Shown here in pieces: positions 1 to 33,295 of a stretch of DNA of 33,295 nt. Source of the stretch: Campylobacteraceae bacterium (GTDB lineage: Bacteria > Campylobacterota > Campylobacteria > Campylobacterales > Campylobacteraceae); assembly GCA_012519705.1 (NCBI GenBank), contig JAAYPR010000019.1, forward strand, positions 1-33,295, written 5' to 3'. How positions within the stretch are numbered: position 1 is the first letter of the stretch; each line of letters starts with the position of its first letter. Both the position numbers and the translations under genes were made by a program. Under the pieces are notes generated by a model, which was given only the letters and a program-made list of their open reading frames with translations, made no database searches and was not told where the DNA came from.

Positions 1-127
1 GCAACTTTCGAGGTTAAAGGCAAAATTGGTATAGTATAAATTTGACCCTTTGGGTATTGAAACTAAAAGCAGAGCGTGACATTTTATTCCTATCACAGTA
101 TAAATTTGACCCTTTGGGTATTGAAAC
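1..127 (+). CRISPR. Distal end of a type I-B CRISPR array (continues off the left edge)
   Basis: Two identical 30-base repeats lie at 34-63 and 98-127. Each begins GTATAAATTTG and ends GGTATTGAAAC, with a small hairpin core ACCC-TTT-GGGT. The bases before the first repeat (at least 33), the spacer at 64-97 (34) and the stretch at 128-162 (35) are unrelated to one another, as spacers should be. The ATTGAAAC 3' end is the usual 8-base crRNA 5' handle of type I-B systems, so the array is read on the plus strand and its leader lies outside the window to the left. Only the oldest, leader-distal spacers are visible. A decayed repeat follows at 163. Confidence 0.93.
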
Positions 128-162
128 CAGTCAACAGGTGCTTTGAAGAGTGGGCGAAGATA

Positions 163-192
163 GTAAAAATTAACCCCCCTAAGCAATTAAAA
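163..192 (+). repeat. Degenerate terminal CRISPR repeat
   Basis: This stretch lies exactly one spacer length (35 bases) after the last intact repeat. By hand alignment without gaps it matches 18 of 30 repeat positions, including the opening GTA and AAATT and the CCC of the core. The GGG that forms the repeat hairpin is lost and the 3' handle has become AATTAAAA. Decay of the leader-distal repeat is common in CRISPR arrays. I infer that the spacer at 128-162 may no longer yield a mature crRNA 3' end. Confidence 0.6.
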
Positions 193-263
193 TCAAAAAA
201 TCAAAATTTAATATAAACAGTTTATCAGGTCAAGCCACATAAAAAAACAAAAAAGGATAAAAT

Positions 264-497
264 ATGAACAATGAAAACATAGCCAAAATAGCTTGCAAAA
301 AGCTGAGCATAACACAAAAAGAGTTAGCACAACGCATAGGAATGAACCCGGATAGTTTAAATAACGCCATAAATAAAAATAAAATTAGCAAAATGACCCA
401 AAATTCTATAAGGCTCATACTTGAAAACGAGAGTTTAAAAAATGAGCTCAAAAAATATGAAGCCTTCAAAAGCACTTTAAGAGAGACATTGCTGTAA
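264..497 (+). CDS. Small HTH (Cro/CI-like) DNA-binding protein
   Basis: A 77-residue protein. Residues about 16-40 (SITQKELAQRIGMNPDSL) fit the helix-turn-helix of the XRE/Cro family: a Q-x-x-LA helix, a turn at G, then a recognition helix. Residues about 46-75 are rich in Leu, Lys and Glu and look like a coiled coil for dimerisation. The start follows AAAAAGGATAAAAT, a good ribosome binding site. The gene sits between the array end and cas6, on the same strand. A role in controlling the cas genes or the array is a guess from position only. It could equally be a remnant regulator of a mobile element. Confidence 0.7.
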   Translation: MNNENIAKIACKKLSITQKELAQRIGMNPDSLNNAINKNKISKMTQNSIRLILENESLKNELKKYEAFKSTLRETLL

Positions 498-602
498 AGA
501 TATGCAATGAATTTATCAACCATTAAATGCACTGAGGCAAAATGGAAAATCTAATAAATAATTAGATTTAATTATAAAGCCAATCATAAAAAAAGGTAGA
601 AT

Positions 603-1274
603 ATGCTCATTATAAAATCAAGAGTTCCATCTAAAAACTTGCAAATTTACAAAGGACTTTCACAGCTAATTCAAGGCTTTTTATACTCAAACTTACCAGC
701 AAAAGAGCATGTAGGATACAGACATAGTAGTGGTAAAGTTTTTAGAAAAACGAACTTTTGTTTTAGCTATTTTGATGGAAATTTAGAGATAAAATTTACC
801 GCCTTGGAAAAAGAGCTAGAGGAGCAACTCGCTATAAATGTCCTAAAAAACGGTCTAAAATTAGGTGAAATTCATCTGCTTGACACGGCTATAAATTTGA
901 GCGAACATAGAACTGAAAAAACCGAAGCGAAACTAAAAGGCTACGCGGCTTGCAATGTAAAGGGCTTTTTAGATAAAAAGGTGTTTTTAGAGCCAATTGA
1001 CTCTAGGCATCTTGAGATTATGACAACAAATTTGCTTCAAAAATATGAAACGTTTTATGGCTCTTCTTATAACGGCGAGCTTGAGATAGAACTTTTGTGG
1101 CAGGACTTTGAGCGTTTCCGTAAGTTCTACTATGGAAATAACAAAAACTATATGAAAGCTTGGCTTGGAATTTGGAGCATGAAAGCTGACAACGAACTCA
1201 TAAATTTAGCTCTAAGCACAGGACTTGGAAGCGGGGTTATGAGCTATGGGTGTGGGTTTATGGAAGAGGTTTAA
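603..1274 (+). CDS. cas6: Cas6 CRISPR pre-crRNA endoribonuclease (type I-B)
   Basis: A 223-residue protein of the RAMP superfamily. Cas6 cuts the pre-crRNA within each repeat and leaves the 8-base 5' handle. The C-terminal glycine-rich loop typical of Cas6 is present at about 206-218 (GLGSGVMSYGCGF). A histidine at 41, in the stretch YRHSSGKVF, is in the usual region for the catalytic His. The length is normal for the family. The ribosome binding site is AAAAAAAGGTAG. The gene stops 74 bases before cas8b, and a strong promoter lies in that gap, so cas6 can be expressed separately from the effector genes. Confidence 0.9.
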   Translation: MLIIKSRVPSKNLQIYKGLSQLIQGFLYSNLPAKEHVGYRHSSGKVFRKTNFCFSYFDGNLEIKFTALEKELEEQLAINVLKNGLKLGEIHLLDTAINLSEHRTEKTEAKLKGYAACNVKGFLDKKVFLEPIDSRHLEIMTTNLLQKYETFYGSSYNGELEIELLWQDFERFRKFYYGNNKNYMKAWLGIWSMKADNELINLALSTGLGSGVMSYGCGFMEEV

Positions 1275-1293
1275 AATCTATTAATATAGCATT

Positions 1294-1322
1294 TTGACAA
1301 GGCAAAACTTTTTCGGTACAAT
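1294..1322 (+). promoter_or_regulatory. Sigma70 promoter of the cas8b-rarA operon
   Basis: TTGACA at 1294-1299 and TACAAT at 1317-1322 are separated by exactly 17 bases, which is a near-consensus sigma70 promoter. Transcription would start near 1329, about 20 bases before the cas8b ATG at 1349, and the ribosome binding site AGAGG lies in between. It is the best promoter in the CRISPR region and it separates cas6 from the Cascade genes. Confidence 0.8.
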
Positions 1323-1348
1323 TCAAAAATCACAAAAAGAGGTTAAAA

Positions 1349-2719
1349 ATGAGCTTGGCTAAAAAACTATACGACATCGGCAGCTTGGTAACTGATGATG
1401 AGTTTATAGAGCTATTAAAAGTTGATTTTAACCCAGCTGACTACGCCACTTTGTTCATAGACTTTACTATAAAAGATGGCAAAGCAGAGGCAAAACTTCA
1501 AAAATCATCACTTGACAATACAAAAACCCTTTTTACAAAAGCTATCGGCGGGCGTGGGCTAGGATATTACTATCTTTATCCAAATTTTAAATACGACAGT
1601 GAGAGCGACTTATATAAGAAATTTAAAAACTCTTTTCACACCTTTGAGAAATCCGTTCTAGTTTTTGGAGGTGAGAGAAATCACGACTTAATAAAGCCGG
1701 TTGTTGAGTATATAAAAAACTATAACCAAGATGAGCTAGGTTTAAAGAGCTTTGATAAAGGAAACTATCTTTTAGTTTTTGGAGTAAATGGCAAAACCAT
1801 AAGAGAGCTAATGCCTGAAATTAGTTCAAATTTCGCTAGTAATGCCGCATTTTTACACTCAGATTTGGAAGAAAAAGAAGCTATTGATTATATAAGTGGT
1901 AAAAAAGAGCTTTGTGGTTACAATCCAGACGTTAAATTTTTCACTTATGATAACTACCACAAGGGATTTAAACCTCAAATTTTAGACAAACTTCCACTCT
2001 CAAAACAGAGTGCCACTTGCATAAAAAAGGGCTGGATTTACACTATAAATAATCTTAGATTTTATCACAAAGGATTAGAGTATATCATCATCCCTTCACT
2101 TCTCAAATTTGATGAGGTTGCTTATAAAAAGATATTAAACGGCTTAAAAAGGATACAGCAAAGCACTAAAAACCTAGAGGAAAAGTCTATAAAAGAAGAT
2201 AGTTTCATAAGAAGGCTTGAGGCTCAAAGCGAGGGTTTAGTAGGCAATGCCTATCTTGATATCTACTTCACAGAGCTAAATTTAACAAATTTATCAGTTA
2301 GAATTTTTGGTTCGATGGAGGATCTGTTACCAAGCAAGATAAGAGAAGTTGGCTCTAAGATGATGAAGCAAAAAGTTTGTGACTACTACTTGGCAGAGAG
2401 AAAAAAAGAGGGATATTTGTGTTTGGGGGATTATTTTTCTAAAATAGAGCTTTTTACAAGCTTTACAAAAAGCTCTTTGCCAAACAAAGTTTTACAAGAA
2501 AAAATCTACCTAGCAAAACTATTTCTAGGCTATGAAAAGATAGAGCATAAAGAGCTTTTGGATAAATTTGAGCATTACAGAGAGTATGACTTTGAAAACA
2601 AGAAAAAACTAACCGATGAAGGCGTGAAAAACTGGATAGAGTATAGCGATAGTTTTGTGGAAAATGAAGATAGAACGCTTGAGTTTTTGGGTAGTATAAA
2701 TGCGATAAAAAGGAGTTAA
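1349..2719 (+). CDS. cas8b: Cas8b-like large subunit of type I-B Cascade (shortened)
   Basis: A 456-residue protein in the position of the Csh1/TM1802 large subunit, between cas6 and cas7 of Csh2 type. In type I-B the large subunit recognises the PAM and helps load Cas3. I assign it by position, length and general character (many Lys/Tyr/Phe, FGGERNHD and LVFGVNG stretches), not by a decisive motif. I see only isolated cysteines and no CxxC pairs, so the zinc finger of many Cas8b proteins appears absent. Together with the next gene (133 residues) it makes about 590 residues, which is about the size of one-piece TM1802 proteins. The large subunit and its C-terminal part therefore seem to be separate here. 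Confidence 0.8.
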   Translation: MSLAKKLYDIGSLVTDDEFIELLKVDFNPADYATLFIDFTIKDGKAEAKLQKSSLDNTKTLFTKAIGGRGLGYYYLYPNFKYDSESDLYKKFKNSFHTFEKSVLVFGGERNHDLIKPVVEYIKNYNQDELGLKSFDKGNYLLVFGVNGKTIRELMPEISSNFASNAAFLHSDLEEKEAIDYISGKKELCGYNPDVKFFTYDNYHKGFKPQILDKLPLSKQSATCIKKGWIYTINNLRFYHKGLEYIIIPSLLKFDEVAYKKILNGLKRIQQSTKNLEEKSIKEDSFIRRLEAQSEGLVGNAYLDIYFTELNLTNLSVRIFGSMEDLLPSKIREVGSKMMKQKVCDYYLAERKKEGYLCLGDYFSKIELFTSFTKSSLPNKVLQEKIYLAKLFLGYEKIEHKELLDKFEHYREYDFENKKKLTDEGVKNWIEYSDSFVENEDRTLEFLGSINAIKRS

Positions 2720-2720
2720 G

Positions 2721-3122
2721 ATGGAGCTTTTTTCAGAGCAGTTTGAAAAACTAGAGATAGATGAGAAGTTTAAATTTCCCTATTTGGTTGGGGCTTACTC
2801 AAAGGCAATTATTGATAGTTCGTATTTTTCTGACATTTCAAAGGAAAACACCACATTTAAAAAATGGATTTCAAACCAACAACTTATAAAGTCAAATTTG
2901 GTTAAAATTTTTAACAAAGCAAATGAGTTTGAGAGAAAACTTAGGCTTGATAGCGTTAGAAATAGTGACTTATCAGAGCTAGTAACTTCACATTTAGAAA
3001 CAAACTCAAACATAAGAAATAGCGAAGTTTCTTTTTATTTTATAAGAGGCTTTAATGATTATAGAAAATTTAAAAAAGAATTTCCAAGTAAAGAAGGAGA
3101 GAAAAATGACAGCAAAGCATAG
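2721..3122 (+). CDS. Separate small subunit (Cas11b-like), or split-off C-terminus of Cas8b
   Basis: A 133-residue protein, mostly helical in character. It starts one base after the cas8b stop, in another frame, with its own ribosome binding site (AAAAGGAG, five bases before ATG). Its end, around 103-117 (SEVSFYFIRGFNDYRKF), resembles the xxYFxxGY-type ending of one-piece Csh1/Cas8b proteins, and its start (FPYLVGAYSKAII) resembles the beginning of their C-terminal helical domain. In many I-B systems that domain is also made as Cas11b from an internal start. Here it appears to be a free-standing gene. The reading frame is closed upstream (TAA at 2706), so this is not a simple recent frameshift. 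It overlaps the cas7 start by 17 bases. Confidence 0.65.
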   Translation: MELFSEQFEKLEIDEKFKFPYLVGAYSKAIIDSSYFSDISKENTTFKKWISNQQLIKSNLVKIFNKANEFERKLRLDSVRNSDLSELVTSHLETNSNIRNSEVSFYFIRGFNDYRKFKKEFPSKEGEKNDSKA

Positions 3123-3972
3123 TGAGTTACTTTTTATCTGGGATGCCAAAATGACAAATCCAAACGGTGATATGTTAAACGACAACGCCCCAAGATACGA
3201 TGAAACCGATAGAAAAGCCGTAGTTAGCGATGTTAGAGTTAAAAGAACCATAAGAGATGATTTACAAAAGAGAAAAAACAAAGAAATTTTTGTAAACAAC
3301 CCTGAGATAGTCCAGTCCGCTGAGACAAGGTTTAAAGAGCTTCAAAAATCATCAAATTTAAAAGATGAAAGAGAGATTTTTTTAAGCTGTATAGACAACA
3401 GACTTTTTGGCGGAGTTGCCCCAAAGAGCAACATCCAAATCATCGGTTCAGTACAGTTTTCATGGGCGAAGTCGCTTAACCAAACTGAGACGATTTTAGG
3501 TCAAGGAGCAGGTGCTTTTGGAAAAGACGGAAGTGGCAACAAAACCTTTAGAACTGACAACTACCTTCCTTACGCACTTTTTGCGATGTATGGAACGATA
3601 AACTCACTAAGTGCAAAAGACTCAAAAGCAACCGAAGATGATGTAAAAGAGATGTTAGACTCTATGTGGAACGGCACAAAACTTCTAAACACAAGAAGTA
3701 AAATCGGACAAAAACCAAGAATGCTAATGAGAGTGATTTACACAGATACCTATATGATAGGTTTGCTTGATGAGCTAGTACATCTAAAAAACGAAAACTC
3801 AGATGAGATAAGAGAGCTTGGGGAGTGTGAAATTTGCTTTGCGAAACTTATAAAAGCTTTGAATTTAGCTGATAGTTTCATAGAAAAAATCGAAATTTAC
3901 TACGACATCAGCATGGAAGATAAAATCGCACCTTTAAAAGAGCTGAAAAAAGCTGAGCTAAAGGTTTTATAA
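3106..3972 (+). CDS. cas7: Cas7 (Csh2-type) backbone subunit of type I-B Cascade
   Basis: A 288-residue protein. Cas7 polymerises along the crRNA spacer. The N-terminus carries the characteristic Csh2 features: a first strand (SELLFIWDAKMTNPNGDM) followed by NAPRYDE and a conserved basic stretch, SDVRVKRTIRDDL. The middle contains FGGVAPKSN and GQGAGAFG, and the end has a short Lys/Glu tail. I chose the ATG at 3106, preceded by AAGAAGGAGAG, over the longer reading from 3055, whose extra residues only mirror the overlapping previous gene. The stop and the cas5b start share one base (TAATG), so the genes are translationally coupled. Confidence 0.93.
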   Translation: MTAKHSELLFIWDAKMTNPNGDMLNDNAPRYDETDRKAVVSDVRVKRTIRDDLQKRKNKEIFVNNPEIVQSAETRFKELQKSSNLKDEREIFLSCIDNRLFGGVAPKSNIQIIGSVQFSWAKSLNQTETILGQGAGAFGKDGSGNKTFRTDNYLPYALFAMYGTINSLSAKDSKATEDDVKEMLDSMWNGTKLLNTRSKIGQKPRMLMRVIYTDTYMIGLLDELVHLKNENSDEIRELGECEICFAKLIKALNLADSFIEKIEIYYDISMEDKIAPLKELKKAELKVL

Positions 3973-4712
3973 TGTTTGCTTTTAGAGTTTGGAGTAAATT
4001 TGGAGCTTTTAAAGACCCTTTTACCATTAGCCAAAACATAACTCTAAATTTCCCACCTAAAACGGCTATTTCTGGGATGATGGCAGCTATTTTAGGGGAG
4101 AGCGATTTTTTGGAAAAAGAGGAGTTTAGTAGCTTTGGTTACAGCGTTGTTATGGATGGCGAAATCATCAAAAAAAGCTTTTCTCAAAACTACATAAACG
4201 ACTACACAAACAAAACAAACTCGCATTTAGCTAGCCTTGCTAAGCTTGATTTTGAAAAGATAAGTGGCGGTTTTAGAGATACTAAAGCTCCACAAAAACC
4301 AACCAATAGAGAGCTTTTGATAAATCCAACATATACTATTTTTATAAAGGATTTTAAACTTGAAAATGAAATCATCCACAACCTAAAAAATAGACTTTTA
4401 AGATACAATATCTACATGGGAAATAGCGAATTTGCAGCAAATTTTAGCTATATAGAAGTTCTTGATAGCAATCTAAAGGAGTTTGACTATGTGGAGTTGG
4501 ACTCATTTTTAGAGCAGGATTTTGTCTCAAATTTGAAGTTTAAAGAAGGGATTTTTTATAAAAATGCCCTTATCCCAACGAGGCTTGATAAAAACCGCTC
4601 CCCAGTAAGTCAAACAAATCTAATCTACTCATCATCCAAAGTAGCGGTTAAAAGCATCTCAGCTTATGAGATAAAAACAGCTGATAGAACTTATCTTTGT
4701 AGGTTTGTATGA
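3972..4712 (+). CDS. cas5b: Cas5b subunit of type I-B Cascade
   Basis: A 246-residue RAMP protein. Cas5 binds the crRNA 5' handle and anchors the large subunit. The N-terminus reads FRVWSKFGAFKDP, followed by a Pro-rich turn and the helix PPKTAISGMMAAILG, which is the typical Cas5 signature. The protein ends with a strand pair rich in aromatic residues. It overlaps cas7 by one base and the next gene by four (ATGA). In most I-B operons cas3 would follow here. Instead the next gene is rarA, and no HD-nuclease/helicase is seen anywhere in the window. Confidence 0.9.
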   Translation: MFAFRVWSKFGAFKDPFTISQNITLNFPPKTAISGMMAAILGESDFLEKEEFSSFGYSVVMDGEIIKKSFSQNYINDYTNKTNSHLASLAKLDFEKISGGFRDTKAPQKPTNRELLINPTYTIFIKDFKLENEIIHNLKNRLLRYNIYMGNSEFAANFSYIEVLDSNLKEFDYVELDSFLEQDFVSNLKFKEGIFYKNALIPTRLDKNRSPVSQTNLIYSSSKVAVKSISAYEIKTADRTYLCRFV

Positions 4713-5899
4713 GTTTAGCAACTGATTTTAGACCCAAGTTTTTGGATGAAATTTGCGGTCAAAAGCACATCATCGGCAAAGACACCGCCCTTTATAAGCT
4801 GATAAAAAACGGCTCTATCCCACACTCTATGTTTTTTGGACCAGCAGGAAGTGGCAAAACAACTCTTGCCAAAGTTATAGCAAATGAGCTAAATATGGAG
4901 TTTTACGAACTCGACGGCACTAGCTTAAAAGTTGATGAGATAAGGAAAATTCTAGATAGACACAAAGGCACACTTCTAAAACCACTCATTTTTATAGATG
5001 AAGTTCACAGGCTTTCCAAAACCCAGCAAGAAGTCCTGCTCATCCCTATGGAAGCTGGCGACGCCATCATCATCGGGGCAAGCACTGAAAACCCATACTT
5101 TGTTTTAAGTAGTGGGATCCGCTCTCGCTCAATGCTTTTTGAGTTCAAAGAACTAACTGATGACGACCTAACAGAGCTGTTTGTTAGAGTTCAAAACGCT
5201 CTTAAATTTAGCATAGACGATGACGCTAAAAGTTACCTTATCAGCTCAAGTAGTGGCGATGCTAGAGCGATGTTAAATTTACTTGACTTTGCACTAAAGA
5301 TAGACACAAATATAACTCTAAAAACCCTAAAAGAGCTTCGTTCACAGCCCCTAAAAGACGGCGTTAGCAGTGATGACACTCACTACAACCTAGCAAGTGC
5401 TATGATAAAAAGCCTACGTGGAAGCGACATAGACGCTTCTCTTTACTACTTAGCAAGGCTGATTGACGGCGGGGAGAGTGCTGATTTTATAGCAAGAAGG
5501 CTTGTGATATTTGCAAGTGAAGACATCGGAAACGCCACCCCAAACGCACTAACCATAGCTACTAACACACTCACAGCTGTTAGTAAAATTGGCTATCCTG
5601 AAGCTAGGATAATTCTTGCTCAATGCGTTGTCTACCTAGCAAGTTCGCCCAAGTCAAACTCAAGCTATATGGCGATAAACAAAGCCTTAGACTATGTAAA
5701 AAACAGCCCAAAGTTAGCCATCCCAACTCACCTTCTAAACACTCATCCTGATAAAAAGAACTATTTATACCCGCATGACTTTGGTGGCTGGGTGGAGCAA
5801 ACCTACCTAGAAAAGCCTCTTAAATTTTACGAAAGCAAAGGCGTAGCGTTTGAGCAAAAGCTAAATTTATGGCTTGAGATGATAAAAAATAGAAACTAA
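4709..5899 (+). CDS. rarA: Replication-associated recombination protein A (RarA/MgsA AAA+ ATPase)
   Basis: A 396-residue AAA+ ATPase of the RarA/MgsA/WRNIP1 family, which acts at stalled replication forks and interacts with single-strand binding protein. Walker A is GPAGSGKTT at 44-52, Walker B is LIFIDEVHR at 93-101, and sensor 1 is in IIGASTENPYF. An arginine-rich stretch (GIRSRSMLFEF) fits the arginine finger. The C-terminal part has the RarA tetramerisation features, such as ARRLVIFASEDIGNA. The length is normal. The ATG overlaps the cas5b stop (ATGA), so it should be translated together with the Cascade genes. Whether that has meaning or is only the scar of a deleted cas3 cannot be told from one genome. 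Confidence 0.95.
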   Translation: MSLATDFRPKFLDEICGQKHIIGKDTALYKLIKNGSIPHSMFFGPAGSGKTTLAKVIANELNMEFYELDGTSLKVDEIRKILDRHKGTLLKPLIFIDEVHRLSKTQQEVLLIPMEAGDAIIIGASTENPYFVLSSGIRSRSMLFEFKELTDDDLTELFVRVQNALKFSIDDDAKSYLISSSSGDARAMLNLLDFALKIDTNITLKTLKELRSQPLKDGVSSDDTHYNLASAMIKSLRGSDIDASLYYLARLIDGGESADFIARRLVIFASEDIGNATPNALTIATNTLTAVSKIGYPEARIILAQCVVYLASSPKSNSSYMAINKALDYVKNSPKLAIPTHLLNTHPDKKNYLYPHDFGGWVEQTYLEKPLKFYESKGVAFEQKLNLWLEMIKNRN

Positions 5900-5951
5900 G
5901 CTTATTTAAGCTTATATATCTATACTTAGCGGGTATTAAGTTCTTTATCTA

Positions 5952-5957
5952 TATAAT
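5952..5957 (+). promoter_or_regulatory. Probable -10 box (TATAAT) of the STAND-TPR gene
   Basis: TATAAT lies 37 bases before the ATG at 5995, in a T-rich setting like other Campylobacter promoters. No clear -35 box is seen, which is usual in this group. The ribosome binding site AAAAGGGG follows. It implies transcription separate from the cas-rarA operon. Confidence 0.55.
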
Positions 5958-5994
5958 ACACCATTTTAACCACTTACTTCTAAAAGGGGCTGTC

Positions 5995-8478
5995 ATGGCA
6001 AGAGTAAAAAGAGTAGAACTAGGCGACAAATCTAACCAAACCACAAATTTTGTTGGCAGAGAAGAGCATCAAGAGCTGTTTTACAAAGCACTTAAAAACA
6101 TAAACGAAACAGAGCATAAAGTTCTTCATTTTTATGGAGTTGGTGGTATCGGTAAATCAAGCCTTCAAAGACGCCTTCAAGAACGCCTTAAAACAGAAAA
6201 AGAGAGTAAAAAAAGCGTTATATACACTCAGATTAATTTCGCTAACCAAGATGTAAGAAAGCCAGCCGAAGCGTTTAGAGTTATAGCTCAAAAATTTAGT
6301 AGTGAGTTTGGAGTGGATTTTAGATATTTCACACTTGCTTATATGATTTATCTTAAAAAAGCGGGAATGCCTATCGTAAAAGAAGCTTTGCCTTTTAAAT
6401 GTGAGACTATTGAAACTTTAAGTGGAATTTTAAATTTTATAGGTGGAGCTGTTGGAGGGCTTTTTCCTTTTGCTACAAAGGGTGTAGAGTATATCTTTAA
6501 AAAAGCAAACGATTTTTTTATAAACAAAAAGATAAAAACAGAATTGGCAAATTTAGGCGAACAAGATTTTAACGAGATAGAAAAAGAACTACCGAGATTT
6601 TTATATCACGATTTAAAAGCTTATAGAGATAAAAACCCAAACACAAAAATAGTTATATTTTTAGATACTTATGAAGCTTTATGGGAAAACGATAGAAAAG
6701 AAGCAAATGATTTAACAAAAGATGAGTGGATTAGAAATTTCATAGACCAAACCAAAAATGTACTTTTTATAACATCTGGTAGAGAAAAACTAAAATGGTT
6801 TGACGATGATAAGGCTTGGGAAAATGACTTAGAGCAGTGCCATATCGAAGGTTTTAGCAAGACTGAAGCTAAGTCTTTCCTTGTGTCTCGCGGGATAGAA
6901 GATGAAAACTTGCAAGATGCTATCTATGAAGGTAGTAGTGGGGTGCCGTTTTATCTTGAGCTTTGTGTGGAAATTTATAGAAGAGATAGCGGTGTAAAGG
7001 CTGAAGAGTTTTCATTAGGCAATGGCGATGAAAGAAAGCTTAGTGATTTGTTTTTAAAATACCTTAATGATAACGAAAACGCAACACTTGAAGCTCTATC
7101 TGTAGCGACATTTTTCAATGAAGATATTTTTAAGCTTCTTATTGGCAAACTAAACACAGGCTATCCAGCAACCAGATTTGATAGATTTACTCAGTTTTCT
7201 TTTATCAGTGAAGATAGTGGTAGGTATTTTATCCACAGCCTTATGAAAGAGACATTATCTAAAAAAGTAAAAAAAGATGATAAAAAAGATGTTATTGAAG
7301 TTTTATCTAAATATTACAACGAAAAACTAGAAAATTTAGATATGAAAAATTTACCTAGTGATATATCTACTATTTTAAACGAAGCGTTTAAGTATAAAAA
7401 AGAGCTTTTAGATTTTGACAAATTGAGTGAGTGGTTTTGGGGTATTTTTACTAAATTTAGCCAATATCGGCTAGATTTTATGCTTTTAGATATATCTTTA
7501 GAATTTGTAGATATACAAAAAGAAACCCTTGGAGAAAACCATTCAGATACAGCGGGTTTTTATAATAATATCGGAGTAATTCATTATAATTTGTGTAATT
7601 TTAAAGAGGCTTTAAAATATCATGAAAAAGCATTAAAGGCAAGAAGGGAAGCTCTTGGAGAAAATCACAAAGATTTAGTAGCTTCTTATGGCAATATCGG
7701 AAATGTTTATTATGGGTTAGGCGATTATAAAGAGGCTTTAAAATATCATGAAAAAGCATTAAATATACAAAAAGAAATCCTAGGAGAAAATAACAAAGAT
7801 ATAGCAACATATTATAATAATATTGGAGTGGTTTATTCTCATTTGGGCAATTACGAAGAGGCTTTGGGATATCATAAAAAAGCATTAAATATACAAAAAG
7901 AAACCATTGGAGAAAATCATCCAGATACAGCAATATCTTACAACAATATCGGGAATGTGTACTATATATTAAATAAACCAACAAGGGCTTTGCGATATTA
8001 TAAGAGAACGTTAAGCATAAGAAAAGAAACCATTGGAGAAAATCATCCAGATACAGCAATATCTTACAACAATATCGGAAATGTGTACTATAGTTTTAAT
8101 AGACTAAAAGAAGCTTTAAAATATCATGAAAAAGCATTAAAGGCAAGAAGAGAAACCATTGGAGAAAATCATCAAGACACAGCAAGCTCATATAATAATA
8201 TTGGAAATGTACACTATAATTCAGGCGACTTAGAAGAAGCTTTAAAATATTATGAAAAGGCATTAAGCATAAAAGAAAGAATCCTTGGAGAAAACCATCT
8301 AAACACAGCGAGCTCTTATAATAATATCGGATTTGTTTATTATGATTTAGGGAACTCAAGAAAGGCTTTAGAGTATTGTAGTAAAGCCTATGAAATATTT
8401 AAAGAAGCCCTTGGAGAAAACCACCCGCAAACACAAAAAGCATTAGAAGTTGTAAAGCTTATAAAGCAAAGAATCTAA
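5995..8478 (+). CDS. STAND-type P-loop NTPase with C-terminal TPR array
   Basis: An 827-residue protein. Residues 19-31 (FVGREEHQELF) and Walker A GVGGIGKSS at 48-56, followed by Walker B VIFLDTYE at about 219-226 and an ITSGRE sensor-like stretch near 260, mark an NB-ARC/STAND ATPase. Residues about 143-163 form a hydrophobic Gly-rich stretch inside the NTPase part. From about residue 505 there are seven full 42-residue TPR units of the kinesin-light-chain (TPR_12) kind, each with a GENHxDTAxSYNNIG motif, and a partial last unit. STAND proteins are switches that oligomerise when their repeats bind a trigger, and several are antiphage sensors. No separate N-terminal effector domain is visible, so its output is unknown. 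Its place behind a CRISPR locus suggests defence, by inference only. Confidence 0.85.
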   Translation: MARVKRVELGDKSNQTTNFVGREEHQELFYKALKNINETEHKVLHFYGVGGIGKSSLQRRLQERLKTEKESKKSVIYTQINFANQDVRKPAEAFRVIAQKFSSEFGVDFRYFTLAYMIYLKKAGMPIVKEALPFKCETIETLSGILNFIGGAVGGLFPFATKGVEYIFKKANDFFINKKIKTELANLGEQDFNEIEKELPRFLYHDLKAYRDKNPNTKIVIFLDTYEALWENDRKEANDLTKDEWIRNFIDQTKNVLFITSGREKLKWFDDDKAWENDLEQCHIEGFSKTEAKSFLVSRGIEDENLQDAIYEGSSGVPFYLELCVEIYRRDSGVKAEEFSLGNGDERKLSDLFLKYLNDNENATLEALSVATFFNEDIFKLLIGKLNTGYPATRFDRFTQFSFISEDSGRYFIHSLMKETLSKKVKKDDKKDVIEVLSKYYNEKLENLDMKNLPSDISTILNEAFKYKKELLDFDKLSEWFWGIFTKFSQYRLDFMLLDISLEFVDIQKETLGENHSDTAGFYNNIGVIHYNLCNFKEALKYHEKALKARREALGENHKDLVASYGNIGNVYYGLGDYKEALKYHEKALNIQKEILGENNKDIATYYNNIGVVYSHLGNYEEALGYHKKALNIQKETIGENHPDTAISYNNIGNVYYILNKPTRALRYYKRTLSIRKETIGENHPDTAISYNNIGNVYYSFNRLKEALKYHEKALKARRETIGENHQDTASSYNNIGNVHYNSGDLEEALKYYEKALSIKERILGENHLNTASSYNNIGFVYYDLGNSRKALEYCSKAYEIFKEALGENHPQTQKALEVVKLIKQRI
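7896..8092 (+). repeat. Near-identical tandem TPR units at DNA level (126-base period)
   Basis: A run of 57 bases starting at 7896 is repeated exactly at 8022, and the match continues beyond a single mismatch (7953 against 8079). The offset is 126 bases, that is one 42-residue TPR unit. Neighbouring units are also clearly related in DNA. Such identity suggests recent duplication or gene conversion and allows change of copy number. Confidence 0.85.
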
Positions 8479-8600
8479 TACGAATAAAACCAACCTAGGA
8501 GCATTATTTTAAACATTAAGACAATCTTAAATCATAATAAGCTAAAATTAGCCTTGGTTCTTTTGCTGTATAAAAGACAAAATGGTAAAAAAGGAAAAAA

Positions 8601-10430
8601 ATGAGCGAGATAATCGCATACAAACTAAACGGCGAAATCATCGACACTCAAAGTATCGATGCAAAAGCTAGCAAAGAAAGTGCCGAGCCTATCTACTATG
8701 ATGATAGTGAAGATGCACTTGAAGTTATAAGGCACTCAGCAGCTCACATAATGGCAGAAGCTATTTTGGAGCTTTATCCAGACGCTAAGTTTTTCGTAGG
8801 ACCTGCGATAGAAGATGGGTTTTACTATGATTTTAGAGCTTTTAAAGAAGACGGCAGTAAAATCGGCGAGAGTGACTTAAAAGAGATAGAAGATAAGATG
8901 AAAGAGCTTATCAAAGCTAAAGCCCCGCTAACAAAAACAGTTTTTACAAAGCAAGAAGTTAGTGAGAGATTTAAAAACGATGATTTAAAACAAGAAGTAT
9001 TAAAACGCATTCCCGAAGGCGAGGTGAGTATCTACTCACAGGGTAAATTTGAAGATATCTGTAGAGGACCACACGTTCCAGATAGTAGATATGTAAGGTT
9101 TTTCAAACTTACAAGAGTTGCCGGAGCATACCTTGGCGGTGATGAAAAAAGAGAGATGCTAACTAGAATTTACGGCACCGCTTTCGCTACAAGAGAGAGC
9201 TTAAACGAGCATGTTAAAATGCTTGAAGAAGCTAAAAAAAGAGACCATAGAAAACTTGGCAACGAGATGCGTCTTTTTACCTTTGATGAAGAAATCGGAG
9301 CTGGACTTCCTATCTGGCTACCAAATGGTGCAAGACTAAGATCAAAGCTTGAAAAAGCACTTTTTAAAGTCCATAGAAAAAGAGGCTATGAGCCAGTTCG
9401 CGGACCAGAAATCCTAAAGTCTGATGCGTGGAAAATTTCAGGACACTACTACAACTACAAAGAAAATATGTACTTTACACAAGTTGAAGACCAAGAGTAT
9501 GGCATCAAGCCGATGAACTGTGTAGGACATGTGAAAATTTATCAAAGCGACATTAGAAGTTATAGAGACTTACCACTTAAGTTTTTTGAATACGGCGTAG
9601 TTCATAGACATGAAAGAAGTGGGACAATGCATGGGCTTTTTAGAGTTCGTGAGTTTACGCAAGATGATGCTCATATTTTCTGTAGACAAGATCAAATCAA
9701 AGAGAACATTTTAGAAATTTTAGATTTTGTTGAGAAAGTTATGGATATTTTTGGCTTTACTTATGATATGGAAATTTCAACTCGCCCTGAAAAAGCCATC
9801 GGAGATGTGGAAGTCTGGGACGTAGCGACAAAAGCACTAAAAGAAGCTTTGGATGAAAAAGGTGCAAGTTACGGCATAGATGAAGGTGGCGGGGCATTTT
9901 ATGGTCCAAAGATAGATATCAAAATAACAGACGCACTAAAGAGAAAATGGCAGTGCGGGACTATACAGGTGGACTTTAACCTGCCTGAGAGGTTTGACTT
10001 AAGTTATATAGATGAAAACAACGAGAAAAAACGTCCTGTTATGATACATAGGGCGATTTTAGGAAGCTTTGAGAGATTTATAGGAATTTTAGTAGAGCAT
10101 ACTGCTGGCGAGCTTCCGTTTTTCATCGCTCCAACAAATGTTAGCATTATCCCGATAAGCGACGCTCACGTGGAGTATGCAAAAGAGATAGCTAGCGAGC
10201 TTATGGAACTTGAAGTTGACGCTGAAATTTTATCTAAAAATGAGACTTTAAATAAAAGGATAAGAACAGCAGAAAAAGCTCACGTTCCTATGATTTTAGT
10301 TATTGGTGACAACGAGGTTGAAAACAGAAGTGTTGCCCTAAGAAATAGAAGGGCTAGAGAAAAATCCGACATGAGTTTGGATGAGTTTATCAAATTTATT
10401 AAGGAGAAACTTGATGAGGTGCATTTTTGA
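8601..10430 (+). CDS. thrS: Threonyl-tRNA synthetase
   Basis: A 609-residue class II aminoacyl-tRNA synthetase, normal length for Campylobacter. It charges tRNA-Thr in the cytoplasm. The N-terminal editing domain shows HSAAH at 45-49 and CRGPH near 154-158, which remove mischarged serine. The catalytic domain has the zinc-binding Cys in MNCVGH near 306, motif 2 ([20 protein letters not shown]) and motif 3 ([13 protein letters not shown]). The C-terminal anticodon-binding domain follows. The TGS domain at the start is short. The ribosome binding site is AAAAAAGGAAAAAA. The stop overlaps the infC start (TTGA). Confidence 0.98.
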
Positions 10431-10942
10431 GTAGAGAAAAAGTTGTATATCTAAATGAAGATATTCGTGCAAAAGAGGTTAGGTGTGTTGGAGATGATGG
10501 CGAGGTTTATGGCATCATCTCAAGAGAAGAAGCTCTTGAGATAGCTGCAAGAGAAGGGGTTGACTTAGTTCTAATCGCTCCTGATGCAAAGCCACCAGTT
10601 TGTAAAGTTATGGACTATGGCAAATTCCGCTATCAACAAGAAAAAAAGCAAAAAGAAGCTAGAAAAAAGCAAAAAACTATCGACATAAAAGAGATAAAAC
10701 TCTCAGCTAAAATAGCTCAAAACGACGTTAACTACAAAGTTAAACAAGCGATTGAGTTTTTAGAGAGTGGAAAACACGTTAGATTTAGAGTGTTTCTAAA
10801 AGGACGTGAGATGGGAAACCCTGAAGTTGGAGTTGAGCTTTTAAACAATGTCTATGAGATAGTCAAGGACCACTGTGATAAAGATGGTGAGCCGAGATTT
10901 GAAGGTAGATATGTAAATATGCTTGTCACACCTAAGAAATAA
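10427..10942 (+). CDS. infC: Translation initiation factor IF-3
   Basis: A 171-residue protein with the whole IF-3 pattern: [21 protein letters not shown] at the start (N-domain), [16 protein letters not shown], a Lys-rich linker, then the C-domain ([23 protein letters not shown]). It keeps the 30S subunit free and checks start-codon pairing. The start is TTG at 10427, inside the thrS stop (TTGA). The frame is closed by a stop at 10415 and no ATG or GTG is available, so a non-ATG start is required. GAGGT six bases before it can serve as ribosome binding site. Rare start codons on infC are known to allow IF-3 self-control in other bacteria, and that may apply here. Confidence 0.96.
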
Positions 10943-10954
10943 TCTACTATTATT

Positions 10955-10981
10955 ACAGCCTGCTCTGCTTGGGCGGGCTGT
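10955..10981 (+). terminator. Hairpin after infC, possible terminator
   Basis: ACAGCCTGC pairs with GCGGGCTGT over nine pairs with one G-T wobble and a nine-base loop, 12 bases after the infC stop. The following sequence lacks a solid T-run, so termination here may be weak or Rho-aided. Confidence 0.5.
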
Positions 10982-11078
10982 AGCCTTCATAAATAAAACT
11001 AAATAAATATTCAAAAAATTATAAATTAATTTCAAACAAAACTAAGCTATAAAATGAACTTATAGTGATAAATTTCGT

Positions 11079-11084
11079 TATAAT
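11079..11084 (+). promoter_or_regulatory. Probable -10 box (TATAAT) of the dms operon
   Basis: TATAAT in the context CGTTATAATGT lies 35 bases before the dmsA start, in a gap of 176 bases behind infC. No clear -35 box is visible. I saw no confident binding site for an anaerobic regulator. Confidence 0.6.
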
Positions 11085-11118
11085 GTAGCTTTCAAATTAC
11101 TTAAGAAAAGGGGATAAT

Positions 11119-13506
11119 TTGCAAGTTAATAGACGAAATTTTTTAAAGCTTAGTGGACTAACTAGTGCTTATATGATGACTGCAACAGCAGATGAGCTAA
11201 ACCCGCTAAAATCAGACGAAGAAAAGACTTTCATTGGCAACTGCCCAGTAAACTGCGGTAGTAAATGTGTGCTAAAAGCTCACGTAAAAGACGGTGTTAT
11301 AACTCATATGACAACGGACGACACAGGCAACGATAAAAACTATGTTGAAAGACAAGTAAGAGCCTGCCTTAGAGGACGTTCGACAAGATATAGACACTAC
11401 AACCCAAACAGAGTTATCTATCCTCTAAAAAGAGTTGGCAAAAGAGGCGAGGGTAAATTTGAGAGAATCAGCTGGGAACAAGCTCTTAGCGAAATCGCTA
11501 CAAAAATGAACGAAATCAAAGCAAAATACGGCAACGAAGCATTCTACAACCCTTACGGAACAGGAACTATCGGCTCAATCATGGCTGGCTGGATAGATGG
11601 AAGCTTCCATAGACTTCTTTCTGTTTATGGTGGATACCTAAGATATCACAATGACTACTCAACAGGTCAAATTTATAACGGATTTGACTGCTTTTACGGC
11701 TCATTCCCAGCTTCAGACATAGAAAACGCAGCTCATGCACAGCTTGTAGTTCTCTTTGGCACAAACCCAGGCGAGACAAGACTAGGTGGTGGAAGCACAG
11801 GATACTCATACCATGAAATAGCTAGAAGAGGTAACGCAAGAGTTATCTGTATCGACCCAAGATATACTGATACTATGGTAGGAATAGCTGATGAGTGGAT
11901 ACCAATCGCTCCTGGAACAGACGCAGCTCTAGTAGCAGGTCTAGCGTATGTGATGATAAAAGAGAATTTATACGATAAAGAGTTTATGGACAAATACACT
12001 ATTGGCTTTAGTAGAGAGACTCTTCCAGAAGGTGCACCTGAAGATGGCTCATATATGGACTATGTTTTAGGAACTGGATATGATAAAACTCCAAAAACCC
12101 CAGAATGGGCGGAGAGCATCACAAGAATTCCAGCCTCAAGGATAGTAAAACTTGCTCGTGAAATAGCAAGTGCAAAACCGTGCTTTATAGAGCAAGGTTG
12201 GGGGCCTCAAAGACACGCAAACGGAGAGCAACTAAGTAGAGCTATCGCAACACTTTCATGTATGACTGGAAACGTGGGAATTTTAGGTGGAAACACAGGT
12301 GGTTTTGCAACAGTAAGCAGTGGGGCGTATGGCGTAACAACTCTTCCTATGGATAACCCAGTTAAAACTTCGGTTCCATGTTTCTTATGGTATGAGGGAA
12401 TCAGACTAGGCGAGAAGATGAACGCAGTTGAGCACGGTGTAAGAGGGGCTGAACATTTAAAAGTTCCTATTAAGATGATGCTAAACACAGCTGGAAACTG
12501 TCTAACAAACCAGCACGCTGACATCAAAAAAACAGCTAAAATTTTAGAAGATGACTCTTTATGTGAACTAATCGTTGAGATAAACATCATGAGAACTCAC
12601 TCTAACTCATACGCAGACTATATCCTGCCAAGTGCTTTAAGCTTTGAGCAAAACGACATCTCAACAACCGGAGCTATGAGTACAAGACCTTACTTTATCT
12701 ACTGCCAAAAAGCGATTGAGCCAGTTGGCGAGTGTCTGCCTGCTTATGAAATTTGTAGAAGATTAGCAAACAAACTTGGCGGAAGTGAGCTAGAGCAGAA
12801 ATTTACAGAAGGCAAAACGCAAGAAGAGTGGCTAGAGTGGATATATGAAGATACTAAGAAAAACTATCCAGACGTTGGACTTCCAAGCTTTGCGGAAATC
12901 AAAGAAAAAGGGCTTTGGAAATCGCCGGTTCTAAAAGAGCCACTAGTTGCTTTAAAAGAGTTCCGTGATGACCCAGTAAAAAATCCTTTAAACACTCCAA
13001 CAGGAAAGATTGAAATTTACTCAACTAAACTAGCTGAGATGAAAAAAACGTGGAAACTTTTACCAGGTCAGCAAATCGAACCAGTGCCGGTGTTTGAAGA
13101 TGTGTTAATGGGAGCAAGAGACCCTATGAGAAAAAAATATCCACTTCAGTTCTTTGGATACCACTACAAAGGTAGAGCACACTCAAGTTTCTGGGACAGT
13201 CCAGCTGTCAGAGAGATAAACCCACAAGAAATTTGGATAAGCAACTTTGATGCTAAAAAACGCGGTATAAAAACAGGCGATGAGGTAATAGTTGAAAACC
13301 ATATCGGCACTATGAAAGGTATAGCAAAAGTTACATCAAGGATAATGCCAGGAACCGGCGCAACCTACCAAGGTGCATGGGCGAAATATGACAAAGACGG
13401 CGTTGATATCGGAGGATGTATAAATACCCTAACTTCAGACCAGCCAACAGCGATCGCTAAAGGAAACGGCGTTCATTCTGTTTTAGTAGAGATAAGAAAG
13501 GCATAA
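11119..13506 (+). CDS. dmsA: Molybdopterin oxidoreductase DmsA (DMSO/TMAO-type reductase), Tat-exported
   Basis: A 795-residue catalytic subunit of the DMSO reductase family. The N-terminus has a twin-arginine signal (RRNFLKLSGL at 5-14), so the folded enzyme faces the periplasm. A [4Fe-4S] site is formed by C42, C46, C50 and C83. DYSTGQIYNG near 179-188 contains the Ser expected to bind molybdenum in DmsA-type enzymes. The C-terminal pterin-binding part ends with VDIGGCINTLTSDQPTAIAKG, very close to E. coli DmsA. The start is TTG at 11119 after AAAAGGGG. It heads a dmsABCD operon for respiration with S- or N-oxides. The exact substrate cannot be fixed from sequence. Confidence 0.95.
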   Translation: MQVNRRNFLKLSGLTSAYMMTATADELNPLKSDEEKTFIGNCPVNCGSKCVLKAHVKDGVITHMTTDDTGNDKNYVERQVRACLRGRSTRYRHYNPNRVIYPLKRVGKRGEGKFERISWEQALSEIATKMNEIKAKYGNEAFYNPYGTGTIGSIMAGWIDGSFHRLLSVYGGYLRYHNDYSTGQIYNGFDCFYGSFPASDIENAAHAQLVVLFGTNPGETRLGGGSTGYSYHEIARRGNARVICIDPRYTDTMVGIADEWIPIAPGTDAALVAGLAYVMIKENLYDKEFMDKYTIGFSRETLPEGAPEDGSYMDYVLGTGYDKTPKTPEWAESITRIPASRIVKLAREIASAKPCFIEQGWGPQRHANGEQLSRAIATLSCMTGNVGILGGNTGGFATVSSGAYGVTTLPMDNPVKTSVPCFLWYEGIRLGEKMNAVEHGVRGAEHLKVPIKMMLNTAGNCLTNQHADIKKTAKILEDDSLCELIVEINIMRTHSNSYADYILPSALSFEQNDISTTGAMSTRPYFIYCQKAIEPVGECLPAYEICRRLANKLGGSELEQKFTEGKTQEEWLEWIYEDTKKNYPDVGLPSFAEIKEKGLWKSPVLKEPLVALKEFRDDPVKNPLNTPTGKIEIYSTKLAEMKKTWKLLPGQQIEPVPVFEDVLMGARDPMRKKYPLQFFGYHYKGRAHSSFWDSPAVREINPQEIWISNFDAKKRGIKTGDEVIVENHIGTMKGIAKVTSRIMPGTGATYQGAWAKYDKDGVDIGGCINTLTSDQPTAIAKGNGVHSVLVEIRKA

Positions 13507-13508
13507 TA

Positions 13509-14171
13509 ATGAGTAAAATAAATAAAGATGAACAATTTGGATTTATGATAGACCAAAGCAGATGTGTAGGTTGTAGAACTTGCCAAATGGCTTGTAAAGA
13601 CGGCAGAGATAGACCAGTTGGTGTAAACTTTAGAAGAGTTTATGAGTATGAGGGTGGTGGATATAGTATGGATGAAAACGGAACTATCATCTCAAATGAC
13701 GTTTTTGCTTACTATTCATCAATTAGCTGTAACCACTGCACCGACCCAGCTTGCATAAAAGCATGCCCAACTGGTGCTATGATGAAAACAAGATATGGCA
13801 TAGTTATGGTAAATGATAAAATGTGTGTTGGCTGTAAAGCGTGTGCTATGGCTTGTCCTTACGGTGCACCACAGTTTAACAAAGCAGAAAAACATATGAA
13901 CAAATGTGATGGCTGTATAGATAGGATTGATGAAGGACTTGATCCATTCTGTGTTGCATCATGTCCGTTTAGAGCATTAGAGTGGGGAAATATAGCAGAC
14001 TTAAGAGCAGAACATGGCTTTTTAGCAAGTGTAGCACCACTTATTGATGAGAGTGCAACTCTTCCAAACTTAGTAGTAAAACCTGAGAAAAACACAAGAA
14101 AGAGTGGAAACAGAGACGGTGTTATGCACTTACCACATAGTTATCAAGGAGTAAAAGATGACATTATTTAA
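13509..14171 (+). CDS. dmsB: DmsB iron-sulfur electron-transfer subunit
   Basis: A 220-residue ferredoxin-like protein with four [4Fe-4S] cysteine clusters: CVGCRTCQMAC at 19-29, CNHCTDPACIKACP, CVGCKACAMACP, and CDGC with a later CVASCP. It passes electrons from the membrane subunit DmsC to DmsA. It has no export signal of its own and is expected to travel with DmsA. The start is two bases after the dmsA stop, and the end overlaps dmsC by 14 bases. Confidence 0.96.
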   Translation: MSKINKDEQFGFMIDQSRCVGCRTCQMACKDGRDRPVGVNFRRVYEYEGGGYSMDENGTIISNDVFAYYSSISCNHCTDPACIKACPTGAMMKTRYGIVMVNDKMCVGCKACAMACPYGAPQFNKAEKHMNKCDGCIDRIDEGLDPFCVASCPFRALEWGNIADLRAEHGFLASVAPLIDESATLPNLVVKPEKNTRKSGNRDGVMHLPHSYQGVKDDII

Positions 14172-15003
14172 TATTATAGCTCACGAAATTCCACTTCTGT
14201 TTTTTACAGTATTTGCTCAAGCTGTTATAGGGCTGATTTTTGTCTATACGCCAGCTTACTGGAAAGGTTATAAGACGGATTTAAAAAGATTTGGTCTTTT
14301 TACAACCATAGCTATGGGTCTTGCTATCCTTCCATCAGTTTTCCACCTTGGCGACATCACTCACTCACTAAACTTTATAAGAAGAATGGGTGTGTTTTAT
14401 GCAAACAATGAGTGGCATATAGGCTGGATGAATAACGAAGTAGCATTTGCAGGATTAGTTGTACTTTTTGGTGGACTACTTTGGCTAAAAGAAAAAAGAG
14501 TGTTTTTACATCTTGCTCTAGCGTGCGGGATACTATGTATATTTTTCATGGCAGGAGCGTATGGAAGTATGCAAAAAACTGTTACAACTTGGAGATTTGA
14601 TATAACACTACTCTCTTTTTACTCATCAATGTTTTTCCTAGGTGGACTTATGTATCACACTTTCTTTGCTCAAAGTGAGCATGAAGAGAAAATGGCATTC
14701 TTAGTAGGACTATTTGGTGGTGGACTACTACTAGTATCAATAGTTTTCCAAACTCTACATTTAGGAAATGTCCAAGTAGCAGGCATCATCAACCCATTTG
14801 ACCTACTAAAAGGAAACTATGCTAAGTTTATCTTTGGTGGGGCACTTTTAGTTGGTGCTTCTATGATAATTTGGTATATCAACAACTATCTAAGAAAGAA
14901 ATGCTACATAGCATCGGCACTAGCTTTAATACTAGGAACATTAGGTGTGCTAGCTATTAGAGCGATATTCTACGGACTTGTAAATACGCATGTTATGTTA
15001 TAG
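14158..15003 (+). CDS. dmsC: DmsC membrane anchor, quinol-oxidising subunit
   Basis: A 281-residue hydrophobic protein with about eight membrane helices, for example around 10-30, 45-60, 95-110, 118-135, 150-168, 183-200, 222-240 and 247-270. It is the DmsC-type anchor that oxidises menaquinol and feeds DmsB. It starts inside the end of dmsB after a Shine-Dalgarno sequence (AAGGAGT), and its end overlaps the chaperone gene by 14 bases, so the four genes are tightly coupled. Confidence 0.92.
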   Translation: MTLFNIIAHEIPLLFFTVFAQAVIGLIFVYTPAYWKGYKTDLKRFGLFTTIAMGLAILPSVFHLGDITHSLNFIRRMGVFYANNEWHIGWMNNEVAFAGLVVLFGGLLWLKEKRVFLHLALACGILCIFFMAGAYGSMQKTVTTWRFDITLLSFYSSMFFLGGLMYHTFFAQSEHEEKMAFLVGLFGGGLLLVSIVFQTLHLGNVQVAGIINPFDLLKGNYAKFIFGGALLVGASMIIWYINNYLRKKCYIASALALILGTLGVLAIRAIFYGLVNTHVML

Positions 15004-15586
15004 TTTTTGTGCTGGTTTTTTCGCACAAATTTTTTACACGGCAAATGAGAGGCTTTTTGAGAAGATAAAAAGCCTTGATTTGCCAAATAACTACTTTTAT
15101 GATAGAGAGAGCGAGAGCCTTAAAAAAGGGCTTTCGCTACTCTCAAAGCCATGTGAGTTTAGGGACGTGACGGCTGACTTTACAAGGCTTTTTATAGCAG
15201 ACTTGGGTGGGACAAAAGCTCCGCCGTTTGCATCATTTTATTATTCAACTGGTGAGCCTGAAATTTATGGCAAAAACTCTATGAAAGTTTCTAAAAAATA
15301 TCAAGAAAATGGCTTTAACTCTTACTTCATAGACTTACCAGCAGACGCGGTTGCAAACGAACTTCTATTTTTAGAGTTTGCTTTTAAAAATGAAAATGAA
15401 GAGCTTGCAAAAGAGTTTTTAAAAGAAGAAATTTTGCCTTATGCTTTTAAATTTAGCCAAGATATCATAAAATATGCAGATACTTCTTATTATCAAGCTT
15501 TTGGATATCTTTTTAAGGACTATCTAAATTTACTCAAAGAGAAATTTGAATTAAAACCTAGCAAAAGATATATAAATTCAGTTTAA
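14990..15586 (+). CDS. dmsD: TorD/DmsD-family chaperone for DmsA
   Basis: A 198-residue, mostly helical cytoplasmic protein of the TorD/DmsD/NarJ type, which binds the Tat signal of the catalytic subunit and holds export until molybdopterin is inserted. The family-like features are the EFRDVTADFTRLFI and PPFASFYYSTGEPEIYG stretches in the first half and an Glu/Leu-rich second half. It starts inside the end of dmsC and lacks a strong ribosome binding site, so it is likely translated by coupling. It closes the dms operon. Confidence 0.88.
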   Translation: MLCYSFCAGFFAQIFYTANERLFEKIKSLDLPNNYFYDRESESLKKGLSLLSKPCEFRDVTADFTRLFIADLGGTKAPPFASFYYSTGEPEIYGKNSMKVSKKYQENGFNSYFIDLPADAVANELLFLEFAFKNENEELAKEFLKEEILPYAFKFSQDIIKYADTSYYQAFGYLFKDYLNLLKEKFELKPSKRYINSV

Positions 15587-15602
15587 ATAAAACTTTTTTT
15601 GA

Positions 15603-15608
15603 TATAAT
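15603..15608 (+). promoter_or_regulatory. -10 box (TATAAT) of rpmI
   Basis: TATAAT follows a run of T and GA (TTTTTTTGATATAATC), the typical Campylobacter sigma70 form with extended upstream T-tract. Start of transcription would be near 15615, and the rpmI ATG is at 15641 behind AAAGGATTAGT. Confidence 0.7.
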
Positions 15609-15640
15609 CAACGCTTACTTTAAATTTATAAAGGATTAGT

Positions 15641-15832
15641 ATGCCAAAGATGAAATCTGTTCGTGGTGCAGCTAAACGTTTTAAAGTAGGCAAAAATAAG
15701 ATAAAAAGAGGCTCAGCTTTCAGAAGCCATATCTTAACTAAAAAGTCTCAAAAACGCAAAAGAGATCTCAGACAAGAACAACACGTTCACAAGTCTGACG
15801 AAAAAGCTGTAAGAAGTATGCTTGCTATGTAA
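15641..15832 (+). CDS. rpmI: Ribosomal protein bL35
   Basis: A 63-residue, strongly basic protein with the bL35 pattern [17 protein letters not shown] and the later [15 protein letters not shown]. It is part of the 50S subunit. It is followed by rplT as usual, but infC, which commonly precedes it in other bacteria, lies 4.7 kb away behind thrS. Confidence 0.97.
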
Positions 15833-15870
15833 TTTAGCAAGAGAAAAAAGTTTTTGATATAAAATCATTC

Positions 15871-15920
15871 AAACTCCCCTAAATTTTAGGAATTTTAGGG
15901 CAAGATCCGTAGCGGACGCC
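15871..15920 (+). promoter_or_regulatory. Structured leader between rpmI and rplT
   Basis: The 107-base gap holds an imperfect palindrome (CCCCTAAATT then AATTTTAGGG, 15877-15900) and directly after it a perfect TCCG-TAG-CGGA hairpin at 15906-15916. A possible -10-like GATATAAAAT lies just upstream, at 15856-15865. L20 represses its own operon through leader RNA in other bacteria, so a control role is plausible but not shown. Confidence 0.45.
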
Positions 15921-15939
15921 AAAATTTAAAAGGATAAAT

Positions 15940-16293
15940 ATGGCAAGAGTAAAAACAGGCGTAGTTAGAAGAAGACGCCATAAAAAAGTCTTAAAACTAG
16001 CTCGTGGCTTTTATAGTGGTAGAAGAAAACACTTTAGAAAAGCGAAAGAGCAACTAGAGAGAAGTTTATGCTATGCATACAGAGATAGAAGAGCTAAAAA
16101 GAGAGATTTTAGAAGACTTTGGATTGTTAGAATCAATGCAGCTTGTAGACTAAACGATATAAGCTATTCAAAATTCATACACGGTCTTAAAAAAGCTGGC
16201 ATCGAGCTAGATAGAAAAATCTTAGCTGATATGGCTATGAACGACCCAGCAGCTTTCGCAGCAGTTGCAAGCAAAGCTAAAGCAGCTTTATAA
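15940..16293 (+). CDS. rplT: Ribosomal protein bL20
   Basis: A 117-residue basic protein with the full bL20 pattern: [36 protein letters not shown] and [20 protein letters not shown]. It is an early 50S assembly protein that binds 23S rRNA. The ribosome binding site is AAAAGGATAAAT. The gene is followed by a strong terminator. Confidence 0.98.
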
Positions 16294-16324
16294 ATTTAAC
16301 TTACAACAACTTTTAAGTAAATTT

Positions 16325-16360
16325 AAACAGTGTTCTTTTTGGGACACTGTTTCTTTTTTT
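16325..16360 (+). terminator. Rho-independent terminator after rplT
   Basis: AAACAGTGTTC (16325-16335) pairs with GGACACTGTTT (16342-16352) over eleven pairs with one wobble, with a six-base loop, followed by CTTTTTTT. It lies 31 bases after the rplT stop. Confidence 0.92.
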
Positions 16361-16401
16361 ATTTCAATTTCTTATAATTATTCAAATTTACCTTCTATCA
16401 G

Positions 16402-16437
16402 TCATTGCGAGATTTACGAAGTAAATCGTGGCAATCC
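16402..16437 (+). repeat. REP-like palindrome, copy A
   Basis: TCATTGCGAG, then a small palindrome (ATTTA-CGAAG-TAAAT), then CGTGGCAATCCA. The outer ATTGC and GCAAT are complementary, so the whole folds into one hairpin. Related copies with different inner palindromes lie at 19761-19822, 19885-19924 and 19965-20000. It sits between the rplT terminator and the end of ung. Confidence 0.7.
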
Positions 16438-16463
16438 ACATCTTAAACATACAACTAGCTAAT

Positions 16464-17171
16464 TTAAGAGTTTTTAAATTTCCTATAGTTATTCAAATCC
16501 CAATCAATCGGTTTTTTACCAAGTTTAGTTAGAATTTGATTTGTTTTTGAGAAGTGCTTACAGCCAAAAAACCCTCCCCTTGCAAGCGGGCTAGGGTGCG
16601 GTGCCATTAGGATAAAATGTTTTTTTGGGTCTATCAAACTAGCTTTATTTTTAGCGAAATTTCCCCAGAGCAAAAAGACAACCCCCTCTTTTTTGTCGCT
16701 GATGTGTTTAATAACTGCGTCTGTGAACTCATGCCAACCAAAGTTTGCATGTGAGTTTGCTCTTCCAGCCTCAACTGTAAGTCCAGCATTTAGTAGCAAA
16801 ACTCCTTGCTTTGCCCAGTAGGTTAAATCCCCACTATTTGGCTCTACGATGCCTAAGTCATCATAAATTTCTTTATAGATATTTTTAAGACTTGGTGGAA
16901 CTCTTATGCCATTTGGAACCGAAAAGCTTAGCCCCATAGCCTGACCTAAGCCGTGGTATGGGTCTTGTCCTAAAATGACAACTTTTACTTCATCAAAAGG
17001 GGTGAGATTAAAAGCGTTAAATATCAAATTTGACGGTGGGAAAATAGTAGCTCTTTCCTTTGCTCTAACTAAATTTTGCTTTAGTTTGAGAAAGTAGGGT
17101 GCTAAAAACTCATCTCTTAAAACTTCTTTCCAACTTTGCTCAATCTTAACTTTATCTAGTGAAATTTCCAT
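16464..17171 (-). CDS. ung: Uracil-DNA glycosylase, family 1
   Basis: A 235-residue base-excision repair enzyme that removes uracil from DNA. The family motifs are present: the water-activating GQDPYH with its Asp, LLLNAGLTV in the middle, FLLWGNFAKNK, and HPSPLA as the DNA-intercalation loop (the family usually has HPSPLS). The length is normal. Upstream on the minus strand lies a TATAAT at 17194-17199. Confidence 0.97.
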   Translation of the reverse strand: MEISLDKVKIEQSWKEVLRDEFLAPYFLKLKQNLVRAKERATIFPPSNLIFNAFNLTPFDEVKVVILGQDPYHGLGQAMGLSFSVPNGIRVPPSLKNIYKEIYDDLGIVEPNSGDLTYWAKQGVLLLNAGLTVEAGRANSHANFGWHEFTDAVIKHISDKKEGVVFLLWGNFAKNKASLIDPKKHFILMAPHPSPLARGGFFGCKHFSKTNQILTKLGKKPIDWDLNNYRKFKNS

Positions 17172-17193
17172 AATTAGCCTTAAATTTTTAGAG

Positions 17194-17199
17194 ATTATA
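17194..17199 (-). promoter_or_regulatory. Probable -10 box of ung
   Basis: Read on the minus strand this is TATAAT, 22 bases before the ung ATG, with AAGG between them as ribosome binding site. Confidence 0.5.
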
Positions 17200-17255
17200 G
17201 CTAAATTTAAAATAGCTGTAAATTTACTACTCCCAGCTAGAAATCAGCTCTTTTC

Positions 17256-18077
17256 CTAAATACCCATTTTTATCGCAGGAGAATATATCCAAGCTTTAAA
17301 TTTTTTGTAGTCCATTTTGCACATTATCTCTTTTCTAAAGTAGTGGTTTTCTTCCACACCTTCTAAAATGTCAAGGCTTTTTAGACACTCTTTATCAACG
17401 GCGTAAAGTTCGATTTCTAAATTTAACCCAACTCCAGTTTTATCAAAAGCATAAGGAAGAGCCCCATCTATCATAGGAAATTTATCCACCGTTTTGCCAC
17501 GCCCTAAAAACTGCTGATTTTCTAAGAAGTGATGATTTGTAAAACCTTGCTTTAAAGTTCCATAAACGGCGACTATATTTTTATACCAAAAATTTGAAAA
17601 AAGAATTTCTCCTTCCGTGTACCACTCTCCGCTTAAAATGTGAGCTTTGCCCAAATTGTCCATATAAGCAACTTTTGAGTTTCCGCCAAGCAGACTAGCG
17701 ACATGTGCTTTATCTTCTAGTCCAACTCTTGATAAGATATCTCCTAGATAGTAGCTATCGCTTTTATCTGAGTGCTCAAAGGCTAAAGAGCGAACCGTTC
17801 CGTTGTGAAAATACGCTCCATCTTTGAACCTAAACGGCTGGCAGTTTTCTAGAGTGATACCTCCAACAGTTGCTTTTCTTTGGTGGATGAGCATCTCTTT
17901 ATCCATGTTTTTGTTGATTTCATCTTTGAGTTTATCAAACTCCATCGTGGTAAAAACAACGAGTTCTTTACCGTCATGATATGAAAGCCCAAAGCCATCG
18001 AAGTTGTTTTTAAGTGCGTTTTCTAAATACTCTATATCAAGTTTTACATCTTTTGGTTTGTAGGTTATCATACACAT
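17256..18077 (-). CDS. Fusion: class II glutamine amidotransferase-like domain + gamma-glutamylcyclotransferase
   Basis: A 273-residue two-domain protein. Residues 2-165 look like an Ntn-hydrolase class II glutamine amidotransferase: Cys2 directly behind the start Met (MCMITYKP), an RKATVGG stretch near 67-73 and HNGTVRSL at 91-98. Residues about 168-273 are a gamma-glutamylcyclotransferase-like (AIG2/GGCT) domain with the YGTLKQG loop at 172-178 and an LDILEGVEENHYFR stretch holding the expected catalytic Glu at 239. Both families act on gamma-glutamyl bonds, so a joined reaction is plausible. I do not know the substrate. The start is well fixed because Cys2 must become N-terminal, and AAAAGG precedes it. 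It stands alone, divergent from the tRNA-like array. Confidence 0.85.
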   Translation of the reverse strand: MCMITYKPKDVKLDIEYLENALKNNFDGFGLSYHDGKELVVFTTMEFDKLKDEINKNMDKEMLIHQRKATVGGITLENCQPFRFKDGAYFHNGTVRSLAFEHSDKSDSYYLGDILSRVGLEDKAHVASLLGGNSKVAYMDNLGKAHILSGEWYTEGEILFSNFWYKNIVAVYGTLKQGFTNHHFLENQQFLGRGKTVDKFPMIDGALPYAFDKTGVGLNLEIELYAVDKECLKSLDILEGVEENHYFRKEIMCKMDYKKFKAWIYSPAIKMGI

Positions 18078-18105
18078 TTAAAACCTTTTATTTTGAATTG
18101 GTGGA

Positions 18106-18111
18106 ATTATA
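18106..18111 (-). promoter_or_regulatory. Probable -10 box of the amidotransferase-cyclotransferase gene
   Basis: Minus-strand GATATAAT, 28 bases before the ATG at 18077. It is divergent from the plus-strand promoter at 18171. Confidence 0.55.
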
Positions 18112-18170
18112 TCATAATAGATAACTACCATATTTAAAATTTATTTAAGTTATTAAATTTCAATTTTTGA

Positions 18171-18176
18171 TATAAT
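18171..18176 (+). promoter_or_regulatory. -10 box (TATAAT) reading into the tRNA-like array
   Basis: The context TTTTTGATATAAT is the same form as the rpmI promoter. Transcription would begin near 18183, which is exactly where the outer stem of the first folded unit begins. No open reading frame with a ribosome binding site follows until 18604. Confidence 0.65.
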
Positions 18177-18182
18177 TTTACG

Positions 18183-18269
18183 AAATATTAAGTAGTCATG
18201 TAGCGAGCGTGGTAAAGCTAGCAGATTAAAGTTTGCGTATATTGTTCGAGTCTGAACTATTTAATGTTT
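18183..18269 (+). ncRNA. tRNA-like unit 1 (degenerate)
   Basis: The ends pair over 13 positions with two wobbles (18183-18195 with 18257-18269). Inside lie a D-arm-like hairpin (TAGC 18201-18204 with GCTA 18217-18220, loop containing GTGGTAAA), an anticodon-arm-like stem (GCAGA 18221-18225 with TTTGC 18232-18236) with a six-base loop, and a TTCGAGT T-loop-like sequence at 18245-18251 whose stem is poor. It is laid out like a tRNA but breaks several rules, so it is a decayed tRNA or a relative of one. Confidence 0.45.
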
Positions 18270-18272
18270 TGG

Positions 18273-18362
18273 GATGAGATAATTGATGGCGGTAATGTAG
18301 TAGTTCGAACACTCCTTTTTTAGAGCGGGTATTGTGTGTGCAAGCCCCGCCGCTATCTTATC
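18273..18362 (+). ncRNA. Folded RNA unit 2
   Basis: The ends pair over nine positions with one wobble (18273-18281 with 18354-18362). Inside, GGCGG (18288-18292) can pair with CCGCC (18347-18351), but GCGGG (18325-18329) can pair with almost the same bases (18346-18350), so two folds exclude each other. A GTTCGAAC palindrome lies at 18303-18310. Its spacing matches the other units of the array, but I see no clear T-arm. Confidence 0.35.
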
Positions 18363-18381
18363 TTTTATTTAATGTTTTTTT

Positions 18382-18470
18382 GGGGCGAAGATTGCTAAGT
18401 CTTTATGGCAGGTAACAGCGTGAGGCAGAAATGTCGGCTTATGTTGTGGGTTCAAATCCCACCCGTCCCA
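18382..18470 (+). ncRNA. tRNA-like unit 3 with perfect T-arm and GAAA-capped arm
   Basis: Acceptor-like stem 18382-18387 with 18464-18469 (six pairs, one wobble) and an A-C mismatch at the seventh position. Linker AG. D-arm-like TTGC (18392-18395) with GCAG (18408-18411). Shared block GCAGGTAAC at 18408-18416. Arm AACA (18414-18417) with TGTT (18442-18445) capped by GGCA-GAAA-TGTC at 18424-18435 in place of an anticodon loop. Perfect T-arm GTGGG-TTCAAAT-CCCAC at 18446-18462. Length 89. No CCA is encoded. It shares this architecture with unit 4, so it is not a normal tRNA. Confidence 0.55.
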
Positions 18471-18488
18471 GCTGATTAAATTTAGCAG

Positions 18489-18574
18489 GGCAAATGTGAA
18501 GATGTGAAGCTTTAAGCAGGTAACCACAGAATGAAAATTCAATGTTGCAGGTTCAAATCCTGCCCACATTTGCC
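18489..18574 (+). ncRNA. tRNA-like unit 4 with perfect T-arm and GAAA-capped arm
   Basis: A ten-pair perfect outer stem (18489-18498 with 18565-18574). The same A-C mismatch (18499 with 18564) and AG linker follow as in unit 3. A weak D-arm, the shared block GCAGGTAAC at 18516-18524, an arm ending in GAAT-GAAA-ATTC at 18529-18540, and a perfect T-arm GCAGG-TTCAAAT-CCTGC at 18547-18563 complete it. The stem sequences differ from unit 3 but pairing is kept, which speaks for selection on structure. No CCA is encoded. It ends 29 bases before the next gene. Confidence 0.55.
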
Positions 18575-18603
18575 TCAGTTTTAGCTACCACAAGGGAAAT
18601 AAA

Positions 18604-18912
18604 ATGAAAGATTTGGAGCGAAGAAGAAAAGATGTTAAATATGGGGCAGATAATTTTTTAACCTTGTTTTTTATTTTTACTCTCGGATTTATTTTTCTAT
18701 TGTTTGTCTCTGATGAGGAATTATCTTTTTTAACTGTCCTTGCTTATATTTTAGGAGCACCTTTTGTGGTGCTAATTTTACTTCCTGTTATAGTTTCACT
18801 AGGTATGATTCTTACTTGGTTGTTTAGCAAGCTTTGCAAACCTGTCTATATGTTTATAGTTGATATATTTGTCGGAATGAAAATGTATGATGAGAAATTT
18901 TCAGATAAATAG
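18604..18912 (+). CDS. Small membrane protein, function unknown
   Basis: A 102-residue protein with a charged start (MKDLERRRKDVKYG) and two or three hydrophobic stretches, about 20-36, 42-72 and 78-92. I do not recognise a family. The ribosome binding site AAGGGAAATAAA precedes the ATG. It lies 29 bases after the last tRNA-like unit with no terminator between them, so it can share the transcript from 18171. The next gene also encodes a small membrane protein of similar character, which suggests related function or ancient duplication. Confidence 0.65.
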   Translation: MKDLERRRKDVKYGADNFLTLFFIFTLGFIFLLFVSDEELSFLTVLAYILGAPFVVLILLPVIVSLGMILTWLFSKLCKPVYMFIVDIFVGMKMYDEKFSDK

Positions 18913-18957
18913 TGATTTTATTATGCTTAAAACCAAATTCTACACTGGGAGACTCTT

Positions 18958-19203
18958 ATGAAAAAAGAATTTATGAAATTTATCACTAGTGATATGGGGT
19001 TTTTGTTCTTAACATATGTTGGGATTGTTATTTTTTTACTATTAAACTCATTTGAGTCTTTTGGTGTCTTTGAGTTTATTGCTGCTTCGATGTTTGCTGT
19101 GTTTTTAATGCCTTTTGCTATGCCTTTTACGGCTATAGTCTATTTTATCCTTGAAACTATTTTTGGCGAAAAAGTAAGAAAATACCTTAAAAGTCTTAAG
19201 TAA
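18958..19203 (+). CDS. Small membrane protein, function unknown
   Basis: An 81-residue protein with hydrophobic stretches at about 14-30 and 38-66, a short charged start (MKKEFMKFITSD) and a basic end (KVRKYLKSLK). The layout resembles the preceding 102-residue protein, particularly the central Phe/Leu/Pro-rich double membrane segment, but I cannot show homology by eye. It begins 45 bases behind that gene, with a weak site (GGGAGAC) before the ATG. Confidence 0.6.
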   Translation: MKKEFMKFITSDMGFLFLTYVGIVIFLLLNSFESFGVFEFIAASMFAVFLMPFAMPFTAIVYFILETIFGEKVRKYLKSLK

Positions 19204-19261
19204 ATTTAAAGAGATAAAAAGAGATAGTTTTATTTCGCGCTTAAAAGAGTGTGAATATAGG

Positions 19262-19267
19262 TATAAT
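19262..19267 (+). promoter_or_regulatory. Possible -10 box before the third small membrane protein
   Basis: TATAAT in the context TAGGTATAATATC. It lies about 160 bases before the next start codon, which would leave a long leader containing the hairpin at 19346-19388. Confidence 0.45.
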
Positions 19268-19345
19268 ATCAAAAAAGATAATAAAGGCTCATATAAGACA
19301 TTACTAAAATTAATAAGAGTTCTTGGAAAGTTACGAATTAAGTGA

Positions 19346-19388
19346 AGTAAAAGCCCTCTTAAGCTCCATTGAGCCTTGAACTTTTACT
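19346..19388 (+). promoter_or_regulatory. Long leader hairpin, possible small RNA
   Basis: AGTAAAAG (19346-19353) pairs perfectly with CTTTTACT (19381-19388). Inside, AAGCTC (19361-19366) pairs with GAGCCTT (19371-19377) around a four-base loop with one bulged base. It lies between the promoter at 19262 and the ATG at 19423. Confidence 0.45.
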
Positions 19389-19422
19389 GTAAAATTTACT
19401 GAATTTAGAAGAAAGGTGTAAG

Positions 19423-19698
19423 ATGATTTTAGTTCCGGAGTTTAACTTTGTCACAGCTATACTTTTTTTATGGTTCATTTGGTATGGATTTAAACTAATT
19501 GATGATAAATACAGGGTCGTAGACACCACCACTAAAGCATATCTTTTAAAAGAGGAGTTAAAACACTCTGATAAGCTCTTAGATGCTTTAATGTATCCTA
19601 TTATAAAGTTCATTATCCCATACGATAGAGTTAGTAAATTTAGACTATTTATAGTTATATCCATTCTCTTATTTTGGTTTGGCTCAAATGCCAAATAG
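19423..19698 (+). CDS. Small membrane protein, function unknown
   Basis: A 91-residue protein with one hydrophobic segment near the start (about 9-25, AILFLWFIWYGFKLI) and one near the end (about 73-88, LFIVISILLFWFG). Between them lies a charged soluble part with KAYLLKEELKHSDKLLDAL. I do not recognise the family. A ribosome binding site GAAAGGTG precedes the ATG. It is the third small membrane protein in a row on this strand. Confidence 0.55.
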   Translation: MILVPEFNFVTAILFLWFIWYGFKLIDDKYRVVDTTTKAYLLKEELKHSDKLLDALMYPIIKFIIPYDRVSKFRLFIVISILLFWFGSNAK

Positions 19699-19760
19699 TT
19701 AGCCTTATAGCTTACTTTGTGCCATATCAATTTGGATAATTTTCAAAAAAATATACCAAA

Positions 19761-19822
19761 TTCATCGCCTCGTAATGTCGGCTACCAGTCATTACGAGGA
19801 GCATAGCGACGAAGTAATCTAG
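19761..19822 (+). repeat. REP-like palindrome, copy B (double)
   Basis: CCTCGTAATG (19769-19778) is the exact complement of CATTACGAGG (19790-19799), and the right half continues as a typical element, TCATTACGAGGAGCATAGCG then ACGAAGTAATCTAG. It is thus one complete copy facing a half copy on the other strand. Confidence 0.7.
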
Positions 19823-19884
19823 TTTTTGAAAATTTAGAGTGATTATTTGCAAATTTGGTCTTAGAATTTCTTTAAGTTCAAGGG

Positions 19885-19924
19885 CTAGATTGCCACGTTT
19901 GCTAACGCAAACTCGCAATGACAG
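19885..19924 (-). repeat. REP-like palindrome, copy C
   Basis: On the minus strand it reads TCATTGCGAG, then inner palindrome TTTGCGTTAGCAAA, then CGTGGCAATCTAG. The ends match copy A closely while the inner palindrome is different. Confidence 0.75.
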
Positions 19925-19964
19925 GATAGAGAGTGTTTTGTAAATTTCTTTAAAATTAGCATCT

Positions 19965-20000
19965 GAATTGCTTCGTTTGTTTCACAAACTCGTAATGACG
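19965..20000 (-). repeat. REP-like palindrome, copy D
   Basis: On the minus strand it reads TCATTACGAG, then inner palindrome TTTGTGAAACAAA, then CGAAGCAATTC. It has the same ends as copies A to C and a different inner palindrome again. Confidence 0.7.
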
Positions 20001-20092
20001 ATAGAGAGTTATTAAAGCAGCACAATGGCGGTAAAAAGCGAATTTTAGTCTAAAAGAACAACGCCAGACGGCAGATGTTAGACTGCATTTAT

Positions 20093-20347
20093 TCATAAAA
20101 CAATAGTTGTTTTTTTGCCATCATCATCTACCGTTATTTCTAAATTCTTTGGGAATTTATCACGGTTATTTTTTATAAAGTTGATTATGCTTTCTAGTTC
20201 TTTCTCAGTAGTGGTAAAAGTCTCATGAAAGTTTATATCTTTTAACTTGTCAGGCTTTTCATCGCTAGGCTTCTCATCTCTTCCATGGGGTGTTAGCCAT
20301 CTAAAGAGATAGTAAAAAACAATGCAAGTAAGTATAAAAGCTATCAT
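20093..20347 (-). CDS. Small membrane-anchored protein behind the type IIG enzyme
   Basis: An 84-residue protein. Residues 2-17 form a hydrophobic helix (IAFILTCIVFYYLF), followed by a basic/acidic linker (about 20-38) and a soluble part with KELESIINFIKNNRDKFP and a strand-like end (LEITVDDDGKKTTIVL). I do not recognise a family. It starts 10 bases after the stop of the restriction enzyme on the same strand, so the two are likely co-transcribed. Whether it has anything to do with restriction is unknown. Confidence 0.6.
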   Translation of the reverse strand: MIAFILTCIVFYYLFRWLTPHGRDEKPSDEKPDKLKDINFHETFTTTEKELESIINFIKNNRDKFPKNLEITVDDDGKKTTIVL

Positions 20348-20357
20348 TTTAGTCCCC

Positions 20358-23300
20358 TTATAGTGAGTTTTCTATCAAATTTATTTCATCTTTGGTTAAG
20401 CTGTAAAGCTCATAAACCATCTTATCAATCTCTTTATCGGTTTTATTAATCTCGTTTTGAAGTCTTAAAACTTCGGCTTTGTCGTGTTCAAAAAGTCTTT
20501 GCCACTCATTTTTGAAATTTCTCTCGTCTAGTTTATCAGCAAATTTAATCTTTTTAGCCTTGGTAAGCTCTTTTATAAACTCATCAAATTCCAGCTCCTC
20601 AAAGTTCTGCAATTTAGTTGGAATTTTTTCTAAATTTAGCTCATTTAGGAAATTCTCTTTTGTGCTTTGTAAATTTTGGTTTAAATTTAACAAAATCGTG
20701 GCTAAGCTCTCAAATTTAACCATTTTATCGTTTGGAATTTTTACAATAGGCAAATTTTCTAAAAATGCTTTTTTATATCTAAAACCACTTCCCAAACCAC
20801 CACCTGCATAAAAGTTTTTAAAACAAAAAGTTATAAATTTTGAGTGAAATGAACATAAAAGATATTTTAAATTTTTACCTGTCATTATAAAGCTAGTTGC
20901 TTCGGCATAAAATCTTTCTTTTGTGTCAAGATAAAATTGTGGTGCTTGAACTATCTCACTATAAATAATTTTATCTTTTTCAAATTCATTATAATAAGCT
21001 GTATTGTCTTGAATTTCAAACCATTTATTGTTAGTCTTTTTTCTGCAACCTTTTTCGCCTGATTGATTAAGTTGTGGCATAAATTTATATAGATATTCTT
21101 TTAAGGTTGGATAGTTTTCTATGTCTAAATTTAAACTTGGAAAAGTGCAAATAATCCATAAATTTGCCCATTCATACGAGTATCTTTTTATATCTCTACC
21201 TCTTAAAAGTGGCTTTATGATGGCAGTTGTTTTTCCCTTTTCGTCTATACTTTTACAACTACTTAAAATTTCATCTTTGGTTTTTGTATCAATTATAAAA
21301 GCGTTATTTAATCCTGTTGTAACGCCACGATAAATTGTAATATCCCACTCTTTAAGCGGTGTGCCTTTGTTTTCAATCTTTTGTTTTATACTATTTTCAA
21401 GTGGATTTAAAAATATAAAGCTCTCTTCGCTAAGAGAGTTTTGCGGTAAAATTTGCGGTGTTTCATCTAAATTTGAGCTAAATTTAAAGCTAGAATTTTC
21501 AGAAATTTCTTTTTTAAATATAGTTATAGCACTATCAACCGTTGCATCTTCAAAGACTTGAACTCCGCTAAAATCAACTATACCTTTAACGCTAGAGTTT
21601 TCAAGGATAAATTTCCTTAAATTTGTGCCGTATTTTGCTCTAAAGAATTTATTTGAACAGATAAAGCCTAAGTAGCCACCATTTTTAAGCATTTTTAGCC
21701 CAAGTTCGTAAAAATAAACATATAAATCGGCAGTCCCATTATATACTTCATAAATTTGGCTTAAAGCTTCTTTTTGCTCTTTTATCGCTTCTTGTCTGAC
21801 ATAAGGCGGATTTCCGATGACTATATCAAATGAGCTTTCAGGAAACGGCATATCTAAAAGCGAATTTGAACAAAGAATTTTGTCACTTAGATTTGTTAGA
21901 GTTCGACCTTTTCTTGCTGTGCGTAGCCAAAGGCTTAGTTTGGCGATTTCTACTGCGTCTTTGTTGATATCAACGCCGTAAAGGTTGTTTTCTAAGATAT
22001 CTGTTTCTATGTCATAAAATCCCAAAGCATCACCTTCAAACCCTCTTCTAAGCCTGTCAATTTCGCCGTGTTCTGTGATGAGAAACTCTAAAGCTTGGTT
22101 TAGAAATGCACCACTTCCACACGCTGGGTCAAGGATTTTTAAATTTAACAAAAATTTGCGGTAAGCGTGGATATTTGCTAGAGTTTGGCTCTCTTTTTTG
22201 GTTAGTCTTTTAGGGTTTTTAGGAATTTCTATGTTATGCAAGTTTAGCTCATCTTTTTTGTTTTCGCAAATTTTACCTAAGGTGTTTTCTACGATATACT
22301 TTGTGATATATTCAGGTGTGTAGAAAATGCCATCTTTCTTGCGTTTGGTCTTGGTTTTGTCAAAGTCCTTGTTCTCAATCTCTGCTTGAAGTTCTTCTAA
22401 ATCAGTCAAACTTTGTTCAAAAATATGCCCCAAAATATTAACCGAAATTTCACTTGCAAAGTCGTAGTTGCTCAAAGCTTTGGCATTTAAGGCGTCATCA
22501 TCTATGATGAGGTTGTCAAGTTCAAGGTCTTTGGCAAAAAGTCCGCCGTTATAGGCTGGAATTTCTAGCTTGTCGTTACCTAAATTTATAGCTTCAAAGT
22601 AGATTTTATAGTATCCATAAAGCGAAACATTGAAAATATCTTGCTCGTGGCGTTTTTTTATCTCATTGATTGTATTTGGTTTAAGTAGCCCTCTATCTTC
22701 GGCAAATAGGATGAAAATAATGCGGTCGCAAAGCTTTGAAGTGTGGTTTAAAAGCCTCTCTTTTGGAATTTGCTCGTTGTTTTTAACTAAGTTATCAAAT
22801 AAATTTAACCTAAAATTTGAGTAGTCTTTGTAGAGATTTTTAGAAATTTCGTTATCAAAGTTGGTTGAGCGTTCTTTTAAAACTAGCGGGATATCTTTGG
22901 AAATGCTATCAAAGCTAAGAAGTAGGTAAAGCTCTTTAAACTCATCAAAACTCATGCTAAACAGGCCAAACTCTCTAAACTCAACTTTTTTATCTATATA
23001 AAAGCGAAGTTTTTCAAAGTTTGAAGTGATGATATAGCGTGAGTTTGAGTGAGAGTTGTGGTAGTTGAAGGCTTGAGACTCTATGCTTTTAAGCTCTTTT
23101 GTCGTGGTGTCTTTTAGCTCTATGACGCCTATAACGGCGTTATCTTTTATGATGACGGCGTCAGCTTTTTTAGCGTCGGTTTCGTTTTTCATCTCTCTTT
23201 TTAAGTTGAAATTTGCTGGGTCTGTGGTGTCAAGAGTGTATCCTAGGCAGTTTTCAAATATCTCTTTTAAAAAGCCATCTTGATAAACCTCTTCTTTGAA

Positions 23301-23414
23301 GGTTTTTATCGCTTCGCTTTTGGCTTGGTAGAGTTTTAGGTTTTCATAAGCGGTGGCAAGGGCTTTGGTGTCAAGTTTTTGGATAAAGGTTTTAATGATT
23401 TTAGGTTGAAACAT
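20358..23414 (-). CDS. Type IIG restriction-modification enzyme (fused endonuclease and N6-adenine methyltransferase)
   Basis: A 1018-residue single-chain enzyme of the Eco57I-like kind. The N-terminal nuclease domain shows a PD-(D/E)xK core with D85 in KKADAVII and E99-L-K101 in GVIELK. The methyltransferase part has the AdoMet motif LDPACGSGAFLN near 427-438 and the catalytic NPPY at 535-538, typical of adenine-N6 methylation. A helical stretch with KDGIFYTPEYITKYIV precedes it. The C-terminal third (from about 690, with WDITIYRGVTTGLNNAFI) is the target-recognition domain. All parts look intact, and I see no long homopolymer that would make it phase-variable. The recognition site cannot be read from sequence. 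Confidence 0.93.
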   Translation of the reverse strand: MFQPKIIKTFIQKLDTKALATAYENLKLYQAKSEAIKTFKEEVYQDGFLKEIFENCLGYTLDTTDPANFNLKREMKNETDAKKADAVIIKDNAVIGVIELKDTTTKELKSIESQAFNYHNSHSNSRYIITSNFEKLRFYIDKKVEFREFGLFSMSFDEFKELYLLLSFDSISKDIPLVLKERSTNFDNEISKNLYKDYSNFRLNLFDNLVKNNEQIPKERLLNHTSKLCDRIIFILFAEDRGLLKPNTINEIKKRHEQDIFNVSLYGYYKIYFEAINLGNDKLEIPAYNGGLFAKDLELDNLIIDDDALNAKALSNYDFASEISVNILGHIFEQSLTDLEELQAEIENKDFDKTKTKRKKDGIFYTPEYITKYIVENTLGKICENKKDELNLHNIEIPKNPKRLTKKESQTLANIHAYRKFLLNLKILDPACGSGAFLNQALEFLITEHGEIDRLRRGFEGDALGFYDIETDILENNLYGVDINKDAVEIAKLSLWLRTARKGRTLTNLSDKILCSNSLLDMPFPESSFDIVIGNPPYVRQEAIKEQKEALSQIYEVYNGTADLYVYFYELGLKMLKNGGYLGFICSNKFFRAKYGTNLRKFILENSSVKGIVDFSGVQVFEDATVDSAITIFKKEISENSSFKFSSNLDETPQILPQNSLSEESFIFLNPLENSIKQKIENKGTPLKEWDITIYRGVTTGLNNAFIIDTKTKDEILSSCKSIDEKGKTTAIIKPLLRGRDIKRYSYEWANLWIICTFPSLNLDIENYPTLKEYLYKFMPQLNQSGEKGCRKKTNNKWFEIQDNTAYYNEFEKDKIIYSEIVQAPQFYLDTKERFYAEATSFIMTGKNLKYLLCSFHSKFITFCFKNFYAGGGLGSGFRYKKAFLENLPIVKIPNDKMVKFESLATILLNLNQNLQSTKENFLNELNLEKIPTKLQNFEELEFDEFIKELTKAKKIKFADKLDERNFKNEWQRLFEHDKAEVLRLQNEINKTDKEIDKMVYELYSLTKDEINLIENSL

Positions 23415-23601
23415 GCTCTTTCTTTTTTCATGAATTTTTTAGTATTTTAGCGAGTTTTTGTTAAATTCTCTAATTGTCATCGCCTTACAATAGCGATAAT
23501 AGCTAAATTTAAGATGTGTATTGATTTATTAAGCTATCAAAATAACCTAGAATTTATAATATTGTAACTATAATTATTAAAATTTAAAAAAGGTAAATGA
23601 T

Positions 23602-24201
23602 ATGGGAAATTTGTATAAATTTTTGGCTGGACTGGTAGTAGTTTTTGTTATTTTTGCTATTTCTTTTATGACAAGTTACAATAAAATTCCAACTCTTGAT
23701 GAAAATGTAGTAGCAAAATGGTCGCAAGTTGAAAACCAGTATAAAAGGCGTGCAGATTTAGTACCAAATTTAGTTAGCGTGGTTCAGGGCTATGCAAAGC
23801 ATGAAAAAACTACGTTAAATGAGGTAGTTGAAGCAAGAAGTAAGGCGATATCTATAAAAGTAGATGCCCAGTCTTTGAGTAATCCTGAAGCGATTAAAGC
23901 GTATAGTGAAGCTCAAGGTGCGTTAGGTTCGGCACTATCAAGACTTATAATGCTAACTGAGAACTATCCTGAACTTAAAGCAAATGAGAATTTTTTAGAG
24001 CTTCAATCACAACTTGAAGGCACAGAAAACCGAATCGCAGTTGCAAGAAAAGACTACATTGAGGCGACAAAAGAGTTCAATCTCGCCCTTAGAACTATAC
24101 CGACAAAATTTATCGCTAAAATGTTTTTCCCAGATTTGAAGCCAAAAGAGCCATTTAGCGTAACAGCTGAAGAAAAAGCAGTGCCGAAAGTTGAGTTTTG
24201 A
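23602..24201 (+). CDS. lemA: LemA family protein
   Basis: A 199-residue protein with an N-terminal membrane helix (about 7-24) and the LemA core: YNKIPTLDENVVAKWSQVEN, then QYKRRADLVPNLVSVVQGYA with the family-typical RRxDLxPNL, and a long helical bundle with ENRIAVARKDYIEATKEFN. The family is membrane-anchored with a largely helical external part. Its function is not firmly known, but it often sits next to TPM-domain genes, as here. The ribosome binding site AAAAAGGTAAATGAT precedes the ATG. Confidence 0.94.
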   Translation: MGNLYKFLAGLVVVFVIFAISFMTSYNKIPTLDENVVAKWSQVENQYKRRADLVPNLVSVVQGYAKHEKTTLNEVVEARSKAISIKVDAQSLSNPEAIKAYSEAQGALGSALSRLIMLTENYPELKANENFLELQSQLEGTENRIAVARKDYIEATKEFNLALRTIPTKFIAKMFFPDLKPKEPFSVTAEEKAVPKVEF

Positions 24202-24659
24202 AATACCTAACGCAAACTCAAAAAGATGAAATTTTAGAGTTAATTAGGCTTGTAGAAAGCAGGAGTAGTGCTGAACTCGTTGCGGTTGTGGCTAAGCAGA
24301 GTTTGCTTTTTTATAGACTCTATCCTGCAAGTCTTAGAAAAAAGCTATTAAGAAATAGAGCGAAAAAACTCTTTTTAAATCACAGGCTTGATAAGACTGA
24401 AAATAGGCTTGGAGTTATGTTTTTTGTAAGCATAGCTGAGCGTCAGGTGGAGATAGTTGCAGATATTGGGATTGGCACAAAAATTTCAGATGCTTTTTGG
24501 CAAGATATTGCTAATGAGTTTATAGAGTTTGTAAAGCGTGATGAGTTTGGAGCTGGCTTAAAGTATGCGATTAGCAAAAGCTTGGCAATGCTAACCCAGA
24601 AATTTCCTATCAGCGATAGTGATAAGAATGAACTAAGTGATGAGGTAGTTGAGATTTGA
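24198..24659 (+). CDS. TPM-domain protein, short form
   Basis: A 153-residue protein of the TPM (YgcG-like) domain family: QTQKDEILELIRLVESRSSAE at the start, then RLGVMFFVSIAERQVEIVAD with the family-typical IxxxxRxVxIxAD, and GIGTKISDAFWQDI. It has no signal peptide and only a mildly hydrophobic stretch near 34-46. The start is TTG at 24198 within the lemA stop (TTGA), so it depends on coupling. It lies between lemA and a second, exported TPM protein. Confidence 0.88.
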   Translation: MKYLTQTQKDEILELIRLVESRSSAELVAVVAKQSLLFYRLYPASLRKKLLRNRAKKLFLNHRLDKTENRLGVMFFVSIAERQVEIVADIGIGTKISDAFWQDIANEFIEFVKRDEFGAGLKYAISKSLAMLTQKFPISDSDKNELSDEVVEI

Positions 24660-25402
24660 AAAAGTTGATTTTATGGGCGGTTTTTGCTACTTTTTTGGTT
24701 GCTGGGATAGCTTATCCAAATTTAAGTGGTAGGGTTGTTGATGAGGCTGGAATTTTACCCAGTAAGACATACTCGGAGCTAACAGCAAAAATTTCACTAT
24801 ATGAACAAAACTCTACAAATCAATTTGTCGTTGTAACGCTTAAATCCTTGCAAGGAATGAGTATAGATGAGTATAGTTTAAACCTTGCAAGAAAGTGGGA
24901 AATAGGGCAAAAAGGTAGTGATAATGGTGTTTTGCTCGTTGTCGCACCAAATGAAAGAAAAGTTAGAATTGAGGTTGGATACGGACTAGAAGGCAAACTA
25001 ACTGACGCAAGAGCAAGTAAAATCATAAACAGCGTTATAATTCCAGAGTTTAAAGATGGAAATTTTGCAAAAGGCATACAAAACGGGGCGGACGAAATTC
25101 TAGTCATTATAAACTCTGATGAGGAGTTTTTAAAAGCTGAAGATGAAAAAGAGGCTTTAGTTACTGTAATTCTTGGGCTACTTTTTTTGATTTTTTCATA
25201 CTATTTGTATAGAAAATTTAGAGAGATAATAGCCGATATTGACTTTGAAACCGATACTTATAGGTATAGCGGAAGTTCTGGAAATAGCAGTTCTAGAAGT
25301 AGTAGTTATGAGAGCAGAAGCTATGGAAGCAGTAGCTCTAGGAGTAGTTTTCGCGGTGGCGGGGGTAGTTTTGGTGGAGGCGGTGCTAGTGGGAGTTGGT
25401 AG
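24656..25402 (+). CDS. TPM-domain membrane protein with Gly/Ser-rich tail (YgcG-like)
   Basis: A 248-residue protein: signal peptide or anchor at 1-18, TPM domain at about 22-155 (VVDEAGILPSKTYSELTAKI, then KGSDNGVLLVVAPNERKVRI and VGYGLEGKLTDARASKII), a membrane helix at about 168-185, and a C-terminal tail made almost only of Ser, Gly, Arg and Tyr, ending FGGGGASGSW. This end is typical of YgcG-like proteins. The start is TTG, again inside the previous stop (TTGA). It completes the lemA-TPM-TPM set. Confidence 0.9.
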   Translation: MKKLILWAVFATFLVAGIAYPNLSGRVVDEAGILPSKTYSELTAKISLYEQNSTNQFVVVTLKSLQGMSIDEYSLNLARKWEIGQKGSDNGVLLVVAPNERKVRIEVGYGLEGKLTDARASKIINSVIIPEFKDGNFAKGIQNGADEILVIINSDEEFLKAEDEKEALVTVILGLLFLIFSYYLYRKFREIIADIDFETDTYRYSGSSGNSSSRSSSYESRSYGSSSSRSSFRGGGGSFGGGGASGSW

Positions 25403-25456
25403 TTAAAGGACTGTGAGCGGATATTTTAACTAAAACAAGACACTAGTTAAACTAAA

Positions 25457-25478
25457 AAAGGCGTTTTAAAACGCCTTT
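25457..25478. terminator. Bidirectional palindromic terminator
   Basis: A perfect 22-base palindrome (AAAGGCGTTTT then AAAACGCCTTT), with A-runs before and T-rich sequence after, between the converging TPM and acyltransferase genes. It can serve both strands. Confidence 0.8.
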
Positions 25479-25486
25479 AATTAAAG

Positions 25487-26527
25487 TTAATTTACAGTAT
25501 TTGTCTCTTTTTTAGCTTTAAAATTTTCTACTGATATTAGGATTTTATCCCATACATAAATTCTTAACTTATCTACATAAACAGAGCCCAAAAATACTGC
25601 TATTAAAAACAAGAAATTTAGAGTGTAAAATGCAAAATATCCGTAGTTTTCGTGCAAGTTTTTAATAAACCCTATAAAATGAAGAACTAAATTTGGGTTT
25701 GTGTGAATCAGATAAACCGCAAACGCTGACGCACCACACCAGTTAATAAATCTGTTTTGGAAGCTGATTTTAGTAAAAAATAGAAACAAAAACAAAGATG
25801 CCAAAATAACGTTTGGAGCACAGTAGTAAAGGTAGCTACTAGTTGCATCAAAGTTATTTGTATAGATTAAAAACTGCACCATAAAGATAGTTATACCAAA
25901 GTAAATTCCCAAGTCTATATATTTATCCAAAGTGCTAAATTTAGGACTATAAAGCCTGATATATCTAGCCAACATATAAAGTCCGATAAATGACATAGTT
26001 GAGTAACCTCTATCAAAAAGCCTTGGAGTGTTTAGATACCAGCCAAAAAACAGTTCAAACGCAAAGTATGAAATCAGCATGGTTTCAAAGGTTTTTTTGT
26101 TGGCAGACTCTATGAAGCCGTTTAAAATAGGTGCAAGCATATAAAGCCCTAAATACGCAGGAACAAACCACGCTAAATCAACCAAACCAAAGCACTGTTT
26201 TATGCCTCTAACAGACAGCTCGCTAATGCCTATGATAAGTGAAAAAACATAGACTAAAATGTATAAAAAGAAACATTGAAACAAAAGCGTAAGAACACTT
26301 TTAACCTTAGGTCTGATGCCAAACCAGCCAGAAATCAGTATGAAAAGATTCACACAAGCTATGGCTAAAAGTTCTAGTACGATTTGTGTTTTTCCATCAA
26401 GTGGGTTTTGCTCTAAATACTCAGCTGTCGGAGCTCCAAGTGCGAAGTACATAGAGTGCACTACTAAAACTAAAAACATAGCCAAATTTCTAAGTAGTTC
26501 GATGTTTGAGTTTCTCTCTTTTGCCAT
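25487..26527 (-). CDS. Membrane acyltransferase family 3 (OafA/WecH-like)
   Basis: A 346-residue protein with about ten membrane helices. The start NIELLRNLAMFLVLVVHSMYF carries the family pattern with a conserved Arg and the His of the catalytic region. Such proteins transfer acetyl or other acyl groups to sugars of surface polysaccharides or lipids. The substrate is unknown. The ribosome binding site AAAAGGAAATTT precedes the ATG. It is the last gene of a minus-strand run behind an acetyltransferase-like gene. Confidence 0.88.
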   Translation of the reverse strand: MAKERNSNIELLRNLAMFLVLVVHSMYFALGAPTAEYLEQNPLDGKTQIVLELLAIACVNLFILISGWFGIRPKVKSVLTLLFQCFFLYILVYVFSLIIGISELSVRGIKQCFGLVDLAWFVPAYLGLYMLAPILNGFIESANKKTFETMLISYFAFELFFGWYLNTPRLFDRGYSTMSFIGLYMLARYIRLYSPKFSTLDKYIDLGIYFGITIFMVQFLIYTNNFDATSSYLYYCAPNVILASLFLFLFFTKISFQNRFINWCGASAFAVYLIHTNPNLVLHFIGFIKNLHENYGYFAFYTLNFLFLIAVFLGSVYVDKLRIYVWDKILISVENFKAKKETNTVN

Positions 26528-26537
26528 AAATTTCCTT

Positions 26538-27071
26538 TTATAAATTTTTTATCATTTTAGCGTAAATTTCGCCGTAAAAGTCTAAATTTATAGCTTTTTC
26601 AAAGCCAAATTTAGTATAAATTTCAGGTGTTAGTGTTATGAGACTTACTTTTTTAAAGCCAGCTTCTTTTGCTAAACTAAAAGCTTCATTCATCAACGCT
26701 TTAAAGTAGCCCTGTCCCCTAAACTTTGGTAAAACTGCGATACTATCTATATAAAACTCATCATCTTCGCACTCTTTTAAGATAAGCTCTTTGCCAAGGC
26801 TTTTTAGTCTCTCATTTAAAACCATATCTAAAAAGTCGCTTTCATATCCAGCATATACACACATCGCGGCACAAATTTGAAAGTCCTTCTCATATAATAA
26901 AACATTTTCAAAAGAGAGTCTGTTGTTTCTAGCTTTGAAAAAACGCTCAAAAACTTCCATCTTTTTTTGTGGCTCGCTCTCGCCAAAGATCACTTCTGTA
27001 AACTCACTCATCGCAAGCTCTAAAACTTTTACACACTCTTTTGCATCATTTGGCGTAGCTTTTCTTATCAT
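26538..27071 (-). CDS. GNAT-family N-acetyltransferase
   Basis: A 177-residue protein with the GNAT fold: an N-terminal MIRKATPNDAKEC start, the core strand FYIDSIAVLPKFRGQGYFKAL with the acetyl-CoA loop R-G-Q-G-Y, and the later KKVSLITLTPEIYTKFGFE. The acceptor substrate is unknown. I chose the ATG at 27071, preceded by TAAGGATAAAAAAC. The longer frame from 27131 would add 20 unrelated residues and overlap rnhB. Confidence 0.9.
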   Translation of the reverse strand: MIRKATPNDAKECVKVLELAMSEFTEVIFGESEPQKKMEVFERFFKARNNRLSFENVLLYEKDFQICAAMCVYAGYESDFLDMVLNERLKSLGKELILKECEDDEFYIDSIAVLPKFRGQGYFKALMNEAFSLAKEAGFKKVSLITLTPEIYTKFGFEKAINLDFYGEIYAKMIKNL

Positions 27072-27123
27072 GTTTTTTATCCTTAATTGAATTTGCCTTA
27101 AATTTGCTTTAATAAATTTATTC

Positions 27124-27684
27124 TCAATCAAAAAGTGTTTTTTCTAAAGCTTTTATTTTATAACTTCTTCTGTGAAACTCTGTGTAACCGTAGGTTTTGA
27201 TGAGGTCGATGTGTCTCTTTGTCGCATAGCCTTTATGTTTTAAAAACTCAAACTCAGGGTATTTTGCGTCTGCTTTTTTTAGGTTTTCATCTCTTGTATG
27301 CTTTGCTAAGATACTTGCAGCACTTACTTCTTTTACTTTTGCGTCTGCTTTTATCATGGTTTTTAGCTTTTCGACTCCAAATTTAGAGTTGCCATCAAAG
27401 ATAAGTTCATAGTTTCTAAAATACTCAGCTATTTCACTAAGTCCTAAATTTAGACATTTACTAAGTCCTAGCTCATCAACTTCTTGGCTTGTAAAAGTTA
27501 CTATTTTGTATTTAGAGTCCCCACAAATTTCGCTAAAAAGCTTGGCTCTTTGTTTGGAAGTTAGCTTTTTACTATCATCTAAACCTTGAATTTCGCTATT
27601 TAAAACAACCCCAGCTATACATAAATCCCCAGCCAAACACCCCCTGCCTGCTTCATCTATACCACAAATCATTTTTTCACTCAT
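27124..27684 (-). CDS. rnhB: Ribonuclease HII
   Basis: A 186-residue enzyme that removes RNA from DNA-RNA hybrids and single ribonucleotides from DNA. The signature GIDEAGRG (D10, E11) opens the protein, and LIFDGNSKFG and VSAASILAKHTRDE complete the acidic active site. Length is normal. The start follows a run of seven G (27695 to 27689 on the minus strand), which also contains the last base of the preceding stop codon and must serve as ribosome binding site. Confidence 0.97.
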   Translation of the reverse strand: MSEKMICGIDEAGRGCLAGDLCIAGVVLNSEIQGLDDSKKLTSKQRAKLFSEICGDSKYKIVTFTSQEVDELGLSKCLNLGLSEIAEYFRNYELIFDGNSKFGVEKLKTMIKADAKVKEVSAASILAKHTRDENLKKADAKYPEFEFLKHKGYATKRHIDLIKTYGYTEFHRRSYKIKALEKTLFD

Positions 27685-27694
27685 AAATCCCCCC

Positions 27695-28765
27695 CTACAA
27701 GCTCAACGCATACTGCCAAAACGGCACTACGTGGCATTTTACACTGTCTATATTTAGGCTTGCTTCATTTCCCATTGTGATGATAAAAAGCTCTTTTATA
27801 TCGAGCTCTTTTAGCTTTGGAAGGATTTTTTTAAACCTTAAAAAGATAAACTCCGTCGTTGTAAAAGGGATGATGAGAAAGCCACTATTTAGGTTTGGAG
27901 CGTAAAAGTCAAGCTCATCTGTAAAAAACAGCTCTTCATTTAGCTTTAAAAGTTCGCAAAAGAAAGTGTTTGCAAGTTTTTTTGAAAACTCTTTTTTATA
28001 GTTTAAACTATCAGAAAATGAAAAATCCCCAAAATAAAGCCTTCTTAGAGTAGAGTTAAGCTTAGGTAGGAAATAGATTAAATCCTCATCTTCAAATTTA
28101 TCTACCGCACTGTAAACGCTATCTTTTGAGATTTTATACTCATCTTTTAAATTTAAGTAAACCTTGTTAGCACTAAAGCTGGAGTCGGTAAATTTAGCAC
28201 TCTCAACTAAGACTAAAAGCTCGGTTTTATCATAGTTTGAACGGAGGTTATTTTGCACAAAATCAACTCTGTGAAACGCTCTTTTAAGTCCATTTCCACG
28301 CTTTAAAAACTCACTGAAATTCGCCCCTAAATCACTTCCTTTTCCGGCAAATCCAAGATACTCTTCAAAGTCAAGCCCACGTAAAACAAGCTCGCTAAAA
28401 CCATCAATAAACAAAGAGTTTTGTTTAGTTGTAACTACTATTTTTTCTAAGTTCAAAGTAGGAAGCAGGCTTAAAATAGCTTCGTGTTCACGGCTTAAAT
28501 TATCAAGTGCTAAAGCTTTTATTTTTGGATTTTTCTCTACAAATTTTGCTAAGTTTAAACTACTTAGTTCAACTCTAAAATCTTCTAAATTTAGATATAG
28601 AAGTTCTGCGTTTTTATACTCTTTTAAGCTTCCAAGCAAAAGATAGCTTTTACCAACGTTTGTAGCACCTTTGATAATGGTTTTAGTGTCTTCTATTTTA
28701 ACTTTTCTCTCTATAAATTTATCAACCACCGGTGGATTTTCATAAAAAAACTCTAAATTTTTCAT
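27695..28765 (-). CDS. AAA-type ATP-binding protein (DUF4143/AAA_14-like)
   Basis: A 356-residue protein with an unusual but usable P-loop (GATNVGKSYLL near 33-43), a Walker B-like ALALDNLS near 85-92, and a sensor-like IVVTTKQNS. The second half holds a winged-helix-like part (DEYKISKDSVYSAVDKFEDE near 208-227) and a strand-rich end. It belongs to the group of small predicted ATPases of unclear role. Its gene heads the minus-strand run with rnhB. It seems to lack a ribosome binding site, and the promoter lies so close that the mRNA may be leaderless. Confidence 0.75.
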   Translation of the reverse strand: MKNLEFFYENPPVVDKFIERKVKIEDTKTIIKGATNVGKSYLLLGSLKEYKNAELLYLNLEDFRVELSSLNLAKFVEKNPKIKALALDNLSREHEAILSLLPTLNLEKIVVTTKQNSLFIDGFSELVLRGLDFEEYLGFAGKGSDLGANFSEFLKRGNGLKRAFHRVDFVQNNLRSNYDKTELLVLVESAKFTDSSFSANKVYLNLKDEYKISKDSVYSAVDKFEDEDLIYFLPKLNSTLRRLYFGDFSFSDSLNYKKEFSKKLANTFFCELLKLNEELFFTDELDFYAPNLNSGFLIIPFTTTEFIFLRFKKILPKLKELDIKELFIITMGNEASLNIDSVKCHVVPFWQYALSL

Positions 28766-28772
28766 AGGGCAA

Positions 28773-28778
28773 ATTATA
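28773..28778 (-). promoter_or_regulatory. -10 box immediately before the AAA-type gene
   Basis: Minus-strand TATAAT (GCTATAATTT). Counting about six or seven bases on, transcription would start at or just before the ATG at 28765. Confidence 0.65.
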
Positions 28779-28879
28779 GCATTCTATCCTTAAAAAAAGG
28801 ACAATACTATCAAATTTGCTCTAAATTTATAAATTATCCTTTTTAAAAGGAAAGAAAATGAGTAAATTTGATAAATTCC

Positions 28880-28908
28880 TTGACTTGAAAAAACTTTTTC
28901 TATATAAT
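28880..28908 (+). promoter_or_regulatory. Sigma70 promoter of the S10 ribosomal operon
   Basis: TTGACT at 28880-28885 and TATAAT at 28903-28908 with a spacer of 17 bases. Transcription would start near 28915, about 53 bases before rpsJ. Confidence 0.88.
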
Positions 28909-28928
28909 CACACTCTTTTAAGTAAAAG

Positions 28929-28943
28929 GTCACGCGTTGTGAC
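28929..28943 (+). promoter_or_regulatory. Leader hairpin before rpsJ
   Basis: GTCAC-GCGTT-GTGAC, a perfect five-pair hairpin in the 5' leader, 24 bases before the ATG. It may protect the RNA or be part of ribosomal-protein feedback. Confidence 0.45.
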
Positions 28944-28967
28944 AAGTTCTTTAACGAAGGAAAAACC

Positions 28968-29279
28968 ATGGAAAAAATCAGGTTAAAGCTAAAAGCTTAC
29001 GACCATAGAGTTTTAGACAGAACAGTTGCGGCAATCGTAGAAGCCGTCAAAAGAACAGGTGCGGATGTTAGAGGTCCAGTGCCACTACCTACAAAAATCA
29101 AACGCTATACAGTTTTGAAATCACCACACGTTAACAAAGATTCAAGAGAGCAGTTTGAGATAAGAATTCACACTCGTATGCTTGATATCGTAGCAGCGAC
29201 TCCAGAGACAGTTGATTCATTAACTAAACTAGACTTAGCTCCAGAAGTTAATGTTGAAGTTCGTGCGATGGGTAAATAA
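28968..29279 (+). CDS. rpsJ: Ribosomal protein uS10
   Basis: A 103-residue protein with the complete uS10 pattern: [40 protein letters not shown] and [12 protein letters not shown]. It is part of the 30S head and also of antitermination complexes (NusE). It heads the S10 operon, and the ribosome binding site is GAAGGAAAAACC. Confidence 0.98.
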
Positions 29280-29289
29280 GGGGTAATTT

Positions 29290-29868
29290 ATGGAATATAT
29301 TGTAGAAAAAATAGGTATGAGCAGGACTATTGGAAGCACTAGCGTACCAGTAACTCTGCTAAAAGTTGTAAATGCTAAAGTTTGTGAGATTGGCGAAGAT
29401 AAAAAAGCTATCGTAGCTTACTCAAAAGGCAAATCAAACAACAAAGCGGTAGCGGGACAACAAAAAAAATATAACTTAAGTAAAGAATTTAACAAATTTG
29501 CAACTTTAGAGGTAGCAAATGAAGAAGTTGGCGACCAAGATACAACTCCACTAAGCGAAGCAAAAGTATTAAAAGTAAGTTTTAATACTAAAGGTAAAGG
29601 CTTTCAGGGTGTTGTTAAAAGATACGGATTTGCAGGTGGACCACAAAGCCACGGTAGTAGATTCCACAGAAGAATCGGCTCTATCGGTAACGCTGAGTTC
29701 CCAGGAAGAGTTCAGCCAGGTACAAAAATGCCAGGTCAAACAGGAAACGTTAAAGTAAGTGTTAAAAACGAAGTTGTTAGCTATGATGCAGATAACGGCG
29801 TTTTAGCAGTTAAAGGTTCAGTTCCTGGATTTAACGGTGCAATGGGCAGAATAAGGATAGTAAAATGA
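29290..29868 (+). CDS. rplC: Ribosomal protein uL3
   Basis: A 192-residue protein with uL3 features: [18 protein letters not shown] at the start, [20 protein letters not shown], and [20 protein letters not shown] in the centre. It binds 23S rRNA near the peptidyl transferase centre. Its end overlaps rplD (ATGA). Confidence 0.98.
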
Positions 29869-30509
29869 GTAAAGTAGTAGTTTTAAACGATAAATTTGAA
29901 AAAGCAAGTGAGATAGATTTACCTGCAAGTTACGCAGAAGTTAATCCTCACAACCTATATTTATATGTAAAGTCATACCTTAGCTCAGTTCGCTCAAACA
30001 CAGCTCATACAAAAAACAGAGCAGAAGTAAGCGGTGGTGGTAAAAAACCATGGAGACAAAAAGGTCGTGGTGGTGCAAGAGCTGGTTCAACTAGAACAAA
30101 CGTTTGGGTTGGCGGTGGAGTTGCTTTTGGACCAACAAATGAGAAAAACTATTTCCAAAAAGTTAATAAAAAACAAAAAAGATTAGCACTTGAAAGAGCT
30201 TTGGCTGATAAAGCAAATGAAGGTAAAATTTACGCGGTTGATAGCGTAGAAGTAAGCTCAGGTAAAACAAAAGACGCAGCTAGCGTTATCAAAAACCTAG
30301 GCGTTAGAGATGCTTTAATAGTTGCAGATCTTGGAAATTTAGAGAGCATCGAGCAAGCAACAGCGGTTCAAAATACGTTCTTAGCGTATAGAAACTTATC
30401 AAACTGCTACGTTGTAGATGTAAGTGAAGTAAATGCATACTTAGTTGCAGTATATAGTGCAGTTATTATCGAAAAATCAGCACTTGAAACAATTATAAAA
30501 GAGGGTTAA
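29865..30509 (+). CDS. rplD: Ribosomal protein uL4
   Basis: A 214-residue protein with the uL4 loop [20 protein letters not shown] followed by [13 protein letters not shown], which lines the peptide exit tunnel. In E. coli uL4 represses its own operon. I see no equivalent long leader here. It overlaps rplC by four bases. Confidence 0.98.
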
Positions 30510-30510
30510 A

Positions 30511-30792
30511 ATGGCGGATATAACAGATATAAAAACAATTGTTTATACAGAGAAAACTTTAAACCTTCAAGAAGATGGGGTTGTTGTTATCCAAACATCA
30601 CCTGATATGACTAAAAATAGGTTAAAAGCGATTTTAAAAGAGTACTTTGGCATCACTCCTTTAAGAGTTAACTCTTTAAGAATGGATGGAAAAGTTAAGA
30701 GATTTAAGGGAGTTGTAGGACAGAGAAATAATTTCAAAAAATTCTATGTTCAACTTCCAGAGGGTGAAACCCTAGAAAACATAGGAGCGTAA
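30511..30792 (+). CDS. rplW: Ribosomal protein uL23
   Basis: A 93-residue protein with the uL23 pattern [15 protein letters not shown] at the start and [32 protein letters not shown] later. It lies at the exit tunnel, where targeting factors dock. One base separates it from rplD. Confidence 0.97.
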
Positions 30793-30793
30793 G

Positions 30794-31624
30794 ATGGCAG
30801 TAAAACATTATAAACCATATACTCCAAGTAGAAGGTATATGAGTGGATTAGAAAGTAGCGATATCACAGCTAAAGCTAGTGTTAGAAGTCTTCTTAAAAA
30901 ACTACCATCAGCAGCGGGAAGAAACAACAATGGTAGAATAACTTCACGCCATAAAGAAGCAGGTGCTAAGAAACTATATAGAATTATTGACTTCAAAAGA
31001 AGAAAATACGGCATCGAAGGCAAAGTTGAAGCTATCGAGTATGACCCATACAGAAACTGTAGAATTGCTCTAATTAGCTATAAAGATGGCGAGAAAAGAT
31101 ATATTCTTAGACCAAGTGGTTTAAATGTTGGCGATGTTATCGCTGCTGATGAAGGCGGACTTGATATAAAACCAGGTAACGCAATGAAACTTAAAAACAT
31201 CCCACTAGGTACAATTATTCACAACATTGAGCTAAAACCAGGTAAAGGTGGTCAAATAGCAAGAAGTGCTGGTGGATATGCACAATTAATGGGTAAAGAA
31301 GAAAAATACGTAGCTATTAGACTTCCAAGCGGCGAGATGAGAAGAGTGCTAGCTGAGTGTATGGCAACGATTGGCGAGGTTGGAAGTGAAGACTGGGCAA
31401 ACGTTGTAATTGGAAAAGCTGGTAGAAACAGGCATAGAGGTATCAGACCACAAACTAGAGGTTCTGCGATGAACCCAGTAGATCACCCGCACGGTGGTGG
31501 TGAAGGTAAGAAAAACTCAGGTCGTCATCCTGTTACTCCATGGGGACAACCAACTAAAGGTCTTAAAACTAGACGTAAAAAAGCTAGTGATAAGCTTATA
31601 ATTTCAAGAAGGAAAGGAAAATAA
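30794..31624 (+). CDS. rplB: Ribosomal protein uL2
   Basis: A 276-residue protein, normal length. It shows [20 protein letters not shown], then [20 protein letters not shown], and the conserved active region [15 protein letters not shown] with the His residue of uL2 near 230. It supports peptidyl transferase and subunit joining. Confidence 0.98.
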
Positions 31625-31626
31625 AT

Positions 31627-31908
31627 ATGGCTAGATCGCTAAAAAAAGGACCTTTCGTTGATGATCATGTGATGAAAAAAGTTCAAGCTGCAAAAGCTTC
31701 AAAAGATAATAAACCTATCAAAACATGGTCAAGAAGAAGCACAATAGTGCCTGATATGATAGGTCTAACATTCAATGTTCATAACGGCAAGAGCTTTATC
31801 CCTGTATATGTTACAGAACATCACATCGGATATAAATTAGGTGAGTTTGCTCCAACTAGAACTTTTAAAGGCCACAGAGGCTCAGTTCAAAAGAAAATCG
31901 GTAAATAA
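31627..31908 (+). CDS. rpsS: Ribosomal protein uS19
   Basis: A 93-residue protein with [19 protein letters not shown], then [20 protein letters not shown] and [14 protein letters not shown], the full uS19 pattern. It is part of the 30S head. Confidence 0.98.
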
Positions 31909-31918
31909 GGGGTAGAAT

Positions 31919-32251
31919 ATGAGTAGATCAGTTATTAAATTTGTTCGCCTTTCGCCGACAAAAGCAAGACTTATAGCTAGACAAATTCAAGGCATGAACG
32001 CTGAGTTCGCACTTGCAACTTTAGAGTTTACACCAAACAAAGGTGCAAAATATATAGCAAATGCAATTTCGAGTGCAGTTGCAAATGGTGGATATGAGCC
32101 TGAAGAGGTTGTGGTAACATCATGCAGAGTGGATGCTGGTCCAGTTCTAAAAAGATTTAGACCAAAAGCTAGAGGCTCAGCTGGAAGAATTAGAAAACCA
32201 ACTTCGCACATTATGGTAGAAGTTGCAAAAGAAACAAAGAAGGATAAGTAA
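31919..32251 (+). CDS. rplV: Ribosomal protein uL22
   Basis: A 110-residue protein with [20 protein letters not shown] at the start and [20 protein letters not shown] at the end, the tunnel-lining loop and beta-strand of uL22. Confidence 0.98.
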
Positions 32252-32252
32252 A

Positions 32253-32948
32253 ATGGGACAAAAAGCCAATCCAATAGGACTAAGACTAGGAATTAACAAA
32301 AACTGGGAGTCTAGATGGTTTCCTTCTAAAGAGAGTCTACCTGAAAATATAGCTGAAGACTATAAGATAAGAAAACATCTTAAGAAAAAACTTTATTATG
32401 CAGGTATCGCTCAAATTATCATTGAGAGAACTGCGAAAAGAATTCGCATAACAATAGTAGCAGCAAGACCAGGTGTAATCATCGGTAAAAAAGGTAGCGA
32501 GGTTGAAAACCTAAAAAATGAAGTTGCTAAACTAATCGGTAAAGATGTTAGCATCAACATTAGAGAAGTTAGAAGACCAGGTGCTTCAGCTCAACTAGCT
32601 GCTGAAAACGTTGCTACACAGCTAGAAAGAAGGGTTGCATTTAGAAGAGCTATGAAAAAAGTTATTCAAAATGCTCAAAAAGCAGGAGCTAAAGGTATAA
32701 AAGTTGTGGTTTCTGGAAGACTTGGTGGTGCTGAAATGGCAAGAACTGAGTGGTATCTAGAAGGAAGAGTTCCACTTCATACTTTTAGAGCAAAGATTGA
32801 TTATGGTGTTGCAGAAGCACATACAACTTATGGAAACATAGGTGTAAAAGTATGGATTTTCCAAGGTGAAGTACTTCAAAAAGGTATTGAGCCAGAAAAA
32901 ACAGAAGAAGCTCCAAAGAAACAAAGAAGACAAAGAAGGAGTAGATAA
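32253..32948 (+). CDS. rpsC: Ribosomal protein uS3
   Basis: A 231-residue protein starting [20 protein letters not shown], with the KH domain ([16 protein letters not shown]) and the C-terminal [21 protein letters not shown] use the ATG at 32253 behind AAGGATAAGTAAA, because the longer frame from 32223 adds ten residues that only mirror the end of rplV. The tail is Lys/Arg-rich. Confidence 0.98.
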
Positions 32949-32950
32949 CC

Positions 32951-33295
32951 ATGTTAATGCCAAAAAGAACTAAATATAGAAAAATGATGAAAGGTAGAAA
33001 CCGTGGTTATGCAACAAGAGGAACGCAATTAACATACGGAACCATCGGCATAAAAGCGGTTGAAGCAGGTAGAATTAACTCACGCCAAATCGAAGCAGCA
33101 CGTATCGCGATGACAAGAAGAGTTCAAAGACAAGCTAAAATTTGGATTTGTGTTTTCCCTGACAAGCCTTTAACTAAAAAACCACTTGAAACAAGAATGG
33201 GTAAAGGTAAAGGTGCGGTTGAAGAGTGGGTTATGAATATTAAACCAGGTAGAATTATTTTTGAAATGGCAGGACCAAGTGAAGCACTTGCAAGA
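32951..33295 (+). CDS. rplP: Ribosomal protein uL16 (cut by the window edge)
   Basis: The first 115 residues of uL16 are present: [20 protein letters not shown], then [20 protein letters not shown] and [12 protein letters not shown]. The full protein is about 140 residues, so the end lies outside the window. It begins two bases after rpsC. Confidence 0.97.

What the first reader, a model, noticed from the sequence alone, without database searches (positions are those of the whole stretch)
18171..18575. Promoter-driven tandem array of four tRNA-like or strongly folded RNA units
Seen: TATAAT at 18171 and then four units at 18183, 18273, 18382 and 18489, each closed by a 6-13 pair end stem. Units 3 and 4 have perfect T-arms with TTCAAAT loops, and unit 1 has a TTCGAGT loop and D-arm-like hairpin. 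None is a valid tRNA: no encoded CCA, no seven-base anticodon loop, extra or missing bases at the junctions. Inference: a cluster of non-decoding tRNA mimics, perhaps decoys for tRNA-binding enzymes or nucleases, or processed by RNase P and Z; or a decaying tRNA cluster from a phage or plasmid.
Basis: partly seen in the sequence, partly recalled or inferred. Interest (0 to 1): 0.78.

Follow-up and report, generated by a model that had tools for sequence, protein, structure and literature searches.

The report
Phage-toxin immunity RNAs shaped like tRNA
Four small tRNA-shaped but non-decoding RNAs sit in a row in a Campylobacter genome; the same kind of RNA is found right behind an RNA-cutting toxin gene in Mu-like phages, so the row is probably a stand-alone set of RNA antidotes against such phage toxins, a form of immunity not described in the papers searched.

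Summary
In detail: a promoter-like TATAAT and four folded, tRNA-like, non-tRNA units. They are not dead tRNAs: relatives of units 2-4 show heavy compensatory change. Such RNAs sit, antisense and with their own TATAAT, directly after the stop codon of phage MuF genes that end in a predicted PBECR ribonuclease domain. Searching with the toxin domain alone gave 37 loci: 35 had the RNA by covariance model, 2 by reading. It also lies there in nine loci of other Campylobacterales families and in 17 of 18 Pasteurellaceae phage contigs; phage Mu lacks it. RNA type tracks the toxin domain (Mantel r=0.52-0.66), not the MuF head domain (r=-0.02). Displaced RNAs often lie beside remnants of their former toxin. 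Short MuF proteins lack it. This genome has no MuF. Best reading: RNA immunity, a tRNA-mimic antitoxin that blocks phage MuF RNases; the window holds an orphan immunity array. Shown: family, linkage, co-variation with toxin. Inferred: neutralisation, tRNA target. No expression or toxicity data here. Novelty high; confidence in function about 0.75.

The parts
18171..18176 (+). -10 box TATAAT, 6 nt before unit 1, the spacing seen in the phage relatives
   Evidence: sequence; TATAAT with at most one mismatch within 40 nt upstream in 30 of 31 relatives against 38% of random stretches
18183..18269 (+). unit 1: tRNA-like RNA, long closing stem, D-arm-like hairpin, 6-nt loop where an anticodon loop would be, poor T stem; resembles tRNA-Phe(GAA)
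   Evidence: fold z -2.45; local alignment score 41 with tRNA-Phe, next tRNA 28, z 5.9; no covariance-model support
18274..18361 (+). unit 2: family B RNA (toxin-linked in other genomes), one mismatch in the T stem
   Evidence: model R2, E 8.6e-15 (unit 2 is in the model); relatives L024, L025, L034, L004, L005
18379..18473 (+). unit 3: family A RNA, perfect T arm with TTCAAAT loop, GNRA-like inner hairpin; close to a unit in the prophage of G102 (L039)
   Evidence: model R1, 75.4 bits (unit 3 is in the model); L039 found by R1 in another genome at 1.8e-11
18489..18575 (+). unit 4: family A RNA, perfect T arm with TTCAAAT loop; 88% identical to RNAs behind MuF genes of two other species
18369..18569 (-). 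66-aa ORF antisense to units 3 and 4, an artefact of tRNA-like sequence and not a gene
   Evidence: listed (MWAGFEPATL..WDGWDLNPQ); inference

Best explanation
The array is an orphan set of four members (unit 1 least certain) of a family of small structured RNAs whose home is Mu-like phages. There each RNA is encoded antisense, from its own -10 box, immediately at (overlapping by 4-9 nt) the stop codon of a MuF gene whose C-terminal domain is a predicted BECR-fold ribonuclease (PBECR/MuF_C). MuF is a head protein thought to be injected with phage DNA. I propose that the RNA is the immunity factor: a mimic of the ribonuclease's substrate, most likely the elbow and acceptor/T-arm half of a tRNA, which binds the toxin domain and protects the lysogen, where its own promoter would keep it expressed. 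As with orphan immunity genes of other polymorphic toxin systems, RNAs stay behind when a new toxin-RNA cassette displaces an old one, and free-standing arrays such as this one would protect a cell without the phage against several MuF toxin types. SHOWN: RNA family, covariation, position, co-variation with the toxin domain, displacement remnants, absence behind short MuF, absence of MuF in this genome. INFERRED: transcription, ribonuclease activity, tRNA as target, binding and neutralisation.
For: 37 of 37 loci found with the toxin domain alone have the RNA at its stop codon, 35 by model and 2 by reading, and the models hit nothing else in 194 kb. Fixed overlap of 4-9 nt in nearly all; own -10 box in 30 of 31. 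Nine loci of other families of the order and 17 of 18 Pasteurellaceae phage contigs share the arrangement. RNA similarity follows the toxin domain (r 0.66 and 0.52, p 0.0002), not the MuF N-terminus (r -0.02), partial 0.52. Displaced RNAs beside 17-32-codon remnants of the matching toxin subtype. Two free-standing toxin domains each with its own RNA. Six short MuF proteins have none. Toxin domain: PBECR3, MuF_C and PBECR2 hits in relatives; H67, K73, T/S144 invariant in 39, the PBECR active-site pattern (PMC5512222). Compensatory changes. T loops, and tRNA-like D arms in L092 and L119. The genome has no MuF and no toxin match.
Against: No expression, toxicity or binding data. The toxin fold match is weak (Z at most 4.2) and the Campylobacter versions score nothing significant in Pfam. 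Some linked RNAs have no canonical T loop (L121, L123, L124, L126) and the PBECR2 class has a different RNA, so 'tRNA mimic' is not universal. L005 and L045 have nearly identical toxins but different RNAs. Phage Mu has a PBECR MuF (PMC5512222) and no RNA there. In the window units 2-4 lack their own -10 box. Mantel points are not independent. Iyer et al. guessed mRNA as the PBECR target.
Confidence: 0.75

Rival explanations
1. Packaging or chaperone RNA: the RNA binds the MuF C-terminal domain and keeps it silent or guides it into the head during assembly, with no role in protecting cells against incoming toxin.
For: Same linkage and co-variation with the toxin domain.
Against: Orphan copies without any MuF persist in chromosomes (G012 and G006) and displaced copies are kept. 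This rival also implies that the RNA inhibits the toxin domain.
Confidence: 0.1
2. Cis-antisense or regulatory RNA: the transcript opposes the late phage mRNA at the junction of MuF and the next gene and tunes late gene expression.
For: It is encoded antisense to the late operon at a fixed place.
Against: Orphan arrays in a genome without the phage; structure, not sequence, is kept; RNA type follows the toxin domain, not the phage backbone; the next gene may be Phage_tail_S or P2_GpU.
Confidence: 0.06
3. General decoy against host tRNA-cutting defences (anti-defence), lodged near MuF by chance.
For: tRNA-like shape; carried by phages; arrays.
Against: Linkage to the toxin stop in 37 of 37 loci, absence behind short MuF, and co-variation with the toxin domain.
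Confidence: 0.05
4. Dead remnants of a tRNA cluster or of phage tRNA genes.
For: Unit 1 resembles tRNA-Phe and has a poor T stem; unit 2 has one mismatch in its T stem.
Against: Compensatory changes in 13 of 19 and 14 of 23 pairs; present in many species in a fixed genetic context; ARAGORN-negative wherever tested.
Confidence: 0.02

Closest known systems
Type III toxin-antitoxin systems (ToxIN, CptIN, TenpIN)
   Same: A ribonuclease (predicted here) paired with a structured RNA next to its gene, the RNA thought to inhibit the protein directly.
   Different: Antisense orientation with its own -10 box, single units behind the toxin rather than repeats in the toxin operon, a PBECR domain instead of ToxN-like folds, and a toxin that is part of a phage head protein. 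(Features of type III systems from my own knowledge.)
MuF polymorphic toxins with protein immunity (Jamet 2017, PMC5576092; Bxa with Bsi and BAH, PMC11699363)
   Same: MuF head protein with exchangeable C-terminal toxin; the partner lies directly behind the toxin gene; remnants and orphans as in other polymorphic toxin systems.
   Different: The place of the immunity ORF is taken by an RNA on the other strand. Jamet et al. reported small ORFs behind most MuF toxins. Bxa is a related prophage-encoded polymorphic toxin family whose immunity is by proteins.
Phage-encoded AbiF with RCd22 RNA (PMC12373285)
   Same: A prophage toxin protein neutralised by a structured non-coding RNA through direct binding.
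   Different: The protein is of the Abi_2/AbiF family with links to Cas13, not injected; the RNA bears abiF motifs and is not described as tRNA-like.
Phage PhiTE pseudo-ToxI (PMC3475682)
   Same: An RNA that mimics an antitoxin to defeat a ribonuclease.
   Different: It mimics ToxI, not tRNA, and serves the phage against a host toxin.
tRNA (RF00005)
   Same: T arm with TTCAAAT/TTCGAAT loop, acceptor-like stem, D-arm-like hairpin in some.
   Different: No CCA, longer closing stem, an unpaired C between T stem and closing stem, no 7-nt anticodon loop, ARAGORN-negative, below the Rfam tRNA cut-off.

Membership tests
tRNA (RF00005) | scores above the Rfam cut-off and is called by a tRNA finder | tested here: not met
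   units 3 and 4 at 17.4 and 17.2 bits against 29; ARAGORN none; 36 true tRNAs of the genome score 48-76
tRNA (RF00005) | 7-nt anticodon loop on a 5-bp stem and CCA end | tested here: not met
   read from sequence
MuF polymorphic toxin system (for the linked loci) | MuF domain PF04233 with an exchangeable C-terminal domain | tested here: met
   PF04233 E 3.2e-23; C-terminal similarity independent of the N-terminus, r 0.07. Applies to the linked loci, not to the window, which has no MuF
MuF polymorphic toxin system (for the linked loci) | a small immunity protein ORF directly behind the toxin gene | tested here: not met
   in loci read, the gap before the next gene is taken by the RNA; short annotated ORFs there overlie it, e.g. 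30 aa in CAM-P21. Not tested by coding statistics
PBECR / MuF_C ribonuclease domain (for the linked toxin) | profile match to PF18810, PF18812 or PF18819 | tested here: met
   met by relatives (L119 PBECR3 at cut-off, L121 MuF_C above cut-off); the Campylobacter versions join them only through profile A3
[quoted passage not shown]
   H67 39/39, T/S144 39/39; helix 62-67 and strands near 138-149 in the model; pattern from PMC5512222
PBECR / MuF_C ribonuclease domain (for the linked toxin) | BECR fold | tested here: inconclusive
   second-look best Z 4.2 to CdiA-CT 6cp9, 3.0 to the MqsR entry 3hi2
Type III toxin-antitoxin | RNA made of tandem repeats in the toxin operon, upstream of the toxin, same strand | tested here: not met
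   RNA is behind the toxin on the other strand, usually single
Type III toxin-antitoxin | toxin neutralised by direct RNA-protein binding | not testable with these tools
   needs bench work

The most novel reading that the evidence does not exclude
A widespread class of RNA-based immunity to virion-borne polymorphic toxins: phage MuF ribonucleases are paired with RNAs that imitate their substrates, RNAs are exchanged and accumulated as cassettes, and bacteria keep orphan RNA arrays as heritable protection against several phage toxin types. The RNA's shape then hints at which cellular RNA each toxin attacks.
Probability: 0.65. Interest if true: 0.95.

Novelty: categorically new. Interest (0 to 1): 0.9.

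Why it matters
Immunity to polymorphic toxins in the papers read here is by proteins, and RNA antitoxins in those papers belong to type I and III toxin-antitoxin pairs or AbiF. A tRNA-like RNA paired with a toxin carried by a phage head protein would be a new kind of immunity, would suggest targets for the PBECR ribonucleases (target not established in the 2017 description, although present in phage Mu itself), and may let one read a toxin's target from the shape of its RNA. It would also say what the C-terminal extension of many MuF proteins does, and reveal bacterial RNA arrays that may limit which phages can establish themselves.

Tried and rejected
Rfam at gathering score: nothing in the window. 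DNA search of phage and plasmid collections with the whole array: no match. Viral-contig patterns gave many chance hits (for example L011-L021), told apart by reading. Pfam and PDB-sequence searches of the Campylobacter toxin domain: nothing significant. Foldseek against PDB: nothing below 1e-3; the VIA-align second look gave only Z 2.0-4.2, used as weak support only. Comparison with the genome's own tRNAs: only unit 1 points to one tRNA (Phe); L092 and L119 resemble several tRNAs about equally; L104, L105, L125, L126 are not clearly above chance. Looking for an empty site: the flanking gene 17256-18077 occurs in none of the 13 other species of the genus searched, so no empty site could be read. 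A C. jejuni transcriptome paper mentions many start sites in the prophages of strain RM1221 but nothing specific to these RNAs in the passages read. A query with phage B3 coordinates failed on frame and was not repeated.

Full report
OBSERVATION. The window is a contig of a Campylobacter-type genome (G000:C49). At 18171 there is TATAAT, then four units at 18183-18269, 18274-18361, 18379-18473 and 18489-18575. ARAGORN finds no tRNA; Rfam at gathering score finds nothing; the tRNA model gives units 3 and 4 only 17.4 and 17.2 bits, while the genome's 36 true tRNAs score 48-76 and those whose loci were fetched are called by ARAGORN. Folding alone is only mildly better than shuffles (z -1.9 to -2.8).

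RELATIVES. A DNA search of 60 related genomes found unit 4 at 88% identity in two other species and part of unit 3 in a third. In all three it lies between a Mu-like MuF gene and the next morphogenesis gene, on the opposite strand. Two structural families emerged: A (units 3, 4) and B (unit 2). On small alignments 13 of 19 (A) and 14 of 23 (B) pairs change on both sides and stay paired; covariation scores are 0.716 against 0.263+-0.048 shuffled and 0.594 against 0.220+-0.039; sliding the partners destroys it. Models found B in 24 and A in 8 of 153 genomes of the family. Members share a long closing stem, usually an unpaired C before its 3' strand, a 5-bp T stem with a 7-nt T-like loop (TTCAAAT, TTCAACT, TTCGAxT or TGCAACT), and variable inner hairpins.

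THE TOXIN LINK. The MuF proteins have a variable C-terminal domain of about 160 residues after PF04233. I searched with that domain alone: 37 loci (about two thirds of them distinct). The RNA models hit 35 of them, always antisense, always at the toxin stop or in tandem behind it, and nowhere else in 194 kb; L104 and L105, missed by the models, have a tRNA-like RNA at the same place. Overlap of the RNA 3' end with the stop codon is 4-9 nt in nearly all Campylobacter loci. TATAAT with at most one mismatch lies within 40 nt upstream in 30 of 31 loci, against 38% of random stretches. A model-free scan for closing stem plus T arm gives 33 hits in 388 kb (both strands) of these loci and 7 in 1165 kb of shuffled sequence.

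SPREAD. At order level the toxin profile finds 21 of 399 genomes in 13 genera. In other families of the order, nine loci (L117-L121, L123-L126) have a TATAAT-like box and a folded RNA at the same place; L121, L123, L124 and L126 have a like architecture without a canonical T loop. The Helicobacter apodemus prophage BK070047 carries the L117-type RNA. In Pasteurellaceae Mu-like phages, 17 of 18 contigs show TATAGT or TATATT plus a tRNA-like RNA with CCTG-TTCGAAT-CAGG and compensated closing stems (CTCGTAGG/CCTACGAG in L220, GCGGTGG/CCACCGC, TAACGGTGG/CCACCGTTA); L243 was seen in part, and L240 was not assessed because its frame ends early. Pseudomonas phage B3 has a strongly folded antisense RNA there. 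Phage Mu has none: F and G overlap.

SPECIFICITY. Among 31 non-redundant pairs, RNA similarity (closing-stem ends removed) correlates with toxin-domain similarity (rank Mantel r=0.66, p=0.0002). In 23 pairs with full MuF, RNA against toxin domain is 0.52 (p=0.0002), RNA against MuF N-terminus -0.02 (p=0.53), and the partial correlation stays 0.52. The relation is not perfect: L005 and L045 have nearly identical toxins but different RNAs and different last residues.

CASSETTE HISTORY. Where two RNAs lie behind one MuF, the outer one sits beside 17-30 codons of an older toxin C-terminus of the matching subtype: L004 (family A RNA beside an alpha remnant; resident toxin beta, itself broken into pieces), L005 (the mirror case) and L111; in L049, L053 and L070 a toxin remnant and RNA survive without an intact toxin domain. 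L106/G067 has two free-standing toxin domains, each with its own RNA. G102 has several units in the gap behind MuF, one of them close to window unit 3. Short MuF proteins (252-278 aa; six loci, mainly two types) have neither RNA nor TATAAT in the stretch after the stop. MuF with a PBECR2 domain (L182 class) has a different antisense RNA, not tRNA-like.

WHAT THE TOXIN IS. Relatives hit PBECR3 (at cut-off), MuF_C (above cut-off) and, for the L182 class, PBECR2. H67, K73 and T/S144 are invariant in 39 sequences, matching the active site described for PBECR domains (PMC5512222). The AlphaFold model (pLDDT 86.9) has CdiA-CT of Klebsiella (Z 4.2), the MqsR entry (3.0) and a Serratia CDI entry (2.7) among its five second-look matches, weak but mostly toxin systems, and a phage MuF C-terminal domain in the viral library.

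THE WINDOW. The genome has no MuF and no toxin-domain match, no toxin remnant is found beside the units, and the flanking gene was found in no other species of the genus. So this is an orphan array on one putative promoter. Unit 1 resembles tRNA-Phe but its T stem is poor; units 3 and 4 are intact.

MECHANISM. Jamet et al. argued that MuF toxins need immunity and looked for small ORFs behind the gene (PMC5576092). In the loci read here that place is taken by the RNA. I therefore propose RNA immunity: expression from its own promoter in lysogens, binding of the injected or self-made ribonuclease domain by a substrate-like RNA, and orphan arrays as protection. Steps shown: family, place, co-variation, cassette history. 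Steps inferred: transcription, toxicity, binding, target.

NOVELTY. It works like a type III toxin-antitoxin pair but fails that family's arrangement, and it stands where polymorphic toxin systems carry immunity proteins. A strict reader could call it a new variant of type III logic. I found no report of it in the papers searched; subscription journals and preprints were not searched.

Noticed in passing
L182, L184, L185, L188 (antisense, after the MuF stop): MuF genes with a PBECR2 domain carry, at the same place, a different folded antisense RNA with a TATAAT-like box that is not tRNA-like; it may mimic another cellular RNA.
   Followed up: partly
L174, L187, L189 (antisense, after the MuF stop): MuF genes with still other C-terminal domains (..HxHPEIT.DY..) also have a TATAAT-like box and a GC-rich, apparently folded stretch antisense after the stop.
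   Followed up: partly
L040 1501-1585 and L041 1501-1585 (G108, G110): A very tRNA-like RNA of this kind in a different phage context, not beside a MuF gene in the 3 kb read; partner not identified.
   Followed up: no
L061, L071 (G012) and L060 (G006): Other orphan family-B RNAs in chromosomes without MuF: a tandem pair beside a gene resembling the TPM-domain genes, and a single copy near a hemC-like gene.
   Followed up: partly
window 603-4712: ORFs that look like cas6, cas8b, cas7 and cas5 followed directly by a RarA-like ATPase gene (by eye); cas3, cas1 and cas2 are not seen there, so perhaps a minimal or truncated type I-B CRISPR locus.
   Followed up: no
window 5995-8478 and 20358-23414: A large NTPase protein with TPR-like repeats and a type IIG-like restriction-modification enzyme (by eye), both possible defence genes in the same contig.
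   Followed up: no
L224 (phage Mu, 17389-17392): Phage Mu F has a PBECR domain by the literature, but F and G overlap, leaving no room for an RNA; how Mu lysogens stay safe is open.
   Followed up: partly

Follow-up and report, generated by a model that had tools for sequence, protein, structure and literature searches.

Introduction

The MuF polymorphic toxins of temperate phages combine a MuF N-terminal domain (PF04233) with a variable C-terminal domain (Jamet 2017, PMC5576092; Iyer 2017, PMC5512222). They are thought to be loaded into the phage head, and an immunity element should follow immediately downstream (PMC5576092). In Proteobacteria, the C-terminal domain of many MuF proteins has no known role, and no immunity gene has been recognised for them (PMC5576092); Iyer et al. 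considered mRNA or CRISPR RNA the more likely target (PMC5512222). In the literature consulted here, immunity to polymorphic toxins is described as protein-based. The same applies to the CDI tRNase toxins of the BECR fold (CdiA-CT Kp342, EC3006; PMC9086364), whose cognate immunity factor is the protein CdiI. CdiA-CT Kp342 is an anticodon tRNase that cuts the anticodon loop of one tRNA (PMC9086364). Structured RNAs adjoin, and directly inhibit, protein toxins in the type III toxin-antitoxin systems (ToxIN, CptIN, AvcID), where tandem repeats of one RNA lie upstream of a toxN-like gene within one operon.

Here we analyse a small-RNA array in a 33,295-nucleotide stretch of DNA from a Campylobacteraceae bacterium (contig JAAYPR010000019.1), referred to below as the window. 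Sequence comparison places its units in a new RNA family with a tRNA-like elbow and without an anticodon arm. The family is tied to the MuF toxin genes of Mu-like phages, and this tie suggests a function. The phage loci resemble the described MuF systems in the PF04233 N-domain, the variable C-terminal domain, a directly downstream element as the would-be immunity factor, and displaced toxin fragments. However, the downstream element is an antisense-encoded structured RNA rather than a small immunity-protein ORF. With type III systems they share the structured RNA next to a protein toxin, which we propose here to inhibit by binding. In contrast to the type III layout, the RNA is tRNA-like, lies downstream and antisense with its own promoter-like box, and is usually single, or one of a few different RNAs in a short array; the domain predicted to be the toxin is BECR-like and belongs to a phage head protein. 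The CDI toxins provide the top structural neighbour of that domain and a precedent for a delivered tRNase with cognate immunity, but there the immunity factor is a protein and delivery is by CDI, not by phage. A literature search, incomplete in its coverage, turned up no pairing of a tRNA-like RNA with a MuF toxin or another polymorphic toxin.

Four RNA units in the window

The array consists of four units on the forward strand (18184-18268, 18273-18362, 18380-18471 and 18488-18575), with the following features.

18171-18176, + strand: TATAAT, the one promoter-like -10 box ahead of the array, predicted from sequence
18184-18268, + strand: unit 1, tRNA-like RNA, read from the sequence; 12-bp terminal stem (18185-18196/18256-18267) and a D-loop with GGTAA
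18273-18362, + strand: unit 2, type B RNA, by the type B pattern and relatives in phages
18380-18471, + strand: unit 3, type A RNA, 82.8 bits with covariance model R1, which was built including unit 3
18380-18387/18464-18471, + strand: unit 3 terminal stem, TTGGGGCG/CGTCCCAG, 8 bp
18393-18396/18417-18420, + strand: unit 3 D-like stem, from the sequence
18408-18416, + strand: unit 3 D-loop block GCAGGTAAC with the tRNA-like G18 G19, from the sequence
18424-18435, + strand: unit 3 third arm GGCA-GAAA-TGTC at the anticodon-arm position, from the sequence
18446-18462, + strand: unit 3 T-arm GTGGG-TTCAAAT-CCCAC, by descriptor and covariation in relatives
18488-18575, + strand: unit 4, type A RNA, 94.5 bits with R1
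18488-18498/18565-18575, + strand: unit 4 terminal stem, 11 bp
18503-18506/18525-18528, + strand: unit 4 D-like stem, from the sequence
18516-18524, + strand: unit 4 D-loop block GCAGGTAAC, from the sequence
18529-18540, + strand: unit 4 third arm GAAT-GAAA-ATTC, from the sequence
18547-18563, + strand: unit 4 T-arm GCAGG-TTCAAAT-CCTGC, by descriptor and covariation in relatives

Unit 1, with a shortened T-arm, is probably decayed; it gave no match to R1. Unit 2 has the linker TTGATG, the D-loop AATGTAGTA, the T-loop TGCAAGC and the terminal stem GATGAGATA/TATCTTATC; there is one mismatch within its T-stem, and it looks partly decayed. The nearest relatives of unit 4 are prophage RNAs in two genomes (G008 and G001), with 88% identity over 72-90 nt.

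Two small membrane proteins, possibly phage remnants, are encoded immediately 3' of the array (18604-18912 and 18958-19203), and a similar-looking small membrane protein is found in a prophage region of genome G005 (L007, 7413-7733). LemA/TPM genes (23602-25402) lie 5 kb away from the array. Upstream, the window holds a CRISPR-cas-like cluster of type I with Cas6/Cas7/Cas5-like ORFs, judged by eye (603-4712), and a gene (5995-8478, adjoining thrS) whose 827-aa product combines an NTPase-like N-part with many near-identical TPR repeats.

Fold and covariation

A preliminary description of units 3 and 4 had listed their stems, tetraloops and shared blocks, all of which we recovered in place. Some details require revision. 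The unit 3 terminal stem pairs as described, but it is two pairs longer than was reported. The A-C mismatch at the inner end of the acceptor-like stem holds for type A only; the family-wide feature is a single unpaired C between the T-stem and the terminal stem (26 of 32 RNAs), with A opposite in 11 RNAs and T in 15. The GAAA-capped third arm is present in both units and common in type A, but it is not universal. A tetraloop in place of the anticodon loop, as had been suggested, agrees with the tRNA-like D- and T-arms and the short closed arm at the anticodon-arm position.

Energy folding takes unit 4 directly into a cloverleaf and leaves units 1-3 undecided. The cloverleaf of unit 3 has -21.5 kcal/mol, compared with -32.4 kcal/mol for the lowest-energy fold, which is not a cloverleaf. 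The case for the cloverleaf therefore rests on covariation, not on energy.

Relatives were added to units 3 and 4 because two sequences alone prove little. A blastn search of 60 related genomes gave three same-genus matches, all of them within Mu-like prophages, where they lie at the MuF (gp30) gene's 3' end, antisense to the late genes. Further members were gathered with R1 and with DNA patterns. The covariance-model search that had been proposed as a check thus finds members outside this locus, with covarying stems, and the earlier idea of a conserved RNA family is upheld.

The members fall into two types. Type A (units 3 and 4) has the D-loop GGTAAC, a hairpin inside the D-loop and the T-loop UUCAAAU, while type B (unit 2) has TTGATG, the D-loop AAYGNAGTA and the T-loop UGCAACU. 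One RNA (L183) is near-canonical, a textbook cloverleaf with the closed anticodon arm CCAC-TTA-GTGG. In the six type A sequences, 96.7% of cells pair and 12 of 20 pairs have changed on both sides; the covariation score is 0.677 against 0.271 after shuffling, and none of 500 shuffles reached the observed score. Type B (14 sequences) gives 92% paired cells, 17 of 22 pairs changed on both sides, and a score of 0.69 against 0.27 shuffled (0/500), falling to 0.19 or less when slid. Across 32 distinct RNAs, each of the six inner terminal-stem pairs takes 4-5 standard pair types. Terminal-stem strands dealt at random pair in 49% of cases, whereas the observed 100% is partly the result of selection.

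At one position of type B, U-G pairs are preserved in 13 of 14 sequences, showing which strand is the RNA. A -10-like box stands upstream of the terminal stem in 27 of 32 RNAs, mostly 4-9 nt away, so that the RNA probably begins at the terminal stem.

The D-loop and the T-loop are also coupled. Position 55 of the T-loop is G with D-loop AG in 18/18 RNAs and U with D-loop GG in 14/16 (Fisher p 9e-8); GG occurs with UUC and AG with UGC. A tRNA elbow requires this coupling.

Several candidates were discarded. Most matches of the first viral pattern were true tRNAs, and most of the 120 matches of a short type B pattern lay outside the family. R1 matches of about 20 bits in the genus were tRNA-Trp and tRNA-Ser, except for elements at five loci (L038, L039, L046, L048 and L049). 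In phage records, blastn returned short tRNA matches only. Elsewhere (L171, 9783-9976), RNAs of the two types, B and A, follow one another head to tail, only 2 nt apart.

Position beside MuF genes

Mu-like phages of Campylobacter and Helicobacter carry the RNA in antisense orientation at the end of the MuF head-protein gene. We compared 45 loci with the MuF C-terminal domain: 34 IMG/VR loci, retrieved by protein similarity to the domain alone, together with loci from genus genomes, named genomes (C. jejuni 414, C. volucris, C. portucalensis and Campylobacter sp. US33a) and phage records (CAM-P21 and a Helicobacter apodemus prophage). An antisense RNA ending -15 to 0 nt from the stop codon, and so overlapping the MuF stop by up to 15 nt, was found at 44 of these loci, which are related and do not represent 45 independent events. 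This count was made with a looser descriptor, and the background of about 3e-5 per strand-base elsewhere, true tRNAs included, belongs to the strict descriptor only. At the exception (L205), a shortened RNA copy stands at the MuF stop and an intact copy 1.1 kb further on, adjoining a possible toxin-end fragment (E only 0.6).

In the genus census, the RNA accompanies all five MuF loci that have the domain and none of the four MuF genes with unrelated C-termini; it is also present at the G009 MuF gene, which has a distant, similar-looking C-terminus. The MuF N-terminal domain PF04233 scores over its cut-off in intact and shortened phage proteins (E 1.9e-13 to 3.9e-26). The downstream gene varies (gpG or a P2-like tail gene), and the RNA stays. 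A C. jejuni dRNA-seq study mapped numerous start sites in prophages, but these RNAs are not named in its main text (PMC3656092). At one locus (L006, 3815-4453, - strand), the predicted gpG start reads MGFEPTTSNFSF, the translated antisense of the tRNA-like RNA, so gene callers mis-start there.

A predicted tRNase domain

The C-terminal domain, about 170 residues long, is common to the MuF proteins of all these phages. Its structure model has a pLDDT of 92 and a pTM of 0.88. In BFVD it matches phage nucleases and MuF C-terminal-domain proteins (E 8e-4 for the latter). Alignment against the PDB with VIA-align places BECR/RelE-type RNases in the first rows, namely CdiA-CT Kp342, HigB2, MqsR and a Serratia CDI toxin, with weak Z values (4.2 for the top row, CdiA-CT Kp342, 6cp9; 2.4 for the Serratia toxin). 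Foldseek gave nothing significant against the PDB (none under 0.001), and sequence profiles matched no solved structure. Among Pfam families, PBECR3 (E 0.0024) and MuF_C (E 0.011) were the matches, both below their curated cut-offs. The domain has an invariant His and a nearly invariant Thr, which fits the PBECR layout (PMC5512222).

The model resembles MuF-C/BECR-fold RNase toxins, and the domain is a probable tRNA-cutting toxin in the phage head. That the RNA mimics the body of a tRNA is no proof that the domain targets tRNA.

Co-inheritance of RNA and domain, and orphan arrays

Over 35 distinct loci, RNA similarity tracks the C-terminal domain when MuF-N is given (partial Mantel r 0.69, p 0.0003) and does not track MuF-N when the domain is given (r -0.10, p 0.98). 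At three loci (L007, L006 and L233), a second RNA stands beside a short remnant of another toxin end; the remnants in G005 and G001 agree in type with their RNAs. In a Helicobacter cinaedi prophage, such an RNA is found at the 3' end of a non-MuF-like (non-Mu) protein that ends in the domain. This locus (L245, BK070062) carries the tRNA-like RNA at 2778-2866, next to a jhp1044-like polyvalent protein ending in the MuF-type domain, and a second structured candidate (CAAGAGT..ACTCTTG) further downstream.

The genome of the window (G000) has neither PF04233 MuF nor the C-terminal domain, and no remnant of the domain was found next to the array. A second genome, G012, contains at least three intact RNAs and the start of a fourth at a contig end, again without MuF or the domain; its array (L232, contig C28, 12540-13183) adjoins LemA/TPM-domain genes. 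By these searches, two Campylobacter genomes carry orphan arrays without a MuF toxin domain, and the array in the window looks like an antidote stock in a bacterium without such a toxin.

Proposed role and alternatives

The RNA stands almost always against the end of a probable tRNase-toxin gene and therefore probably acts as an RNA antidote. An immunity element is expected directly downstream of a MuF toxin, and the RNA holds that place, which supports this reading. As the likely and simplest explanation, we propose a toxin with its antidote, in which units 1-4 form an orphan array of immunity (antitoxin) RNAs that mimic tRNA, and the phage RNAs are partners of the MuF domain, bound as uncleavable substrate mimics. 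The proposal joins features that can be read from the sequences: an RNA family with covarying stems and an elbow, its adjacency to and co-inheritance with the domain, the toxin-end fragments and the orphan arrays.

The MuF C-terminal domain, a predicted BECR-fold RNase, would presumably be a tRNase injected with the phage DNA, and it would be toxic through tRNA cleavage. The RNA would be expressed from its own promoter, start at the terminal stem and fold into an elbow that lacks an anticodon loop. Bound in the active site of a tRNase of this fold, the RNA would offer nothing to cut and would inhibit the enzyme. Such an RNA could rescue cells from the toxin, protecting the lysogen and its siblings while phage is produced. 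The toxin domain and the RNA would be swapped as one cassette, with old toxin ends remaining as fragments beside their RNA, and toxin-free hosts would retain RNA arrays as protection from incoming phage.

Adjacency and co-inheritance fit any tight protein-RNA partnership, and RNA binding was suggested by Iyer et al. for the inactive MuF-C of phage Mu (PMC5512222). The RNA could then work together with the MuF C-terminal domain, as its guide, cofactor or structural RNA and not as its antidote, being bound by it, packaged in the head and co-delivered. We consider this unlikely. Arrays in genomes without MuF or the domain, and RNAs beside toxin-end fragments, are expected for immunity, but they would be pointless for a virion part.

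It is less probable still that the RNAs are host-takeover or anti-defence decoys, directed at anticodon nucleases or at tRNA-modifying or processing enzymes such as RNase P or the CCA-adding enzyme and unrelated to MuF activity. A phage-borne RNA with a tRNA-like elbow, no anticodon and its own promoter-like box would suit such a decoy. However, a free decoy could sit anywhere, whereas this RNA follows one domain, even into a non-Mu protein, and its sequence tracks that of the domain.

The constant antisense position at a gene junction, with the overlap of up to 15 nt at the MuF stop, could also indicate an antisense or processing element regulating the late operon (a terminator, mRNA cleavage, or antisense control of MuF/gpG). 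This appears very improbable: two types and several folds occur at the same junction, the downstream gene varies, and the orphan arrays adjoin no late operon. Moreover, the preserved U-G pairs and the -10 boxes put the function in the RNA itself. Both the orphan arrays and the RNAs kept beside dead toxin ends are predicted by immunity; a structural RNA of the virion or a regulator of the operon would predict neither.

A cognate tRNA-mimic RNA would fill the immunity-gene gap of the MuF toxins and point to tRNA as the target. If this is true, the RNAs would be a new kind of RNA antitoxin, and orphan RNA arrays would be explained as anti-phage defence.

Comparison with tRNA and Y RNAs

The family shares with tRNA (RF00005) a cloverleaf-like layout, the T-loop UUCRANY, the D-loop GG and the D-loop/T-loop elbow. 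It differs in having no anticodon loop, no CCA, a terminal stem of 7-16 bp in RNAs of 80-105 nt, and an extra unpaired C; in place of the anticodon stem with its 7-nt loop, units 3 and 4 and their relatives have a hairpin that is short and closed. The units have no match in Rfam at gathering score, and ARAGORN finds no tRNA.

YrlA-type Y RNAs likewise mimic tRNA. They have in common with this family a tRNA-like module with D and T loops forming an elbow, a long closing stem and the lack of an anticodon arm, but the family described here is tied to MuF toxin domains, not to Ro60/Rsr. A locus in IMG/VR with a Ro60-like vWA/DUF2828 protein (L014) was set aside as support for a Y RNA because its element turned out to be a regular tRNA (47 bits) whose variable arm is long.

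Least probable of all, and hardly tenable, is that the RNAs are genuine tRNAs, decayed or unusual, or else YrlA-type bacterial Y RNAs: units 3 and 4 do reach 17.4 and 17.2 bits with the Rfam tRNA model (threshold 29), but the RNAs show compensatory change rather than decay, with no anticodon loop or encoded CCA and a terminal stem of up to 16 bp, and Y RNA identity is rejected by the absence of Ro60/TROVE (PF05731) from the genome of the window and of any DUF2828 match over the cut-off in the prophage-bearing genomes, where that model gave one match below it.

RNAs beside other MuF domains

With moderate confidence, we extend the immunity proposal to a more general one. Phages may use structured RNAs as immunity for head-carried toxins, here a tRNA mimic without an anticodon that travels as an exchangeable cassette and blocks a tRNase, and bacteria may collect arrays of such RNAs as defence. 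In Helicobacter and Pasteurellaceae phages, differently folded RNAs accompany other MuF domains at the same place, which suggests that immunity through RNA may extend to this toxin class as a whole.

Mu-like prophages of Helicobacter whose MuF has another C-terminal domain carry, in the same place, antisense structured-looking RNAs of another fold (L219, BK070140, 2643-2833; L220, BK070135, 2634-3097; L227, BK070150, 2640-2796), which possibly mimic another RNA target. At L220, three such RNAs stand in tandem, with the core CTAATGG..GAAGTAACGATA.

In Pasteurellaceae Mu-like phages, antisense RNAs with covarying terminal stems are found immediately after MuF: in SuMu (L223, NC_019455) after 2760, in Mannheimia phage 3927AP2 (L246) at 2811-2962, and in Pasteurella phage AFS-2018a (L226) at 2757-2882. 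The SuMu and Mannheimia phage RNAs have the GATAATCTC loop in common, and the AFS-2018a RNA has a TTCGAAT T-loop.
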